Origin: Bacteroidota bacterium
Lineage (GTDB): Bacteria > Bacteroidota > Bacteroidia > Flavobacteriales_D > Crocinitomicaceae
DNA length: 64,000 nucleotides
NCBI GenBank assembly: GCA_006226425.1
Contig: SBGX01000012.1
Span: 1 to 64,000 of the forward strand
Direction: 5' to 3'
In this document: positions 1 to 64,000 of the stretch, in pieces
Position numbering within the stretch: position 1 is the first letter of the stretch
Layout of the letters: the number at the start of each line of letters is the position of its first letter
Program-made: the position numbers and the translations under genes
Notes under the pieces: generated by a model
The model's input: only the letters and a program-made list of their open reading frames with translations
Told to the model about the DNA's origin: nothing
Databases searched by the model: none

Positions 1-92
1 GGATAAGCTGTTGGGACATCTTGTTGAGCCAGAGTTCCAAAGCATAAGAGGCTAAAGGCAAAATAGAATGGGAGTTTTAGCAGTTCTTTCAT
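1..92 (-). CDS. Secreted protein, N-terminal fragment (runs off left edge)
   Basis: Only the first 30 codons lie in the window. They read as a signal peptide: a lysine-containing start (MKELLKLPFYF), a hydrophobic core and a likely cleavage after TLA, followed by QQDVPTAY. The start codon is the ATG at 92-90, 10 bases after the stop of the upstream transglutaminase-like gene on the same strand, so it is probably the third gene of that operon. Nothing can be said about the mature protein. Confidence 0.6.
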   Translation of the reverse strand, partial: MKELLKLPFYFAFSLLCFGTLAQQDVPTAY

Positions 93-102
93 GTGACTAA
101 AG

Positions 103-1260
103 TTAATGATTATTTCCATGTTCCGGCTGTCTTAAATGACTGATCCAGCTTTCATACATTTTTTGTGGCACTTCCCGGAATCCGAGTTGATAAATGCTTC
201 GGATTAACTCTTCGTGTTCCTTTTTTAAAGCTAGGTCAGGGTCAATTTTGAGCTGTGCGAAAAGGACTTTCGCTTTTAGCAAACGGGCATTGATACAGTT
301 CGGAAAGTTCTTTAGTACCTCTTCGCAGCAGGAAAGAATAAATTGACCGTCTCCCATTCCCCTTTGAAAGTGGTAAGCCTGTGCCAAATCCAATAGAACG
401 AGCGAAATTTCTTCCTGTTTACTCAACGCTTTCATGTAGATGCCACTTTGTACAGCTTTTAGAGAGATGTAACCGGAAGACATGATCCAGCCATCCGAAG
501 GAAAGCTGGCACTCGTTAATTCTGTGTTGAACATTCCGGTGGCTTTAGCCGAATGTTTTAGATAAATATGATGAGGTGCAAGGGCTAAATGGCTGGGAAC
601 GTCCCAGGCATCTGCCAGCATTTTGTAGAGGTAAACCAAAGCCTGACAATTTCCTTTTTTGCTATTCAATAATTTTGAAACCAGATTTCGATCCCAACGA
701 TTCGAGTCAAAAGCCTGTTCGTGATCATACAGAAAGGGGAGGTGCTGGAGTTCCACGCCTTGAGATTCCATTCGTAGGGTGTCTGTGATAAGGTGAAATA
801 ACGAAGCGTGTTTGAGCATTTGTTCCTGGTCTGTTTCCTGGTAGAGAAACACTTCTGCATGACTTTGTTTGTGTAGTTCGGCCAGATAAAGCAGGTTTTG
901 CAATTGCGCTTCAAAGTGCTTGCGATCCAACGAACCATTGTGAAAGGCATTCTCCATGTGGAAAAGGGCTTCTTTGAAGCTTTCTTTAGCCGGATTCCGA
1001 ATCAATGATTGAATGCGCTTAAATGCAAGTGCATAGTAGTCCGGGGCCAAGTCTTTGTGTATCTCATGTTTTGATCTATTGATCAATTCCATTGGAATCA
1101 AACTATCTGCTCTTTCCTGTGCGTGGCTGATTGAGTCCAGATGAGCTGTTTTTTCTTCCGTGGTAGTAACAGTTGTTAGATTCGTTTTTCTGGCGCAGGC
1201 AAACAGGACAATGATTCCACAGAGTAGAACAGAAAGTTTCTTCAATCCTCGTTTATTCAT
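103..1260 (-). CDS. Transglutaminase-like lipoprotein with C-terminal helical repeats
   Basis: A 385-residue predicted lipoprotein (lipobox around LFAC, Cys21). A transglutaminase-like core is suggested by KKGNCQALVYLY (Cys205), ALAPHHIYLKH (His230/231) and FNTEL (about residue 245), the Cys-His-Asn/Asp order of this papain-like fold. The C-terminal third (about 280-370) is helical and TPR-like. It is a paralogue of the gene just upstream (1253-2605), with which it overlaps by 8 bp, so the two are translationally coupled. The role is unknown; a periplasmic or surface peptidase, or a cross-linking or scaffold function, is inference. The sequence does not show whether the Cys-His pair is active. 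Confidence 0.65.
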   Translation of the reverse strand: MNKRGLKKLSVLLCGIIVLFACARKTNLTTVTTTEEKTAHLDSISHAQERADSLIPMELINRSKHEIHKDLAPDYYALAFKRIQSLIRNPAKESFKEALFHMENAFHNGSLDRKHFEAQLQNLLYLAELHKQSHAEVFLYQETDQEQMLKHASLFHLITDTLRMESQGVELQHLPFLYDHEQAFDSNRWDRNLVSKLLNSKKGNCQALVYLYKMLADAWDVPSHLALAPHHIYLKHSAKATGMFNTELTSASFPSDGWIMSSGYISLKAVQSGIYMKALSKQEEISLVLLDLAQAYHFQRGMGDGQFILSCCEEVLKNFPNCINARLLKAKVLFAQLKIDPDLALKKEHEELIRSIYQLGFREVPQKMYESWISHLRQPEHGNNH

Positions 1261-2605
1261 GTCCCAATTGATTTAACCAGTTTTTGTATTGAGTTTCACT
1301 CATGTATTCCAGTCCTAAACCGTCTGTTAAGGCATACAACTTGTTTCGTTGGATGAAGAGTTTTTTTGTCACCGGATCATTGATCACTTCCCGTTCTTCC
1401 CGATAAGCTTTTTGGTAGGCCACATAATTGAGCAACACGGTATAGTAATTTGATTTTTCCAGAAGGGCTAAAACGTTCGTTGAGTGTACTTCCAATACCC
1501 GATTCATGCACTGCAAACTAAAGGCATCGTATGCGACTCGCATATCGCGGGTATGAAAACGCATCCGGTAATAAAGGGCCAGATCATTCAGACAATTAGC
1601 GACGACCATTTTTTTGTTGAGGGTGTCCATATAAACCCCGCTACGGATCGCTTCTGCCTTGACGAAGCCGGAGGCGACAAGCCAGGAATCTGAAACGATG
1701 TGACCGTTTGTTAGTTCCAGATTATACAAATCTCCATTGCGTTTTCGGCATTTGATAAAACTATGGGAGGGGGCAAAGGACAAATAGGCTTTTCCGCCCA
1801 GTTCTTCGACCAGGATCAAAAAGAGGAGGGGCATGGACTTACATTGTCCGCTTTTTTCGGCGAGCAGTTTACTTACAAAGAGCTTTCGCAGGTCACGCAC
1901 CCCGAATGGATCACTGAAATCATAGGCGATTGGGTAAGACTTTTGCGGTTTTATTTGCTCTGAAAGTGTCAGCGTATCACACAAATAACGATGGACAATG
2001 TAATTGATGTTCTGTTCATTCACGTCCAATTGTTCCTGCTTTAAACAGGCTTTTAGAAAGAATCCGGTTTGCTCCAGTTGTTTACAGTAATCCGTATAGT
2101 TCATACGTCCATCAAAAAAGGCATTTTCACAAAGAAAAACGGCTCTCTTGAGACTCATGGGGCTTTCCCCTTCCAACATGGTATTTATTTCGGAATAGGC
2201 TTCCTGAAAGCGAAAGGAACTTTGTTTGCTCACCGCATCCGGGAGGGATGTACGGATGATCTGCTCGTTTTCCTGAAAAGTGAATTCTTTTTGAATCAAC
2301 TCCTGGATATAGCGAATGGAGTTTTCCTGTTTCTCTGGAAATAAGGATTCACCGTTCATTCTTTCCGAACGCTTTTGGTAATAGGCAAAAATCGCGTTTG
2401 GTGATTGCGTGATGCTCTGTGATTTATTTTGGGTGGGATGCCTTACAATGACCGGGGGAGGGGAATAGGTTTGCTTATTCGATGGCCTGCCTTTGTTCAC
2501 GTCAATGACCTGATAGTGCTGGAAAGAGGGACTTGTTTGGGATAAAAAAGGAAGGCAGGACCAAAGGAAAAGGAGGGTAAATACTATAGAATTTGTTTTT
2601 TTCAT
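1253..2605 (-). CDS. Transglutaminase-like secreted protein, paralogue
   Basis: A 450-residue protein with an N-terminal signal sequence (hydrophobic residues 8-21, then SQTSPS). It shares an order of motifs with the next gene: KSGQCKSMPLLFL (Cys255), SFAPSHSFIKC (His281), YNLELTNG (about 294-301), then a shared W(I/L)(M/V)(A/S)SG(Y/F) block and an (I/V)xSG(I/V)YM block before a helical tail. This supports a tandem duplication. Compared with its partner it has a longer linker after the signal peptide (about residues 25-90, rich in Pro, Gln and Ser). It is first in a run of three same-strand genes. Function unknown; the transglutaminase-like fold is inferred from the motifs. Confidence 0.65.
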   Translation of the reverse strand: MKKTNSIVFTLLFLWSCLPFLSQTSPSFQHYQVIDVNKGRPSNKQTYSPPPVIVRHPTQNKSQSITQSPNAIFAYYQKRSERMNGESLFPEKQENSIRYIQELIQKEFTFQENEQIIRTSLPDAVSKQSSFRFQEAYSEINTMLEGESPMSLKRAVFLCENAFFDGRMNYTDYCKQLEQTGFFLKACLKQEQLDVNEQNINYIVHRYLCDTLTLSEQIKPQKSYPIAYDFSDPFGVRDLRKLFVSKLLAEKSGQCKSMPLLFLILVEELGGKAYLSFAPSHSFIKCRKRNGDLYNLELTNGHIVSDSWLVASGFVKAEAIRSGVYMDTLNKKMVVANCLNDLALYYRMRFHTRDMRVAYDAFSLQCMNRVLEVHSTNVLALLEKSNYYTVLLNYVAYQKAYREEREVINDPVTKKLFIQRNKLYALTDGLGLEYMSETQYKNWLNQLGHE

Positions 2606-2656
2606 AGAGTCCTACCAAAATACAGATTTTGACAGAAAGCAGAATGAATAAATAAG

Positions 2657-4873
2657 TCAATAAATGAGATTGGAAATAGATGTGTCGATTACCTTTTCAA
2701 AAACTCCAACGACCCTAAACCGCGATAATTCATCATTTTTTAGTTCAATTGTGTTATAGGAAGTGTCATAAGATTGTGGTTTCAAAAGAATTTTGTGGTG
2801 TTTCCATCCGTTTTTATCCTGAAATTTTTTACTCTCATATTCTTTTATTGTATAACATGATCCAAGGTCCTGATCCTGAAAATCAGTGCTCTCAACCAAT
2901 ACAATTTGTCCATTTCTGGAACCGCCCAAGTACTTACGGAAGAGGCAAATGGATCCATGTGGAATGATCTTATTCATTGATTCACCGATAACTTGGCAAG
3001 CGAACAAATCCGTGCTTGGTTTTACATTTTTAGGTAGCTTGATCCATTTCGTTTCTTCAACTGTTTGATGTTTTCCAAAGTTTCCGGCAGCCACTTTTAA
3101 GTTATAAAGGGGAATTGAGTTTTCATAGGGAATAATCTTGTCTTGAGGTATGAGTATTTCTAATTCACCCGAATTATTTTCATATTTGGGAATAAATGAT
3201 TCGAAGTATTTTCGCAGCTGTGGGTCACAAACATATACGTAGGTGCCTTTTATACCACGAAGCATGATCGTTTTGTAAATATTGACAATAAATGTCTTAA
3301 GCTCTTCTTTTGATTCTACAGACTGCTTCCCATTTTTATCAAAGTAGTTTTCTTCTCTGATAATAATTTCCTTTTTAATGGGATCATATGAAATTTCATT
3401 CCCGAAAATGATCCCGGCGTAGTTTAAATCATACCCTTGAGTAGTGTGAATGCAACCTACTTCATTAATTGAATTTTTAGAGTTTATCCAATCGCTCGAT
3501 GTTCCATTCCACTTTAAATGAATTCCATCTATTTCTATATCCAAAAGTTCTGGGTTCTTATTCGATATCCATTCCCAAGAATAGCCAGCGATTAGACGAG
3601 ACAAACCACTTTCATTATTTCTTTTTTTTATCTGAGAGAACATCTCTTCCAAAGATTCGAATAAGATGAATTCATATTCGGTTGAGTTAAAATTATTTTG
3701 GGAATAATGTAATTTGCAATTTAGGAGCGAATCAATGAAGTCAACATAAGCGTTTCCTCCCATTGCTCTGAATTGTGATTTTAGCTTTAATATTAAGGTG
3801 TTCTTATTTGATTTTAGCTTGCAAAAAGCTTCTTTTTTTACGTCCGAAGGTTTTATAGATTGTCCTTCATCATAGAACAGTATGGTATTCAATGATTGCA
3901 TTGTTACCCAATCTAATTCACTACAACTGTATTTGTCTAGATTTAAAGTTTCACATGTTTTATCGAAAGCTCCAAAATAAGTGCCCAGATTAACTCTTCT
4001 TCGCAACCTATGTGATTCATCAACCATTAATATATCGTACTTACCTTTACGGACTTCTGCTGGGCTTATGACCATGTTTGCATTCAGGCCTTTTATATTC
4101 TTAAAAACTTTTTTTAACGTTGTTCTAAATGAAGACATAGGTACCACTAGCGCCATTTTGGGTTTAGGAAACCTCTTTTTAACTTGATTTACAAGCTCAA
4201 CAAAGTTGTCTTCTTCTGTTCCGAATCCCCTGAAACTAAAATCGCTTAATTCACTAGAAAGCATTTTAAAGAGAAAGGTGGCTAAAATAGTTTTTCCAGT
4301 ACCAGCTCCACCTTCTACAATGGTATTTTCAAACTTTCTTGTTGCTAGACTTTCAAGTATTTGCAGTAAACTATTCCTTTGCTCTGTAGTTAGGCTTTTA
4401 TACGGTGAATATTTGAATAAGTCAGAATTGCCTATATGTTCTATTGAATGTTTTGTAATTCCTTCAGAGCGCAATTGATCCCAGATAGTATTGAAAATCT
4501 CCCAATACACTTCTTTTTTTTGGTAGTAGTTATGATTCGCTAATCCTAGATTGCCATTTAGAAGTTGATAAACATTGTCTCCAGACATATATTTGATTAG
4601 GTTCGACTCAATGTCAAGTGTAGCTGATTTGTTGAATTTTTCACTAGCTATGAGATGAACGGATGTCAACTTACTCTTTTTATAGTGCTTTAAGTGTGTG
4701 CCCATTCTAGAATAGGTGTCTGTAGTCTCTCCTATGTATGCTATTTTAGTCTCTTGGTCACTAAGAATGTATACTAATGGCCATAAATCCTTAGCAAAAT
4801 GATTGGCGCTAAGGTTTTCAAAAAGGCTACTTTCGAAATCGTAATGATTTATTTTGATTTGAGTTGGAATCAT
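2657..4873 (-). CDS. GIY-YIG nuclease / DUF2075 helicase / S24 peptidase fusion
   Basis: A 738-residue three-part protein. Residues 32-100 form a GIY-YIG nuclease-like domain: VYIL (34-37), AYIGET (45-50), Arg56, His60 and the Glu of DIES (about 89). Residues 160-565 form a DUF2075 (Schlafen-group) P-loop helicase-like domain: Walker A EGGAGTGKT (187-195), Walker B ILMVDESH (281-288), FYDEGQ (333-338), QFRA (367-370), HTTQGYDL (476-483) and an Arg-rich MLRGIKGTYVYVCD block (537-550). Residues 620-735 resemble the S24/LexA peptidase: VIGESM (Ser632) and YTIKEY (Lys677) give the Ser-Lys dyad. It directly follows a MazG-like gene (stop and start abut, TAAATG). A DNA-damage- or phage-triggered nuclease/helicase is inference. 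The region looks AT-richer than its neighbours. Confidence 0.82.
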   Translation of the reverse strand: MIPTQIKINHYDFESSLFENLSANHFAKDLWPLVYILSDQETKIAYIGETTDTYSRMGTHLKHYKKSKLTSVHLIASEKFNKSATLDIESNLIKYMSGDNVYQLLNGNLGLANHNYYQKKEVYWEIFNTIWDQLRSEGITKHSIEHIGNSDLFKYSPYKSLTTEQRNSLLQILESLATRKFENTIVEGGAGTGKTILATFLFKMLSSELSDFSFRGFGTEEDNFVELVNQVKKRFPKPKMALVVPMSSFRTTLKKVFKNIKGLNANMVISPAEVRKGKYDILMVDESHRLRRRVNLGTYFGAFDKTCETLNLDKYSCSELDWVTMQSLNTILFYDEGQSIKPSDVKKEAFCKLKSNKNTLILKLKSQFRAMGGNAYVDFIDSLLNCKLHYSQNNFNSTEYEFILFESLEEMFSQIKKRNNESGLSRLIAGYSWEWISNKNPELLDIEIDGIHLKWNGTSSDWINSKNSINEVGCIHTTQGYDLNYAGIIFGNEISYDPIKKEIIIREENYFDKNGKQSVESKEELKTFIVNIYKTIMLRGIKGTYVYVCDPQLRKYFESFIPKYENNSGELEILIPQDKIIPYENSIPLYNLKVAAGNFGKHQTVEETKWIKLPKNVKPSTDLFACQVIGESMNKIIPHGSICLFRKYLGGSRNGQIVLVESTDFQDQDLGSCYTIKEYESKKFQDKNGWKHHKILLKPQSYDTSYNTIELKNDELSRFRVVGVFEKVIDTSISNLIY

Positions 4874-5203
4874 TTAAAGTTCGTTATACTTTTTTGCAGT
4901 TCCTTTTGACTTACTCACAGGGTATTTTTCTCCGTTCTTTTTTATTTTTTCTAAAAGAATTTCCTTTACGTTAAAGTCATACTTTTCTGCCAAGAGAAAA
5001 GCATATGCTAAAACATCCGCCAACTCCTCTTTTACTCTTTCTAGATTAGCCTCTCCAGCAGATTTCCAAAGAAAATTTTCTAAAAGTTCTCCTGCTTCAA
5101 TGTTGAGAGCAACTGCTAAATCTTTAGGATTATGAAACTGCTCCCAATCTCTATCATTTCTAAAACGGATTAAAGTCTCAATAATTTCTTCTATGTCACT
5201 CAT
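4874..5203 (-). CDS. MazG-like nucleotide pyrophosphohydrolase
   Basis: A 109-residue all-alpha NTP pyrophosphohydrolase of the MazG/dCTPase (RS21-C6, XTP3TPA-like) type. The metal-binding helices are visible as EAGELLE (EXXE) and EELADVLAYAF (EXXD), preceded by the typical RDWEQFHNPKDLA start. Such enzymes hydrolyse (d)NTPs to monophosphates and clean up modified or excess dNTPs. Its TAA stop is followed with no gap by the ATG of the GIY-YIG/DUF2075/S24 gene, which implies coordinated, coupled production. Acting with its partner in dNTP depletion or defence is inference; a lone house-cleaning dCTPase is the plain alternative. Confidence 0.85.
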   Translation of the reverse strand: MSDIEEIIETLIRFRNDRDWEQFHNPKDLAVALNIEAGELLENFLWKSAGEANLERVKEELADVLAYAFLLAEKYDFNVKEILLEKIKKNGEKYPVSKSKGTAKKYNEL

Positions 5204-5243
5204 ATTTTATTTCTAAATGAAATATAACTATTTGCTAAAGGTA

Positions 5244-5393
5244 TTACTTTATTTTTCCTTTGTAAAATTCATTGTGTACACTGGGTTGAAAATTTAGAAA
5301 GAGTTGTTTTTCCATGTTTAGTTTGTGTCGTTTACCAAGTTCAGCAAAAGGCACATAGGATTTCTTCTTAATTGGTTTAGTATCATGATTCAT
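5244..5393 (-). CDS. Possible 49-residue basic peptide upstream of the MazG-like gene
   Basis: A short ORF reading MNHDTKPIKKKSYVPFAELG and onward to a GKIK C-terminus, rich in Lys. It ends 40 bases before the MazG-like start on the same strand, so it could be a leader gene of that unit. No family is recognised. With no conservation data it may be non-coding; it is listed because its composition is protein-like and it sits in the only large gap of the window. Confidence 0.3.
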   Translation of the reverse strand: MNHDTKPIKKKSYVPFAELGKRHKLNMEKQLFLNFQPSVHNEFYKGKIK

Positions 5394-5417
5394 TTAATCC
5401 CGAAATCACAAATTCTT

Positions 5418-5528
5418 TTAGTTAAGTGAATAAGGAAAACCATAAGGCAATTTTTCATTGCTTGGATCGTTGATCTCATTTCTAATGAAGCAGAAAACGT
5501 AGACTACAGCGAGCGTTGATGAGCTCAT
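5418..5528 (-). CDS. Possible 36-residue peptide or gene remnant
   Basis: An ATG-started ORF with a hydrophobic stretch (STLAVVYVFCF) followed by a polar tail (NEINDPSNEKLPYGFPYSLN). It lies 24 bases upstream of the 49-residue ORF and just downstream of the TonB receptor gene end. It could be the broken tail of a lost gene or a small membrane peptide. The rest of the 5204-5540 gap shows no RNA gene or clear hairpin. Confidence 0.18.
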   Translation of the reverse strand: MSSSTLAVVYVFCFIRNEINDPSNEKLPYGFPYSLN

Positions 5529-5540
5529 AACACTCTGAAA

Positions 5541-7760
5541 TCAATCAAATTTGATCTTTAGCCCAAGGTTGAAAAAGAAACCGTCCAGCGGCGCCCAAAC
5601 TTCAGTGAATTGGGGTGTTTGATTAGGGCCACTCAACAGGGATTCGTAACGAGTCTGACGAGTGTCTGTAAAATTCTCAGCATTCAGGAATAGTACAAAA
5701 TGTTCAAGTGTTCGCTCAACGATGACTCCGGTGGTGAACAGGGAGCGGGTGTGTTTGTTGGAGGAAAGAAGCTGGCTGGACTTGTACTCGTAATCCCAAC
5801 CGATACGCCATTTGTTTTTCACGACAAAAAGTAAATCCCCCTTAATACTATGTTTGGGGGTTAAAATCAGGTCATTTTGGGTAGAGCCGGATTGGAGAAA
5901 AGCATCAGTATAGGTATATCCCAGGAACCAGGTGAACTTCCAAAGTGTCAATTTGATCTGGGATTCAAAACCCTGGCTGATCAAGGTATTATTGGAAGCA
6001 GATTGGTAAAATAGGGCGCCTGTGCTGTCTGAATTGAGCAATAGGGGATTTTGGATGCTATTGTAGAAAAAAAGCTGATTCAGTGTTAGAAGTACATTTT
6101 CAGAGCCAAAGGAGGATTGGTACTTAAAATCCAGGTTGCCTCCATAGGATTGTTCTGCTTTGCTGTTTTCAAAATCGATGGCGCGGATACGATCATACCC
6201 AAAGGCTTCGGATTCCTCATTGAAAATGGTGGGCATGCGATATCCCATTCCTCCTCCCAGTCGAATGCTGAAGCTTCGGTGAATTTTGTAGAGCGCATTA
6301 ATTCTTGGGAGAAAAAATGGAGTTCCTGAAAACTGACTAATTTCAGATTGGGCGGTGGCATGATCGGCACGTAGTCCTGTTTCCAGAGATAATTTTTTGG
6401 AAATGTCCCAGAGGTGATTGATGAAAACACCTCCTGTGAGATAGCTTTGATCCCGTTTGCCAAGACTGTCAGCATGTTCTTCCCGAAAACGATCTGTGTA
6501 CAAGTTGACTCCCGTACTCAAAAAATGTTTTTCGCCCTGATAAGAGAAACTGAATTCAGAAAATGAGTTCAGTTGGGTCCCCTGGAAACGAGTGAAGGAT
6601 GCTTCATTTCGGTTTGGTGTGATGCGAATGGAACGCTGAAAACTACTAACGCTATTTTTCAGTTTCAACATGCTTCGGGCACCGAGTTGATGACTGGCAG
6701 AAAATTGACTGGTATAACGGGTGCTTTTTTGACGGTCTGCGTAAAAATGACTGCTGTCACTTTCGGCACCGTTTAAAAGAGACATATCTCCGGCATTTCT
6801 GGTTTCTTTGGAAATGTTTGCTCCAAAGTAGATTTCCGATCGGTCATCCGGATAATAAAACAGCTTTGGGTTAAAATTAAACTTGCTGACATCCGGAATG
6901 TCTGAGTAGCCATCTTTATCTGCATCATAAGGCTTGTGCAGGTGGAAGGAAGCGAGGTTCGTAAAACCAAATTTTCCGAATTTTTTAGAGGCAAATGCAT
7001 TAAAATCGCGTGCACCGATATGGGAGCCATTCATGTGAAGAAGAACTTCATCCCGATCACCTTTTTTGCTAAGCAGGTTAATCAAACCTCCAATGGCCCC
7101 ACCACCATATAGGGTAGATGCAGAACCTTTGATATATTCTACTTGTCGCAGATCGAGGGGTGGAATTTGTAAAATGTCCAAACTTCCCGAAAAACCTCCA
7201 TAAAGCGGAAATCCGTCTTTTAATAATTGTGTGTAGCGCCCATTTAGCCCCTGGATGCGCACCACGGCTCCATTGGAAGAAGCTGCTGTAGTTTGAACCT
7301 GGATTCCGGTGCTGTGTGTGATGAGGTGAGAAATCTTACTGGGCTCCATAGAGGCGGCCTCGTCAATTTCTTCTGTCAGAATTTCTGTTCTCGTTGGCAA
7401 ATTGCTGATGCTCCGGTTAGCCCTGCTGGCTTCCACAATGATTTCGTCGACCTCCAGTTGTTCCGGAACAATTCGAACAATAAGTTTTTTCGGAGCCGGA
7501 ACTTGAATAAGTGTCCTTTTTTCGTGAAATCCGTGCGCTTTACAAAGCAAATAAAAAGGAGTATTGGGAATCCCTGAAATTTGAACATTTCCATCCTCAT
7601 CACTAACTCCTCCATTGGAAGTGCCTTCAATGAAGACCTTGACGCCGTAGATATTTTCTCCAGTGATACTATCTATGACCTGAACATTTAACTTCTCTTG
7701 TGAAAAACCAAGCAGGGTAAAAAGAAGGGAAAATGATAAAAAAAGCAAGCGGGACTTCAT
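5541..7760 (-). CDS. TonB-dependent outer membrane receptor
   Basis: A 739-residue outer-membrane receptor. A signal peptide (MKSRLLFLSFSLLF, cleavage near GFSQ) is followed by a carboxypeptidase-regulatory-like beta domain (about 24-100), a plug domain (about 110-235, with VRIQGLNGRYTQLLKDGFPL and YIKGSASTLYGGGAIGGLIN) and a 22-strand barrel ending in an aromatic C-terminal strand (LGLKIKFD). The family imports siderophores, vitamins or other nutrients using TonB energy. No SusD partner is adjacent, so it is not a SusCD glycan system. The substrate cannot be read from the sequence; iron-chelate or cobalamin types are typical for this size. Confidence 0.9.
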   Translation of the reverse strand: MKSRLLFLSFSLLFTLLGFSQEKLNVQVIDSITGENIYGVKVFIEGTSNGGVSDEDGNVQISGIPNTPFYLLCKAHGFHEKRTLIQVPAPKKLIVRIVPEQLEVDEIIVEASRANRSISNLPTRTEILTEEIDEAASMEPSKISHLITHSTGIQVQTTAASSNGAVVRIQGLNGRYTQLLKDGFPLYGGFSGSLDILQIPPLDLRQVEYIKGSASTLYGGGAIGGLINLLSKKGDRDEVLLHMNGSHIGARDFNAFASKKFGKFGFTNLASFHLHKPYDADKDGYSDIPDVSKFNFNPKLFYYPDDRSEIYFGANISKETRNAGDMSLLNGAESDSSHFYADRQKSTRYTSQFSASHQLGARSMLKLKNSVSSFQRSIRITPNRNEASFTRFQGTQLNSFSEFSFSYQGEKHFLSTGVNLYTDRFREEHADSLGKRDQSYLTGGVFINHLWDISKKLSLETGLRADHATAQSEISQFSGTPFFLPRINALYKIHRSFSIRLGGGMGYRMPTIFNEESEAFGYDRIRAIDFENSKAEQSYGGNLDFKYQSSFGSENVLLTLNQLFFYNSIQNPLLLNSDSTGALFYQSASNNTLISQGFESQIKLTLWKFTWFLGYTYTDAFLQSGSTQNDLILTPKHSIKGDLLFVVKNKWRIGWDYEYKSSQLLSSNKHTRSLFTTGVIVERTLEHFVLFLNAENFTDTRQTRYESLLSGPNQTPQFTEVWAPLDGFFFNLGLKIKFD

Positions 7761-7836
7761 CCTAAAGTAATTTTCCCTCGAAATTAGGACATTTTTCGAA
7801 TCAAATAGGTAACAATGGTTGCTTTCAATGAGAGTT

Positions 7837-9492
7837 TTATTCCTTCACCATCAAGCCTTGCTGAAGATGCCCCTCTGAGTTAGTTAATCGAAAGTAGTAA
7901 ATACCACAGGATAAAGATGTTGTATTGAGTTCGATGGATTTCGTGAAGGTGCGTTGAAGGATTTGCTTGCCGAAATAGTCATGCAATACGAGATGAACAG
8001 GCTCTTCCGAAGGATGTTGAAAACGAATATTGTCATGAAAGGGATTTGGAAAGGGTACGATGGATTGCTCATTCGTACTGAACTTTTCGACTATGAGGAA
8101 GGAATCACAGAGGGTGGGTTCCGAAGGATTGAGTTCAATTTCTCCCTGGGGAGTTAGTGTTTGACCTTGAAGTCCGGAGTAATCGCTCGGATAAAAGTTG
8201 CAACGGAATACCATATTTCCGGAGGGAGAATCACCTTGAGACAAGATGCCGGAATTGTCTACCGGATTGACGTATTCCCAAAGAATTTGTTTCATGGAAT
8301 CAATCTCAAAAAATAAGCCATTTGCACCACTCGTAATCATGAATGAGCCATTCTCCAATGGGTATGCACCCGAAATATTGCTACTGTAAAAATCAGAAGG
8401 ATTCTCTGCCGTGTAGCTCCAATTCAAGGCAGCTGGTAGGAAGGAGCCATTGGTCGGGACATCGTAACTATTTGATGCGTTGAGAGGCGGTTCGATAATG
8501 TCCACGGAAGAGTAGGTGCCAGGACGGTTGAGACCATTGTTGAACACCATAATTTGTCCGGCGCGGGGATAACCGGATGGAATCCAGTTGGCATGATGTT
8601 GACCATAGAAGACTTTGGTACTGGGGTTTCCGCGTTGATAGGCTTGTGGGTTTCCCCAGCGGTAGAGCAAATCTCCTCCTTTGCCCGCATTTCCACCTGA
8701 ATGAGAAGCGGCTTCTGAAGTTGAAGTACTATGATCAATGATCCAAAGCTCATTGAAACGATGTGAACTGAGTAAAATTTGATCCAGTTCTGGATGATAA
8801 TCAATTGAATTTAGGTGAATCCAGTCTGAGGTATTTCCAGCTCCTGGAAAGTAGTTAATGTCGACGAGTTCTGGGTGTTCGGAAACGATTCCGTAATTTG
8901 ATTTACTCGCATCATAGTCCTGTATCAGATGATCGAACAATTTCCATTCCCATACGATAGCGGCACTATCAGATCCAATGGGCTGTAATTCGACAATTTT
9001 TTCGCTCCAAAGGTAGGCCTGCTGATAACTGTTGTCCTTCCCGTTGAGCACGGCATTCTCTTTGCTGTGTTTTTCCCAAACGATGCAGAGAATGTTCCCG
9101 TTCGGCATGGGCGTAATATCGTGATGCAAGCACTGATTGGAGTCTGAGATGGAATAACGCCACTGCAAATTACCATTCCAATCAAAGTGCTCAATGACTC
9201 CGCCGCTCCCTCCTTCCTGAAATTCAGGATTATCTGATTGACCTGTCTTTAGTAAGGTTCCATCTTCAAGCAAATAAGTGGATAAAGCAGGTTTGTAGGA
9301 GCTCGAATTCCATTCATGCGCTTTGTTGCCACATTTGTCAATCAGGTAGGTATTACCCGAACTCATCGGTGTGAAAAGAACGTATCCTTCCGAATTTCCG
9401 GGAGTGTAACTGATAAGTCCAACGGTATTTTGGCTATATGACAAATTACAAAAGAAGATGGAGATGAAAGATAACAGGATGATTGCTCGCAT
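7837..9492 (-). CDS. Arylsulfotransferase-like propeller protein with T9SS sorting domain
   Basis: A 551-residue secreted protein. The ATG at 9492 is chosen because it begins a signal peptide (MRAIILLSFISIFFCNLSYS); the longer frame would run into the neighbouring gene. The body matches the arylsulfotransferase (ASST) propeller family: LIDKCGNKAHEW, VIEHFDWNGNLQWRY, CLHHDITPMPNGNILCIVWE, HLNSIDYHPELDQILLSSH and QHHANWIPSG. Paired His residues of this kind serve sulfotransfer in characterised members; activity here is unproven. Residues from about 470 form a T9SS type A sorting domain (PFPNPFHDNIRF, then GIYYFRL), so the protein should be surface-attached or released. It follows the YHYH lipoprotein gene by 53 bases. 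Confidence 0.82.
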   Translation of the reverse strand: MRAIILLSFISIFFCNLSYSQNTVGLISYTPGNSEGYVLFTPMSSGNTYLIDKCGNKAHEWNSSSYKPALSTYLLEDGTLLKTGQSDNPEFQEGGSGGVIEHFDWNGNLQWRYSISDSNQCLHHDITPMPNGNILCIVWEKHSKENAVLNGKDNSYQQAYLWSEKIVELQPIGSDSAAIVWEWKLFDHLIQDYDASKSNYGIVSEHPELVDINYFPGAGNTSDWIHLNSIDYHPELDQILLSSHRFNELWIIDHSTSTSEAASHSGGNAGKGGDLLYRWGNPQAYQRGNPSTKVFYGQHHANWIPSGYPRAGQIMVFNNGLNRPGTYSSVDIIEPPLNASNSYDVPTNGSFLPAALNWSYTAENPSDFYSSNISGAYPLENGSFMITSGANGLFFEIDSMKQILWEYVNPVDNSGILSQGDSPSGNMVFRCNFYPSDYSGLQGQTLTPQGEIELNPSEPTLCDSFLIVEKFSTNEQSIVPFPNPFHDNIRFQHPSEEPVHLVLHDYFGKQILQRTFTKSIELNTTSLSCGIYYFRLTNSEGHLQQGLMVKE

Positions 9493-9545
9493 AGTCAGGG
9501 GCTTGAAGTTTTCTGAATTTTCAAAGTTTAAGGGAGAAAAATTAC

Positions 9546-10502
9546 TTAAGGAGTTCCCTTGAAGCAGCCAATATTGTAGGGAAAATCGTAGGTCCAGTGA
9601 TAATGATACAGATCCACCATGACACCGTCCCATAGCACGGGGTGCTTGTGTCCATGACATTCGTCCAGGTCTTTGGAGGTAAGGAGTTCCCCATTTTCTC
9701 CGTAGGGACCATAAATGCCAAAACCATCAAGCATATATCCCATCAGGGCCGAGTGGCCTGTGGTATGAACGTGTATGTGGTCTTGAAGGTCCTGCGCTGG
9801 AAAGTGGTAGTGATATCTTTCCGTACCATCGGTATGTCCTCCAAAGCGGTCCAACATTTCGTGCGCTGCAGCATCATTCCCCAGGGTGGATGAGCCATGG
9901 TAAATAGCACTTCCACTGAGAGAGATTCCTGAAGGGCCAAATGGCAGGCAACTTGGTTGAGCAGCCTCTTGGGGCATGGCAGGGAAGGTATATAGGATCT
10001 CGTGCTCGGAAATAATATTCGGGTTTCCGTCATACTTATAGGCCGCACTTCCAGGGGTGATTGGAAAAACTCCTGTTGGGTGACTTGGCAAGGCATTTCC
10101 GGTGATGACTCGATTCCCATTGCTATCCAGACTTACGTTGAATTGGCTGTTCCAGTACACATTTCCACCGACTTGAGGTTTCAGATTGTAGTCCCAGGAT
10201 CCATCAGGGTTCGTCCAGTCGCTTGCATCCGAGTTTCCAGCACCATCGGCCGGGAGTCCACACAACCATAAGGACAATGAGTCGGGTTGACCATTTCCCT
10301 GGTTTTTGATTAGGATATTGCTTGGGTGAATACCGCCAAAAGGCAAATGACTCAGGTCAGGTGTTGCCGGGCTGCTCGTATTATTTTCGCCATTGTCAAC
10401 GGGTTCTATATTCTCCTCTTTTTTACAACCTGTCAATAAGATGGACGAAGTGAAAAGTAGGGAAATCAGAGTAAGTGGTACATGCTTGAAATTTGTTCTC
10501 AT
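9546..10502 (-). CDS. YHYH-domain lipoprotein
   Basis: A 318-residue lipoprotein (lipobox LLTGC, Cys26) with the YHYH domain. The signature occurs at RYHYHFP (230-233) and again at LYHYHWTYDFPY (299-302), with HIHVHTTGHSALMGY, DGFGIYGPYG and ECHGHKHPV between them. The dense His residues suggest a metal site, but no biochemical role is established. It is upstream of, and probably co-transcribed with, the arylsulfotransferase-like T9SS gene, so the two may act on the same extracellular substrate (inference). Confidence 0.85.
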   Translation of the reverse strand: MRTNFKHVPLTLISLLFTSSILLTGCKKEENIEPVDNGENNTSSPATPDLSHLPFGGIHPSNILIKNQGNGQPDSLSLWLCGLPADGAGNSDASDWTNPDGSWDYNLKPQVGGNVYWNSQFNVSLDSNGNRVITGNALPSHPTGVFPITPGSAAYKYDGNPNIISEHEILYTFPAMPQEAAQPSCLPFGPSGISLSGSAIYHGSSTLGNDAAAHEMLDRFGGHTDGTERYHYHFPAQDLQDHIHVHTTGHSALMGYMLDGFGIYGPYGENGELLTSKDLDECHGHKHPVLWDGVMVDLYHYHWTYDFPYNIGCFKGTP

Positions 10503-10572
10503 GATTAGCTGGTTTATTGACTATAAGACAATCGAAGAACAAGATAGTTTAATTCGAATAAAAAAAGAATGC

Positions 10573-11325
10573 TCATTTTATCTGCTTTCGGGCAATCCAG
10601 CGCTTTCTCAGGGAGTACCAGGGATTACAGTATTCAATCGAGAAGCCATTCTTTTCGCATTGATCCAAAAAATAGTCTCCCAAAAAATGGGGTGGAATAT
10701 GGGCCTGGAGGTCCATGTTTTTGGCTGAAATGAGCTGTAGTTTGACTGTTGGCTTGCTCCGGCCTTTTAAAATGAGCTTACTTGGAAAGGATAGACCGCT
10801 TTCGGAACGGAGACTGTAATAGAGCCTGACTTCATCATAGTCACCAATTCGAAAACGAAGAGAATCGATTCGGATATTTCCTTTTGAATCGGCATGATAG
10901 ACTTTCCTTTTACGCAAGTGATTCAAAAGCAGTAAAAAATAGATCGCCGTGATCGAAACAAGTAGGATTGTTTCCGTTTCAAGCTGGTATAAAATAGTGA
11001 CCGTAACTGGAAAACCACATAGTGCAATGTAAAAGTACGGGGAGGGCAGTGTTTTTATTTTTCCAAGACTCATCTGTTTGATATTGACTTGAGTTTGTTT
11101 AATTCCTCTTTTGGAGAGCGTTACGAACAATACGTTGATTAGCACAAGTCCAATGCAGGAAAAGGCGATCCAGGCTTCACTTCCTTTCGGAAAATGGATT
11201 CCCAGGCTTCCGGAGAATATGAGGACGCACAAGAGCAGAGGAAGAAGAATCCCGAGGATCAGGAGAATTTTCTTCCGTAGACTGTAGGTAGTTGCGAAAT
11301 AGAGCTCTTTGCGATTGTTTGTCAA
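10573..11325 (-). CDS. Membrane protein of unknown function
   Basis: A 250-residue protein with four hydrophobic segments (about 17-40, 51-70, 97-115 and 120-140) followed by a soluble beta-rich C-terminal half (about 150-250). The layout resembles membrane-anchored PH-like domain proteins, but no signature was recognised. The only start that precedes the first membrane segment is a TTG at 11325, which is unusual; the true start is therefore less certain. It is followed by the YHYH/arylsulfotransferase genes after 70 bases. Confidence 0.55.
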   Translation of the reverse strand: MTNNRKELYFATTYSLRKKILLILGILLPLLLCVLIFSGSLGIHFPKGSEAWIAFSCIGLVLINVLFVTLSKRGIKQTQVNIKQMSLGKIKTLPSPYFYIALCGFPVTVTILYQLETETILLVSITAIYFLLLLNHLRKRKVYHADSKGNIRIDSLRFRIGDYDEVRLYYSLRSESGLSFPSKLILKGRSKPTVKLQLISAKNMDLQAHIPPHFLGDYFLDQCEKNGFSIEYCNPWYSLRKRWIARKQIK

Positions 11326-11553
11326 GCTAGAAACTTTTGACGAGTATAATTAAAAGAAGTCAGAGTTCAATCATCCTGTCAAATAAAACGGGACTTAGCT
11401 GTTGAACTTTCTTCATCAAAGAGTTTGAGCAATTGAATTTTGTTAAGCTAGCCAAGAATGTGCTGTATTGCCATTCGCGAACTCTAACATATTACTTATA
11501 AGCGAGAACATGCCATTCGTTCAATTCGAGCATGTTGGGTTTATTGAATTAAT

Positions 11554-11561
11554 TAGTTTTG
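11554..11561 (+). promoter_or_regulatory. Bacteroidota promoter -7 element (TAGTTTTG)
   Basis: An exact TAnnTTTG match 15 bases before the ATG at 11577. A TTG 16 bases upstream (11535-11537) may be the -33 element. Its position makes the upstream TTG start at 11559 unlikely. A short inverted repeat AACATG/CATGTT (around 11507-11536) overlaps the -33 region and could be an operator. The rest of the 11326-11553 gap holds no gene. Confidence 0.55.
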
Positions 11562-11576
11562 CAAAAAAAACCGATT

Positions 11577-14567
11577 ATGAAAAAAATAGTAAAAACTTTA
11601 CTTGTTGCAAGTTGCCTGTATAGTGCGGGCAGTTTTGCCCAACCCATTATGCAATGGCACCAAACGCTGCCTGATGCGAAGAATAGTTTTGGGATTAACA
11701 GTGTTGAATGTACAGATGGAAGTGGCTTTTTGACTGCATCCTACGACGAAATTGGTGGAGGCTTCCATCAGAGTCACATTACCAAAGTGAATAACCAGGG
11801 AGAGTTTGAATGGAGGAAATCATATGGTACTTCAGGAGGCACCAACTGGCCAGTTATTCAAAATGTACCGGCTTCACATGGAGGTGGATACATTATGGTT
11901 GCCAATTCAACGTCCAATGGACAGGGATGGGATTATTTTGTGGTGAAATTGAAAGAAGATTTTACCGAGGAATGGTCCAATTTTTATGGAGGAAATGGGA
12001 ACCAGCTGGGCGTTCGTGACGCGACTGGTTGGAACGATCATCAGAATGCACTCATTGTTGTGCCTGGCGGTTTTGTTTTGTTGGGTCACGCCAATAGTAA
12101 CCCAGCTCCTGGAACTGATTATGATGCCTACTTGATGATGATTGACAATAACGGTGTTCAACAGTGGGAGAAGTACGAAAATTTTGGATCTGGAAGTAAT
12201 AACCAACGATATTATGGAGGTAGTTATAATGCGACTACCAATCGTATCGTGCTACAGGGACGAGATCTTAGCGCTTCACCTCAATGGAACATTAGTGAAG
12301 TTGATTTAACAGGGAATACCCTGTCTACTGTTTGGAGTAACAACTTTAGCGGTAGACTGGCTAATTTTATTAGCGACGGATCCGGTTATCTTTTTAAGAG
12401 AACACAAAATGTAGGCGGAAACACTCAGGTAGCCTTAAGAAAAGTAGATCACAGTGGTAACACGATATGGGCGAACACTTTTGGAGGGAACGGATATGAC
12501 AACGTATTTGGAAATATTGAAGAGACACCTGACGGTGGATTTGTTGCCGCTGGTGAAACGGTGAGTTCCGATTTGGATAACCAGGGAAGTTGGGATCACT
12601 ATTTGTTGAAAGTGAATGGCGATGGAAGTTTCCAGTGGCAAGTTGGTTTTGGAGGAACTCAACTGGAGTGGCTTCATTCTGTATTGGTGACATCTGATGG
12701 TGGTTACCTTACTACGGGATTGACAAGAAGCTTTGGTGCGCCATATAGCTTAACACACATTACTAAATTTGGGGATCCTGCTAACAGAGGTACGATTGAA
12801 GGTCTGGCTTACCGTGATGAAAATGGAAATAATAGCTTTGATGGTGATGATCTACCGATTTCCAATTTAACAATTACCGCTACAGACGGATCAGGGAACA
12901 CCTATATTACCAAGACAGATGAGGATGGAAATTATGCTTTGGAGGTAGCTGGTAGTAGATCTCCAGGAATCGACTATACCATTACGCATGGTTCCACAGG
13001 CACGAGTTGGATCAATAACGACGCTCATACGGTGAGCGCAATTACCGGAGCGACTTCCTCTCAAAATGATTTTGCATTTGTGGCAAATGGACCAGTTCCA
13101 CCTTGTTCTGCAACGGGAACAGTTACGACGCATGCAGTTGCAGGAGTAGATAATCCATGTCCTAACGGAACCCTTCAATATTGTATAACGATTGACAATA
13201 ATGCGGGTACTTCAGCGATTCCTACTGGGGCCAGCATTACCGTTAGCCTTGACGAGTTGGCTAATGTTACCCTTGCCTCTGGAAGTGCAATTATTCAAAA
13301 CATTGATCTTGCAGCCGGTGAATTTACTTTTACGACCACAGAAGCCGTTACCACATCGGCAATGTATTGTTTTGACATTACATATACCAATTTTGATCCG
13401 GCAGTCGTAACTTCAATAGGTGGGTCTATTTCCATCAGCTATTCCTCTCAAGGACAACAATGTACATTGACCTTTCCAATAACAGCAGAGCCTACGGATT
13501 GTGCTTTTGATCCGAATGACATGGTTGTGTCTCCTGCAGGTTGCGGACCCAATGGAAATGTGAATATGGATCAGGACTTGACTTACCAAATCCGTTTTGA
13601 AAATACTGGTACCGGTACGGCACACAATATCTATATTACGGATTATTTGGACGAAAACTTAGACCCAAGTACTTTTGAATTGGTGTCTAGTAGTCATGAG
13701 ATAACATCCATGCAGGTTAACAATTACGGTCACCTTGTTTTCACCCTGGCCAATGTTCAGCTTCCGGCAGTTCAGTTTGCTCCAGACAATAAGGGATATA
13801 TTAAGTTTAAAATTTCTCCGAAAGCCGGACTGGCAGAAGGAACAGAAATTAGCAACTATGCCGGGATTGTGTTTGATTTCAATTTGCCAATTTACACCAA
13901 TGAAGTCATCAATACACTTTATAGCAACGCTACTCCTAGTGCTGACTTCAGCTTCAACTATAGCAATGCTGCGCTTAGCTGGTCTGAACTTGACTTTATT
14001 GCAAGTGAAACAGATGCTGATGTAGATTTTACCTGGGACTTTGGAACAGCGGCAACACCTTCAACGGGTGCCAATGCTTCGGAATACAACGTTGCTTTTG
14101 AAGATGGTTTCCATACGGTTAGTTTAACCGCAGATAAAAATGGGTGTGTAGTCACAACATCACAAGAAATAATGAGTGCTACACTTTGTGCGCCTAACAA
14201 AGTTCTAATCTGTCAGAATGGCAATACCATTTGTGTAAATGCCAACGCAATTCAGGGACTGATAGATGCAGGTGCTGAATTAGGAAGTTGTGGTGCTGAA
14301 GTGGCGAGTATTGAGATAAATGCTAGTCCGAATCCATTTAATAATATCCTGAAAGTAGAGTTCAATGTGCTTGAAGACGGTAACACGATTCTTGAGGTAA
14401 GAAATCACATGGGGGTATTAATGGGGACTTATTTTAGCGAAAACGTTAATGCGGGAGATGATTACAAGGTCAATATCCCTACCAATAAATATGATACCGG
14501 AATTTATGAAGTGATTTTGGTGACACCAAGTGAGACCAAAACGATCACGGTGGTCAAAATTAATTAA
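11577..14567 (+). CDS. Large T9SS-secreted surface protein with SdrD-B-like and DUF7619-like domains
   Basis: A 996-residue protein. A signal peptide (MKKIVKTLLVASCLYS, cleavage near SFA) precedes a repetitive propeller-like region (about 25-400) with recurring 'DGGFVAAGETVSSD' and 'DGGYLTTG' blocks. Next come an SdrD B-like domain (YRDENGNNSFDGDDLPISN), an Ig-like region with FDPNDMVVSPAG and DLTYQIRFENTGTGTA (DUF7619 type, about 640-790), a PKD-like segment (VDFTWDFGTAA) and a C-terminal T9SS sorting domain (SPNPFNNILKVEF, then YDTGIYEVILV). It is likely exported to the surface as an adhesin- or matrix-like protein. It is a single-gene unit closed by a strong terminator. Confidence 0.8.
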   Translation: MKKIVKTLLVASCLYSAGSFAQPIMQWHQTLPDAKNSFGINSVECTDGSGFLTASYDEIGGGFHQSHITKVNNQGEFEWRKSYGTSGGTNWPVIQNVPASHGGGYIMVANSTSNGQGWDYFVVKLKEDFTEEWSNFYGGNGNQLGVRDATGWNDHQNALIVVPGGFVLLGHANSNPAPGTDYDAYLMMIDNNGVQQWEKYENFGSGSNNQRYYGGSYNATTNRIVLQGRDLSASPQWNISEVDLTGNTLSTVWSNNFSGRLANFISDGSGYLFKRTQNVGGNTQVALRKVDHSGNTIWANTFGGNGYDNVFGNIEETPDGGFVAAGETVSSDLDNQGSWDHYLLKVNGDGSFQWQVGFGGTQLEWLHSVLVTSDGGYLTTGLTRSFGAPYSLTHITKFGDPANRGTIEGLAYRDENGNNSFDGDDLPISNLTITATDGSGNTYITKTDEDGNYALEVAGSRSPGIDYTITHGSTGTSWINNDAHTVSAITGATSSQNDFAFVANGPVPPCSATGTVTTHAVAGVDNPCPNGTLQYCITIDNNAGTSAIPTGASITVSLDELANVTLASGSAIIQNIDLAAGEFTFTTTEAVTTSAMYCFDITYTNFDPAVVTSIGGSISISYSSQGQQCTLTFPITAEPTDCAFDPNDMVVSPAGCGPNGNVNMDQDLTYQIRFENTGTGTAHNIYITDYLDENLDPSTFELVSSSHEITSMQVNNYGHLVFTLANVQLPAVQFAPDNKGYIKFKISPKAGLAEGTEISNYAGIVFDFNLPIYTNEVINTLYSNATPSADFSFNYSNAALSWSELDFIASETDADVDFTWDFGTAATPSTGANASEYNVAFEDGFHTVSLTADKNGCVVTTSQEIMSATLCAPNKVLICQNGNTICVNANAIQGLIDAGAELGSCGAEVASIEINASPNPFNNILKVEFNVLEDGNTILEVRNHMGVLMGTYFSENVNAGDDYKVNIPTNKYDTGIYEVILVTPSETKTITVVKIN

Positions 14568-14587
14568 TGGAAAATATCACTATTGAG

Positions 14588-14617
14588 AAGCCCTCCTATT
14601 CGTAGGAGGGCTTTTTT
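14588..14617 (+). terminator. Rho-independent terminator after the large T9SS gene
   Basis: An 11-bp perfect stem AAGCCCTCCTA / TAGGAGGGCTT closes a TTCG tetraloop and is followed by a T run. It begins 21 bases after the stop codon at 14567. Confidence 0.9.
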
Positions 14618-14723
14618 GTTTATAGGCTTCGAGGTAAATGGCCGCTAAGTACAAATTTTTACCACAATAATTTTCTGACTCGCTAACTTTTCGACATCTT
14701 GCGGTAAAGAGAATAAAAGTTCC

Positions 14724-16223
14724 ATGGATAAATTAAAAGAGGGAGAGTTCGGCGTAACTTTAATTGGAGCGGGGATAATGAGCGCTACTTTGGGAGTGTT
14801 CCTGGCCCGTTTGATGCCTTATGCCCGAATTCGAATCATTGAACGGATGGATGAGGTAGGCCTGGAAAGTTCCAATGCTTGGAATAATGCCGGAACAGGC
14901 CATAGCGCTTTCTGTGAGTTAAATTACACCCCCATGGATGAATTAGGAGAAGTTCATATTTCCAAGGCGCTGAAAATAGCTGAAGCTTTTGAACGTTCTA
15001 AGGAATTCTGGTCTTCTTTGGTCGAGAGTGGAGATTTACCCTTTGAAATTCCCTTTATCAACGATATTGACCACATGAGTTTTGTGTGGGGAGACGAGAA
15101 TCAGACATTTTTAAAGAAGCGTCATAAGACGCTAAGTACCTATCCCATTTTTAAGGATATGCTTTTCTCGCAGAATGCCAATGAAATTGCTGATTGGGTT
15201 CCGCTGATGATGGAAGGAAGAGATCAGGAACAACAGTTGGCGGCTACCAGGATGCCGATAGGAACTGATGTGAATTTCGGGCTACTGACCAAATCGATGA
15301 TCAATTACCTGTTGAAACAGGATCACGTGGAATTGTACCTGGCCCATGAGGTGGAAGACATTATGCGAAGGGGAGATGGTCGCTGGAGTTTGGAAGTGGC
15401 TGATTTAAGGTATGATCATACGCATGAAATCTTGAGTGATTTTGTCTTTATCGGTGCAGGTGGAGCAGCGATTCCCTTACTGGAAAAAACAGATTTGCCA
15501 GTAGGGCAGGGATATGGTGGTTTTCCGGTGAGTGGACAGTTTCTGAAATGTACCAATGAAAACGTGATTAGACGACACAAAGCGAAAGTTTATGGAATGG
15601 CCGAGGTGGGCTCCCCGCCGATGTCGGTTCCACATCTGGATACGCGGATGATCAATGGAAAAAGAAGTCTGCTATTTGGACCTTATGCAGGGTTTTCAAG
15701 CAAATTCCTGAAAAATGGCTCTTATTTTGATCTGCCCTTGTCTTTAGATTCACATAATATATGGCCGTTGATTACTGCCGGATTTCGAAACTATGATCTG
15801 ACCAAATACCTGGTCAAACAGGTAATGCAATCGGAGGAAGAACGTTTTGAAGCCCTCCAGAAATATTATCCGAATGCGAATATGGAGGACTGGGAGTTGA
15901 TCACCGCCGGACAGCGGGTACAGATCATCAAGCCGGATGAGCATGGAAGGGGAGTTTTACAATTCGGAACAGAAATTGTCCACAGTCAGGACGGTTCTCT
16001 GGCAGCACTGTTAGGAGCCTCTCCAGGGGCCAGTACGGCCGTTTCGATCATGTTAGAACTGATCGCTAAGTGCTTTCCGGATCAAATGGCCAACGAATCC
16101 TGGATTCGGGAAATCAAGGAGCTAATTCCTAGTTATGGAGAATCATTGATCAAAAATGGAGAGCTGTGCTTATTGACCAGAAAACGAACTACTTCCATAT
16201 TAAAGTTAATTCAGGCCGGATAG
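14724..16223 (+). CDS. mqo: Malate:quinone oxidoreductase
   Basis: A 499-residue FAD-dependent Mqo, the membrane-associated enzyme that oxidises malate to oxaloacetate and passes electrons to quinone in the TCA cycle. The dinucleotide-binding start VTLIGAGIMSATLG (about 11-24), the ESSNAWNNAGTGHSAFCELN block, the middle FVFIGAGGAAIPLL segment and the C-terminal GASPGASTAVSIMLEL are typical, and the length matches the family. It is monocistronic, between the upstream terminator and a small barrel-like gene. An imperfect -7 element (TAACTTTTC) lies about 40 bases upstream. Confidence 0.95.
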   Translation: MDKLKEGEFGVTLIGAGIMSATLGVFLARLMPYARIRIIERMDEVGLESSNAWNNAGTGHSAFCELNYTPMDELGEVHISKALKIAEAFERSKEFWSSLVESGDLPFEIPFINDIDHMSFVWGDENQTFLKKRHKTLSTYPIFKDMLFSQNANEIADWVPLMMEGRDQEQQLAATRMPIGTDVNFGLLTKSMINYLLKQDHVELYLAHEVEDIMRRGDGRWSLEVADLRYDHTHEILSDFVFIGAGGAAIPLLEKTDLPVGQGYGGFPVSGQFLKCTNENVIRRHKAKVYGMAEVGSPPMSVPHLDTRMINGKRSLLFGPYAGFSSKFLKNGSYFDLPLSLDSHNIWPLITAGFRNYDLTKYLVKQVMQSEEERFEALQKYYPNANMEDWELITAGQRVQIIKPDEHGRGVLQFGTEIVHSQDGSLAALLGASPGASTAVSIMLELIAKCFPDQMANESWIREIKELIPSYGESLIKNGELCLLTRKRTTSILKLIQAG

Positions 16224-16324
16224 TATGGGACAATTTGTTTTTTTGATCAAAATTGATTGTGTATAAACACCTTATTTAGTAATATATTATTATATTCGAT
16301 TAACCACAATTTAATTATTAATAT

Positions 16325-16885
16325 ATGAAGATTAAAACAATGTTACTGATGTTCTCTATGGCTATGGGGAATATGTTTTATGCACAAGGGTATTATCATG
16401 GGGTAGGTCTTGCTGCGAATTATGGTATTTATGACGGTGGAGTTGCGGCTGTACCGGGAGTCCTTTACAAAGCCTCTTATGCAATTTCTGAAAATGGTCC
16501 TTCTTTTGCTGTTTCAGCTTATCCCTATTTGGGTTTCAATCTGAATTCAAGAGAAGGAGGTTCTTTGGGATTTGAGTTACCCGTACTTGGCGAAGCTTAT
16601 TTTGGTGATTTGGATGATCGTTGTTTCTTCGCTGGCCTTGGGTTTTCTTATGCGTTTATAGCAGAGAGTGGAAGTAGTACTGAGTTTGCGGATGGAACAA
16701 CTTATAGTTCTGGTAGTATAGGCGGTCCAGTCATGGGACCGCAGATAGGTCTTGGAGGACAGTTTAACCTAAAAGATCGTTTGCTGGGAATTAGAGTGTC
16801 TTACACGTACGGAATTAATAAGTTGGATGGAGGATCTAAGCCGATGATGATTGGAACAGGGCTTTTCCTGGTGCTGGGCCAATAA
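16325..16885 (+). CDS. Small outer-membrane barrel-like protein
   Basis: A 186-residue protein with a signal peptide (MKIKTMLLMFSMAMGNMFYA, then QGYYHG). The mature part alternates glycine and aromatic/hydrophobic residues (VGLAANYGIYDGG, YPYLGFNLNSREGG, FFAGLGFSYAFIA, IRVSYTYGIN), the pattern of an 8-strand outer-membrane barrel. No family is recognised. The upstream gap is very AT-rich and likely holds its promoter. A bidirectional terminator follows. Confidence 0.6.
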   Translation: MKIKTMLLMFSMAMGNMFYAQGYYHGVGLAANYGIYDGGVAAVPGVLYKASYAISENGPSFAVSAYPYLGFNLNSREGGSLGFELPVLGEAYFGDLDDRCFFAGLGFSYAFIAESGSSTEFADGTTYSSGSIGGPVMGPQIGLGGQFNLKDRLLGIRVSYTYGINKLDGGSKPMMIGTGLFLVLGQ

Positions 16886-16904
16886 TATCGTTTGTTACGA
16901 AATA

Positions 16905-16939
16905 AAAAGGGTGCTTATCATGTCGATAAGCACCCTTTT
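16905..16939. terminator. Bidirectional terminator between convergent genes
   Basis: A 15-bp perfect stem (16905-16919 with 16925-16939) encloses the 5-base loop ATGTC. A runs on the left and T runs on the right let it end transcription from both the barrel-like gene (plus) and the protease operon (minus). Confidence 0.9.
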
Positions 16940-16958
16940 ATGTAATATGAGAACTAGT

Positions 16959-18560
16959 TTAGTATTGAATATTCAGTGATTTGTATATTTCAAAGGCGGG
17001 TATTCCGAAACCAATCCCCTCTATTGTATACCCCAGTAACTTGGACTTAATCATCCCGTGCAGAACTCCTTTTTCATCAAACACTGGTCCTCCACTATTC
17101 CCGCTATTGACAGGCATACTAAGTTGTATCTTCGTTCTTCCGAACTGTTCTCTTTCCTTAATAATCATTCCCTGTGTAATCGTCTGCCCGAGTTCAATCG
17201 ATTCCGGTGCGCCATTTGTAAAAATCTCCGTCAGACCATCATACGTTTTTTCTTTGTTGAGCAAAAAAGCTTTTTCAAAATTATGCTTGACTTTGAGTAA
17301 GGCAACATCATAAGCTCTGTTAAATCTGACAATTTCAGCCTTTAATTCTTTGTCATCACCCAAGAGGACGCTTACTTCCGCTTGTTTGTCAATGGTTTTT
17401 CCTGCAATTACATGGAAATTGGTTAAAATGTATCCATCATTACTAATAGCAAAACCAGAGCCATGTCCACCATCTTTTCTTTTAACAGTAACGCAGGCAA
17501 TTCCCGACTCATTAATCGATGAAACCAGGCGTGCGGGCTTTTGAATTTTAAGCGGATTTCCACTAAAATTATCAACTTCCTTGATTTCAAGGTGCTCTTT
17601 CAAGTCGTCTCCAATAATCTCATTCAAAGAATACAAAAGTGCGTCGCTGACCAGTTTGTTGTCCACGCCGTCAGAGGAGGTAGACCTTTCTCCGGAATAT
17701 TCTCTCAGTGGGAAGGAATCGACAATTTCATCGTATTGATTATGGAAATACCAGAAACCATCTAACTTCACTTTTTTGTAGCTTCCATTTTTAGCATTAA
17801 AGCCGTAGGTTTTGATGTGATCAATTTTTGCTCTTGAGTATACAGTGTTGTATCGGTCCTGCAAGAACATAGATGAGGTGTCAACAAATTGATTGTCTTT
17901 CAGATAACGCCCGATTTTCCTAGCGATTTTGTCCGGGTCAATGCTTTGATAGTTGCTTTTTGGTGCAAAGTATTCAATAGCTTCAATTCCTCGTTTACTT
18001 TTTCGTTGAATTTCTTTTTCCAGCTGATCGTCTCCATTCTTCATGGCTCTTCGAACCCCATCTTTGTGGTGTTCACATGGAACAAAGGTACTAGGGATGT
18101 TGTTTTTGACAATTTTAAAATCGACTCCGGCAAGCTGCATGAACTTTTGTTTTTCGCCGCGAGCTTCCTTCTCATAATGCGTTCTGAAGTGTTTTTTTGA
18201 ATCATAATTGTACGCTTTCCAGGAGAGCAGACCAACAGGGACGGAGATCAAACCGAAAGTAAAAAACAGATCAAAAACACCGAGACCAAGAAACAGGTAT
18301 GAAAAACGGTCAGGAACAATGACGTGGCTCTCGTCCAGATAACCTGGTGTTTGGACAACAATTTCCTGGGGCTTCCCCTTATAAAGTTTGGCTTTTGTTT
18401 TTTTTCCAGAGGCAACTTTCAATTGGTTGGCATATACTTTGGCATCTTCGTGTTCCGTAGTAATGCTTATTTTTTGCTGGTTCGGAACGAACAATAATGC
18501 GCAACCTGTTGATTGAAACAATAAAAGCGCAACTAGAAAAAAAGAAACTACATTTCTCAT
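16959..18560 (-). CDS. PEGA-trypsin lipoprotein, copy 1
   Basis: A 533-residue lipoprotein (Cys20 in STGC). A PEGA-like beta domain (about 30-80, ending in IVVQTPGYLDE) is followed by a hydrophobic segment (about 87-113), a family-specific middle region and a trypsin-like serine protease domain (about 350-533). The catalytic triad is visible: His383 in TNFHVIA, Asp418 in YDVALLKV and Ser489 in SGNSGGP. No PDZ domain is present, unlike HtrA/DegP. It is last of three tandem paralogues, starting 17 bases after copy 2. An envelope protease acting on surface or periplasmic proteins is inferred; substrates are unknown. Confidence 0.85.
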   Translation of the reverse strand: MRNVVSFFLVALLLFQSTGCALLFVPNQQKISITTEHEDAKVYANQLKVASGKKTKAKLYKGKPQEIVVQTPGYLDESHVIVPDRFSYLFLGLGVFDLFFTFGLISVPVGLLSWKAYNYDSKKHFRTHYEKEARGEKQKFMQLAGVDFKIVKNNIPSTFVPCEHHKDGVRRAMKNGDDQLEKEIQRKSKRGIEAIEYFAPKSNYQSIDPDKIARKIGRYLKDNQFVDTSSMFLQDRYNTVYSRAKIDHIKTYGFNAKNGSYKKVKLDGFWYFHNQYDEIVDSFPLREYSGERSTSSDGVDNKLVSDALLYSLNEIIGDDLKEHLEIKEVDNFSGNPLKIQKPARLVSSINESGIACVTVKRKDGGHGSGFAISNDGYILTNFHVIAGKTIDKQAEVSVLLGDDKELKAEIVRFNRAYDVALLKVKHNFEKAFLLNKEKTYDGLTEIFTNGAPESIELGQTITQGMIIKEREQFGRTKIQLSMPVNSGNSGGPVFDEKGVLHGMIKSKLLGYTIEGIGFGIPAFEIYKSLNIQY

Positions 18561-18577
18561 AATATCAGATATTCAAA

Positions 18578-20251
18578 CTAATAAGTAATCTTTAAATATT
18601 TCGAGATTTCAAATCCCGGGATTCCGAAAGCCACACCCTCGGTGGAAAAGCCGACTAATTTAGATTGTACAACACCATGTAATCGTCCTTTCTCGTCGAA
18701 AATTGGTCCCCCACTATTTCCCTTATTGACAGACATGCTCAACTGAAGGACTTTTAAACCATGGGCCTCCCGGATACGGGCTAGATTCCCTGGTGTGACC
18801 GTTTGTCCCAGATCCATCGATTCTGGAGCTCCAACCGTAAAGACATTCATCATATTTTCAATGTTGTTTTGTTGGTTGAGCTCGAATGATTTAGGAAACT
18901 CATGTTCTACCTTAAGCAAAGCCAGATCATGCGCCTTGCTATAGCGTACAACTTTGGCTTTTAGTTCCGTGCTGTCTTGTAGTAAAACACTGACTTTATC
19001 AGGAGTATCTAGTTGGGTACTCGCAATAACGTGAAAATTAGTCAAGATATAGCCATCGTTTGAAATGGCAAAACCAGAACCATGGCCTTTGTCAGTTCGT
19101 TTAATGATAACACTTGCTTCGATAGACTCTGCTGTGTTCCTGACTACATTGTTTGGATGCTTAATTTTGAGATTGGCTCCTTGATATGCCTTAATTTCTT
19201 CTTTTTTGATCAATTGCTTGAATTTATATTCGTCCAGCAATGAATTGAATGATTTGTTCAGACACTCCTGGATCAGGTTATCCAGGCCATTATGAAATTT
19301 TCCATAAGCGTAATTCTGCTCTCCGCTAAAATCTTTTATTGGAAAGGAATCAATAATCTCATTGAAAGTATTTTTTGCATACCAATAACCGTCCAGTCCA
19401 ACTTTACAGAAATTCCGGGATGAACGATTGCCGTATAATCGATAATATTTGATCTGCTTGATTTTAGCACTTAGATAAACGGTATTCAATTCATCATAGA
19501 AAACGCGGCTTACGGTGTCATTATAACCACCTTTTCTCAAGAATTCGGCAATTTCTGTTGAAAATTTGGAATCCTTGACATTGAATTCATCCTCTTTTTC
19601 TTCCAGATACTCTTTTTCCTTATAGCGTTTCCCAAGCCTTTTTTTCTTTTTGGCTTCACGAAGTGCGTCCTTTTCTTCCTGTTCCTTTCGCGCCTCTTCC
19701 TGATCTTCTTCGGTTTCTACAAGCAATTGATTCAAATCAGTATTTTTCTTGTACTTACAATAAATTTCTTTGTGTAAATCCTGTTTGCTCTTCGCATCGA
19801 ATTCAATATTACTGAGACGAATGAACTTTTGGTCTTCTTCACGTGATGACAAGTAGCCGTTTATTTCATAGTGATGGTTGACAGAAGCCCTGAATCCCAT
19901 GGGGTCATAAAAGGCTCCAGAAATAAGTGCTGGATAAGCCAATGGAATGTCCAACAGGAAAAAAAAGTGATACAGAATACCTGGTTTATCGGATAAAATA
20001 ACCTTGCGTTCGTTCAGGTAGCCAGGCGTCTGGATAATCACGTCATATACTGATCCTTTTGCAACTTTTCCCGTCACACTTTTTCCTTTGCCAAGCTTAA
20101 CATTATCGACGTAAACAACTGATTCGGAATTATCCGTGGTTATTTTGAACTTTTGTTTTTTTGGGGCAAAAATAAGGGCACAGCTACTACTGTATAGAAG
20201 CACGATTAAAAGGATAATCGTAGAAAAAAATGTTCCTTTTTGAAGTTTCAT
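18578..20251 (-). CDS. PEGA-trypsin lipoprotein, copy 2
   Basis: A 557-residue lipoprotein (Cys24 in SSSC) with the same order: PEGA-like domain (about 35-85, VIIQTPGYLNE), a hydrophobic stretch (92-114), a middle region and a trypsin domain with His407 (TNFHVIA), Asp442 (HDLALLKV) and Ser513 (KGNSGGP). It differs from copy 1 by a highly charged Glu/Lys stretch (about 178-222), probably a coiled coil or helix. Motifs shared by all three copies outside the protease, such as (E/D)(I/V)(I/V)DSFP(I/L), show descent from one ancestor. Confidence 0.85.
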   Translation of the reverse strand: MKLQKGTFFSTIILLIVLLYSSSCALIFAPKKQKFKITTDNSESVVYVDNVKLGKGKSVTGKVAKGSVYDVIIQTPGYLNERKVILSDKPGILYHFFFLLDIPLAYPALISGAFYDPMGFRASVNHHYEINGYLSSREEDQKFIRLSNIEFDAKSKQDLHKEIYCKYKKNTDLNQLLVETEEDQEEARKEQEEKDALREAKKKKRLGKRYKEKEYLEEKEDEFNVKDSKFSTEIAEFLRKGGYNDTVSRVFYDELNTVYLSAKIKQIKYYRLYGNRSSRNFCKVGLDGYWYAKNTFNEIIDSFPIKDFSGEQNYAYGKFHNGLDNLIQECLNKSFNSLLDEYKFKQLIKKEEIKAYQGANLKIKHPNNVVRNTAESIEASVIIKRTDKGHGSGFAISNDGYILTNFHVIASTQLDTPDKVSVLLQDSTELKAKVVRYSKAHDLALLKVEHEFPKSFELNQQNNIENMMNVFTVGAPESMDLGQTVTPGNLARIREAHGLKVLQLSMSVNKGNSGGPIFDEKGRLHGVVQSKLVGFSTEGVAFGIPGFEISKYLKITY

Positions 20252-20290
20252 TTCCTTTGTTTTGAGTAAAGTATGCTCGGGTGAGCAGAT

Positions 20291-21835
20291 TTAGTAAGAT
20301 ATTTTCAGTTGTTCTGCCACGAGGTACGCCGGGATAGCAAATCCAACTCCTTCGGTAGCGATCCCAATTAATTTTGATTTGACGACTCCTAGCAATGAGC
20401 CATGCTGGTCAAATACGGGGCCACCACTATTTCCAGGGTTGATGGGCATACTCAACTGAATGCTTTTGACCTTGTGTTTATGACGTTCCGTTGAAAGGAG
20501 TCCCTTACTAATACTGTGTCCTAGCTCAATGGATGCTGGAGCTCCAATCGTATATACGGTGCTTAGTTTCTTGAAATTTTTCTCCATCGGCAATTCAAAG
20601 GCTCCCTCAAATTGATGATCCACCTTCAACAATGCAATGTCATATGACTTATTGAAGCGCACTATTTCTGCCTCAAGTTCCTTTTCGTCAAAGGTGATCA
20701 CTTTTATTTTACTTTGTTCATTCACAACTCGATCGGCGATCACATGATAATTAGTTAAAATGTAACCATCATTTGAAATAGCGAATCCCGATCCGTGTCC
20801 TTCGTCAGACCGCTTGATGATCACACTGGCCATTCCGGATTCCGTGACCTGATTCACTAATTTGGTCGGTTTATTCATGATCAATGGCTCTCCTTCAAAA
20901 TCACCTCTGTTCTGATACTTCAGGTAATCCTTCACCCGCTCATCCTCAAGAAGAGCATGTAACGAGAAAAGTAAATTTTGTTCGATAAGGTGATCAAAAT
21001 TCTTTGAGTTGTAAGGATAACAGGAAATTTCTCCTGAATATTCACGTATCGGGAAGGAATCAATAATTTCATTATAGACGTTTCGAAGATACCAATGCCC
21101 AGCAAGTCCAATTTTCTTTATGCAACCAACTGCACCTGATGTGTTAATCGTATACTCTTTGATCTCATCTATTTTTGTAGAAATCATCACAGTATTGTAC
21201 TCGTCATAAAAAAGATCGCTTATTGTATCAATGAAGCCACATTTATTCAGGTATTCACTAAGAGTCTTCTGGAATTTAAGATTATAGAACTTAGCTTCCT
21301 TTTCTTCTTCGTCTTCTTCCAGATACTCTTTTAATCGTCCTTTAATAGAATCTTTTGATCTAATGGCCTTATGCCTTTCCTCGTTTCTGTTTATCTTCTT
21401 TTCCGTTTCGGCAATAGATTCCTCAATGCTACTGTTTCCTAAAAAACAGACTACATTATTCACAGCTTTGTCTACATCTTTGAATTCAAAATTAATCGCA
21501 GTTAATCTCAGATATTTTTGATCGTTGCTTCGTTCTTGAATCTTGTATTTGGAGGAGAATTCATTTTCTCCCGGAAACCTTCCACTAATCTTAGGAATCA
21601 ATACGCGATTTTCGTCCAGGAAACCAGGCGTTTGGATCACGACATTTTGTGCGCCGTTCCGATAAACTGATGCTTTGATGCTTTTTCCAGTCCCGACCTT
21701 TACCTTATCCACATAGATACTGGTCTTCTTATTGTCTGTCAGGATTTTAATTTTCTGACGTTTATTTGCCGTGCTGAAACAGCCAACTGCCAACATCCCA
21801 GTTATGACAATTGAGGCGATTGAGGTATATTTCAT
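20291..21835 (-). CDS. PEGA-trypsin lipoprotein, copy 3
   Basis: A 514-residue lipoprotein (Cys19 in AVGC), first of the three paralogues in transcription order. It has a PEGA-like domain (about 27-80, VVIQTPGFLDE) and a charged helical stretch (about 142-184). It lacks the hydrophobic segment that copies 1 and 2 carry after the PEGA domain. The trypsin triad is His364 (TNYHVIA), Asp399 (YDIALLKV) and Ser470 (PGNSGGP). The gap to copy 2 is 39 bases. All three copies keep intact catalytic residues, so none looks like a pseudo-enzyme. Confidence 0.85.
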   Translation of the reverse strand: MKYTSIASIVITGMLAVGCFSTANKRQKIKILTDNKKTSIYVDKVKVGTGKSIKASVYRNGAQNVVIQTPGFLDENRVLIPKISGRFPGENEFSSKYKIQERSNDQKYLRLTAINFEFKDVDKAVNNVVCFLGNSSIEESIAETEKKINRNEERHKAIRSKDSIKGRLKEYLEEDEEEKEAKFYNLKFQKTLSEYLNKCGFIDTISDLFYDEYNTVMISTKIDEIKEYTINTSGAVGCIKKIGLAGHWYLRNVYNEIIDSFPIREYSGEISCYPYNSKNFDHLIEQNLLFSLHALLEDERVKDYLKYQNRGDFEGEPLIMNKPTKLVNQVTESGMASVIIKRSDEGHGSGFAISNDGYILTNYHVIADRVVNEQSKIKVITFDEKELEAEIVRFNKSYDIALLKVDHQFEGAFELPMEKNFKKLSTVYTIGAPASIELGHSISKGLLSTERHKHKVKSIQLSMPINPGNSGGPVFDQHGSLLGVVKSKLIGIATEGVGFAIPAYLVAEQLKISY

Positions 21836-21913
21836 ATAATCAAGCTAAGAGCTCTTATTAAACGGGATAAATATATTAAAAAAAATAACAGAAATAGTTG
21901 TTTTTAATGCTTG

Positions 21914-23251
21914 TTATTTATCACATTCTTGCTCCTGCTTTTTATACTGTTGATATGCCTCGTTGTAGCTTTCTTTTGAACCCGATAGCGTAATGCAAAT
22001 TTGCTTGAGGGCCCGGAGTGCTTCTTTGTTGCAGGGATCAAGTTCTACGACTTTTTGAAACGGAGTGTATGCCTTTTCGTAGTATTCGTCTCCCTGTTTT
22101 TGTAGGGACTGTGCAGCAGTGTAGTCGTCGCTCCCGTTGGCTTTTTGGTAGAATTGGATCGCCTGATTGACATGGATCGCTCCCAGATTAAACCAGGCCA
22201 TTGATTGTTTAGGATCCAGTTCCGTGGCTTTCTGATAGTTTTCGATTGCCTGTTCAATTTGACCGCTTTGTTCAAGTAAGCTGGCATAGGCAACTCGGAT
22301 GGTGTAGTTTTTGGGTTCTTTGGAAACAGCTTCCTTAAATTTTTGTAATGCTTCTTGCCGTTTGTCGGGATAATTCAGATAGACGTCCAGTTCAAATGCA
22401 TTTAAATCGGCCAGAACATTTTGATATTCCTCATTCAATAGATGCCATTTTTCATCAGAATAGGAGGCGCGTTCCACCTGTATTTTGTCAAACTCTCGCT
22501 GTAAGACTACTTTCCCTTCCTGAAGACTTGTCAATGTGCGGTCAATATCGTGTTGGAAGTAGCGTTCAAGAATAGCAGTTCGGTAAAAAGCATAACCGAT
22601 CATAAAATCAGGCATGGGAGGGGGATCGCTTTTAAAAAGTTTTGTGCTTTTTCGAAACAAAACAAGTGCCTTGGTACTATCTCCCTCACTCAACTCCAGT
22701 TGGGCCATCAAGTCCTGAACGAGGTAGTTTTTTGGATTGTCTTCTTCCGAAATCTTCAAAAATTTTCTCGCCTGATCCCTAATTTGCTTTTGGAGTGCGG
22801 GGTCGAGATTTTTGTTATAACTCAGGTTGAGGCTGTTGAGTCCCATAGAAAGAGCCTGGTTGCTCAACTGGGATCTCATTTTAGTAATTCGTTGTTCGTA
22901 CTTGCCTTCGGAGTCGGTCCTTTGAGCATCTTTCAAGTCTTGCCAACTATCAATGATCCCATTTTCCACAACTTGTTGCTGTTCCGGGGTTAATTTCACC
23001 CCCTTTTGGGCAGTCTTGGCCAGGTCCATCAGGTAGAGCATTCGAGCTTCTGCCCTTTGGAAGTATGCTTTCGGGACGTTTTTGTCCTTGAGTTGCTCAG
23101 GGTGTTCCAGCGCCTGGTTGAAACTGTCGAAGGCTTTTTTGTAATCGCTGTTTTGAAGGGCAATAGAGCCGGTGGTGACTTTACTGTCTTGTGCTAAAAA
23201 TGACTGTGAAATGAATACCGTACAAGCAAGAATAAAAATGAATCTTTTCAT
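21914..23251 (-). CDS. Secreted TPR protein
   Basis: A 445-residue protein with a signal peptide (MKRFIFILACTVFISQSFLA) and TPR units at both ends. The first pair covers about 28-70; the clearest ones span about 310-440 (AIENYQKATELDPKQSMAWFNLGAIHVNQA, then FQKVVELDPCNKEALRAL). TPRs scaffold protein-protein contacts, here in the periplasm. It precedes the three protease lipoproteins with a 78-base gap and may be the first gene of their operon, possibly as a docking partner (inference). Confidence 0.8.
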   Translation of the reverse strand: MKRFIFILACTVFISQSFLAQDSKVTTGSIALQNSDYKKAFDSFNQALEHPEQLKDKNVPKAYFQRAEARMLYLMDLAKTAQKGVKLTPEQQQVVENGIIDSWQDLKDAQRTDSEGKYEQRITKMRSQLSNQALSMGLNSLNLSYNKNLDPALQKQIRDQARKFLKISEEDNPKNYLVQDLMAQLELSEGDSTKALVLFRKSTKLFKSDPPPMPDFMIGYAFYRTAILERYFQHDIDRTLTSLQEGKVVLQREFDKIQVERASYSDEKWHLLNEEYQNVLADLNAFELDVYLNYPDKRQEALQKFKEAVSKEPKNYTIRVAYASLLEQSGQIEQAIENYQKATELDPKQSMAWFNLGAIHVNQAIQFYQKANGSDDYTAAQSLQKQGDEYYEKAYTPFQKVVELDPCNKEALRALKQICITLSGSKESYNEAYQQYKKQEQECDK

Positions 23252-23300
23252 AGGTCCAAAATAGCACTTTTTTCTGCTTCTCGGAATGCGTCGTTTGCCC

Positions 23301-23350
23301 TATTTTTTGACGTATTGAGTGAGGATGACAATTCGTTGTCCTTAGACCTT
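23301..23350 (-). pseudogene. Remnant of a second phnA-like 3' end
   Basis: Read on the minus strand this 50-base stretch translates as KV-stop-GQRIVILTQYVKK-stop, the C-terminus of the intact phnA-like gene at 25261-25310 with one nonsense change (GAA to TAA). Ten of 50 bases differ between the copies; nine are synonymous third-position changes and one is the nonsense. The copy thus diverged as a functional gene before it was cut down. Similarity stops sharply at 23351. Confidence 0.75.
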
Positions 23351-23372
23351 GTGAAATAGTTCAATTTACACA

Positions 23373-23465
23373 ATGAAAATAAATCGTTTCGTATTAAAAC
23401 ACCCCTTTCAAGAAAAAACCGAAGGCAATTTGAGCTATCGTGAACTTTTCCTTGAAACGGACTAG
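23373..23465 (+). CDS. Possible 30-residue ORF on the plus strand
   Basis: An ATG-started ORF (MKINRFVLKHPFQEKTEG, ending LFLETD) between the phnA remnant and the end of the collar-domain gene, which it overlaps by 4 bases in the convergent direction. Composition is protein-like but no family is recognised; it may be a fragment or chance. Confidence 0.18.
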   Translation: MKINRFVLKHPFQEKTEGNLSYRELFLETD

Positions 23466-24583
23466 CTTGGATTAGGCGGAGGAAACACCCCTTCCACGCA
23501 AATCATCGCATAAAGAAATAAGGTTGGCATCATATTGTCGTGTGGAATTCCATTTCCTGAATAATCGATCATGTCTTGAGCCATTGGAGTCTTTCCTGCT
23601 TTAGCAAATGTTTTGCCTTTATTTGTATCTCGACCGGCCGGAACATTCGAACTTGCAACATAGGTTTTATCCGTAGGCATAAATTGTTCGGCATCAACAT
23701 CTGTGGATCTAAATTTATGGTTATGTACAGGAAGATGATTCGTCCTCAGTGAAACCTTTTCTTCACCTCCTTTAGCTCCCAGTTCCAATTTCAAAAACTC
23801 AGCTTCTCCGGCCCCAACAGCTACCTGACCTTGAAGATTAGGTAAGGCAAAAGTAACATTTCCATCGCCCCCATAGGTAGTCCCAATCAGACGAAAGAGA
23901 GCTGCATCACGCCTAATTTGCATCAACTGACCCATACAAAATTTCCAACCATAGGGTTCAAAATTCCCGGCGAAATACTTAATTGACCCAAGGTATTCTT
24001 CGCGCTTATCAGGTCTTGGCACATAATCCTTTGATGGATAAATCCCATGAAAACAGATCATAAATTGCATTGCGGTATAAGGCTGCATGTTGTTATGGGG
24101 TAAACTATCTCCGGTTGAAGAAACGGTATCCTTTGGCAACTTTAAGGTTGGAGGCTTGAGCGAATATGCAAAATTGAGCACGTCTACTTGTGAGACTGGA
24201 TCCTTAATCATGGGCATGGCAAAGGTCACCTGTTCAGAAGGTGCTTCGTCAGTCGCTGTATCTATTGTTGCATTCACAAAATGATTATGTTCAGGTAAGT
24301 TATAGATTCCTAAACTAACTTCTGAAACACCATCTACTTCCCCTACTTTACGGGTTGAAATTCCTCTAGCACCGTTTCCATCACCAGCCATTCCAGCTGC
24401 TTTTTCACTGAAATTTGGCAAGGTAAAATGAGTTTGCCCGTCACCACCGAATTTTGTTCCAATAATAGAAAATAATTCTGTGTAGCTTGAAATGAGCACT
24501 TTCCTACCGTCACAAGGTAGCCAGTACTTTAGTTCTTTTGAATAAGGCATCATTTTAATCGTGCCTATGAGTTCTTGCATCAT
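23462..24583 (-). CDS. Double phage tail collar-domain protein
   Basis: A 373-residue protein built from two tail-collar (microcystin-dependent-protein type) modules. Module 1 covers about 1-185: YWLPCDGRKVLISSYTELFS, GTKFGGDGQTHFTLPNF and HNNMQPYTAMQFMICFHG. Module 2 covers about 193-373: GWKFCMGQLMQI, GTTYGGDGNVTFALPNLQG and HDNMMPTLFLYAMICVEG. Such proteins trimerise in phage fibres and also occur alone in bacterial genomes, with unclear cell-surface roles. No signal peptide is visible. It lies 23 bases after a single-module paralogue; no other phage genes are nearby. Confidence 0.88.
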   Translation of the reverse strand: MMQELIGTIKMMPYSKELKYWLPCDGRKVLISSYTELFSIIGTKFGGDGQTHFTLPNFSEKAAGMAGDGNGARGISTRKVGEVDGVSEVSLGIYNLPEHNHFVNATIDTATDEAPSEQVTFAMPMIKDPVSQVDVLNFAYSLKPPTLKLPKDTVSSTGDSLPHNNMQPYTAMQFMICFHGIYPSKDYVPRPDKREEYLGSIKYFAGNFEPYGWKFCMGQLMQIRRDAALFRLIGTTYGGDGNVTFALPNLQGQVAVGAGEAEFLKLELGAKGGEEKVSLRTNHLPVHNHKFRSTDVDAEQFMPTDKTYVASSNVPAGRDTNKGKTFAKAGKTPMAQDMIDYSGNGIPHDNMMPTLFLYAMICVEGVFPPPNPS

Positions 24584-24606
24584 GTTAGTTCACTTTGAGG
24601 TTCGAT

Positions 24607-25137
24607 TTATTCTGGGTATTTTCCATTGACACAAATAATGTAATGTAGTGCCAAATAGGGTTGCATATTTTGGTGCGGCATATTGCCTCCCTCACTCAAA
24701 ATGGTCGTCGAACCCAAACTTGTATTTGGTGGCACAATGGTATAGCCCCGTATATCAAAACTTGGAATAGTCGTAAAATTATTTTGCGCAGCCAAATAGG
24801 CGTTAGTTGGAGATACAGCAGTTCCTTTTCCTCCGTATGCATTGACATCATGGCTATGTTTAGGCATTTCACTCGTGCTCAACCAAACCGACGATGCACC
24901 TCCTGTTCGACCTAGCGGCATTCGGTCACTATTTCCTAGAGCCACGCGTATTCTCAAATCAGGCAAGGCGAACCTTGTGATTCCATCACCTCCATAGCTA
25001 GTCCCCAACAGACTAAATAAGTCCGAATGTTGTTCGATATCCAATAATTGACCATGACAAAACATCCAGCCCAATGGCTCATAATCTACAGCCCAGAGTT
25101 TAGTTGTTCCAAGATACTCTTCAGCTAAATCTTCCAT
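24607..25137 (-). CDS. Phage tail collar-domain protein (MdpB-like)
   Basis: A 176-residue single collar-domain protein, the usual length of the microcystin-dependent protein MdpB family. Hallmarks are EPLGWMFCHGQLLDI, GTSYGGDGITRFALPDLRIR, a MPKHSHDV motif and the terminal HQNMQPYLALHYIICVNG. It precedes the double-module paralogue and forms a two-gene operon with it. The function in bacteria is not settled. The 122-base gap to the phnA-like gene contains an AT-rich stretch likely to carry the promoter and a small CCCC/GGGG hairpin (25206-25224). Confidence 0.9.
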   Translation of the reverse strand: MEDLAEEYLGTTKLWAVDYEPLGWMFCHGQLLDIEQHSDLFSLLGTSYGGDGITRFALPDLRIRVALGNSDRMPLGRTGGASSVWLSTSEMPKHSHDVNAYGGKGTAVSPTNAYLAAQNNFTTIPSFDIRGYTIVPPNTSLGSTTILSEGGNMPHQNMQPYLALHYIICVNGKYPE

Positions 25138-25259
25138 TTCAATTCAATTCAATGTTGAAAATCAAAATTGAAAATTTAAACTTAAGGACACAATAGTTAT
25201 TTCTAACCCCCACATTTATAGGGGCACTATCCTATACTTAATTCGGTGTACCCAAGGGC

Positions 25260-25823
25260 CTATTTCTTCACGTATTGGGTAAGAATGACGATGCGCTGCC
25301 CTTCGACCTTCCCTTCAATTTGTTCTGGATTATCATGCACGAGCGTAATGTTTCGAACCGCGGTGCCTCGTTTGGCAACGAAGTTGGCTCCCTTAACCTT
25401 CAAATCTTTGATTAGGACAACACTATCCCCTGATTGGAGTTCCACACCATTGGAATCAAGGTGCTTGATCTGATCTTCTTCCGAACTTCCTTCTTTGGCC
25501 CAGGCGAGGATATCCTCCTCCAGGTACATCATTTCCAATAGATCATTCGGCCAGCCTTCACCTTGCAGGCGTTTTAGCATTCGCCAACTGATAACTTTTA
25601 CGGCATCCACTTCACTCCACATGCTGTCGTTTAAGCATCTCCAGTGATTAGGGGTAACTTCCTGAATTCCTTCTATTTGATCATGGCAAGTCTTGCAGAG
25701 GTGAGCGTATTCTTCCGGAGAGCTTCCTTTCCTGGGTGGAACCGCATAAATGATACTGGCCTGAGCCGAACTGCACACTTCACAGTTTCCCTTGCTTCTT
25801 TCGCTTACTTCTTTCATCGACAT
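25260..25823 (-). CDS. PhnA/YjdM-family protein
   Basis: A 187-residue PhnA-like protein. An N-terminal zinc-ribbon-like region (CEVCSSAQ at about 15-18, then LCKTCHDQIEG) precedes a central helical part and the C-terminal PhnA domain (VELQSGDSVVLIKDLKVKG, GTAVRNITLV, IEGKVEGQRIVILTQYVKK). Despite the historical name, a direct role in phosphonate breakdown is not established for the family. Its last 16 codons are duplicated as a decayed copy at 23301-23350 on the far side of the collar-domain operon, which marks this as a recombination junction. Confidence 0.88.
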   Translation of the reverse strand: MSMKEVSERSKGNCEVCSSAQASIIYAVPPRKGSSPEEYAHLCKTCHDQIEGIQEVTPNHWRCLNDSMWSEVDAVKVISWRMLKRLQGEGWPNDLLEMMYLEEDILAWAKEGSSEEDQIKHLDSNGVELQSGDSVVLIKDLKVKGANFVAKRGTAVRNITLVHDNPEQIEGKVEGQRIVILTQYVKK

Positions 25824-26007
25824 TTTTGTTCCAATATTAGAGAAAATAATTAAGTGAAGCTTGAAACCGGGAAAACAGCCATGAAATTGATCAAAAAGTG
25901 AAATAAATGGTGTTTTTTCAAAAAGAAAGTCAGAAAAATTTGGATGTCCTCAGAATAATGTTAATATGTACCATCAAATTTTAACAATCAACAATTCAAT
26001 TTATTAC

Positions 26008-26448
26008 ATGCTACAAACAAAAATTTACGATGCAGTTAACAAACCAGGTGAATTTGAAAAGAAAAAACTTGTTCGCTTCCTGTTCGAAAATCTGGAAGAA
26101 TACGGTGATCCAGAAAAAGACATCAGAAGGGCAATTGAATACTCGGTCAAGGATTTTAGCTCCTTTGGTGGTTTTACAATCTCTCTGGAAGATGAAGGAA
26201 ATATGTTAGGAGTTCTGGTGATGAATCGAACCGGAATGGGAGGATATATTCCTGAGAATATTTTAGTATATATTGCTACCAGCGCGAAGCATCGGGGGCA
26301 AGGACTAGGGAAAAAATTGATGGAAAAAGCCATCAATTTTTGCCAGGGAGACATTGCACTACATGTCGAACAAAATAATCCGGCAAAAAAACTATACGAA
26401 AAAATGGGCTTTACGAATCCATATTTGGAAATGAGATTGAAAAAGTAG
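26008..26448 (+). CDS. GNAT-family N-acetyltransferase
   Basis: A 146-residue acetyltransferase. The acetyl-CoA-binding motif A is LVYIATSAKHRGQGLGKKLM, with the (R/Q)xxGxG/A signature at HRGQGLG; motif B follows (NNPAKKLYEKMGF). The ATG at 26008 is preferred over one 14 codons upstream because the fold starts there. The gene ends 4 bases before the symporter ORF and probably heads the operon with the symporter and racemase. The substrate is unknown; an amino acid or amine would suit the neighbours (inference). Confidence 0.85.
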   Translation: MLQTKIYDAVNKPGEFEKKKLVRFLFENLEEYGDPEKDIRRAIEYSVKDFSSFGGFTISLEDEGNMLGVLVMNRTGMGGYIPENILVYIATSAKHRGQGLGKKLMEKAINFCQGDIALHVEQNNPAKKLYEKMGFTNPYLEMRLKK

Positions 26449-26452
26449 AGCC

Positions 26453-27895
26453 ATGCAGATACATATTATTGATGTGGTCATATTCATGGCCTACCTGCTC
26501 CTAATGTTGGGAGTGGGACTTTATTTCATGAGGCGCACCAGCTCCATGGAAGACTATTATGTTGGTGGAAGAAAGATGTCTGCTGGTCATATTGGACTTT
26601 CGGTGGTGGCAACAGATGTGGGAGGAGGTTTTTCAATTGGTTTGGGAGGATTGGGTTTTGTGATGGGGATTTCGGGAAGTTGGATGCTTTTTACAGGATT
26701 GTTAGGGGCCTGGTTGAGCTCGGTGCTTTTGATCCCAAGAGTCCATAAGCTTTCTCAAACCAAAGGATTCCTGACTTTTCCTGATTTACTGAAAGATCGT
26801 TTCGGCCTCCGCGTTGCTTTATTGGCAGGGATTATTTCTTTTATAGGATATGTAGGCTTTACGAGCTCTCAGATTTTGGCGGGAGCGAAGCTGGCCACGG
26901 CAACTTTCGATGGCTTGAGACTGGAGGATACGGTTATTTTAATGGGAGCGGTAGTCGTTCTGTATACGGTGATCGGTGGAATTAAAGCAGTGATCTACAC
27001 AGATACCATCCAGTGGTTGATTCTTATTCTGGGCTTAATTGGCATAGGAATTCCTGTTTCGTATTGGAAGTTGGGAGGTTGGGAAGCAATTACTTCTAGC
27101 TTGCCTGCCAGTTTTCTTAGTCTCCAGGAAGTTGAACTGTCGGATGCGATTAACTGGTTGATCACCATTGTTCCGATCTGGTTTGTGGGTATGACACTCT
27201 ATCAGCGAATATATGCCTGCAAGGACGAAGGGACTGCAAAAAAAGCATGGAGGATCGCTGGACTATTCGAATGGCCTGCTATGGCATTTATGGGGGTTGT
27301 GTTGGGACTTTTTGCCAGGTCGGCTCATGAACAGGGACTTTATAGTTCAGTCGGATATACGGCGGCGCAAGCCATGGATTCCGAGTTGGGAGTTCCTTTG
27401 CTACTCGTTCATGTACTACCAGTAGGTTTATTGGGATTGATGATGTCAGCCTACTTTTCGGCGATCATGTCCACAGCGGATAGTTGTCTGATGGCAGCAT
27501 CGGGAAATTTGGTTTCGGACATCCTGCCGATCCGTTTTTTGAAAAAGTGGAATCCGGTTCGAAAATCTCAATTGGCAACACTGGTCATTGGGATGCTGGC
27601 CATTGTTTTATCGTCCTGGATGACAAATGTTCTCGAATTGATGCTATATTCGTATGCTTTTATGGTTTCCGGATTATTTGTTCCCGTGATGGGGGCACTA
27701 TTTTCAAAACAACCAAATCCAATAGCGGCACTTTTATCCATGTTGATCGGAGGGGGAACTACTCTCTTGCTGATCTTATGGGGAATTCCTTTGCCAGGAG
27801 ATCTGGATCCCAATTTTTTCGGTTTGTCGGCATCATTCATCGTATATGTCGGAACCACACAAATTCAAAATAAAATAACAAAACAAAATGGCTGA
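26453..27895 (+). CDS. Sodium:solute symporter (SSS family)
   Basis: A 480-residue inner-membrane transporter with about 13 hydrophobic segments. The N-terminal DVVIFMAYLLLMLGVGLYF helix, the DYYVGGRKMS motif, the GGFSIGLGGLGF region and the SAYFSAIMSTADSCLMAASG segment are typical of Na+-coupled SSS carriers, which move sugars, amino acids or organic acids. The stop overlaps the next gene's start by 8 bases (ATGGCTGA), so it is coupled to a PLP racemase, which points to an amino acid or amine as substrate (inference). Confidence 0.9.
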   Translation: MQIHIIDVVIFMAYLLLMLGVGLYFMRRTSSMEDYYVGGRKMSAGHIGLSVVATDVGGGFSIGLGGLGFVMGISGSWMLFTGLLGAWLSSVLLIPRVHKLSQTKGFLTFPDLLKDRFGLRVALLAGIISFIGYVGFTSSQILAGAKLATATFDGLRLEDTVILMGAVVVLYTVIGGIKAVIYTDTIQWLILILGLIGIGIPVSYWKLGGWEAITSSLPASFLSLQEVELSDAINWLITIVPIWFVGMTLYQRIYACKDEGTAKKAWRIAGLFEWPAMAFMGVVLGLFARSAHEQGLYSSVGYTAAQAMDSELGVPLLLVHVLPVGLLGLMMSAYFSAIMSTADSCLMAASGNLVSDILPIRFLKKWNPVRKSQLATLVIGMLAIVLSSWMTNVLELMLYSYAFMVSGLFVPVMGALFSKQPNPIAALLSMLIGGGTTLLLILWGIPLPGDLDPNFFGLSASFIVYVGTTQIQNKITKQNG

Positions 27896-28991
27896 GTTAA
27901 AAATTTATACCAATAAAATTCAAGAGAATATCAGAACGTTGAGCAGCTATTTCAGAGAGAAAGGAATTCAATGGAGTTTGGTGACCAAAGTGTTTTCAGG
28001 AGACAAGGAATTTCTTAAAAATGTGCTGACACAGGAAGTTATCGATGAGATTTATTCCATTGGGGATTCCAGGTTGACGAGTTTAAAGAATTTGAAGGCG
28101 GTGAATCCGGAGATGAGAACCATTTATATTAAACCTCCGGCAAAAATTTATGCCAGTGAAGTCGTTCGATATGCAGATATTTCCTTAAATTCTTCCTTTT
28201 CAACCATCAAAGCTCTGAACGAAGAAGCCCGAAAACAGGGTAAAGTACATCAGATCATCATCATGATTGAGTTGGGTGAACTTCGGGAAGGGGTCAAGCG
28301 TTCCGATATTATGGCTTTTTATGAAAAGGTATTTGACCTTCCGAACATCGAAGTCATCGGACTTGGATCGAATTTGGGATGCATGTATGGGATCGAACCC
28401 ACATACGATAAATTGCTTCAGTTGTCTCTTTACAAAGAGCTTATTTCGGCACGTTTTCAAAAGGAACTTTCATTGGTTTCGGGAGGAACCTCGATCACAC
28501 TTCCCTTAATAGAGAATAAGACGGTACCAAAAGAAATAAACCATTTCAGGGTTGGTGAAGCGGCTTTTTTCGGACTCAGCCCACTCAACAATGAGAAGTT
28601 TATTAACCTAAATACAGACACATTTGAATTTCAGGCGAATATCATTGAGCTCGAAGAGAAGAAAATAATACCCGATGGGGTGATCAGTGACGGACATGTG
28701 GGGCAGACGGCTGAGTTGACGGAGGAAGATGTGAGTCAGACCTCCTATAAAGCCATTTTGGATTTCGGACTACTGGATCTTGATAAGGAAGACATTGAAT
28801 CGACGGATCCTGATCTGACTTTCGTAGGGATCACATCTGACATGATCGTAGTTGATATTGGGAAAAACAGAGATGGGAAAGGAAAGGTTCGCTATCAGAT
28901 TGGTGACAAAATTTCATTTAAGCCAAATTACATGGCCGTTGCCAGGCTCCTTAACTCCAAGTTCATAGATAAAGTATTTATCAATTCATAA
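27888..28991 (+). CDS. Alanine racemase-like PLP enzyme (N-terminal-barrel family)
   Basis: A 367-residue PLP-dependent amino-acid racemase of the alanine/ornithine-racemase type. The PLP lysine is Lys34 in SLVTKVFSG. Further marks are the barrel strands IIIMIELGELREGV, VIGLGSNLGC and SLVSGGTSITLP, and the phosphate-binding FRVGEAAFFG. The C-terminal beta domain includes DGHVGQTAE. The overlap with the symporter gene suggests that uptake and stereo-inversion of the same amino acid belong to one pathway. Which amino acid cannot be told; broad-specificity and ornithine racemases share this layout. Confidence 0.8.
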   Translation: MAELKIYTNKIQENIRTLSSYFREKGIQWSLVTKVFSGDKEFLKNVLTQEVIDEIYSIGDSRLTSLKNLKAVNPEMRTIYIKPPAKIYASEVVRYADISLNSSFSTIKALNEEARKQGKVHQIIIMIELGELREGVKRSDIMAFYEKVFDLPNIEVIGLGSNLGCMYGIEPTYDKLLQLSLYKELISARFQKELSLVSGGTSITLPLIENKTVPKEINHFRVGEAAFFGLSPLNNEKFINLNTDTFEFQANIIELEEKKIIPDGVISDGHVGQTAELTEEDVSQTSYKAILDFGLLDLDKEDIESTDPDLTFVGITSDMIVVDIGKNRDGKGKVRYQIGDKISFKPNYMAVARLLNSKFIDKVFINS

Positions 28992-29098
28992 AATTTTTGG
29001 AGTTAGGCATTAAGTCAACCGATTTAGCTCTAAACGGCTGTGCTTAGGCCTACTTAATTAGGCCCGAATTTCTTATTTTTAAGGAAAGTCGATACATA

Positions 29099-29848
29099 AT
29101 GTCGTTGCTGAAAAAAGGAGTTATTCTGTTTGGCCTGTTTGCCATGTCTACGAGCACTTGGGCACAAAAACAAGTGAGTGTCAAGGATCAACAATGGCTT
29201 CAATATTATAGTGAATTGAAGTTCAATAAGAACTGGAGACTTCTGACTGATTTGGCATTGCGATCGTCAGGTGGGACGCTTGAGTTGAATCAGGTGATGC
29301 TTCGTACAGGGATTGGATATCGAATGAATCCACATTTGATGCTGGTGGGAGGAGTATTGTATGGTGTCCAAATGGAAGAGTATCGGTCGCAACGATACGA
29401 ATTAAGGGGATACCAGGAGGCCAGGATCCGAAATAATTACAGCAAATTGAGTATGGAGCAACGTTTGCGATTGGAACAACGTTATTTTGACAATTTTGTC
29501 GCTTCTGGTTTGTATTCTGACCCATTGTTCCATTGGAGATTGAGGTATCGTTTACAATTCGAATGGAAACTCTGGAGTTCCCAACAAAGGGAAAATGAAA
29601 TGGAGTTGAATTTGATTGTGGCAGATGAACTCTTTTTTCACTTGGGGACAGATAATGGCCATGATCTGCTGGGGCAAAACAGGTTCATGGGAGGACCTAC
29701 ATTCGAGTTGAATGATTCATGGTCATTTACATTGTTATACAATTATCAGTATGGTGCTGATGATGAAGTTCATCACTTTGAGATTGATCATGTCATTTGG
29801 TTGGGAATCAAACACAATATAGACATGAGAGGGGATTCAAAGAGATAA
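29099..29848 (+). CDS. DUF2490 outer-membrane protein
   Basis: A 249-residue protein with a signal peptide (MSLLKKGVILFGLFAMSTST, cleavage near WAQ) and the DUF2490 pattern: WLQYYSELKFNKNWRLLTD, an LRTGIGYRMNPHLML block, a basic RLRLEQRYF and WRLRYRLQFEWKL, and a final barrel strand. The family is thought to form outer-membrane barrels; function unknown. The upstream gap (28992-29098) has a weak 5-bp hairpin GGCCT/AGGCC and an imperfect promoter element. Confidence 0.82.
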   Translation: MSLLKKGVILFGLFAMSTSTWAQKQVSVKDQQWLQYYSELKFNKNWRLLTDLALRSSGGTLELNQVMLRTGIGYRMNPHLMLVGGVLYGVQMEEYRSQRYELRGYQEARIRNNYSKLSMEQRLRLEQRYFDNFVASGLYSDPLFHWRLRYRLQFEWKLWSSQQRENEMELNLIVADELFFHLGTDNGHDLLGQNRFMGGPTFELNDSWSFTLLYNYQYGADDEVHHFEIDHVIWLGIKHNIDMRGDSKR

Positions 29849-29897
29849 GAGATTAGCAACTTTCTTTTCGTTACATTTATGATCTAAAATAAAGAAT

Positions 29898-30347
29898 ATG
29901 GGACTTCAGCAAAGTGTACAAATTCAATCAACGAAAAAGAAAATTTGGGAGATTATTTCTGATATTGATCAGGCATCAGAGACTATCTCTGGGATTATCT
30001 CCGTTCGGGTTATCGAACGACCAGAGCAGGGGATGAAAGGACTGAAGTGGGAGGAAACTCGAAAAATGTTTGGAAAGGAAGCGAAGGAAACCATGTGGGT
30101 GATTGAGACGGATGATGAAAGTTACTATGTGACCCAGGCAGAAAACCACGGAGCTATTTATACCAGTTCGATGCACGTTGAGGGGGAAGATGGGAATTGT
30201 ACCTTGCGTATGGAGTTCGATGCGAAAGCGACAAGTTTTGGTGCCAAAATTTCCATGGCAATTTTTAGTTTGTTCTTTCGTGGAGCAACCAAAAAAGTAA
30301 TTCTGCAAGACCTGAACGATATTAAAAGGAAGGCAGAAAATGACTGA
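29898..30347 (+). CDS. SRPBCC-family protein
   Basis: A 149-residue START/Bet v1-like (SRPBCC) protein, recognised from the N-terminal strand SVQIQSTKKKIWEIISDID, the central VIERPEQGMKGLKWEETRK hairpin, a TSMHVEGEDGNCTLRMEF strand pair and the long C-terminal helix (VILQDLNDIKRKAEN). These proteins bind hydrophobic ligands in a cavity. The gene overlaps the DoxX gene by 8 bases, so a shared membrane or redox task is possible. Confidence 0.75.
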   Translation: MGLQQSVQIQSTKKKIWEIISDIDQASETISGIISVRVIERPEQGMKGLKWEETRKMFGKEAKETMWVIETDDESYYVTQAENHGAIYTSSMHVEGEDGNCTLRMEFDAKATSFGAKISMAIFSLFFRGATKKVILQDLNDIKRKAEND

Positions 30348-30795
30348 GATTTATACGGAACGCAATCGAGCTGTTGCGCTTTTGATGCTTAGGTTCCTAC
30401 TGGGAATCATCTTCTTGTTTCAGGGCTATGGGAAGGTGTTTCGATGGGGAGTGGAAAACCTATACGAGCAAATGTTTTTGAAAGATTATGGAGCCTTTTT
30501 TCCAGAAAACTTGTTGAAGTTCACGGCATATTATACCTCCTATGTGGAATTGATTGGAGGGGGCTTGTTGATTCTGGGGCTTTTCAGAAACTATACTCTG
30601 TACGCCCTGACCTCGGTGCTTCTGATCGTGAGTGTCGGGCACGGATGGGCCGAGGGAATTTGGGATTTATCACATGTCTGGTATCGTGCGGCATGCCTGT
30701 TTGTGATACTTGTCTTGCCTGCTTCCTGGGATCGATGGAATTTTGATTCCTGGTGGTTGCAAAGAAAAAAATACAAAAATTCGGAAATGAACTAG
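30340..30795 (+). CDS. DoxX-family membrane protein
   Basis: A 151-residue inner-membrane protein with four helices and the DoxX features: LLMLRFLLGIIFLFQGYGKV, the FLKDYGAFFPENLLKFTAYY loop and LIGGGLLILGLFRNYTLYAL. DoxX proteins are linked to quinone oxidation or redox homeostasis, but most are uncharacterised. It is coupled to the SRPBCC gene by an 8-base overlap and followed after 55 bases by another small membrane gene. Confidence 0.8.
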   Translation: MTEIYTERNRAVALLMLRFLLGIIFLFQGYGKVFRWGVENLYEQMFLKDYGAFFPENLLKFTAYYTSYVELIGGGLLILGLFRNYTLYALTSVLLIVSVGHGWAEGIWDLSHVWYRAACLFVILVLPASWDRWNFDSWWLQRKKYKNSEMN

Positions 30796-30850
30796 ACCTT
30801 TTTGAATTCCATACGTTCTAAATAATAGACTGGCTGGACAGAAAGATTTT

Positions 30851-31231
30851 ATGAAGCGATTGAACCGACTTTTGAACTGGACCCCCGAACTATACTTCCT
30901 CATGTTTTATTGGCTTTGGGTCATAGAAGAACAGGCACAGATACCATTGTTGCGCTTTCCGGAGATTATGTACAGCATTCCGATTGCTCTTGGCATTGTT
31001 TTCGCCTTGCAATATTTTATGCGAGCAAAAGCACTTGGAATATTTATCCTGGTGGCTTTAATTGCCGGCTCACTGGTGAATTTGTTTTCATATTTCTCAC
31101 GCTTTTATGAGGAAGGGTCAGGACCAAACTCCTGGAGTCTGCTTGTCTTTGGAACAATGATGCTGATTACCAATGTCGTCATGTTGATCTGGTTGGCCGG
31201 AAAGTATCGTTTGAAGAAAGCGGTCAATTAA
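30851..31231 (+). CDS. Small integral membrane protein, unknown
   Basis: A 126-residue protein with four predicted membrane helices (about 12-28, 37-55, 60-80 and 96-116), a positively charged N-terminus (MKRLNRLLNW) and a Lys/Arg tail (GKYRLKKAVN). No family is recognised. Same strand and close spacing suggest it belongs to the SRPBCC-DoxX unit. Confidence 0.6.
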   Translation: MKRLNRLLNWTPELYFLMFYWLWVIEEQAQIPLLRFPEIMYSIPIALGIVFALQYFMRAKALGIFILVALIAGSLVNLFSYFSRFYEEGSGPNSWSLLVFGTMMLITNVVMLIWLAGKYRLKKAVN

Positions 31232-31259
31232 TTGAATAGAGAAAATCGACACATTCGAG

Positions 31260-31267
31260 TAACTTTG
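31260..31267 (+). promoter_or_regulatory. -7 element TAACTTTG directly before the SpoU gene
   Basis: An exact TAnnTTTG match that ends 4 bases before the ATG at 31272. If used, the transcript would start at or near the start codon (leaderless). A TTG at 31232 is 25 bases upstream, a poor -33 spacing, so the call is tentative. Confidence 0.35.
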
Positions 31268-31271
31268 GGGC

Positions 31272-31754
31272 ATGAAAACAAAAACGCAACAAGGTTTTTT
31301 TTCAATAGGAGTTTATCGTCATAAAACGGATCACAACATTGGAACTTTGTGGAGGTCAGCCTACATTTTGGGGGCCAGTTACATTTTTACCGTCTGTAAA
31401 AAGTATAAGAAACAGAGTTCAGATGTGGTAAAAACATGGACCCGGATTCCCCAGTTCTATTATGAAGATTTTGATGAATTGATGAAGAATATTCCGCGCG
31501 ATTGCCGGGTGGTGGGAGTTGAGATGGATGACCGGGCAGTCGAGTTAAAGGATTTTGAACATCCGAAAAGAGCAATTTATCTATTGGGGGCAGAAGATAA
31601 CGGACTTCCTCCGGAGGTGAGAGATCGTTGCCATTTCCTGGTTAAATTGCAAGGGAATTCCTCTATGAATGTCGGGGTTACGGGATCGATTGTGATGTAC
31701 GATCGCATCTCCAAAATTCCAACGGAATTGCCCCCGGATCATCGTTTCGGGTAG
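31272..31754 (+). CDS. SpoU/TrmH-family RNA 2'-O-methyltransferase
   Basis: A 160-residue SPOUT-class RNA methyltransferase. Motif 1 is HNIGTLWRSAYILGA, motif 2 YLLGAEDNGLPPEV and motif 3 LQGNSSMNVGVTGSIVMYDR, the trefoil-knot SAM site of the family. It methylates ribose in tRNA or rRNA; the exact nucleotide cannot be predicted. Short single-domain length resembles tRNA-modifying TrmH/TrmL types. It lies upstream of rplS with a separate promoter in between. Confidence 0.88.
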   Translation: MKTKTQQGFFSIGVYRHKTDHNIGTLWRSAYILGASYIFTVCKKYKKQSSDVVKTWTRIPQFYYEDFDELMKNIPRDCRVVGVEMDDRAVELKDFEHPKRAIYLLGAEDNGLPPEVRDRCHFLVKLQGNSSMNVGVTGSIVMYDRISKIPTELPPDHRFG

Positions 31755-31783
31755 GAGGTAAACAAAGATTTGGCGGAATACAT

Positions 31784-31791
31784 TATTTTTG
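31784..31791 (+). promoter_or_regulatory. Candidate rplS promoter -7 element (TATTTTTG)
   Basis: An exact TAnnTTTG match 101 bases before the rplS ATG. The implied leader of roughly 95 bases is long for this genome and could hold autogenous control, but no conserved L19-leader structure could be demonstrated by eye. No good -33 element was found at the usual spacing. Confidence 0.4.
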
Positions 31792-31892
31792 TTCCCGGAA
31801 GACGAAAAAAAAATGTCTGGAAAGCGGTTATATCGGAAAAAATCCGTAATATTGCACCCCGAATTGCGGTTAACATTTGAATTTAAAGTATC

Positions 31893-32252
31893 ATGGATAT
31901 CATAAAAGAGCTTCAAAATGAATTAGTTGAGACCAAACAATTTCCCGAGTTTGGTGCCGGAGATACAGTTACGGTATCTTATAAGATTAAAGAAGGGAAT
32001 AAAGAACGTATTCAGCAATTCCAGGGAGTAGTGATCCAACGTCGTGGTACTGGAACATCTGAAACATTTACGGTTCGTAAAATGTCAGGAAACGTAGGGG
32101 TAGAACGTATCTTCCCAATTTCCTCTCCTTTCTTGGAAAGCATTACAGTGAACAAAAGAGGTTCTGTGCGTAGAGCACGTATCTTCTACTTCAGAGAGCG
32201 TACAGGTAAAGCTGCTCGTATCAAGGAGAAAAGAAGAGCTTCTGAAAAATAA
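31893..32252 (+). CDS. rplS: 50S ribosomal protein L19
   Basis: A 119-residue L19 of standard length, part of the 30S-50S interface of the ribosome. Diagnostic blocks are [40 protein letters not shown] and [15 protein letters not shown], with a basic tail ([20 protein letters not shown]). It is followed 20 bases later by a clear terminator, so it ends its unit. Confidence 0.98.
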
Positions 32253-32272
32253 GATTTTTGAAAATGATACAG

Positions 32273-32299
32273 AAAAGGCCGTTTTAAACGGTCTTTTTT
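32273..32299 (+). terminator. Terminator after rplS
   Basis: A GGCCGTT/AACGGTC stem (one G-T pair) with a 3-base loop is extended by four A-T pairs and ends in a T run. Confidence 0.85.
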
Positions 32300-32317
32300 G
32301 TTTTAAAGCAGAAGGAT

Positions 32318-33088
32318 ATGTTTTTCATTTTGTCTAAACTCTTTTATTTTTTGCTGAGCCCCTTTGTTTGGTTCATTATTGCCTTGTTGTTTGCCTTCTT
32401 CTCAAAAAAGGACAAAAGAAGAAAGATTGCGAGGTATCTAAGTCTTGGAATTCTGATTTTCTTTTCCAACGCCGTCATATTTTTGGAGGTTGAACGTTGG
32501 TGGGAAGTTCCTGCCACGCCTTTAAAGCAAGTGGAGAACTACGATGTCGGAATCGTTCTGGGAGGAATGTTTGAGTACAATCAGGATGTGAAAGAGTTAA
32601 GCGTGAGAAGGGGGGCAGATCGAATTTGGCAGGCATTGAACCTGTATAAGATGGGGAAGATTCGTAAAATTTTAATCTCCGGCGGTTCTGGGTATGTATC
32701 TGACCGTGGACTCTCTGAAGGTAGCCAATTGAAAGAAGTGCTTTTGCGTTGGGGGATTCCCAAAGAAGATTTATTACAGGAATCTATTTCCAGGAATACC
32801 TACGAAAATGCGGTGGAATGTAAAAAGTTGTTGAGTAACAAGTATTCGAATAAAAAGCAACGGGTACTGCTCATCACTTCGGGACAACACATGCGTCGGG
32901 CGCGTGCCATATTTAAGAAGCAGGGACTGGATTGTGCTACTTTTTCGACAGACCTTTATTCTTTCCAAAACAGGAACTACCATTTCGATCATTATGTTGT
33001 TCCTAGTATCAAAACGATCGCCGAATGGACTCCTTTGATCAAGGAATGGGTGGGGTATATCGTATATGATGTGATGGACTATCTCTGA
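32318..33088 (+). CDS. YdcF/ElyC-family membrane protein (DUF218)
   Basis: A 256-residue protein with two N-terminal membrane helices (about 1-25 and 40-55) and a DUF218 (YdcF-like) domain: VGIVLGGMFEYN, RGADRIWQALNLYKMGK, ILISGGSG, SRNTYENAVECKKLL and LLITSGQHMRRARAIFKKQG. ElyC, a relative in Escherichia coli, affects cell-envelope precursor handling; the role here is not known. Its TGA overlaps by one base (TGATG) the start of the AlkB-like gene. Confidence 0.85.
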   Translation: MFFILSKLFYFLLSPFVWFIIALLFAFFSKKDKRRKIARYLSLGILIFFSNAVIFLEVERWWEVPATPLKQVENYDVGIVLGGMFEYNQDVKELSVRRGADRIWQALNLYKMGKIRKILISGGSGYVSDRGLSEGSQLKEVLLRWGIPKEDLLQESISRNTYENAVECKKLLSNKYSNKKQRVLLITSGQHMRRARAIFKKQGLDCATFSTDLYSFQNRNYHFDHYVVPSIKTIAEWTPLIKEWVGYIVYDVMDYL

Positions 33089-33687
33089 TGGACTTATTTG
33101 ATCAGCAAGAGGAGTTTTTAGAACTCGAAGGGGGATATCTTCGCCTATTTAGGAGCTTTCTGAGTGCGGCTGAATCAGATCGTCTATTTCATTATTTCAT
33201 AGATAAATTGAAGTGGGAACAATCGAGCATTCGCATTTTTGGAAAGACCCATTTGTCTCCCCGTTTGGAAGCATACTATAGCTTGGATCCCCGGAAAAGT
33301 TATGCATATTCGGGAAAACAATTGACTGTTCATGAGATGGACCCTGAGCTGAATAGCTTGCTTGAGCAGTTGAACACAGTGTTTGATCACGATTTTAACG
33401 CCGTGCTGGCCAATTTGTACCGGGATGGAAAAGATAGCAACGGATGGCACGCCGATGATGAGCCGGAATTGGGGCCTCAACCGCAAATCGCCTCGATCAG
33501 TCTGGGGGCGTCCAGGGATTTTCAACTCAAACCTAAGAAAGGAGGTGATATGCTTTCCCTCCAACTCGATCACGGTAGCTTATTGTGGATGGGTGGAAAA
33601 TTGCAACAACATTGGAAGCATCAATTGCCCAAACGCTTGTCTGTTCGAGACGCACGCATTAATCTCACTTTTCGGAAGGTGTATTAA
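33088..33687 (+). CDS. AlkB-like 2OG/Fe(II) dioxygenase
   Basis: A 199-residue AlkB-family oxygenase, closest in pattern to the ALKBH2/3 type that removes alkyl groups from DNA or RNA bases by oxidation. Iron ligands are His121 and Asp123 (GWHADDEPELG) and His178 (WKHQLPK); the 2-oxoglutarate-binding arginines lie in RINLTFR (Arg190, Arg196). The substrate-lid stretch is YYSLDPRKSYAYSG. It is translationally coupled to the YdcF gene. The stop abuts the stop of the convergent SGNH gene with no gap. Confidence 0.92.
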   Translation: MDLFDQQEEFLELEGGYLRLFRSFLSAAESDRLFHYFIDKLKWEQSSIRIFGKTHLSPRLEAYYSLDPRKSYAYSGKQLTVHEMDPELNSLLEQLNTVFDHDFNAVLANLYRDGKDSNGWHADDEPELGPQPQIASISLGASRDFQLKPKKGGDMLSLQLDHGSLLWMGGKLQQHWKHQLPKRLSVRDARINLTFRKVY

Positions 33688-36600
33688 CTATCGATTGAGC
33701 ATGTATTTATACCAATAAGTTCCCTCAGTCGTTTTGAGCATCAGTAGATAATTGCCGTTTTCGAGTTGTGAGTTCAGTTCGATTGGATGATTTTCATGGA
33801 GATGTCCCTGTTCAATAAGACGTCCGCTTTGGTCGTAAATGCTGAATTCCAATAGTGGCTTTTCCGTGTGGTAATAGACGGTTCCCGTTCCTGGATTTGG
33901 ATAAATTTTCAATTTAATTTCAGTATTTTCCTTCAGAGATGAACTGCTACAGGATATCACTTCAAAATGAATGCTGTCGCTGTCCGAGCAATTTGCATCC
34001 TCTACCACATAGATTAATTCATGCGTTCCCCATTGTTCTGCAGGAAGGATGGAGTTTGTTTGAAGTCCGTTCAGGTAATATGTCCCGCCATTTGGGAGCC
34101 CATTCGTAAAGAGGTATTCTTCCAGTGAGTCACAAATGTTTCCAATTTCGCCCAGAGAAACAGCTTCTAGTGTACTGGCTTCTATTAAGACACTATCCGC
34201 CTCGCTGTAGCATCCGGATGCATGTGCACTCAAGGTGTACCAGCCTGCTTCGTTGACATGAATGCTGGAAGTTTGCTCTCCGGTGGACCAAAGTAATTCC
34301 TGCACGGAAGAACTTTTAAGCTGGATCGCATTGCCAAAGCAAATAACGGTTGCAACATCGGGATCGATCTCTGGTTTTTCGGGCAAAGGAATCGCCTGAA
34401 TAATCAGGGTGTCAGAATGGGACAGACAAGGTCCCGATTCCTGTACCAAAAAGATCGTATCACTTTCAAACAAGGTAATTTGCGATGAATTTGCTCCATT
34501 GGACCATGTGTAGTTTTGTGTAAGATCAGTGGAAAGAACAAGGGAATCACCGACACAAAAAATGAGTGAATCAGCAATTTGAATAATGGGCTTGGCTGGT
34601 GGAACAGTTACATTTACATTGATCGCCTCTGATACGGAAGTACATCCGTTAACCGTATTGCTCACGAAATATTGCCCTCCCGTATGAATGGTCAATTCAT
34701 TCCCGGAACTTCCTTCGGACCAGTTTAATTGACCTGAATCCAGGCATCGGAGGAGCACGCTATCGCCCTGACACAAGTTGGTTGAGCCAATGATTTCAAT
34801 GACAGGGCTGGGAGGGGCTCCCGGGTCTGATAGGCTGACTGAGACAGTATCACTCGCGCAGTAATCATTTGTGAACCAGAACTGGTAATTCCCTTTGGCT
34901 AATTGACCGACCGTCGTTGGAAGATTTCCGGAGAAATTCCCAGATGCAGAACCTGTCCAGTGCAGGACTCCCGTTCCTGTTCCACCTAATTCAACTTGTC
35001 CATCTGTGTCCCCGCATCCCGTGGGGTTTTGTTGATTGCTTAAGAGTAGGGAAGGGGGAGTATGGGCTTCCAGATGGATTGTGTCAGAGTATTCGGTACA
35101 ATTCCCCAATTGGTGACGGACATGGTAGTTTCCGGTACTTTGAACCCAGATCGAAGGAGAGCTTGCACCATTCGACCAAAGAATATCTGAACTTATAGAG
35201 CTTTCCAAAAGAACGGAATCTCCCTGGCAGAAGTCAAGATTTCCACTCACAGTGATGAGTGGTTTTTCAGGATTCGGAGGAGCTACTAGTTCCACCTGGA
35301 CAGTGTCCGATTGACAAAACTGGTTGGCTACATAGAGTTGATAAGTTCCTGGTCCAATGGATTGAATACTGTCCCTTGATGCGGTCATGGAGAGGGACCC
35401 ATTGGAGGCTCCTGTCCAGTGGAGCATAACCCCAGGAGTACTTTGGATAACTATTTTTCCATCAGCGATATCACACAAGCTAGGGTCCGTTTTTAGGAAC
35501 GACTGAATGGCGGGTATCGGATGAAAATTGATTTGAACGCTGTCTGAATATTGAACACAACCACCACTTTCTGTTCTGAAATAGTATTGCCCGGATTGCT
35601 TGATGGAGATTTGGCGCGTGCTGTCTCCGTTTGACCAGTAGCTTTTGAAAGGATAGGAGGATTGCAAGTCCAAACTGTCTCCTTCACAAAGATCGTAGTG
35701 CGAAGGCATCTGGATCAGGCTTCTTCCACTTCCGGAAAAGAGCAGAATGTCTGAAAAGATGAGTTCGTTTTTATCGTATTTATCCGGATTGTCTCTTAAA
35801 TCGCGCTTTCGGTACTCAGCGATTAGGATGTTTTCTTTGTCTGTTAATGAGAGTGGAAAGCTGGATGGGTAGATCTTGACGTTGTGTTGTCCGCAAGGGA
35901 GTTCCAGAAAACGGTACTGTTTGCGCCAGTGTTGGCTGTATCCATCGAAGGCCTGAAAACCATATAATTGTCCATCTACCTCAATGATGAATTTTCCTGC
36001 CGATGGTCCGGTCAAGAAACTGATTCCCATTTCACTTCCATAAAAACTGAAGCTATAATAGTGTGAGGGATCTTCTGAAATAAGGTAGTTTTTTCCTTCG
36101 GCAATAAAGGGATCAAATTCGTTGCGGATTCCAAGAGCATCTATTTTGGTATAACCATAATTGTATTCGTCGCGAACAAGTTCCATCCGGGCGGTGAAGT
36201 AGTTGTTTTCCACAATTTCTTCCGGAAGAGAATGTGCCTGAATCCCTTTGTTTTGTTCCATTTGTTGAAAGCATTTGGCCAGGACATCAGCACATACCTG
36301 TGAACCGTAATCAGTGGGGTGCTTTTGATCTTTCGTAAGTACATATTTTCCGTCGGCACTGAGCGAAGTATTCAGATCGACGGAGGCATCATAAAACACG
36401 ATACTATCGCGTTGGGAAAGACGGTGAAATTCTGCTCCCCAAAAGATCGATGGATGTCCATAGTATGCTGCGATTGAGTCATGTTTAGATGCTGTCAGAT
36501 TCATCTTTCCGTTTTCGATGTCCGTCAGAAAGCTACTTTGTACGGTGTAAACAAAACAAATATCGGTGTAGGGATTATTTTGACGTACTTTTCGGACAAT

Positions 36601-37011
36601 GGCCTCCATACTTCGTTCAATGTCAGGACTAGAGGCGTAGAATGCGTCGTTTACCGCGAATTCAATAAAAAGGAGATCGAACTGGTATTTTGAAAGTACT
36701 TCTTCGTCAACGCGAAAAGCGGTGTATTTGGAGTTACTCCCCGCCACGGCAACATTGGTCATGCTCAACTGGGGATTCTGATAATGGTCGATGAGCCATT
36801 GTTCCACTTTTGGCCGCCAAAAATCCCCATAGGTAATGCTACCACCCAAAAAACCGACGTGGGTAGGGAGTTTTTGATCCATTTTATGGAAGAAATTGGG
36901 GAGTCCATTCCGAGCCTGAAAAAGACTGGTGTCTTTGAGTGGCCATTCCTCGGCTTGCAACTGAAAGCTCAGTAGCCCTGACAGGAATATAATGAGCGAA
37001 AGGAGTTTCAT
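33688..37011 (-). CDS. SGNH hydrolase with adhesin-like repeats and T9SS sorting domain
   Basis: A 1107-residue secreted protein. After a signal peptide (about 1-20), the SGNH/GDSL esterase-like domain shows GFLGGSIT (Ser58), AVAGSNSKY, EFAVND and DQKHPTDYG (Asp/His). A jelly-roll-like stretch follows (about 290-430). Residues about 440-960 carry five copies of a C-x-GDS-L....WS-x-G Ig-like repeat interspersed with two DG...LHWTG repeats, as in SprB-type adhesins. The end (about 1030-1107) is a T9SS sorting domain (KIYPNPGTGTVYYHTEK, then NGNYLLML). It follows its shorter paralogue by 2 bases. A surface carbohydrate or ester-acting enzyme is inferred. Confidence 0.85.
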   Translation of the reverse strand: MKLLSLIIFLSGLLSFQLQAEEWPLKDTSLFQARNGLPNFFHKMDQKLPTHVGFLGGSITYGDFWRPKVEQWLIDHYQNPQLSMTNVAVAGSNSKYTAFRVDEEVLSKYQFDLLFIEFAVNDAFYASSPDIERSMEAIVRKVRQNNPYTDICFVYTVQSSFLTDIENGKMNLTASKHDSIAAYYGHPSIFWGAEFHRLSQRDSIVFYDASVDLNTSLSADGKYVLTKDQKHPTDYGSQVCADVLAKCFQQMEQNKGIQAHSLPEEIVENNYFTARMELVRDEYNYGYTKIDALGIRNEFDPFIAEGKNYLISEDPSHYYSFSFYGSEMGISFLTGPSAGKFIIEVDGQLYGFQAFDGYSQHWRKQYRFLELPCGQHNVKIYPSSFPLSLTDKENILIAEYRKRDLRDNPDKYDKNELIFSDILLFSGSGRSLIQMPSHYDLCEGDSLDLQSSYPFKSYWSNGDSTRQISIKQSGQYYFRTESGGCVQYSDSVQINFHPIPAIQSFLKTDPSLCDIADGKIVIQSTPGVMLHWTGASNGSLSMTASRDSIQSIGPGTYQLYVANQFCQSDTVQVELVAPPNPEKPLITVSGNLDFCQGDSVLLESSISSDILWSNGASSPSIWVQSTGNYHVRHQLGNCTEYSDTIHLEAHTPPSLLLSNQQNPTGCGDTDGQVELGGTGTGVLHWTGSASGNFSGNLPTTVGQLAKGNYQFWFTNDYCASDTVSVSLSDPGAPPSPVIEIIGSTNLCQGDSVLLRCLDSGQLNWSEGSSGNELTIHTGGQYFVSNTVNGCTSVSEAINVNVTVPPAKPIIQIADSLIFCVGDSLVLSTDLTQNYTWSNGANSSQITLFESDTIFLVQESGPCLSHSDTLIIQAIPLPEKPEIDPDVATVICFGNAIQLKSSSVQELLWSTGEQTSSIHVNEAGWYTLSAHASGCYSEADSVLIEASTLEAVSLGEIGNICDSLEEYLFTNGLPNGGTYYLNGLQTNSILPAEQWGTHELIYVVEDANCSDSDSIHFEVISCSSSSLKENTEIKLKIYPNPGTGTVYYHTEKPLLEFSIYDQSGRLIEQGHLHENHPIELNSQLENGNYLLMLKTTEGTYWYKYMLNR

Positions 37012-37013
37012 GA

Positions 37014-39023
37014 CTAGTGGTTTAGGATGATAAGTGTTTGTCGGTAGCTTCCTGTATTTTGTTCAATTTCCAGAAAATAACTGCCCGGAGCAAGAGGTGG
37101 AATTTGGATGCTTGAATGTCCATTTATTTGGTGGCTATAAACCTTTCGGCCTGTTTGATTGATTAAATAAACAATGGCATCTTCTCCAAGAGTCGTTGAA
37201 ATTAAAAGTTCCTGACCTACGTTAATGGGATTCGGGTAGATAAGTTGTTTTTCGAAAGCGGGGTTTTCATTTATTCCACTGATCGTTTCACAATGTACCA
37301 GGTAAATTGTTTGTTGGGAGGAAAAGGTACAGCCCTGATCCACGATTTCGTAATTCAAAATGGCAGCATTACTGGTCAGGACGGTCAAATCGAAACTTTC
37401 CCCGTAAATACCGTCCAGATAGTAACTCCCTCCGGCAGGCGAAGCTGGGGGAGGTGTCCAGTTGGTGATGCTGTCGCAAAGTTCCGGAATCTGGCTTATC
37501 GTGACCTCAACTTCGGGTAAATACTGTAATTGGAGGGTGTCACTGTATTTGCTGACCGAATTGATTTGATAACTAGCGCTATAATTTCCAGGATTTTGGA
37601 CAAACTGACTGTGCTTCAACTCCCCATTATTCCATTCGATAGGGACCGGAGCGTAACAGTACAGTAGATTTGAGTCGAGTGGACATTTCCTAAGTGAGTC
37701 AACAATTTTGGTGTATGATGGGCACAGAGAGTCGAAAAGGAAAATTCCGGAAAAGACAAGTTCATTGTGATCGTATAATTCAGGGTTGTCTTCCAGATGT
37801 TTCTTTCGGAAATCGCCAAATAATTTGTCCTTTTTGTACTCCAGGCTGTGTCGTTTCGTGGAGGGACGAATAGTGATCTGATGATCTCCGTAAGGAAGTT
37901 CCAGAAACCGGTATTGAGGCCGCCAGTGTTGACTGTAACTGTCAAAAGCATCGAATTCATATACGGTTCCATCTACCACAATTTCAAAAATCCCTACGGA
38001 AGGCCCGGTCAGAATATTGATTCCGATTTCGTTTCCGGTAAATTCAAAGCGGTAATTGCTCTGGCTGTTTTCAGAGGCCAAAAAGTGCACGTTTTCTGAA
38101 ACGAAAGCACTCCATTCAGGTCGCTGAGTATCACTGCTAATCAATTGAAAGCCCTGGTTTAGGCTCTCCTGAACTGCCTGGAGGTCGCTTGCTTCCAAAT
38201 TGAAATGAATGGTCGGCGCTTTGAGCAGATGGGCTCTTTTTTGTCCTGGTTCTTCAACCAGTGTGAGTAGTTCCGCAATACGCTCGGCGTAAATCTCGGT
38301 CCCGTAGATGGTTGGATGCTTTTGATCCCGCATGAAGACATGCAGGCCTTCCGGATTTTTTCCGGTACTCAAATCTACGTTTGGATCTGTAAAAACTACA
38401 CTGTCACTTTCTATTTGTTCCAGGCAAGCCAATCCCAAAAAGACGGCCGGAATGTCGTAATATGACGCAATGGAATCATGTTTGGAAGCAGTTAAATTCA
38501 TTTTCCCGTTGCGAATGTCTTCCAAATCTGGCTCCTGGGGAGTATAGACGAAGCAGATGTCAGTGTAGGGATGTGTCCTCCATACTTTGCGTACGATAGC
38601 TTCCATTCCCTTTTCAATGTCGCTGGAAGTGCGATAGAAATAGTCATTGACGGCAAATTCTACAAAGAGAAGGTCAAAACGCTGTTGCTTGAGAACTTCC
38701 TGATCAATTCGATAGGCGGCATGCTTGGAATTACTTCCTCCGATCCCAAGATTAACGTGTTCCAAGTCGGCATCCGGATGTCTTTCATTCAACCAGCTTT
38801 CGATGCGCGGCCTCCAGTAATTTCCATCGGTGATACTCCCACCCAAATAGCCAATACGAGCATGTTGCTGTTGATTTAGTTGCTTGTAAAAATTCGGAAG
38901 ACCACCTCTCAGTTGATGTTCAAAGGCTTGTTTTAAGGGCCATTGCGCAAACAATTTTGGCGGTGCCAAAATCAATACATAGCCCATGGCGATGCACTGA
39001 CAAAGTTTTGCTAATAGTGTCAT
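37014..39023 (-). CDS. SGNH hydrolase with T9SS sorting domain, shorter paralogue
   Basis: A 669-residue paralogue of the next gene. The SGNH domain has IGYLGGSITDG (Ser63), IGGSNSKHAAYR, EFAVNDYF and DQKHPTIYG. The shared KMNLTASKHDSIA block and an accessory beta domain (about 290-430) follow. It has only one short Ig-like segment before the T9SS sorting domain (LIYPNPINVGQELLIS, then APGSYFLEIEQ), so it lacks the roughly 430-residue repeat block of its partner. The two genes lie 2 bases apart and are surely co-transcribed. Acetyl- or sialyl-esterase-like action on polysaccharide is possible but not shown. Confidence 0.85.
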   Translation of the reverse strand: MTLLAKLCQCIAMGYVLILAPPKLFAQWPLKQAFEHQLRGGLPNFYKQLNQQQHARIGYLGGSITDGNYWRPRIESWLNERHPDADLEHVNLGIGGSNSKHAAYRIDQEVLKQQRFDLLFVEFAVNDYFYRTSSDIEKGMEAIVRKVWRTHPYTDICFVYTPQEPDLEDIRNGKMNLTASKHDSIASYYDIPAVFLGLACLEQIESDSVVFTDPNVDLSTGKNPEGLHVFMRDQKHPTIYGTEIYAERIAELLTLVEEPGQKRAHLLKAPTIHFNLEASDLQAVQESLNQGFQLISSDTQRPEWSAFVSENVHFLASENSQSNYRFEFTGNEIGINILTGPSVGIFEIVVDGTVYEFDAFDSYSQHWRPQYRFLELPYGDHQITIRPSTKRHSLEYKKDKLFGDFRKKHLEDNPELYDHNELVFSGIFLFDSLCPSYTKIVDSLRKCPLDSNLLYCYAPVPIEWNNGELKHSQFVQNPGNYSASYQINSVSKYSDTLQLQYLPEVEVTISQIPELCDSITNWTPPPASPAGGSYYLDGIYGESFDLTVLTSNAAILNYEIVDQGCTFSSQQTIYLVHCETISGINENPAFEKQLIYPNPINVGQELLISTTLGEDAIVYLINQTGRKVYSHQINGHSSIQIPPLAPGSYFLEIEQNTGSYRQTLIILNH

Positions 39024-39090
39024 TGTAAAAGGGTTGGTCTGACGAAGATACTTATTTCCCTGTCACAAAAATCAAATGGCAATAAATATT

Positions 39091-40881
39091 TTATAGGTCG
39101 TATCTTCCCTTTTCGATCAGATGTTGGGCGATCAATTGTCTCAATTCTTTTGGATTGATTGGCTCTGTTTTCGTAAAGCGTTTCAGTCCCATCAACATCA
39201 TTCGTGCTTCGTCTCCAGCTTCAAAAGATAGAATGGCATCTTTTCCTGCTTTATTGATTCGATCGGCTGCGTCATAAAAGTATAGCTTCGTAATGGCGAT
39301 TTGGATTTGAGCATTCTCGACACCATTTCGTTCAATCATTTTTTGACTTCGAAGAAGGAGTGATTCGGCGAGGAATGTCCAGGTGGCCATATCAGCAATA
39401 TTCATGAGGATTTCCTGTTCCTTGGCCAATGTCATCATTAACTTCTGAACGGCGGCTCCGGCGACCATCAAAACAGTTTTCTTAAAACCTTCCAGGTAAT
39501 GTACTTCCTGGTCGAGTGGGCCAGAACCTATTTCCGGGAAATCCGGGATACTCATTAATTCGTTGGCGACGGCCATGGCAGGTCCCATCAAGTCCAGTTT
39601 GCCTTTCATCGCTCTTTTCAGGATCATGTCCACCGTTAGCATTCGGTTGATTTCATTGGTCCCTTCAAAAATTCGATTGATTCTGGAATCACGATAAGAA
39701 AGTTCTACCGGGGATTCGGCTGAATAACCCATTCCTCCAAATACCTGAACTCCTTCGTCGACGACGTAATCAAGTGCCTCTGAACCGGCAACTTTTAACA
39801 TGGCACATTCAGCGGCATATTCTTCAATTCCTTTTAGAGTAGCCTGTGCCTTGTCCATCCCTTCTGCCTGAAGTTGGGCGATGGCATCTTCTATTTGTTG
39901 TCCGACCCGATAGGTGGCTGATTCCACCGCAAAAGTTCTGACAATCTGTTCCGCCATCTTATGACGAATGGCCCCATACTTGGAGATGGGACGACCGAAT
40001 TGCTCTCTTTCCTGGGCATATTTGACGGTGTGGTCAATGGTCTGTTTCGCCCCTCCAAGAACACCGGCGGCGAGTTTGATTCGCCCGATGTTTAAAATAT
40101 TTAATGCGATTTTGAATCCATTTCCACGCTCGGAGAGTAAGTTTTCCTTTGGAACCTGAACATTGTTGAAGAAAATTTGTCGGGTAGAAGAACCTTTAAT
40201 TCCCATTTTTTTCTCTTCCGGATTCAAACTGATTCCTTCGCTTTCTGCTTCGACGAGAAAAGCACTCAAAGTATCATCATCGTCGATTTTGGCAAATACG
40301 GTCAAAAGATTAGCAAAACCTCCATTGGTAATCCACATCTTCTGACCGTTTAAAGTATAATGACTTCCTGCGTCGTTCAAAACGGCTTTGGTCTTTCCTG
40401 AATTGGCATCGGATCCTGAGCCAGGTTCGGTCAAACAGTATGCTGCTTTCCACTCACCACTAGCCAGTTTTGGAATGTACTTTTCCTTCTGTTCCTGGTT
40501 TCCATAGTAAAGAAGCGGTAGTGTCCCAATACCAGTGTGGGCACCATAGGCGACCGAGAATGAATGTCCTTTTCCAAGGTATTCAGTGGCCAACAGAGAA
40601 GTTTTGAAATCAACTCCCATCCCTCCCAGATCTTCCGGGACAGAAAGACCTAGCAGACCCAGTTCTCCGGCTTTCTCCAAAAGTGAAGGCATGAGCCCTT
40701 CTTCCATCCCCTCAATGCGTTCTTTTTTCGGCTCAATTTCCTGATCAATGAAATCCTGACACATTTGCGCGATCATGCGCTGTTCTTCGCTCCAATCTTC
40801 CGGAACAAAAATGTCGGAAGCCTGGGTTCTTTTAATCAGGAACTCTCCTCCTTTGGTAATCTCTTTACTCATGGTTGCCAT
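39091..40881 (-). CDS. Acyl-CoA dehydrogenase
   Basis: A 596-residue acyl-CoA dehydrogenase, the FAD enzyme of the first beta-oxidation step. Typical blocks are YCLTEPGSGSDANSGKTKA and QKMWITNGGFANLLTVFAK (FAD site), KKMGIKGSSTRQIFFNNV, EREQFGRPISKYGAIRHKMA and RIFEGTNEINRMLTVDMI (catalytic region). It is longer than the common 380-400 residues because of a C-terminal helical extension (about 420-596), as in the VLCAD/ACAD9-like class. Start may be Met1 or Met4. It stands alone between the SGNH pair and a TonB receptor. Confidence 0.93.
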   Translation of the reverse strand: MATMSKEITKGGEFLIKRTQASDIFVPEDWSEEQRMIAQMCQDFIDQEIEPKKERIEGMEEGLMPSLLEKAGELGLLGLSVPEDLGGMGVDFKTSLLATEYLGKGHSFSVAYGAHTGIGTLPLLYYGNQEQKEKYIPKLASGEWKAAYCLTEPGSGSDANSGKTKAVLNDAGSHYTLNGQKMWITNGGFANLLTVFAKIDDDDTLSAFLVEAESEGISLNPEEKKMGIKGSSTRQIFFNNVQVPKENLLSERGNGFKIALNILNIGRIKLAAGVLGGAKQTIDHTVKYAQEREQFGRPISKYGAIRHKMAEQIVRTFAVESATYRVGQQIEDAIAQLQAEGMDKAQATLKGIEEYAAECAMLKVAGSEALDYVVDEGVQVFGGMGYSAESPVELSYRDSRINRIFEGTNEINRMLTVDMILKRAMKGKLDLMGPAMAVANELMSIPDFPEIGSGPLDQEVHYLEGFKKTVLMVAGAAVQKLMMTLAKEQEILMNIADMATWTFLAESLLLRSQKMIERNGVENAQIQIAITKLYFYDAADRINKAGKDAILSFEAGDEARMMLMGLKRFTKTEPINPKELRQLIAQHLIEKGRYDL

Positions 40882-40973
40882 TTACGTTTAAAACGAAGTT
40901 AAGTATTAAAATATTGCTATGCAAGCATAAATATTCAATTCTTTTGGCAGGATCATATATTTTCTTTTGGAGA

Positions 40974-43424
40974 CTAAAATTTGATCTGAATTCGTCCCAG
41001 GTAATTGATGCCTGCCTGTGGGTAGTAGAAATTCTCAATCGTTCGGACTCCACCATAGATGTAGCCCCATGTATAACCGTTACTTGAATACAATTGATTG
41101 AACACATTATTGAGCAGGAAACCGAAGGTCATTTCGTCGCCAAGCAGTCTTTTTGTCGTGTAAGACAACTGCAAATGTGTCACATAGTATGCTTCGATTT
41201 TACGATCAGATGATGAAGTGTTATCCAGGTATTGCGCTCCTACGTATTTGGAGAGGATGGTCGTTCTAAATCCTGGGAACCATTCTGCACCGAGTTGGAT
41301 ACCAGCAATGACGTTTGGAGAAAAAGCCAGATCCGTGTTTTGGTGCTCAATGGTCGTTTGCCCATTAATGTCCGAATTATCGACGTATTCAGTAAAAGAA
41401 GGAATCTTGTTTTGACTGATTGTCAGGTTTCCTCCAATATCAAATTTTGACCGCAGGCGCATGCTGGCCTGGAGCTCGATTCCACTTCGATAACTGTCCT
41501 TGACATTGATTCGGGTATAATCTCCGACATCGTTGATTTTTCCGGTCAGGATCAGTTGATTGTTGTAATCCATGAAGTAGAAATTACTTGAGATGCGAAG
41601 TCTACTACCTGTAAAATGATATCCTGCCTCGAGGTTGTACAGGGTTTCATGGCTTGGCCGGTTTCCTGGTGTGTACGATCGGAAATCACCCCGGATTGGT
41701 TCCCGGTTTCCAATAGCATACGATACATAAGAGTAATGGCGCGGATTGAAATGATAGGTGAACCCCAGTTTGGGGTTAAAGAAGTTGAATTGAGCACTTT
41801 GTTCCCGGTTGACAAAAGCTCCATTCACCTGGTCAATTCCAAGGAATGAATAGTCGATGAAGCGATACTGGAGATCCAGGAAGCTCACAAATTTATTTTT
41901 GCGATACGTGAATTTACCATAGACATTTCCATCTTTCTTTGTAGCGAAATTATCGTAGTAGGTATCCCTGATTTCACTGTCTGATGCAGATCGAGCCCAG
42001 ATAATTTCACCAAAATGCCGTCCATCATACTGGTTGTACGCACCTCCAAGAATCATTCGGAAACCTTTGATGGATTTGTAATCCAGAGACATCACGAGTC
42101 CGTAAAAATCATTGTCCAGCCATCTTCTTCTGATGAGGTCCGTGGTGGAGATCGTATCTGTCCCTAAAATGATCGGAGTCAAATTGTAGTCGGCAAAATC
42201 TTCTCCTTGCTGATATTGTTCAAAATACCCCTTTCCTTTGGTGTAGTGCAGACCTGTGTTCAGCTTAAAACGCTTATGGAAGCTGTAAGTATGCATCAAT
42301 TGATAATGTGTTTGCTGATAATTATCTACCTCATTATCGTATTCGTAAAAATTGTATGTTCTTCCGGAGCGAAGGAGATTGTCTCGCTGGGCATCCGTTA
42401 AATAGTTTCGGTCGGCATAGGCAATACGATCCGCTTCATTTCCATAAAGTACACTTTCAGGGGTGCCATACCAGGATTGATAAGTGACTTCCTTCCCACT
42501 GAAGGTATTGAAACGGAGCAGGTGTTTTTTGTTTAGATAACTTCCCGAGAAGAAGTAAGATTTTAGGTTGGAGGTCGCCCGGTCAATATATCCATCAGAT
42601 TGAATATTGGACAGACGCATATCGAAGGCAAAGCCCTTTTTGAGCAGCCCTGTTCCAACTTTAACAGAAGATTTGTAGGTATTGAAGGAGCCGTAGGATT
42701 GATCCAGTTCGGCGTAGGCTCTCTTTCGGATTTGATCGGTTTGGACATTGATGCTGGCACCGAAGGCAGCTGACCCATTCGTCGAGGTTCCGACTCCACG
42801 TTGAATCTGAATGTTGTCAACGCTATTCGCTAAATCTGGCATATTCACCCAATAAATGGAGTGTGATTCGGCATCATTAATGGGAATTCCGTTGATCGTA
42901 AGATTCGTCCTGGTTGGATCAACCCCTCGAATTCGGAGACCTGTATATCCAACTCCGGCACCGGCATCTGAAGTGACCACGGCAGAAGGAGTCATTTGCA
43001 ATAGGTAGGGGAGATCCTGCCCGAAGTTCATTCGCTGAAGTTCCTCCTTTTTTATGGAGTTATAGGTGGTAGCTGTGTTTTCGTTGGCTCGGGTCGCCTG
43101 AACAAAAACTTCTTCGATTTCAAGCTTTTCTTCCTGGAGTGAGAAGTTGATCTCCATATCTTTCGTGAGCTCAATTTTCCGATCCTCCAGTTCATATCCG
43201 ATGGCCTGGCAACGAAGGAGGTAGCTTCCCTTCTCCAGCTTCCTGATTTCGTACCATCCCGCAGCATTAGTTCTGCTTTGTTGGTTTTTTCCCTGGAGCA
43301 GGAGTTCGGCATTTTCAATCGCCTTTCCTTCTTTGTCGGTTACTTTTCCGTGAATCTGGAATTGCGCGATTAATGATGTGCTGGCCATGAGGGTCAGACT
43401 TAATAGAAACATTCTTGTTTTCAT
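40974..43424 (-). CDS. TonB-dependent receptor under TPP control (predicted thiamine uptake)
   Basis: An 816-residue outer-membrane receptor. The ATG at 43424 starts a signal peptide (MKTRMFLLSLTLMASTSLIA). Next are a carboxypeptidase-like domain (about 21-100), a plug (YTGLRIRGVDPTRTNLTING, IQIQRGVGTSTNGSAAFGAS) and a barrel closing with YLGRIQIKF. A TPP riboswitch lies about 100 bases upstream in the same orientation, so expression should fall when thiamine pyrophosphate is abundant. Riboswitch-controlled TonB receptors of this phylum are predicted thiamine or thiamine-precursor importers; that is the inferred substrate. No other thiamine gene is next to it. Confidence 0.88.
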   Translation of the reverse strand: MKTRMFLLSLTLMASTSLIAQFQIHGKVTDKEGKAIENAELLLQGKNQQSRTNAAGWYEIRKLEKGSYLLRCQAIGYELEDRKIELTKDMEINFSLQEEKLEIEEVFVQATRANENTATTYNSIKKEELQRMNFGQDLPYLLQMTPSAVVTSDAGAGVGYTGLRIRGVDPTRTNLTINGIPINDAESHSIYWVNMPDLANSVDNIQIQRGVGTSTNGSAAFGASINVQTDQIRKRAYAELDQSYGSFNTYKSSVKVGTGLLKKGFAFDMRLSNIQSDGYIDRATSNLKSYFFSGSYLNKKHLLRFNTFSGKEVTYQSWYGTPESVLYGNEADRIAYADRNYLTDAQRDNLLRSGRTYNFYEYDNEVDNYQQTHYQLMHTYSFHKRFKLNTGLHYTKGKGYFEQYQQGEDFADYNLTPIILGTDTISTTDLIRRRWLDNDFYGLVMSLDYKSIKGFRMILGGAYNQYDGRHFGEIIWARSASDSEIRDTYYDNFATKKDGNVYGKFTYRKNKFVSFLDLQYRFIDYSFLGIDQVNGAFVNREQSAQFNFFNPKLGFTYHFNPRHYSYVSYAIGNREPIRGDFRSYTPGNRPSHETLYNLEAGYHFTGSRLRISSNFYFMDYNNQLILTGKINDVGDYTRINVKDSYRSGIELQASMRLRSKFDIGGNLTISQNKIPSFTEYVDNSDINGQTTIEHQNTDLAFSPNVIAGIQLGAEWFPGFRTTILSKYVGAQYLDNTSSSDRKIEAYYVTHLQLSYTTKRLLGDEMTFGFLLNNVFNQLYSSNGYTWGYIYGGVRTIENFYYPQAGINYLGRIQIKF

Positions 43425-43527
43425 TTCATAAAGAATTAACAAGAACAAGGGGCCAATTCTTTTTTTGATTAAAAAATAAATTAGCATTCAATATGCTCTT
43501 CCATAAACAGGTTATTTCCGAACATTG

Positions 43528-43615
43528 GTCTTATCATTTCCCTTCGCGGGCATTACCCCGATCAGGTTCAATGGGTATAATCTCAGCCTGTTCGTGCAGG
43601 CACCCCTTATGAGAC
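43528..43615 (-). ncRNA. TPP (THI-element) riboswitch
   Basis: On the minus strand the conserved thi-box core is complete: GGGGTGCC, then CTGAGA-TTAT-ACCC, then GAACCTGATC-GGGGTAATGCC and GCGAAGGGA. P1 can form between GTCTCAT at the 5' end and ATGATAAGAC at the 3' end. It binds thiamine pyrophosphate and represses the downstream gene. It sits about 100 bases before the TonB receptor start, leaving room for an expression platform, though no clear terminator was seen there. Confidence 0.95.
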
Positions 43616-43668
43616 GTGACAAAATTAAGCAAAATCTGCGCTTTGACAAAAATTGTAACCAGTGTTAC

Positions 43669-43698
43669 TTTCAGTCAAATGAATTCTGAGTAATTTTG
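43669..43698 (+). promoter_or_regulatory. Promoter of the rhodanese pair
   Basis: An exact -7 element TAATTTTG (43691-43698) with a near -33 match TTTC (43669-43672) 18 bases upstream. It lies 16 bases before the ATG at 43715. Confidence 0.55.
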
Positions 43699-43714
43699 AG
43701 TAAAAATTCAAACT

Positions 43715-43966
43715 ATGAGCGAAAAGCCAACAATTGTAGACGTACGTACACCGGCAGAATATATGGGAGGACACGTCCAGGGAAGTATTAACATTCCATT
43801 ACAGGAAATCGAGGCAAGATTGGATGAGATCAAAACCCTCAAACAACCTATCGTATTATGCTGTGCAAGTGGGATGAGGAGTGGTCAGGCTACCCATTTT
43901 CTGTCGCAGCACGGAATTGATTGCAGCAATGGTGGGGGATGGACTGATGTAAACGGAAAATACTAA
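43715..43966 (+). CDS. Single-domain rhodanese
   Basis: An 83-residue rhodanese-like protein. It has the IVDVRTPAEYMGGHVQGSIN start and the active-site loop CASGMRSG with Cys50. Such proteins carry sulfur as a persulfide or detoxify cyanide and sulfide. Slightly short for the family but with all core elements present. The next gene, 3 bases downstream, is a second rhodanese. Confidence 0.9.
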   Translation: MSEKPTIVDVRTPAEYMGGHVQGSINIPLQEIEARLDEIKTLKQPIVLCCASGMRSGQATHFLSQHGIDCSNGGGWTDVNGKY

Positions 43967-43969
43967 GAG

Positions 43970-44275
43970 ATGTCCTTATTTAAAAGCTTATTTGGCCCTA
44001 AAACGGATTACAGGGAGTTGTTGTCCCAGGGGGCGGTGATCGTGGATGTTCGCTCAGAAGGTGAGTTCCGTGGAGGACATATCAAAGGATCAAAAAATAT
44101 CCCTTTAGATCAGTTGTCTTCAAAAGCATCTAAATTACCGAAAGACAAAGCAATCATTTGTTGTTGTGCTTCCGGAGTTAGAAGTGGATCTGCGAAAGGA
44201 ATGTTGAAATCAAAAGGATTCCAGGAAGTGTACAATGGAGGTGGCTGGAGAAGCCTGCAATCCAAAATTTCCTGA
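43970..44275 (+). CDS. Single-domain rhodanese, second copy
   Basis: A 101-residue rhodanese with DVRSEGEFRGGHIKGSKNIP and the loop CASGVRSG, active Cys66 preceded by two more Cys (ICCCASG). An N-terminal extension of about 18 residues (MSLFKSLFGPKTDYRELLSQ) sets it apart from the first copy. The pair likely arose by duplication and is co-transcribed. Confidence 0.9.
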   Translation: MSLFKSLFGPKTDYRELLSQGAVIVDVRSEGEFRGGHIKGSKNIPLDQLSSKASKLPKDKAIICCCASGVRSGSAKGMLKSKGFQEVYNGGGWRSLQSKIS

Positions 44276-44276
44276 T

Positions 44277-44729
44277 TCAAACACCAAATTGCCTGAGATG
44301 ATGATCCAGGTGATTGTAGAAATAATTGTTCCACTCATTTCGTGTCAAAGGACCAAATGAGTGGGATTCTTTCCCATCAAAATATTCCGGACCTAATTCT
44401 GCTGTTTTCTCAATGTAGAGGATGAGTCGGTCCTTTTCGTATTCAAAATCTTTGGTGGAATCAATTTTAAAATGAGGCGCTGTCGGACTATTTTTGCGAT
44501 AGGCTTTCTCTCCAACAACGGTTTTTTTGACGAACAATTTCATCATGAAACGATGAAAAGTACTTGCTTTGGGTAATTTGTTGTCGTACACCAACTCATA
44601 AGAAATATTACAATGAGCCAGCATTTGAGCAACATTCATTTTTCCCCACAAGGCCTTACTCTTTTTGTTCAGTGAATCAATCCGATTCTTGAATTCATCG
44701 ACGACAGCCGGGTCAAATATGTTTTTCAT
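44277..44729 (-). CDS. DUF1569/DinB-like protein
   Basis: A 150-residue helical protein resembling DUF1569 of the DinB superfamily: LWGKMNVAQMLAHCNISYE (first metal-type His in AHC), KKTVVGEKAYRKNSPTAPHF and HSFGPLTRNEWNNYFYNHLDHHLRQFGV (terminal His cluster). DinB-fold proteins often bind a metal and act in thiol-dependent chemistry; the role of this one is unknown. It converges with the second rhodanese, one base between stops. Confidence 0.8.
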   Translation of the reverse strand: MKNIFDPAVVDEFKNRIDSLNKKSKALWGKMNVAQMLAHCNISYELVYDNKLPKASTFHRFMMKLFVKKTVVGEKAYRKNSPTAPHFKIDSTKDFEYEKDRLILYIEKTAELGPEYFDGKESHSFGPLTRNEWNNYFYNHLDHHLRQFGV

Positions 44730-44738
44730 ACATGATGA

Positions 44739-45107
44739 TCAGTTTTTTATCTTCTGCTCGTAAAACTGTTTGCTGTTTAGGTGGAGGTTATCCTGGTGTA
44801 TATTTTCGATGCCAAGGCTTCGGAATAAACGTAAAATAATCAACTTATTTTGCTCGGTGTTTTCAGTGAGCCTAATTTTCATTTTTCCCTTTTCTTCTTT
44901 GTAGTCCACAGTGAAAAAATCAGTATAGTACGAAGCTCTTTTTTGAACAAATTCCGCTTTGGGTGCCGGTTTTAACTGAAATTCAAAAATCCCCATGGAT
45001 TTGTCCGTGTTGAAACTTTTTTCTTTTCGCGCATAGGCATCTGTCCGATCCTGTCCGAATGCACTGATCATAAGGACTAAAAAGAGGGCTGTCAGGCTTG
45101 ATTTCAT
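44739..45107 (-). CDS. Small secreted protein, unknown
   Basis: A 122-residue protein when started at the ATG at 45107, which opens a signal peptide (MKSSLTALFLVLMISAFG, then QDRTDAYARKEK). The mature part is charged and alpha/beta. No family is recognised. It lies 9 bases before the DUF1569-like gene and is divergent from rnhB across a 40-base gap. Confidence 0.6.
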   Translation of the reverse strand: MKSSLTALFLVLMISAFGQDRTDAYARKEKSFNTDKSMGIFEFQLKPAPKAEFVQKRASYYTDFFTVDYKEEKGKMKIRLTENTEQNKLIILRLFRSLGIENIHQDNLHLNSKQFYEQKIKN

Positions 45108-45147
45108 GAAATGCTTATTTTTAACGAATTTACGAAAAAACGCTGGA

Positions 45148-45753
45148 ATGGGCAAATTAAAAAGCTACTATCGAGAAGGGGTGTTGGAGGCAGGTTGTGA
45201 TGAGGCTGGACGTGGTTGTATGGCCGGTCCGGTAGTGGCAGCTTCTGTGATTTTGCCTCCTGATTTTAAGCATCCCGACCTGAATGATTCCAAGCAATTG
45301 AGTGAAGCAAAACGAGCGAAATTGCGACCACTGATTGAAAAGGAAGCCCTCGCCTGGAAAGTCGTTTTTGCCGAGGTAGAACAAATTGACCAAATCAACA
45401 TTTTGAATGCAAGTATTTGGGCAATGCAACAGGCTGCCATTCAGCTAAAACCGAGACCGGAATTTTTACTCATTGACGGAAACCGATTCCATACTTGTGA
45501 GATTCCCCATGAATGCTTTGTGAAGGGAGATGGCCGATTTCAGTCAATTGCTGCGGCATCCATTTTGGCAAAAACGCATCGGGATGAGTATATGGAGCAA
45601 CTTAGTCCTCAGTTTGAAGTGTATAACTGGAAAAAGAACAAAGGATATCCAACCAGAGAGCACCGGGATGCCATCTTGAAATACGGATTATGTGAGCATC
45701 ATCGGAAGACTTTTCGCTTGAAAGAGATGGATCAGTTGAGCCTCGATTTTTAA
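45148..45753 (+). CDS. rnhB: Ribonuclease HII
   Basis: A 201-residue RNase HII, which cuts RNA in RNA-DNA hybrids and removes misincorporated ribonucleotides. The active-site acidic residues are Asp18 and Glu19 (CDEAGRGCMAGPVVA), Asp110 (LLIDGNRF) and Asp128 (KGDGRFQSIAAASILAK region). The ATG at 45148 is preferred because it gives the usual N-terminus; the earlier ATG overlaps the divergent gene. Confidence 0.96.
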   Translation: MGKLKSYYREGVLEAGCDEAGRGCMAGPVVAASVILPPDFKHPDLNDSKQLSEAKRAKLRPLIEKEALAWKVVFAEVEQIDQINILNASIWAMQQAAIQLKPRPEFLLIDGNRFHTCEIPHECFVKGDGRFQSIAAASILAKTHRDEYMEQLSPQFEVYNWKKNKGYPTREHRDAILKYGLCEHHRKTFRLKEMDQLSLDF

Positions 45754-45820
45754 GCGCTTCATAAACATTCGGATGTTAACTAATTTTAGGGAGGCAAAAG
45801 CCGCTGAACGTCAAAAGGAA

Positions 45821-45828
45821 TATCTTTG
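45821..45828 (+). promoter_or_regulatory. -7 promoter element TATCTTTG
   Basis: An exact TAnnTTTG match 20 bases before the start of the 722-residue gene; no clear -33 element. Confidence 0.45.
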
Positions 45829-45847
45829 CTTCTAGAGATTTAATGGC

Positions 45848-48016
45848 ATGTTGGGACGTTTTTTTTTGTTGGTATTGAGCATTTTGAGTTTGGGCTGGAT
45901 CAGCTTTGTGGCCTATGATCTACTGGACAAAAAGGAATTTATCTCCCCGGAGCGTGTGTTTGGACCTCAGGATGGCGAAATCCTGATTGTTAATCGAAGC
46001 CAGGAAGTACATCTGGATGAACTGGATTTCAAGATGCACGAATCAGTCCGTGAGTTGTATGAAGTGTTGTTGAAGAAGGTATATCGAAACGAGCAATTAT
46101 ATGCCACAGAAAAAAGTCCTGTGATCCTGGTTCGTCAGGGAGGTTTGTGGGACCAAACTTCCGTGAGTGATTATTTTAAGACCAAGGGAATTGACTTTAA
46201 GTGGAAAGAAGGAAGAGCTTTTCAGTTGAAAAATGGTTTTCAGGGACGCTACAAAAGAAATTATCTGGTGATCCACCCCCGAAATATGGAAGTGGAAGCT
46301 CATGAGCCGGTAAATTGGCCGGTATGGGATTATAAAGCAAGTGCCAGTATCATTCGCCTTGATCGCCCATTGAGATCGACCAATGTGTACTTCAAAAAGA
46401 ATGGAACGGTTTCTTATGAGACCAAGTACGGGGAGGATAGGCGCTGCCCCAAGATGGATGACGCCGATTTGTTCGCGCAACAAGTTCCCGGTGGAGTAAA
46501 GTCGTACTATTTCGTCGAGAAAAATTTCGCAGAATTTGAAAAGCAAATTCCTGTGGAGAGTCCTTTGAAAGAATGGATGGAATCCGGTTACGTGATTTTT
46601 AAAGCCAAGGGAAAAAAGCATTTGATTTGTGATTATAACAAGGCCATTGACCCGGTGCAACTGCTTTTGGCAGAACATGGAGATAGTTTGGGACGAGTGC
46701 GGCAATTGCGTCTGACAAAAGATTTTCCATCTTCCCTGGAACAGGGCTTTTATGTCGCTTACCTGGCGGACAAATTGTTGTTTAGTGAAGACAAATACAG
46801 TCAGGCACAAGTTCAGGCCGATTACGAAGCTGGAAATACCCTGGCACTGGATCGGGAAAAGATGGACGCTTATTATGGGAAACTCCCGTCTCATGTGTCT
46901 TCCAGGGTGATTGATGAAAAGGAGAAGTATAGCGTGACTGCTTTTAAGGGCTTGTTGATAAGAACAGATTTGCAACATCGGAAAGAAACGATTTTACGTT
47001 CTGACAAGCAGATGAAGAAGCAGCACGTTTCTTTTGGCATAGACGGAGAATTACTTCATTTACTGGACGATGGGGAGCAGGTGTATGCCGTCACCTCGAA
47101 AAACTGGTTGTTGGCTTTTGCGAATCAGAAACAAATTTGGAAATATCAGTTGGATGGTCCCTGTTTGGAACGTCCTCGTATCGTGGATATCTATCAAAAC
47201 GGGAACAAACAAATTTTGCTGAATACTGCAGGGAAAGTACATCTCATTACAGCGAAGGGACTGACAGCAAACGAATACCCCCTGAAATGTGCTTCCAAAT
47301 CGCCGGTAACAACTTATCGATGGGCAGGACAAACGTACATGGTTCTGGTGGATCTGAAGGATAGGTTGGTATTAGCAGATGCCCAGGGTCGGGTCATCAA
47401 AAAAGTCCGTTTAAGAACGGGGCCTGTGAGCCAGGGAGTGAGGGTCTATCGAAAAGAGAAGCGTTTGGTAGCTGAGATCAATGGTCAGGATCATTTGGAA
47501 CGGATCGATCTGGATAAGTCCAGAGTCCTGGAGGTTCTTGATCCCTTGGGTTCAGTGAATGAGGTAATGAAAACCTCTACTGGCTTTGACTATTACCGCC
47601 TGAGAGAAGAGAAACTTTATCGGGTGAACGAGAAAGAGCAGGTGGAATTGGCTGGCTTAGGGAAAGTTTCCCGATTAAAGCGCCATTGGAACGGAGTGGA
47701 TAATTATCTGATCGCGATGTCTGAAAATAAGATTTGGTTCCTGTACTCGGATGGAAGCAGGAAGGTGATCGAAACGGGATTATCCGGCATAGATGATGTA
47801 GCAGTATTTCAGACGACCGATGGAAGAGAACTCCTGGCCGTTTTGGATGGAATCGAGAATAATGTGTATCTTTTTGATATGAACGGTCAAAAACAGCAGG
47901 AGCGTTCGCTGGAAGGATTGAAGGCGGTGTCTTTAAGTAGATCCGGAGGAAATTTGGTTATTACCAGCTCCCTGCATGGAAGTATTGTTCAGTATAACCT
48001 GGAAGGACATGAGTGA
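45848..48016 (+). CDS. Large membrane-anchored protein with propeller-like C-terminal half, unknown
   Basis: A 722-residue protein with one N-terminal membrane segment (about 4-25) and a long extracytoplasmic part. The second half (about 390-720) has repeated beta strands typical of a propeller (YAVTSKNWLLAFANQKQIWKY, LLNTAGKVHLITAKG, MVLVDLKDRLVLADAQGRV, KIWFLYSDGSRK). No catalytic signature is recognised. It overlaps by 8 bases a small two-helix membrane protein gene, and the two are probably made together. An envelope scaffold is a guess. Confidence 0.65.
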   Translation: MLGRFFLLVLSILSLGWISFVAYDLLDKKEFISPERVFGPQDGEILIVNRSQEVHLDELDFKMHESVRELYEVLLKKVYRNEQLYATEKSPVILVRQGGLWDQTSVSDYFKTKGIDFKWKEGRAFQLKNGFQGRYKRNYLVIHPRNMEVEAHEPVNWPVWDYKASASIIRLDRPLRSTNVYFKKNGTVSYETKYGEDRRCPKMDDADLFAQQVPGGVKSYYFVEKNFAEFEKQIPVESPLKEWMESGYVIFKAKGKKHLICDYNKAIDPVQLLLAEHGDSLGRVRQLRLTKDFPSSLEQGFYVAYLADKLLFSEDKYSQAQVQADYEAGNTLALDREKMDAYYGKLPSHVSSRVIDEKEKYSVTAFKGLLIRTDLQHRKETILRSDKQMKKQHVSFGIDGELLHLLDDGEQVYAVTSKNWLLAFANQKQIWKYQLDGPCLERPRIVDIYQNGNKQILLNTAGKVHLITAKGLTANEYPLKCASKSPVTTYRWAGQTYMVLVDLKDRLVLADAQGRVIKKVRLRTGPVSQGVRVYRKEKRLVAEINGQDHLERIDLDKSRVLEVLDPLGSVNEVMKTSTGFDYYRLREEKLYRVNEKEQVELAGLGKVSRLKRHWNGVDNYLIAMSENKIWFLYSDGSRKVIETGLSGIDDVAVFQTTDGRELLAVLDGIENNVYLFDMNGQKQQERSLEGLKAVSLSRSGGNLVITSSLHGSIVQYNLEGHE

Positions 48017-48269
48017 TCAGGATCATTTGGAAGAATTAAAAGCCGACCCTTCTCGTCCTGGAAATCAACGAAGGAGAGTAGGGATGAACGGGGAGTTGAT
48101 CGCAGCCATTGTGGTCTTGTCCATTTCGCTGGTTTGGTTGCTGTTTACCTGGTTGGTAGTTCGACGTATTTATACGCTTAACTGGATCATTATGGCAATT
48201 GGAGTCGGTATCCTGATTCTTGGACTAATCAAATACTACCGGATCAAAAACAACAACCTGGATTTTTAA
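48009..48269 (+). CDS. Small membrane protein, two helices
   Basis: An 86-residue protein starting at [10 protein letters not shown] (ATG 48009, overlapping the upstream stop by 8 bases). An acidic, then basic N-terminus (about 1-30) precedes two membrane helices (about 31-52 and 57-75). No family is recognised. Coupling to the 722-residue gene suggests a partner. Its stop overlaps the convergent purC stop. Confidence 0.6.
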
Positions 48270-49231
48270 TGATTTTGTAAGGAAGTTTCGTTCAAATAGG
48301 CTTCCATACGGTGTTGAATTCGTTCTGAAATCTTGCTATTGTCAGTTTTTTCAAATGACTTTCCCGTAATTTGTTCGTAGAGTTCAATGTATCGCTCAGA
48401 TACTTCCTGAACAAAGCTATCCGGCATTTCTGGCATCTGTTGTCCTTCCAATCCCTGAAAACCATGTTCAATTAACCATTCCCGGACAAATTCTTTGGAA
48501 AGTTGTTTTTGAGGAAGTCCTTTTTCCTGAAGTTCCTGATAAGTATCCAGGTAGAAGTAGCGGGAAGAATCCGGGGTATGGATTTCATCGATCAGGTAGA
48601 CCTTGCCATCATGCAAACCGAATTCATATTTCGTGTCAACCAGGATCAGTCCTTGTTTTTCAGCCATTTCCGTTCCTCGTTGAAACAAGGCTCTGGTGTA
48701 TGCTTCTAATTGCTCGTAAAGCTCCTGGGGGACAATGTTTCGCTCGATAATTTCCTCCCGGGAGATGTCCATGTCATGTCCTTCTTCTTCCTTGGTTGCA
48801 GGAGTAATGATGGGTTCTGGAAAACGATCATTTTCCTTCATTCCTTCCGGAAGAGGAACGCCACATAACATGCGTTTTCCTGCCTTGTATTCCCGGGCAC
48901 TGTGTCCTGCCAAATAGCCACGAATAACCATTTCGACCCGGATCGCATCACATTTGATTCCGACAGAAACATTCGGATCCGGACAGGCGAGCAACCAGTT
49001 TGGAACAATGTCACTGGTAGCCTTTAGAAAATGTTCGGCAATTTGATTTAGAACCTGTCCCTTATACGGAATTCCTTTCGGGAGAATGTGGTCAAAGGCA
49101 GAGATTCGATCCGACGCAACAATCACGATACGCTCGTCATTCAGACTGTGAACATCTCGTACTTTACCCTTGTAAACATCTATTTCTCCGGGGAAATGAA
49201 AGTGGGTTTCTTTCAGGCTTGTAGCATTCAT
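48266..49231 (-). CDS. purC: SAICAR synthase (purine biosynthesis)
   Basis: A 321-residue phosphoribosylaminoimidazole-succinocarboxamide synthase, which joins aspartate to CAIR using ATP. Signature regions are [66 protein letters not shown] and HTPDSSRYF. It belongs to the longer form (about 300-320 residues) common in Bacteroidota. It follows phoH by 2 bases and is likely co-transcribed with it. Confidence 0.97.
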
Positions 49232-49233
49232 GA

Positions 49234-50223
49234 TTATTTGTTCGACGGGGTTGAATCGTTTTTACTTTGTTCCTTCTGTTCCTTGAATTTGGAATCTGCT
49301 TCCTCGAAGGCATCAATGATTCGTTTCACCAGGGGGTGGCGAATGACATCGTGCTGGTTCAATTTAACAATTTCAATACCGGGTACATCGTGGAGAGCAT
49401 TCAGCGCATAGGGTAAACCAGAACGCTGATGTTTGGGAAGATCTATCTGAGACATGTCTCCCGTAATGATGAATTTAGCTGTGGTTCCCATACGCGTCAG
49501 GAACATTTTCATCTGGACACTCGTGGCGTTTTGTGCTTCATCCAGGATGACAAAGGCCTTGTCCAGGGTACGTCCTCTCATAAAGGCGAGGGGAGCGATT
49601 TCAATGATGCCGTACTCCATCATGTCTGCCAGTTTTTCTGGGGGAATCATGTCCCGGAGGGCATCGTATAGAGGCATGAGGTAGGGATCGAGTTTTTCTT
49701 TGAGATCACCGGGTAAAAAACCGAGGTTTTCTCCGGCTTCGACTGCTGGTCTGGTCAAAATGATTCGCTTGACTTCCTTGGCTTTGAGTGCTCTGACGGC
49801 CAGGGCTACTGCAGTATAAGTCTTCCCGGTTCCCGCCGGACCAACTGCAAAGACCATGTCATTGTGATTTGCTGCTTGAACGAGTTTACGTTGATTGACT
49901 GTTTTGGCTTTGATCTTGGCTCCTCCATTCCCATGAACAAGCACTTCATCTCCCTTTCCACCATTGATGTTAGCATGTTCCAGTAGAAGCTGTTCAATGA
50001 CATTTTCATCCAGGGTATTGAATCGCTTGAAATAGGAAATGATCTGATCGAATTTTTTTTCAAAAACTTCAATCACCTCTGGATCACCTGAAATCTGAAG
50101 TTTGTTGCCACGAGCAACTATTTTAATGGCGGGAAAGTATTTGACAAAGGTTTTGAGGTAAGTATTATTTGCTCCGAAAATTTCAACCGGATTAATGTTT
50201 TTGATTTCAATTTCTTTTTCCAA
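49234..50223 (-). CDS. PhoH-family ATPase
   Basis: A 329-residue PhoH-like protein. A short N-terminal KH-like region (about 1-70) precedes the ATPase: Walker A GPAGTGKT (128-135), an [18 protein letters not shown] block, [20 protein letters not shown] with Walker B DEAQ (228-231), and [18 protein letters not shown]. The family is predicted to act on RNA with ATP hydrolysis and is often tied to RNA processing or stress. It is the first gene of a unit with purC, divergent from the SAM hydrolase gene. Confidence 0.93.
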
Positions 50224-50273
50224 ACACGCCTAAATTAAGTAACAGACGACCCTGTTAGTTCCAGAATAAACCT

Positions 50274-50281
50274 TAAATTTG
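50274..50281 (+). promoter_or_regulatory. -7 promoter element TAAATTTG
   Basis: An exact TAnnTTTG match 40 bases before the SAM hydrolase start, within the 98-base divergent gap to phoH. Confidence 0.5.
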
Positions 50282-50321
50282 AGCAAAATTACGGAATAAT
50301 TTTTTCAATCCGATCAGGAAA

Positions 50322-51185
50322 ATGAAAATCATCACCCTTACGACAGACATGGGATTGGAAGACCATTATGTGGCTGCTTTGAAAGGGAGTATTTTAAGTG
50401 CTGATCCGGAAATTAGGATTGTAGATATATCCCATCAGATTGCAGCTTTTGATTTGTCCCAGGCGGCCTATTGTCTGGCTTCCTGTATGAACGATTTTCC
50501 GTCAGGGAGTGTGCATTTGATCGGAGTAGACAGCGAACCCGTCATTAATTTTGGATCCCCAAGGCATTCCAGTGTACCGGCAATCTTGAAAATGAATGGG
50601 CAGTATGTAGTTTCCAATGACAATGGCGTTTTCAGCCTGCTGTTGAAAGAAGATCTTCCGGAAGGGGTTTGGCATGTAGACGATGTGCTATCCAATCCGA
50701 ATGCTTTTCGTTTTCCAGCCAAGAACGTACTCCTTCCGATCGCCATCCGACTGGCACAGGGAGCGAAGCCGGAAGAAATGGGAACAGCAGTTTCGGGCTT
50801 CAATCGATTGATCGCCATGAATCCGACCATAGAGACTAACCTCATTAAAGGAAATGTGATTCATGTAGATCACTATGGAAATGTGATTACAAATATTGAT
50901 AAAGCACTCTTTGAGCGTTTCGGTAAGGATATTCCATTCACCATTTATTTTAGAAGGAAGGAATACTTCATTGATGAAATTTCGAATAGTTATAATGAGG
51001 TTCCTCCAGGAGAAAAGCTTGCTTTTTTCAATCAGAACGATCTATTAGAGATCGCTATTAATCGGGGGGCCAAATCCAGGAATGGGGGTGCCAGTACCTT
51101 GTTCGGACTTCAGGTAAATGATACGATTCGGGTGGAGTTCCTTCCTCCAGGATCCAAAGAAACCCTCGATGCATTATTTGACTGA
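50322..51185 (+). CDS. S-adenosyl-L-methionine hydrolase, adenosine-forming (DUF62)
   Basis: A 287-residue SAM hydroxide adenosyltransferase of the DUF62/fluorinase fold. The N-terminus has LTTDMGLEDHYVAALKG (with the Asp that binds the SAM ribose), HQIAAFDLSQAAYCLA and VHLIGVDSEP; the C-terminal domain has VIHVDHYGNVITNID. Members split SAM to adenosine and methionine. The biological purpose is unclear, and halogenase activity is unlikely without further evidence. A small monooxygenase-fold gene follows after 3 bases. Confidence 0.9.
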   Translation: MKIITLTTDMGLEDHYVAALKGSILSADPEIRIVDISHQIAAFDLSQAAYCLASCMNDFPSGSVHLIGVDSEPVINFGSPRHSSVPAILKMNGQYVVSNDNGVFSLLLKEDLPEGVWHVDDVLSNPNAFRFPAKNVLLPIAIRLAQGAKPEEMGTAVSGFNRLIAMNPTIETNLIKGNVIHVDHYGNVITNIDKALFERFGKDIPFTIYFRRKEYFIDEISNSYNEVPPGEKLAFFNQNDLLEIAINRGAKSRNGGASTLFGLQVNDTIRVEFLPPGSKETLDALFD

Positions 51186-51188
51186 TCT

Positions 51189-51494
51189 ATGATTACACGC
51201 ATCGTAAAGCTCCATTTTCAGGAAGACCGAATAGATGATTTTCTACATTTTTTTGAGGAAATTAAGTGGAAAGTTGCGAAACAACCTAACTGCGGAGGGA
51301 TGAAATTGTTACGGGATAAACACCATCCGGAAATTGTGTTTACATACAGTCATTGGAGAGATGAGGAGGCATTGGAAACATATCGTCGTTCAGAATTGTT
51401 TGCGCAGGTGTGGCCCCGGATTAAACCCTGGTTTAAAGAGCGGGCAGAAGCCTGGACAGTAGAGTGTCACTTCAACGGTTTCGAAGAAGCCTAA
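51189..51494 (+). CDS. Antibiotic biosynthesis monooxygenase-like (ABM) protein
   Basis: A 101-residue dimeric alpha-beta barrel protein. It shows the ABM pattern: MITRIVKLHFQEDRIDDFLH, the LLRDKHHPEIVFTYSHWRDEEAL core and a YRRSELFAQVWPRIKPWF helix. Such proteins range from quinol monooxygenases to cofactor-free dimers of unknown use. It is the second gene of a probable two-gene unit with the SAM hydrolase. Confidence 0.82.
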   Translation: MITRIVKLHFQEDRIDDFLHFFEEIKWKVAKQPNCGGMKLLRDKHHPEIVFTYSHWRDEEALETYRRSELFAQVWPRIKPWFKERAEAWTVECHFNGFEEA

Positions 51495-51534
51495 TACCTT
51501 GTTCAAGTCTTCAAACAAGCTGTTACATTTTTCT

Positions 51535-51542
51535 TATATTTG
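51535..51542 (+). promoter_or_regulatory. -7 element TATATTTG before the polyglutamine/RG protein gene
   Basis: An exact TAnnTTTG match 138 bases before the ATG at 51681. It would give an unusually long leader (about 130 bases); no hairpin stands out in it. Confidence 0.4.
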
Positions 51543-51680
51543 AGGGAAACGTTAACTATAATACATCCGAAAAGCACTTTCCATTTGGAATTATTGCAGA
51601 ATCTTCAAGAATCTATTTGAGCTTGATGACCTTGATTCGCTTAATTTCTAAGGGAGAAGTTGTTTTTGGAAGAGAGAACC

Positions 51681-52544
51681 ATGAGACAGCATCAAAAGCG
51701 TAAAGATCGAAGGCTTTCGAATCCTCCAGTTAGTGAAAGCAGCATTCAAAGAAAAAAAGAAGCTGAAGCAGGATCAAAGGACCAACGTCAGCAGCTCACC
51801 CAGTTGAAGAAAATTCAGCACCTAGCAAATGAAAAACAGGGTGGTGGATCGGCGGTTTATCAGTTGATGCAGGCTGGAGATGGTCAGCAACAACAACAAC
51901 AACAACAACAACAGCAGGCGGCGGTTCCAGCGCCACAAGCGCAGCAGCAACAACAGCAAGCACCAGCCCCGGTGGCTCCTCAAGCACAACAGCAACAACA
52001 AGCTCCAGCAGCGGTGGCAGCTGCACAGCCGCAGGTGCCAACTCGTCAGGATTTTATTAATTGGCTTCAGCATCATGGAGCAGGGGCAATTGCAGGTGCA
52101 CCTAATGTTCATTTTCACCCACATAATGGGGATACTTTGAGGTGTTACTGGAATGACGCCGCCAGAATCCATAATCATGATTATCGCCTGGGAGTCAATA
52201 TTCACCACAATGGTCACCTGGGGAGTACCTGGCTTGTTGGGGTGGATGGAGTGGCTGTGAATGCTCAAGACAATCCAGCTAGCGCAGGGATGCAGGCAAG
52301 GATGGCAGCCCTGTTATTATTGCATCCAGCTCCGGTTGCCGCTCCAGCGCCGAACATGGGGGCTGCTAGAGGCCGGGGGAGAGGAAGAGGAAATTTTGGC
52401 GCTCGCGGGAGGGGTAGAGGGCAGATGCAACAGGGGAGAGGGAGAGGATTTGGAAATGCACGAGGACGTGGATATATAGGAGGAAGAGGAAGAGGTCGTG
52501 GAAGAGGTGGAGGAATCAATGGAAACTGGCGTCAACGAGATTAA
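51681..52544 (+). CDS. Low-complexity polyglutamine and RG-repeat protein
   Basis: A 287-residue protein of unusual build. Residues 1-65 are charged (IQRKKEAEAGSKDQRQQL, then TQLKKIQHLANEKQGGGS), recalling N-terminal stretches of secreted toxin-like Bacteroidota proteins (weak inference). Residues 69-120 are Q11 plus Q/A/P repeats. Residues 121-200 are a His-rich folded-looking part (FINWLQHHGAGAIAGA, VHFHPHNGDTLRCYW, LGVNIHHNGHLGSTW). Residues 229-277 form an RG/RGG-rich tail (RGRGRGRGNFG and similar). RGG boxes bind RNA in eukaryotes. No signal peptide. The ATG at 51681 is chosen over a TTG 7 codons earlier. Function unknown. Confidence 0.7.
   Translation: MRQHQKRKDRRLSNPPVSESSIQRKKEAEAGSKDQRQQLTQLKKIQHLANEKQGGGSAVYQLMQAGDGQQQQQQQQQQQAAVPAPQAQQQQQQAPAPVAPQAQQQQQAPAAVAAAQPQVPTRQDFINWLQHHGAGAIAGAPNVHFHPHNGDTLRCYWNDAARIHNHDYRLGVNIHHNGHLGSTWLVGVDGVAVNAQDNPASAGMQARMAALLLLHPAPVAAPAPNMGAARGRGRGRGNFGARGRGRGQMQQGRGRGFGNARGRGYIGGRGRGRGRGGGINGNWRQRD
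51885..51917 (+). repeat. In-frame CAR trinucleotide repeat (polyglutamine)
   Basis: Eleven Gln codons in a row, eight of them consecutive CAA, followed by two further Gln clusters (about 51945 and 51987). Slippage here would change the tract by whole codons and leave the frame intact. Confidence 0.9.
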
Positions 52545-52592
52545 TTTTTGAAGCGGTTTGAATCGAATTAGTCTCATAATGAGTGAAGTACA

Positions 52593-52623
52593 TTTGTTTT
52601 TCTCAAAATTATGTTTAGCTTTG
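52593..52623 (+). promoter_or_regulatory. Complete Bacteroidota promoter (TTTG-N19-TAGCTTTG)
   Basis: A -33 TTTG at 52593-52596 and a -7 TAGCTTTG at 52616-52623, with the consensus 19-base spacer. The start codon of the small secreted protein is 25 bases downstream. This is the best promoter match in the window. Confidence 0.8.
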
Positions 52624-52648
52624 GTCTGAACTCTAAATACTAAGTATC

Positions 52649-52990
52649 ATGAAAAAAGCAATGAAACTAGCCCTGTTTCTGGGGGCTTTTGTACTAACAG
52701 CCAGTTTCTCATTCGGACAAGACGCTAATTTGACAGGAAAAGCCATGTCAGCAGCGAATGATTGTCTGCAGGGATTTGCCTACGACGGCGGATTGAAAAC
52801 GACCACCACAACGCATGTGATTGGAACCTGTCCGGATGGAAGCTCCAAGTACGCAGTGACGGTCTATAAGACGGGACATTGTCCTCAGAACAAACAAATT
52901 GCTTGTTTAGTAATTGCTTTCCCAGTTGCAACGGTATTTTTCGATTGCGACGGAGAGGTAGAAAACGTTGAATGTTTTAATCAGGATTAA
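52649..52990 (+). CDS. Small secreted six-cysteine protein
   Basis: A 113-residue protein with a signal peptide (MKKAMKLALFLGAFVLTASF, cleavage near SFG) and a mature part of about 90 residues holding six Cys (39, 61, 78, 86, 100, 109), enough for three disulfides. No family is recognised. It has its own strong promoter and terminator, so it is probably well expressed. It might act outside the cell; no toxin or immunity neighbour identifies its role. Confidence 0.7.
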   Translation: MKKAMKLALFLGAFVLTASFSFGQDANLTGKAMSAANDCLQGFAYDGGLKTTTTTHVIGTCPDGSSKYAVTVYKTGHCPQNKQIACLVIAFPVATVFFDCDGEVENVECFNQD

Positions 52991-53012
52991 AGCACTTACG
53001 TGATTTGAATGG

Positions 53013-53043
53013 AGGCCGTCTCAATTTGTTGGGACGGCTTTTT
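53013..53043 (+). terminator. Terminator of the six-cysteine gene, overlapping the convergent M20 gene end
   Basis: A GCCGTCTC/GGGACGGC stem (one G-T pair) with an 8-base loop and a T run. The last codons and stop (53021) of the minus-strand M20 peptidase gene lie inside it. Confidence 0.8.
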
Positions 53044-54442
53044 GCTGCATGCATTTTTGTATGAAATTCCAATAAGTATCGATCCCCTTGAACAATTGTT
53101 CTCGAAGCAGGTACTCGTTGGCACCGTGGACTCCCCCCAGGGCTTCCTGGTCAAATATGGCAGGAATGATTCCGTAAGTGGGAATGCCTTTCCGACGAAA
53201 GAAATTATTGTCTGTAGAGGCAGGAAACAGGATGGGAGAACTAACTGATCCGGGATAAGTCGATTCCAGGGCCTCCTGCATCATTTCAAAGTAGGGAGTA
53301 ATTGGAGATCCCGGAGTATTTGGACTTTCGGAAAGAGTTCTGATTTCAACTTTTTGACCGGTGGTAATGCGTAGTTTTCGGATAAAGCGTTTGCTTTTTT
53401 CACCGGGAAGGAGTCGGCAGTCCAAAACTGCATACGCTTCATCGCTGATTTGATTGGCACTTCCTCCGTTCATGGTATTGATATCTGTAATTACAAAAGT
53501 ATTGCTGACCAATACCTGGAAAATTTCGCCCGGTCGGAAGTATTTTTTGACAAAAGGCCAGAAAATGATCCAATTGATGTGTTTGATGACAAAGCCTTTA
53601 AGTCCTCCTTCCAGTTTTCCCAGGGTTCGAAACATTTGCCGGGATGTACGGTTGAATTTAACCTCTCTTTTTTGATCCAGGATTTTGATGAGCGCCTTGA
53701 CCAGTCTTTTGTTGGCATATAGATCGGGTGGTACGGCACCATGACCGTGCGTTTTTTTTCGGGCGACTAATTTCAACCATAAGGAGCTTTTTTCGGCGAC
53801 GGAAATTCCGAATACGGGAAGTTCCGGTCTGGATGGAACCAGGTTTCTCAGTCCGGACCCTCCTTCCCCAAAAACAACTACCGGGTTGAGCTTTTTGAGT
53901 TCTGTTTCGACCAGATGGGCCGCACCAAAAGGATTTCCTGTTTCTTCTCCTGAAACGGAAAGCATTGTGACGTTATACGGGAAGTTTTCCGTTTTACTTC
54001 TTCTGACAAATTGTTGAAGAGCATATAGCTGCATGACCGCCAGCCCCTTGCAATCAATGGCTCCACGTCCCCATATAGTATCTCCACTTACAGTCCCACT
54101 AAAAGCGGGGTATTTCCATGCTTTTTCGTCGGTGATGGGAACCACATCCAGGTGATTCAGCAGGACGATGTTGGGCTTGTTACTGGACAAGGGATAAAGG
54201 GAGGCCGCAAAATTGAAAGCTGAGTCTGGATTTCCCAATCTTTCTGTGTACAGTCCAAATTGCTGGCAATGTTCTAACAGAAACTGTCCTGCGGCGAACT
54301 CATCACCGGAAATGGATTCTTTTTGAATGAATCGACTTAGGAAGGGGTCGGCCGGAATCATCTGTGCAAGAAATGATTGTCCGGGAAGGATTCCTCCTGG
54401 AAGAAACATCACTATGAAAAGAAAGAAAAAATTCCTGCGCAT
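53021..54442 (-). CDS. M20-family metallopeptidase (PM20D1/carboxypeptidase S-like)
   Basis: A 473-residue secreted peptidase with a hydrophobic N-terminus. Zinc and catalytic residues are visible: NHLDVVP (His and catalytic Asp), GRGAIDCKG (bridging Asp), SVSGEETGN (catalytic Glu pair), FGEGGSG and a C-terminal GGVHGANEY (His). The length and motifs fit the carboxypeptidase S/PM20D1 branch, which hydrolyses or condenses N-acyl amino acids or cleaves dipeptides. An in-frame GTG one codon upstream is an alternative start. It follows LolA and a terminator. Confidence 0.9.
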   Translation of the reverse strand: MRRNFFFLFIVMFLPGGILPGQSFLAQMIPADPFLSRFIQKESISGDEFAAGQFLLEHCQQFGLYTERLGNPDSAFNFAASLYPLSSNKPNIVLLNHLDVVPITDEKAWKYPAFSGTVSGDTIWGRGAIDCKGLAVMQLYALQQFVRRSKTENFPYNVTMLSVSGEETGNPFGAAHLVETELKKLNPVVVFGEGGSGLRNLVPSRPELPVFGISVAEKSSLWLKLVARKKTHGHGAVPPDLYANKRLVKALIKILDQKREVKFNRTSRQMFRTLGKLEGGLKGFVIKHINWIIFWPFVKKYFRPGEIFQVLVSNTFVITDINTMNGGSANQISDEAYAVLDCRLLPGEKSKRFIRKLRITTGQKVEIRTLSESPNTPGSPITPYFEMMQEALESTYPGSVSSPILFPASTDNNFFRRKGIPTYGIIPAIFDQEALGGVHGANEYLLREQLFKGIDTYWNFIQKCMQQKAVPTN

Positions 54443-54462
54443 CACTCAAAGATAGCAGAAAC

Positions 54463-54493
54463 AAAAAATCCACCCCGGTTAGGAAGTGGATTT
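54463..54493 (-). terminator. Terminator after the LolA-like gene
   Basis: On the minus strand an 8-bp stem AAATCCAC/GTGGATTT with a 12-base loop is followed by a T run. It lies 20 bases after the LolA-like stop, separating that gene from the M20 gene. Confidence 0.75.
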
Positions 54494-54512
54494 CTCTAAG
54501 TTCTGGTTTGAT

Positions 54513-55145
54513 TTAGTCCCTGATTACCGAATAACCTGGGTATTTTTTGATGTCAAAGACAAACTTGCTGTCACTGACTGAAGCATTGGCCTCAAACTTT
54601 TTAAGTGAATAGCTCATCACCGTTCCATCCTTGGCTTTCATGACAGCCTTCTTCAACTCATTCTTATTCTTCGAAATGTAGAGTATGATGGTGTGATAGT
54701 CGACCTCCTTGGGGTTCTTTGGATAAAGCATGATGACATGAACTGTTTCATTATCATAGGTCGTCTCCTTGTCATATTTATTTTTGAATCCGGATTCCCA
54801 GATAGTCATCAGCTTCTTCGGATTCATGCTCTCTTCTTCGTCACCGGCATCTGAAATGTAAACAGACTTATCCTCTTTGACAACCGTCCAGTTCTTGCTT
54901 CCGTTCGAGATGATTGTATTGTCCCCGTAAGAGGCGTAATATTTGTCTCCTTTGACCCAACCCTTTCCGATTTCACTTTCATTCATTCCGGTCGCTGAAT
55001 TCTTGATATGGGCTGAAAATTCCAGGTAAAACGAGTTGTATTGTCTCATCTTTCCAGAGAGCTTGTTCAATATGTCCTGTGATTTTGAACTTTGACCGAA
55101 AGCACTGAAGGAGATCAGGCAAAGCATACATACAATTAATCTCAT
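54513..55145 (-). CDS. LolA-like outer-membrane lipoprotein carrier
   Basis: A 210-residue periplasmic protein with a signal peptide (MRLIVCMLCLISFSAFG) and a LolA-like open barrel: SQDILNKLSGKMRQYNSFYLEFSA, GKGWVKGDKYYAS, WTVVKEDKSVYISDAGDE and a YHTIILYISKNKNELKKA pair. LolA shuttles lipoproteins across the periplasm. The ftsK-lolA order is a common arrangement in this phylum, which supports the call. It is the last gene before a terminator. Confidence 0.8.
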   Translation of the reverse strand: MRLIVCMLCLISFSAFGQSSKSQDILNKLSGKMRQYNSFYLEFSAHIKNSATGMNESEIGKGWVKGDKYYASYGDNTIISNGSKNWTVVKEDKSVYISDAGDEEESMNPKKLMTIWESGFKNKYDKETTYDNETVHVIMLYPKNPKEVDYHTIILYISKNKNELKKAVMKAKDGTVMSYSLKKFEANASVSDSKFVFDIKKYPGYSVIRD

Positions 55146-55219
55146 TGTTTTTTGTTTTAGAATGCAAATATCATAAATTGTGCCAAAATAGCATAATCAA
55201 GACTAATTTGTAATGATTT

Positions 55220-57778
55220 CTATAGCAGTCCTTTTTCCTGAAGGAAGTTGTCCAATGTGACTTCATCGGCAAACAGAACTTCCCGGGCTTTACTTCCCTG
55301 GAATGCACCAATAATTCCGTAACCTTCCAGTTGATCAACAATTCTTCCAGCCCTGTTGTAACCCAGTTTTAGTTTGCGTTGGAGCAGACTGGCAGATCCC
55401 TGCTGATGGATAACCACAATTCTTGCTGCATCGACAAACATGGCGTCGAGTTCTTCCAGGTCGACGTCTTTATCAGTGTCCGCACTCTCTCCAACATATT
55501 CGGGCAGAAGGAGTGCACTTGGATAAGCACGTTGTTCCCCAATGAAGGTACAGATATCTTCTACTTCCGGGGTGTCCACAAAACCACACTGAAGACGAAT
55601 GACATCTGATCCTGTGGAAATGAGCATGTCCCCACGACCAATCAACTGATCCGCTCCTGAAGCATCGAGGATTGTTCTGGAATCTATTTTGGAAAGTACC
55701 CGGAAAGCGATTCGTGCGGGGAAGTTGGCTTTGATCATCCCAGTGATTACGTTAACCGAAGGACGCTGTGTGGCTACAATTAAGTGAATTCCGACGGCAC
55801 GTGCTAACTGAGCAATTCGGGCGATGGGGTGTTCCACTTCTTTTCCGGCCGTCATGATCAGATCGGCAAACTCATCAATGAGTACCACAATGTAAGGCAA
55901 GTAACGATGTCCTTTTTCTGGGTTCAGTCGACGGTTCACAAATTTCACATTGTATTCCTTGATTGTTCTCACCTGAGCATCTTTGAGCAATTCGTAACGC
56001 TCATCCATTTCAATACACAGTGAGTTGAGGGTGTTGACTACTTTGGAGGTATCTGTGATAATGGCATCTTCCTCATCGGGAAGTTTTGCCAGGAAATGTC
56101 GTTCAATCCGGTTGTAAAGGGTCAATTCCACTTTCTTGGGATCAACCAATACAAACTTCACCTGTGCCGGGTGCTTTTTATATAAAATTGAAATGAGGAT
56201 GGCGTTCAGTCCAACGGATTTTCCCTGTCCGGTAGCCCCTGCGACCAATAAGTGAGGCATTTTGGTAAGGTCGAAGGTATAAGTTTCATTGGTGATCGTT
56301 TTTCCGATCACTACCGGGAGTTCAAAATCAGAGTTCTGGAATTTTTCCGAGGCGATCAATGAACGCATAGATACCATTTCAGGCTTGCTATTTGGAACTT
56401 CAATTCCGATGGTTCCTTTCCCTGGAATGGGGGCAATAATCCGAATTCCAAGTGCAGCCAGACTCAGGGCAATATCATCTTCCAGATTCTTGATCTTGGA
56501 AATCCGAACTCCTGGAGCTGGGACAATCTCGTAAAGTGTGACAGTTGGACCTACGGTGGCCTTGATTTTGGCTATGTCTATCTTATAATGAGCGAGTGTT
56601 TCAACGATCTTGTTTTTATTCGTCTCTAACTCCGCTTTATCGACGTTCACCTGAGCATTCCCATAATCTTTGAGTAGATCAAGAGGTGGAAGCAGGTAAC
56701 CGGAAAGATCTAATTTTGGATCGTATTCGCCGTATTCTTTTCGGAGGTTTTCCGCTTCGTCACTACTTAATACAGCCTCTTCTTCCGGAACTTCGATGTC
56801 CATTTCATCGGAGTCCTCATCGGACTCGTTCACATCTTCGCTTGTTTCTGTGCTCAATTCATGCTCGTCACTTTCAAGGGCTTCTTCCAATTCTTCGTCC
56901 TCTTCTTCAAGTGATGCATCAATTTCCAGTTCACTATCGGCATCTTCTGGCGTTTCTTCCTGAATGAAAACATTCTCCTCCAAAGCTTCTTCGGTTTCAT
57001 CTTCTGCATCGTCCTCACCGACCGGATTCATGATGTGCGCATCCCGATGGTTGGCTTTGAAAAGATTCTCGTTCTCATCATACTCGTCCAGCTCATCTTT
57101 CTTTCCAAAATAACGTTGCCACAAGGCTTTGAAATCCGGGTTAAACAAGGCTACTAAAAGAATATATAGTAGGATCAGGATAAAGAGCAAAGCACCTACC
57201 TTTCCGAAAGTGCTAGTCAGCCAGGCATTGATGTGAAAACCGAAACTTCCGCCCAGGTAGGATACGACGTGCGCGAAATACCCCATGAAGAGTGAAAACC
57301 AAATCATGGAGACCAGGGAAATACTGACGGTCTTTTTTATTGGGAGGAGTTTAATCTCCAGCATCCACTTGAAACCAATGATGAAAAGCATAAAGGAAAT
57401 CAGGAAAGAAGAAATCCCAAACCAGCGATAGATCAAAAGGTGAGAAACCCAGGCGCCCATTTTTCCGAACCAGTTACTGATAGGCTCTTCGCTGCTCTCA
57501 AAGATGAAACCAAAGAGTGATTTGTCTAATACCAGGTTTTGATCCTGTTTCCAGGTGAAGAAGTATGAAAGACAGGCGAAAAAGAAATAAAAGGAAAGTA
57601 GTACCATGACAGCACCAAGGATTGTTTTCGTCTTCTTTTTATCAAGACGATCCATGAGTCCCTTAAACTGTAGCTGAGCTGGAATGGCACTTTTTTTCTC
57701 AGTGCTTTCAGGCTTTTTAGCTGCTTTTTTCTCTGATTTAAGATCTTTTTCCGGACGATACGTGTTTTCCTCAGTCAT
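55220..57778 (-). CDS. ftsK: DNA translocase FtsK
   Basis: An 852-residue FtsK/SpoIIIE translocase that pumps DNA at the division septum. Layout: a basic cytoplasmic tail, four membrane helices (about 50-200), an acidic Glu/Asp-rich linker (about 225-335), the alpha-beta motor with Walker A GATGQGKSVGLNA and the IVVLIDEFADLIMTAGKEVE Walker B region, and the C-terminal winged-helix gamma domain (ARIVVIHQQGSASLLQRKLK, then GRIVDQLEGYGIIGA). The ATG at 57778 is preferred because a promoter element (57800-57807) lies over the earlier in-frame start. Confidence 0.95.
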   Translation of the reverse strand: MTEENTYRPEKDLKSEKKAAKKPESTEKKSAIPAQLQFKGLMDRLDKKKTKTILGAVMVLLSFYFFFACLSYFFTWKQDQNLVLDKSLFGFIFESSEEPISNWFGKMGAWVSHLLIYRWFGISSFLISFMLFIIGFKWMLEIKLLPIKKTVSISLVSMIWFSLFMGYFAHVVSYLGGSFGFHINAWLTSTFGKVGALLFILILLYILLVALFNPDFKALWQRYFGKKDELDEYDENENLFKANHRDAHIMNPVGEDDAEDETEEALEENVFIQEETPEDADSELEIDASLEEEDEELEEALESDEHELSTETSEDVNESDEDSDEMDIEVPEEEAVLSSDEAENLRKEYGEYDPKLDLSGYLLPPLDLLKDYGNAQVNVDKAELETNKNKIVETLAHYKIDIAKIKATVGPTVTLYEIVPAPGVRISKIKNLEDDIALSLAALGIRIIAPIPGKGTIGIEVPNSKPEMVSMRSLIASEKFQNSDFELPVVIGKTITNETYTFDLTKMPHLLVAGATGQGKSVGLNAILISILYKKHPAQVKFVLVDPKKVELTLYNRIERHFLAKLPDEEDAIITDTSKVVNTLNSLCIEMDERYELLKDAQVRTIKEYNVKFVNRRLNPEKGHRYLPYIVVLIDEFADLIMTAGKEVEHPIARIAQLARAVGIHLIVATQRPSVNVITGMIKANFPARIAFRVLSKIDSRTILDASGADQLIGRGDMLISTGSDVIRLQCGFVDTPEVEDICTFIGEQRAYPSALLLPEYVGESADTDKDVDLEELDAMFVDAARIVVIHQQGSASLLQRKLKLGYNRAGRIVDQLEGYGIIGAFQGSKAREVLFADEVTLDNFLQEKGLL

Positions 57779-57799
57779 TGAAGGCCATACTATGAAAAA

Positions 57800-57807
57800 C
57801 AAAGGTA
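57800..57807 (-). promoter_or_regulatory. ftsK -7 promoter element (TACCTTTG on the minus strand)
   Basis: An exact TAnnTTTG match 21 bases before the ATG at 57778. A -33 element is only weakly matched. Confidence 0.5.
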
Positions 57808-57862
57808 ATCAGGAAAGGAATGTTTCTTTCGCGAAAAGAGAGTAAGTTTGAACAATACAATG

Positions 57863-58504
57863 TTAGTTCTGGTTGCCGGAAACCGCTTCGATGAACTGCT
57901 CAAAGCTCACTCGTTTGTAATCGGAAGGGATTCCGAAGAGGTCTTTGTCCATTGCTTTTTCTTCCCATTCAAGCAATTTGTAGGTGTACAGTCCGTTTTC
58001 CGTTTGGATTTGGTAGGATACTGGTAAACCCGGGATTCCGGAAATTGCCCCGGTGTACTTGGGGGAAATTTTCTTCAGATAGTAAACGGTTTGCGTTGAT
58101 CCACCGGAAGATCTGGTGACTTCCATCTTCTTTGCTTTCTGGCCGGCAAATTGCTTGCTTCCCCATCTCTTTTTGAATTGATAACTTGCCTGTTTGCTGC
58201 TGTCACTTTCATCCAGGTGTTGGATGGCAAATTTTTGTCCGTCAATTTCCAATAGCAGATAATATTTCTTCAGGATGAGGTGACGGATCATGATTTGTTT
58301 TCCCAACTGAACGGTTTCCGATTCAACTCGAACCAGCGTGTCATTCGTGAATACCGTCATGTAAGAAGTTAGCGGCTGTGGTCCACGGAGTGAATCCACA
58401 AAACTCACTTCATAGCGAAATCGACCACTGAAAGGCTTGTATTTTTGAGCCAGGAGTTGCATGCTCCAAAGGAAGATTCCGGCAAGAAGAAGGATTCGAA
58501 TCAT
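57863..58504 (-). CDS. GLPGLI/DUF4412-like secreted protein
   Basis: A 213-residue protein with a signal peptide (MIRILLLAGIFLWSMQLLA). The beta-rich body holds the SGIPGLPVSYQ motif typical of the GLPGLI family, DTLVRVESETVQLG and KKYYLLLEIDGQKFAI. Function unknown; the family is common in the Bacteroidota envelope. It overlaps the preceding gene by 4 bases (ATGA) and precedes ftsK. Confidence 0.65.
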   Translation of the reverse strand: MIRILLLAGIFLWSMQLLAQKYKPFSGRFRYEVSFVDSLRGPQPLTSYMTVFTNDTLVRVESETVQLGKQIMIRHLILKKYYLLLEIDGQKFAIQHLDESDSSKQASYQFKKRWGSKQFAGQKAKKMEVTRSSGGSTQTVYYLKKISPKYTGAISGIPGLPVSYQIQTENGLYTYKLLEWEEKAMDKDLFGIPSDYKRVSFEQFIEAVSGNQN

Positions 58505-59190
58505 TTGAAAGTGTCAAAAAGTTCCTGAATTTTTGCGTCAAACTGTTCGTGACTGATCAATTTTCCTGGTCTTTTCATGGAAACGATAGAATCAGAAATG
58601 GTTACATGCTGAAATTCTTTGGCTTCAAAGACCATTTTCATTCCGTATTGTCTGATCGTGTAGCGCATCAATACCCCGGGGATTTTGTCAAATCCATTGA
58701 ACCAGTTTGGGTTTTCGAAGCGAATGTCTTTGGTATACCACACGTCAAAAGGGTGATCTGGGAAGTTGGGGTCGGTCACCTCGGCTTTCAGAATTTTAAA
58801 GCCGGCGAGGGTGTCCTCTTCATTTGTTAGTTTGACCTGATAGTCGGGTTGAGCATCAACGAGTTTCTTTTTGTCTGATTTGGTCAGTACACTTGAAACG
58901 ACTTCCCCATAGTTATAGTGAGCGGCAATTCGTTCTCTTTTTCCGTCTATTATGATGGTGTTTTCGAGGCCCGCCTTCTTGATTTTTATTTCCATGACAT
59001 TGTCCCGGAACGACGCTTTCATCTCCTTGGGCAAAACCCGGTACAGGAAAAAATTATCTCGGTTATCCGGATAATCGATGCTAAAGGTGAGCATACCTTC
59101 AGATACCTGCTTCTTTTTTCCGTCACAAGATAGGATGGCGGGGAGAAGCAGTAGTAAAACAGTATATGGTAGCTTACGAAACGGGATCAT
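58501..59190 (-). CDS. DUF4412-like lipoprotein
   Basis: A 229-residue lipoprotein (lipobox ILSC, Cys22). The body resembles its neighbour: GMLTFSIDYPDN, a WYTKDIRFENPNWFNGF stretch and a KIPGVLMRYTIRQYGMKMVF block that matches the 'gxPGlpvsyqi' segment next door. Both genes likely come from a duplication and are co-transcribed (4-base overlap). Function unknown. Confidence 0.65.
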   Translation of the reverse strand: MIPFRKLPYTVLLLLLPAILSCDGKKKQVSEGMLTFSIDYPDNRDNFFLYRVLPKEMKASFRDNVMEIKIKKAGLENTIIIDGKRERIAAHYNYGEVVSSVLTKSDKKKLVDAQPDYQVKLTNEEDTLAGFKILKAEVTDPNFPDHPFDVWYTKDIRFENPNWFNGFDKIPGVLMRYTIRQYGMKMVFEAKEFQHVTISDSIVSMKRPGKLISHEQFDAKIQELFDTFK

Positions 59191-59272
59191 TACTTTACAA
59201 CAAGGTAAAGCTACGTATAATTTCTCAACTTTCCTTCCCGAAGTATTCTTATTTGAAAATGTCTTCTGAAGC

Positions 59273-59818
59273 TTATTTGTTTAGCTTCATTTCGACCTGG
59301 ATGCGAACCAATTGTTTTTCCGCTTTTTTATTTCGGAATACACCAAATTGGTAGGGATACACCTCCATTTCTCCTTTGAAAGTTGCCTGACCGCTTTCAG
59401 CATCTTCGTGAAATGTAAAAGGCACTTTGACTTCGTGCACCTGATCCTTCATGGAAAGTTTTCCAATGGCTACAAAACCGAATTCACTTGCTTCGATTCG
59501 ATCTGATTTAAAGCTAATCGTAGGATATTTTTCAACGTCGAAGAAATCTTCATTTTTTAGGTGATTGTCTCGTCCATCATTTCCTGTATTTACCGTGTTT
59601 GCCTGAACTGTTGCCTCGATCGAGGAGTTTTCCAAATGCATGGCGTCAAAGGTAAAAACCGTCTGAACCCCTGTGAAAGACCCTGTGGTTCCTTCGTCTA
59701 CCAGTTCGAAGTTGACACTTACGTTTTCGTGATCAACGACTTTCCACTGGGTGGTCGTCAACATGAAAGCACTTAATAGGATTGTGAGGGCACCTGTAAA
59801 CAAGATTGTTTTTTTCAT
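59273..59818 (-). CDS. YceI-family protein
   Basis: A 181-residue secreted lipocalin-like protein: signal peptide (MKKTILFTGALTILLSAFML), then WKVVDHENVSVNFELVDEGT, IEATVQANTVNTGNDGRDNHL, the DVEKYPTISFKSD motif and an FVAIGKLSMKDQVHEVKVPF pair. YceI proteins bind isoprenoid lipids such as polyprenyl quinones. It is a single gene, 82 bases upstream of the DUF4412-like lipoprotein. Confidence 0.92.
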   Translation of the reverse strand: MKKTILFTGALTILLSAFMLTTTQWKVVDHENVSVNFELVDEGTTGSFTGVQTVFTFDAMHLENSSIEATVQANTVNTGNDGRDNHLKNEDFFDVEKYPTISFKSDRIEASEFGFVAIGKLSMKDQVHEVKVPFTFHEDAESGQATFKGEMEVYPYQFGVFRNKKAEKQLVRIQVEMKLNK

Positions 59819-59956
59819 CGTTTATATTTTGTGTAAATGTATGGAATGTTCCCAGACCATGGACTTAATTTTTTGTTAAAATCAAGAAGCAAAGAGCTTG
59901 CTGCTCTTCGGTGATGACCTGAAAAAAATACGTATTTTCGTGTTGAATTTAAGTAC

Positions 59957-61189
59957 ATGACAAAACTGCATCCATTTCGAGCGATTCGTCCGGTTCGGGA
60001 CAAGGCACATCTGGTAGCGACCAGACCAGTTTATACATACAAAAAGTCTATTTTAAAGGCAAAACTGGAGGAGAATCCCTACACTTTCATCCGGATTATT
60101 CATCCGGAATACAATGAGGAGGTAAAGACCAAGCCGAATAGCCGGGAGCGATTTTTGAACGTACGATCTAAATTCGAAGAGTTTTTTGATCGAGGAATCC
60201 TGATTCAGGAGGAAAGGGCGGCATTGTATCTCTATCGTCAGAGTACGCCGGAAAACATTTTTGTTGGGGTCATAGCCGGAGCCAGTGTGCAAGAGTATGA
60301 AGAAGATCGGATCAAAAAACATGAAGCTACCCTGACTTCACGTGAAGGAATGTTTACCAATTACCTGGATACGGTTGGCTTCAACGCCGAGCCAGTATTG
60401 TTGACATATCACGGAAATCATAAAATAGCCATTCTTCAAGAGCAAATTATGTCTGTTAGACCAGAGTATGAATTTTCAACGACCGATGAGATCAAACATG
60501 AATTGTGGGTGATTCCGGAACCGATGGAGAAAGATTTACAAGGCGAATTCGAGCAAATTACAGCAACCTATATCGCTGATGGACACCATCGTTCTGCTTC
60601 TTCCGTCCGCCTGGATGAATTGTTGCGGGAACGGGGGGAGAGTTATCCGAATATGGCCTATTTTTTGGCTTGTTTTATGGAGGAGCAGAGTCTTCGGATT
60701 CTTGAATTTAATCGAGTAATTAAGAAGATTAAAGGACTTACACCAGAAGATTTTTTGAAGAAGCTCAAGGCAGATTTTCAATTGGAAAAATTGAAAAAGG
60801 CACGAAAACCGAAACAGGAACACGAGATCGTTATGAATTTGAAGGGCACCTGGTACGCGATTCAAATAGTGAAAAATCAGGTGAATGAAGAAGATCCGGT
60901 TGGTAGTTTGGATGCGGAAATTCTGACGCGTAAAATCCTGGAACCTATTCTGGGAATCAAAGATTTGAAAACGGATTCCAATGTGCAGTTTGTCAGTGGA
61001 AATCTGGGTTTGGAGGCGATTGAAGAGATCGTTGCCAAAGGAAAAGGCGAAGTTGGTTTTGTACTCTATCCCTGTACGATGGATCAGGTGAAAAAAGTTG
61101 CGGACCATCAAATGATTATGCCGCCCAAGTCTACCTGGGTGGAGCCTAAATTGCGCAGCGGATTAACCATATACAATATTCGGGAATGA
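59957..61189 (+). CDS. DUF1015 protein
   Basis: A 410-residue DUF1015 protein, recognised by the start HPFRAIRPVRDKAHLV, the FIRIIHPEYNEE region, LYLYRQSTPENIFVGVIAGA, HEATLTSREGMFTNYLDTVG, ITATYIADGHHRSASSVRL and the NVQFVSGNLGLEAIEEIV C-terminal part. In many species it lies near serine-pathway genes, but its activity is not established. It overlaps the YggS gene by 4 bases (ATGA). Confidence 0.9.
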   Translation: MTKLHPFRAIRPVRDKAHLVATRPVYTYKKSILKAKLEENPYTFIRIIHPEYNEEVKTKPNSRERFLNVRSKFEEFFDRGILIQEERAALYLYRQSTPENIFVGVIAGASVQEYEEDRIKKHEATLTSREGMFTNYLDTVGFNAEPVLLTYHGNHKIAILQEQIMSVRPEYEFSTTDEIKHELWVIPEPMEKDLQGEFEQITATYIADGHHRSASSVRLDELLRERGESYPNMAYFLACFMEEQSLRILEFNRVIKKIKGLTPEDFLKKLKADFQLEKLKKARKPKQEHEIVMNLKGTWYAIQIVKNQVNEEDPVGSLDAEILTRKILEPILGIKDLKTDSNVQFVSGNLGLEAIEEIVAKGKGEVGFVLYPCTMDQVKKVADHQMIMPPKSTWVEPKLRSGLTIYNIRE

Positions 61190-61848
61190 GTCGGGAGAAC
61201 TGGGAAAAAATAGTAGAAATTTTACCGGAAGAGGTGACTTTGGTAGCGGTTTCCAAAACAAAACCGGTAGCGGCCATTCAGGATTTGTACGATGCTGGGC
61301 AACGTGTTTTTGGAGAGAACAAAGTACAGGAGCTTTGCGAGAAGGAAGAAGTGCTGCCAAAGGACATTCAATGGCACATGATTGGTCACCTGCAGCGGAA
61401 TAAGGTGAAATACATGGCGTCTTTTGTTACCCTGATTCACGGGGTGGATAGCCTTCGCTTATTAGAACAAATCAACAAGGAGGCAGCGCGAAATAATCGC
61501 GTGATAGATTGCCTGCTACAGTTCCATATTGCGGAAGAAGAGAGTAAGTTTGGTTTGAACTTCGAGGAGGCCTCAGACTTGCTTGAATCCGATGAATTTA
61601 TCCAGATGGAAAACGTGCGGATTGTAGGAATCATGGGGATGGCGAGCAATACCAGTGACGAGGAACAGGTGCGTGACGAGTTCAGAACGCTAAGAAATTA
61701 TTTTGAGATTCTGAAAAGCCACTACTTTCGTTTCAATGAAGACTTTAAAGAAGTTTCTATGGGAATGAGCGGAGACTACCTCCTGGCCGTGGAAGAGGGA
61801 AGCACGATGGTACGGATCGGAAGTGCTTTATTCGGACAGCGAAACTGA
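61186..61848 (+). CDS. YggS-family PLP-binding protein
   Basis: A 220-residue PLP homeostasis protein. Lys24 in LVAVSKTKP is the PLP lysine; further marks are VFGENKVQEL, WHMIGHLQRNKVKYM, HGVDSLRLLEQIN, FHIAEEESKFGLN, VRIVGIMGMAS and the C-terminal SMGMSGDYLLAVEEGSTMVRIG. It binds PLP without racemase activity and tunes amino-acid and vitamin B6 metabolism. Coupled to the DUF1015 gene. Confidence 0.95.
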   Translation: MSRENWEKIVEILPEEVTLVAVSKTKPVAAIQDLYDAGQRVFGENKVQELCEKEEVLPKDIQWHMIGHLQRNKVKYMASFVTLIHGVDSLRLLEQINKEAARNNRVIDCLLQFHIAEEESKFGLNFEEASDLLESDEFIQMENVRIVGIMGMASNTSDEEQVRDEFRTLRNYFEILKSHYFRFNEDFKEVSMGMSGDYLLAVEEGSTMVRIGSALFGQRN

Positions 61849-61899
61849 TTTTTGAACGATTTCCGGGCTGTCTTGTACAGCATTCAAAAATCGGAAATC

Positions 61900-63585
61900 A
61901 TGAAGAAACTACTGAGCATTATTCTTTTGTTTGTCGTTGGACAAAGCTGGGCCGGCGAAGAAATTCAATTAAAATCAAAAATAGATCGCGTAACTGTGTA
62001 CATGCAGGGAGCGCAGGTATATCGCAAAGCTTCCTTCCAGGTCAAACCGGGAGTAAGTCAGCTGATCATCGAAGGAATTAGTCCGCTGATTGATCCCAAA
62101 AGTTTGCAGGTTCAGGGCAGTGGTCGGGTGGTCATCATTGATTCCAAATATGATCGCTATTATCCCAAGCCTGAGAATAATCAATCCGGGCAATTGCCAT
62201 TGAAGATCAGAAAAAGCATCGCCCTATTGCAAGACTCTCTGGAAGAATTGGATTTTGAACTCAAGCAATTGCATGACGAAATTACGATCATCAAGGAGAC
62301 GGCCAATATCCTTAAAAGCAATGGTGCGATTCAGGGAAAAGGAAAGGTGAACGATTCCATTCCTCTATTGAAAGATGCGGTGAGTTATTATGCCGAGAAA
62401 ATGAATGAATTGACGCGCAAGGGCAATTTGTTGAGACGCAAAAAGAGTAAAAAAGAAAAATTGCGCGAGGGAATGAGACAACGTCTGACCGATTTACAAA
62501 ATTATCAGCAGAGTCAATTTCCTAAAAAGGATAAGGGGCCGATTCACCGCCTGCTCATTACGGTTTCAAGTAAAGAGTATGTGACGGGAAAAATGGAGGT
62601 TTCTTACCTGGTGTCAAAGGCAGGCTGGACCCCACTTTATGACCTGAAGAGTAGTGCACAGGATGGGAAAGTACATCTGACTTATAAAGCACAGGTATAT
62701 CAAAATACGGGGATAGACTGGGATGATGTGCGTTTGGCGGTTTCGACGAACAATCCTTATCGCAATAAGACCAAGCCCAGTCTCCATCCCTGGTACGTCG
62801 ATTATCAAAGCATTTATATGAACGATCTCAGAAACGGACAGCCCGCTATGGAGGGAGGATTGAAGCCTAAGAGAATGGAGGAAGATGATCGGGAAGAGAA
62901 TCTGGAGGTATTGAATGTCCGTCCTAAAGGAGTGGACATGACTCAGGCCACTGAGTTTGTACAAATGGTTGATCAGATCATTGCCGCTGAGTTTAAGATT
63001 GATTTGCCCTACACGATCCAGTCTAACAATACAAAACACATGGTATTGGTGAAGCAGGAAGAACTGGATGCGAAGTACCGTTACTTTACAGTGCCTAAAA
63101 TAGATCCGTCCGTCTATCTGGTGGCTCAAATAACCAAACTGGACGAACTGAAATTGGTCCCGGCCAAAGCAAACATCTTCTTTGAGGGAAGTTATATGGG
63201 GGAAACATATATCGATCCGACCCAAATGGAAGATACGCTTTCATTGAGCTTGGGAAAGGACCCGAATATTCTCGTAAAACGAAGCTTGATTGCCAAAGAC
63301 AGCAAGGATCGGGTGATTGGAAGTCAGCGCGAGCGTACCAATGCCTTTGAGATTGAAATTCGGAGCATGAAATCCTCGACGATTGAATTGGTGGTACAGG
63401 ATCAGATTCCGGTCACCTTGAATAAGGATATTAATATTGAAGTCCTGAATAAAGGAAAAGCAAAATTGAATAAACAGGCCGGAATTTTGCAGTGGGAGTT
63501 GAAGTTGAAAGCCCGCGAACATGAGAAGTTGAACTTCGGCTATAAAGTGAAATTCGATAAGAATCAGCAGGTCGCATTGAGGTAG
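61900..63585 (+). CDS. DUF4139/DUF4140 secreted protein (MuiA-like)
   Basis: A 561-residue protein. The ATG at 61900 begins a signal peptide (MKKLLSIILLFVVGQSWA). The N-terminal DUF4140 (about 18-115: IDRVTVYMQGAQVYRKASF) leads to a coiled-coil region (about 125-210) and the C-terminal DUF4139 domain (about 235-561: MEVSYLVSKAGWTPLYDLKS, IDWDDVRLAVSTNNP, then FFEGSYMGETYIDPTQ and HEKLNFGYKVKFDKNQQVAL). The family includes mucoidy-inhibitor MuiA-type proteins of unknown mechanism. An upstream TTG could extend it 16 codons but would lose the signal peptide. Confidence 0.85.
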   Translation: MKKLLSIILLFVVGQSWAGEEIQLKSKIDRVTVYMQGAQVYRKASFQVKPGVSQLIIEGISPLIDPKSLQVQGSGRVVIIDSKYDRYYPKPENNQSGQLPLKIRKSIALLQDSLEELDFELKQLHDEITIIKETANILKSNGAIQGKGKVNDSIPLLKDAVSYYAEKMNELTRKGNLLRRKKSKKEKLREGMRQRLTDLQNYQQSQFPKKDKGPIHRLLITVSSKEYVTGKMEVSYLVSKAGWTPLYDLKSSAQDGKVHLTYKAQVYQNTGIDWDDVRLAVSTNNPYRNKTKPSLHPWYVDYQSIYMNDLRNGQPAMEGGLKPKRMEEDDREENLEVLNVRPKGVDMTQATEFVQMVDQIIAAEFKIDLPYTIQSNNTKHMVLVKQEELDAKYRYFTVPKIDPSVYLVAQITKLDELKLVPAKANIFFEGSYMGETYIDPTQMEDTLSLSLGKDPNILVKRSLIAKDSKDRVIGSQRERTNAFEIEIRSMKSSTIELVVQDQIPVTLNKDINIEVLNKGKAKLNKQAGILQWELKLKAREHEKLNFGYKVKFDKNQQVALR

Positions 63586-63656
63586 ATCCTTGAATTTTAT
63601 ACCGGTAAAAGTACCTGATTCGGATAAAAATCTTAAATTGGGTACTTTTCTCAGGT

Positions 63657-64000
63657 ATGCATGTAGTCATTATAGGTAATGGAATTTCAGGAACTTCGTT
63701 GGCGAGGAATCTACGGAAAAGGAGTTCTTGTAAGATTACCATTATATCAGAAGAATCCACTTATTTCTTTTCGAGAACAGCCCTGATGTATGTGTACATG
63801 GGGCACATGAAGTTTGAGAACATTCAGCCCTTTGAAGCAAATTTTTGGACGAAGAACCAGATTGACTTGCTCAATGATCGGGTTCAATCCGTAGATCATG
63901 TAAATCACCGTATCGTGTTGGAGCACGGGGAAGAACTGGCTTATGATAAGTTAGTATTCGCAACTGGATCCAAACCCAATTTTTTCCAGTGGAAAGGACA
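63657..64000 (+). CDS. FAD-dependent NAD(P)-type oxidoreductase (partial, right edge)
   Basis: The first 114 codons of a pyridine-nucleotide-disulfide-type oxidoreductase. The N-terminal FAD-binding motif VVIIGNGISGTSLARNLRK, the SEESTYFFSRTALMYVYMG active-site region and the second-half KLVFATGSKPNFF motif are seen. The pattern resembles NDH-2-like or ferredoxin-reductase-like flavoproteins. The reading frame is open to the window edge. Confidence 0.88.
   Translation, partial: MHVVIIGNGISGTSLARNLRKRSSCKITIISEESTYFFSRTALMYVYMGHMKFENIQPFEANFWTKNQIDLLNDRVQSVDHVNHRIVLEHGEELAYDKLVFATGSKPNFFQWKG

What the first reader, a model, noticed from the sequence alone, without database searches (positions are those of the whole stretch)
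2657..5203. Coupled MazG-like pyrophosphohydrolase and a GIY-YIG / DUF2075 helicase / S24 peptidase fusion
The sequence shows three intact modules in one protein: a GIY-YIG nuclease (catalytic Glu and Arg present), a Schlafen-group helicase with full Walker motifs, and a LexA-type S24 domain with both Ser632 and Lys677. GIY-YIG-DUF2075 proteins are known in databases; the added S24 domain suggests self-cleavage triggered by a damage or phage signal. The partner enzyme could deplete or sanitise dNTPs. The zero-gap TAAATG junction and lower G+C than neighbours point to one transferred, possibly defensive unit. The function is inference.
Basis: partly seen in the sequence, partly recalled or inferred. 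Interest (0 to 1): 0.78.

Follow-up and report, generated by a model that had tools for sequence, protein, structure and literature searches.

The report
Predicted self-cleaving restriction nuclease operon
A two-gene bacterial unit pairs a small enzyme resembling animal dCTP pyrophosphatase with a nuclease-motor protein that carries a LexA-like, probably self-cutting tail; related tails sit on other restriction motors, suggesting a shared built-in switch.

Summary
In detail: window 4874-5203(-) encodes a MazG-like enzyme, followed at a zero-gap TAAATG junction by a 738-aa GIY-YIG / Schlafen-group-3 helicase / S24 protein. The pair recurs: of the best 80 genome loci kept, 74 have GIY plus helicase, and 73 of these hold the MazG-like gene (the other starts at a contig edge). 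The S24 domain folds like LexA's catalytic domain (Z 15.3); Ala596, Ser632 and Lys677 are invariant in 70 of 70 proteins aligned, Gly597 in 69. New here: the same S24 subfamily ends SauUSI-like, type I HsdR and type III Res motors. The small partner is DCTPP1-like; SauUSI-like proteins often have a NUDIX partner instead; the four type I/III S24 loci checked have neither. Best reading: ATP-dependent restriction with a self-cleavage switch, plus a pyrophosphatase that clears C5-modified dCTP. Domains, folds and pairing are shown; cleavage, its trigger and direction, and the pyrophosphatase's role are inferred. Ten searches of open-licence papers found no description.

The parts
4874..5203 (-). 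MazG-like all-alpha NTP pyrophosphohydrolase gene (109 aa), DCTPP1-like; first gene of the pair
   Evidence: Pfam MazG-like 4.2e-21; dCTP pyrophosphatase 1 1.9e-17 over residues 5-109; model vs mouse dCTPase with 5-Me-dCMP Z 12.4, rmsd 2.1, 99 aligned; E36, E39, E60, D63 in 35 of 35 aligned
2657..4873 (-). GIY-YIG / SLFN-g3 helicase / S24 protein gene (738 aa), second gene, TAAATG junction with the first
4592..4777 (-). GIY-YIG nuclease domain (residues 33-94), Arg56 and Glu89
   Evidence: Pfam 3e-6; Y35, Y46, G48, R56, H60, E89, N106 each 70 of 70
3224..4324 (-). Schlafen-group-3 helicase/translocase domain (residues 184-550)
   Evidence: Pfam 1.3e-60; structural matches FBH1, PriA, Dda, UvrD, SLFN11 at Z 12.8-13.6; K194 and E286 70 of 70
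2675..3118 (-). S24 (LexA-type) peptidase domain, residues 586-733
   Evidence: Pfam 4e-7; LexA C-terminal domain 1jhe Z 15.3, rmsd 2.0, 121 aligned
3083..3088 (-). predicted scissile Ala596-Gly597 bond
   Evidence: A596 70 of 70, G597 69 of 70
2978..2980 (-). codon of predicted nucleophile Ser632
   Evidence: 70 of 70
2843..2845 (-). codon of predicted general base Lys677
   Evidence: 70 of 70

Best explanation
A mobile, single-polypeptide, ATP-dependent restriction unit. GIY-YIG is the endonuclease and the SLFN-g3 domain the DNA motor. The C-terminal S24 domain is a LexA-type self-cleaving switch: when RecA-ssDNA filaments (or an equivalent damage or invasion signal) form, the Ala596-Gly597 bond is cut by the Ser632-Lys677 dyad, separating nuclease-motor from S24 domain. 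I think cleavage most likely turns restriction OFF (built-in restriction alleviation that spares a broken host chromosome), because the same domain sits on HsdR and Res, enzymes that must be active before damage arises. The DCTPP1-like partner most likely hydrolyses dCTP analogues modified at C5 and so keeps host DNA free of the mark the nuclease attacks (or starves phages of that building block). Shown: domain content, catalytic residues, folds, recurrent pairing, S24 on other restriction motors, signs of horizontal spread. Inferred: self-cleavage, RecA as trigger, OFF direction, modified-cytosine specificity, role of the pyrophosphatase.
For: S24 residues and fold. The S24 profile at E<=1e-10 in 390 Bacteroidota genomes gives 18 matches: 10 GIY-SLFN, 5 SauUSI-like, 2 HsdR, 1 contig-edge fragment, and no LexA/UmuD-type protein (at most 9 candidates scored per genome; architectures). 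Type III Res-S24 next to a type III methyltransferase. HsdR-S24 in one run with HsdM, HsdS, PtuA- and PtuB-like genes in two genomes. MazG-like gene with 73 of 74 (in one of them, L143, about 0.6 kb away) and 19 of 19 GIY loci, and kept where the N-terminal nuclease differs (L159, L160). Partner DCTPP1-like; SauUSI-like relatives have an upstream NUDIX gene in 8 of 8 close and 10 of 22 distant loci, best solved match a putative CTP pyrophosphohydrolase. Specific 5-methyl-dCTP hydrolases are reported for E. coli Orf135 and mammalian RS21-C6/DCTPP1 (PMC10742078, passage; that Orf135 is a NUDIX enzyme is recalled). SauUSI cuts m5C/hm5C DNA with ATP (PMC3874153, section). Neither partner in the four type I/III S24 loci, three of which have a methyltransferase; no ORF similar to those two methyltransferases (two probes only) among 1191 ORFs of 99 loci, mostly GIY loci. 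PADLOC models matched: 54 among 75 neighbours, 2 among 75 controls.
Against: No experiment. No recognised modified-base-reading domain in the protein. S24 is optional: a MazG + GIY-SLFN pair without it exists (L046), and 13 of 18 NUDIX-paired SauUSI-like loci lack it, so S24 and pyrophosphatase are separate add-ons. Type III Res-S24 has Thr and one GIY protein Ser where Gly is expected. Nothing shows RecA contact. SOS motif CTAA-N5-TTAG: no perfect copy upstream of the window operon and none upstream of 71 homologous operons, where copies with up to one mismatch are no commoner than in shuffles (4 loci against a mean of 6.65). Plasmid-induced EcoKI alleviation does not need SOS (PMC11109961, passages). 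NUDIX partners score between MutT and NudG models, below every cut-off, and the same paper lists MutT and MazG enzymes with other substrates. Motor-to-MazG distance correlation is weak, r 0.29. Of ten neighbours picked by hand and scanned singly, one matched a PADLOC model. The window operon's own flanking genes are not defence genes.
Confidence: 0.5

Rival explanations
1. S24 cleavage is an ON switch: the intact protein is held inactive by its tail, phage-made ssDNA/RecA filaments trigger cleavage and release the nuclease (a late-acting or suicidal defence); the pyrophosphatase depletes dCTP to starve the phage.
For: Same residues and fold; the MazG partner resembles an enzyme that also acts on plain dCTP (PMC7162842, abstract and passage).
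Against: The same S24 domain on HsdR and type III Res, enzymes that act on DNA entry (recalled); S24-free forms of the same motors exist, so the tail is not needed for them to be tolerated.
Confidence: 0.22
2. The S24 domain is no protease switch in practice but a dimerisation or docking module (for RecA, other DNA-bound proteins or a partner), with the dyad kept for structural reasons.
For: Type III Res-S24 and one GIY protein lack the scissile Gly.
Against: Ala, Ser and Lys are invariant in 70 of 70 and Gly in 69, and all four in the 17 full-length proteins found without motif-based selection; a mere dock need not keep scissile bond and dyad together.
Confidence: 0.13
3. The unit is a DNA-damage repair or mutagenesis cassette, not defence: the nuclease-helicase processes lesions, S24 acts like UmuD, MazG cleans the nucleotide pool.
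For: House-cleaning enzyme, helicase, nuclease and SOS-type domain all fit stress functions; few neighbours are known defence genes. Three one-mismatch SOS-motif copies lie upstream of the window operon, a number reached by 0 of 1000 local shuffles (post hoc).
Against: Sporadic (no match in 3 of 4 congeners) and scattered in a tree; S24 subfamily shared with restriction subunits; no SOS-motif enrichment over 71 operons; split or truncated copies occur; related GIY-SLFN proteins sit beside MrcB_N and SauUSI-like genes.
Confidence: 0.12

Closest known systems
SauUSI (type IV, PLD-helicase-DUF3427; PADLOC mREase_IV) and its NUDIX neighbour (PADLOC PDC-S07)
   Same: Single-chain nuclease plus ATP motor, a nucleotide-hydrolase gene just upstream in 18 of 30 loci, and in 5 of 30 the same S24 tail
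   Different: PLD instead of GIY-YIG, another helicase family, DUF3427 present, NUDIX instead of MazG-like partner
LexA / UmuD / phage CI self-cleaving S24 proteins
   Same: Ala-Gly bond, Ser-Lys dyad, catalytic-domain fold, the determinants named in PMC8565304 (passages)
   Different: No DNA-binding domain found; the partner domain is a nuclease-helicase; sequence too far for a significant PDB hit (best LexA E 0.18)
Type I HsdR and type III Res subunits
   Same: Some carry the same S24 C-terminal domain
   Different: Methyltransferase genes beside them in three of four loci, and no MazG-like or NUDIX partner in any of the four
DCTPP1 / RS21-C6 dCTP pyrophosphatase
   Same: Full-length sequence match including DWEQFH and the C-terminal tail; fold
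   Different: Shorter, bacterial, and beside a nuclease-helicase gene in the loci examined
EcoKI restriction alleviation by ClpXP
   Same: Silences a restriction motor that threatens host DNA (PMC4231737, abstract)
   Different: Uses an outside protease; here the proposed protease is part of the motor chain

Membership tests
S24 / LexA-type self-cleaving peptidase | Ser-Lys dyad | tested here: met
   S632 and K677 70 of 70 (the scan patterns held both residues, so that set is biased) and 17 of 17 in the set found without such patterns
S24 / LexA-type self-cleaving peptidase | Ala-Gly scissile bond before the Ser | tested here: met
   A596 70/70, G597 69/70, not part of the scan patterns; 17 of 17 in the unselected set
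S24 / LexA-type self-cleaving peptidase | LexA catalytic-domain fold | tested here: met
   1jhe Z 15.3, rmsd 2.0, 121 aligned; model pLDDT 64-86 per ten-residue block over 581-730
S24 / LexA-type self-cleaving peptidase | RecA-stimulated self-cleavage | not testable with these tools
   needs purified protein
DCTPP1-like all-alpha NTP pyrophosphatase | EXXE and EXXD metal-binding motifs | tested here: met
   E36, E39, E60, D63 35 of 35 (35 of 73 MazG genes were aligned, chosen by hand; motif name recalled)
DCTPP1-like all-alpha NTP pyrophosphatase | hydrolysis of dCTP / C5-modified dCTP | not testable with these tools
   needs an enzyme assay
Type IV (modification-dependent) restriction enzyme | nuclease plus NTP-driven motor domains | tested here: met
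Type IV (modification-dependent) restriction enzyme | a recognised modified-base-reading domain (such as DUF3427, MrcB_N, SRA) | tested here: not met
   none in the Pfam scan of the protein
Type IV (modification-dependent) restriction enzyme | no cognate methyltransferase | tested here: inconclusive
   two methyltransferase probes found nothing among 1191 ORFs of 99 loci; other methyltransferase families were not probed
Type IV (modification-dependent) restriction enzyme | cuts only modified DNA | not testable with these tools
   needs an enzyme assay
Schlafen family | Schlafen core (RNase) domain | tested here: not met
   only the group-3 helicase domain is found
GIY-YIG nuclease | GIY/YIG tyrosines, Arg, Glu | tested here: met
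   Y35, Y46, R56, E89 70 of 70

The most novel reading that the evidence does not exclude
A LexA-type self-cleaving domain is a general, transferable safety switch of restriction motors (type I, type III, SauUSI-like and GIY-SLFN), read out directly by RecA filaments without transcription; and restriction systems that lack a methyltransferase replace self-marking by precursor sanitation: a nucleotide pyrophosphatase (DCTPP1-like or NUDIX) keeps the targeted modified nucleotide out of host DNA.
Probability: 0.27. Interest if true: 0.9.

Novelty: new variant of a known kind. Interest (0 to 1): 0.72.

Why it matters
How restriction motors are kept from destroying a damaged or newly entered host chromosome is only partly understood (ClpXP in E. 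coli). A self-cleavage domain fused to several unrelated restriction motors would be a second, protein-intrinsic answer, testable with a few point variants in laboratory E. coli. The recurring dCTP-type pyrophosphatase offers a testable reason why methyltransferase-free restriction enzymes might need a nucleotide-cleaning partner.

Tried and rejected
Phage origin: viral-contig scans with the protein and with the full alignment found no relative; the S24 profile found two IMG/VR contigs, one with HsdR-S24 and one with type III Mod and Res-S24. In the plasmid and phage collections no record covers 80% of the protein (40 and 4 records matched); only the Halomonas plasmid row reaches into S24, in another frame than the helicase ORF. 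Empty-site test failed: neither flanking protein was found in the four congeners. SOS box: three one-mismatch copies lie upstream of the window operon (0 of 1000 local shuffles reach three, but the test was made after seeing them), yet no perfect copy, and over 71 operons nothing above shuffles; the second Bacteroidetes motif GGA-N5-TCC was not tested. Promoter and terminator scan uninformative. The whole-model Foldseek list is dominated by helicases. NCBIfam gave nothing over a cut-off for either protein. GIY-YIG did not appear in the structural list, which the two larger domains fill, so this is inconclusive. Literature: no S24-restriction fusion and no MazG/GIY-YIG/DUF2075 system seen in the listings of ten searches (two were for background) over open-licence papers only; one likely relevant survey was not held. 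PMC7159879, PMC12839542 and PMC3710099 were searched for terms only and hold no such system in the passages.
Full report
What is there. On the minus strand, 4874-5203 encodes a 109-aa MazG-like protein and 2657-4873 a 738-aa protein; the stop of the first and the start of the second form TAAATG. Pfam, over its cut-offs, finds GIY-YIG (33-94), SLFN-g3_helicase (184-550) and Peptidase_S24 (588-679). PADLOC gives only weak matches and NCBIfam nothing over a cut-off. The pair has G+C 0.340 against 0.423 for the window. The genes on either side are a TonB receptor and two proteins without a Pfam family over cut-off, not defence genes.

A recurrent mobile pair. In 395 Bacteroidota genomes, 25 matched the protein at E<=1e-20: 12 with the GIY part (the window's genome included), 13 only in helicase or S24; in 59 relatives, 11 matched, 9 of them with the GIY part (the own genome is in both). 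Stretches of up to 20 kb were read for 28 places. All 19 GIY-containing loci (L038-L056) have the MazG-like gene next door; one of them lacks S24 (L046), one is split into two ORFs (L039) and one truncated (L056). Of the 74, 73 have the MazG-like gene and the other begins at a contig edge; in L143 it lies about 0.6 kb away. One of 4 congeners matched, at 52% identity, while a genome of another family has 73%. In a quick tree of 70 proteins Pseudomonadota need three changes and Flavobacterium sequences fall in several places, which fits horizontal spread, though many rows are MAGs. Distances of motor and S24 correlate at r 0.73, MazG and S24 at 0.44, motor and MazG at 0.29, with none of 2000 permutations as high (68 pairs); shared ancestry alone can give this, and the low last value suggests some partner exchange.

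The S24 domain has what self-cleavage needs. In 17 full-length proteins found without motif selection, Ala596, Gly597, Ser632 and Lys677 are invariant; in the 70-row set A596, S632, K677 are 70 of 70 and G597 69 of 70. A596-S632 and S632-K677 are 36 and 45 residues apart. The AlphaFold model (70-row alignment, mean pLDDT 84.2, pTM 0.68, S24 blocks 64-86) places residues 586-731 on the LexA C-terminal domain, best 1jhe (a LexA mutant; that it shows the cleavable conformation is recalled), Z 15.3, rmsd 2.0, 121 residues, followed by LexA and lambda repressor structures with RecA filaments. By sequence the profile barely reaches LexA (E 0.18). PMC8565304 (passages) names the Ala-Gly bond and Ser-Lys dyad as determinants of RecA-mediated self-cleavage and reports SOS regulators of this type in Bacteroidetes. 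Dyad distances could not be measured because the tool returns no coordinates.

The same S24 sits on other restriction motors. At E<=1e-10 the S24 profile matched 18 of 390 Bacteroidota genomes: 10 GIY-SLFN, 5 PLD-ResIII-DUF3427 (SauUSI-like), 2 HsdR, 1 fragment at a contig end (architectures). It matched 5 of 398 Pseudomonadota genomes, the centre genome included: 3 GIY-SLFN and 2 SLFN proteins with another N-terminus, in which I see by eye a PD-(D/E)XK-like VDFIL...IVELK motif; both still have a MazG-like gene, in one case downstream. In L062, HsdM, HsdS, PtuA-, PtuB-like and HsdR-S24 genes stand in one run, and L063 repeats it (HsdR 76%, HsdM 71%, PtuA 52%, PtuB 48% identical, a distant HsdS). 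In IMG/VR one contig has HsdR-S24 after PtuA- and PtuB-like genes, the latter below the NCBIfam cut-off, and one has a type III methyltransferase followed by Res-S24. The type III example keeps Ser and Lys but has Thr at the Gly position. No LexA- or UmuD-type protein was caught at this threshold (at most nine candidates a genome were scored), so within these samples the subfamily looks dedicated to restriction motors.

The partner. The MazG-like protein matches DCTPP1 over its whole length (1.9e-17), including DWEQFH and the C-terminal tail; its model matches mouse dCTPase with 5-Me-dCMP at Z 12.4, tied with an archaeal pyrophosphatase at 12.8. DCTPP1 hydrolyses dCTP and, in vitro, 5-methyl-, 5-formyl- and 5-halo-dCTP (PMC7162842, abstract and passage). 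Searching 390 genomes with the PLD-helicase part gave 43 matches in 41 genomes; 30 loci were examined: a NUDIX gene lies upstream in 5 of 5 with S24, 3 of 3 close ones without, and 10 of 22 distant ones. One such NUDIX is closest to a putative CTP pyrophosphohydrolase structure, but the five scanned score below all NCBIfam cut-offs, between MutT and NudG-type models. PMC10742078 (passage) states that highly specific 5-methyl-dCTP hydrolases are E. coli Orf135 and mammalian RS21-C6/DCTPP1; that Orf135 is NudG, a NUDIX enzyme, is recalled. SauUSI cuts m5C and hm5C DNA with ATP (PMC3874153, section). Neither MazG-like nor NUDIX is found in the four type I and III S24 loci, three of which have a methyltransferase; two methyltransferase probes found nothing in 99 loci, mostly of the GIY type. 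So the pyrophosphatase tends to follow the nucleases without a known methyltransferase, and S24 is a separate add-on. The sample of type I/III loci is small.

Defence context. Among 75 immediate neighbours PADLOC models matched at 1e-15 numbered 54, with seven system names in the 25 shown; among 75 length-matched control genes, from 20 stretches of genomes that carry the operon, 2 models of one system. The tool does not say how many proteins these are; ten neighbours picked by hand gave one with matches. The enrichment is modest. In Paenibacillus a related SLFN protein with a GIY match just under the cut-off lies beside an MrcB_N gene, and in one fecal phage-labelled record a similar protein (GIY weak) lies beside a SauUSI-like and a MazG-like gene.

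Mechanism and verdict. Best reading: ATP-driven restriction with an internal self-cleavage switch, probably OFF after damage, with a pyrophosphatase clearing C5-modified dCTP. Shown are parts, folds, pairing and shared S24; the rest is inference. EcoKI alleviation in E. coli runs through ClpXP (PMC4231737, abstract) and, when plasmid-induced, does not need SOS (PMC11109961, passages), so an intrinsic RecA-read switch would be new. There is no sign that the operon is transcriptionally under SOS control across relatives. MazG domains in general have been predicted as defensive before (PMC13092281, section). Novelty: a new variant of restriction; I would not file it as type IV, because no modified-base reader was found.

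Noticed in passing
window 103-1260 and 1253-2605 (-): Two adjacent overlapping paralogous genes (27.6% identity, 7e-31) without a Pfam family over cut-off; the second was not found in four congeners.
   Followed up: partly
window 5204-5540: Three one-mismatch copies (5235, 5368, 5409) of the Bacteroidetes SOS motif CTAA-N5-TTAG upstream of the operon; not seen across relatives.
   Followed up: partly
L136 6249-8465; L150 3289-6447: S24 copies with the scissile Gly changed (Ser; Thr) but the Ser-Lys dyad kept: natural candidates for non-cleaving variants.
   Followed up: partly
L039 8896-11082; L056 2895-3590; L087; L096; L135 3269-4003: Split, truncated or remnant copies of the nuclease-helicase gene; a MazG-like gene or part of it lies beside all but L135.
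   Followed up: no
L062 9036-17719; L063 1838-10570; L149 759-6456: HsdR-S24 directly after PtuA/PtuB-like (Septu) genes; in L062 and L063 also HsdM and HsdS in the same run.
   Followed up: partly
G223:C17 (L047, L166): One contig carries the GIY-SLFN-S24 operon and two SauUSI-like genes, at least one with a NUDIX partner, within about 110 kb.
   Followed up: no
L192 1105-1911 (G000:C32): The host's only other S24 protein over the Pfam cut-off is a 268-aa protein that by eye has an N-terminal HTH, possibly an SOS- or phage-type repressor.
   Followed up: no
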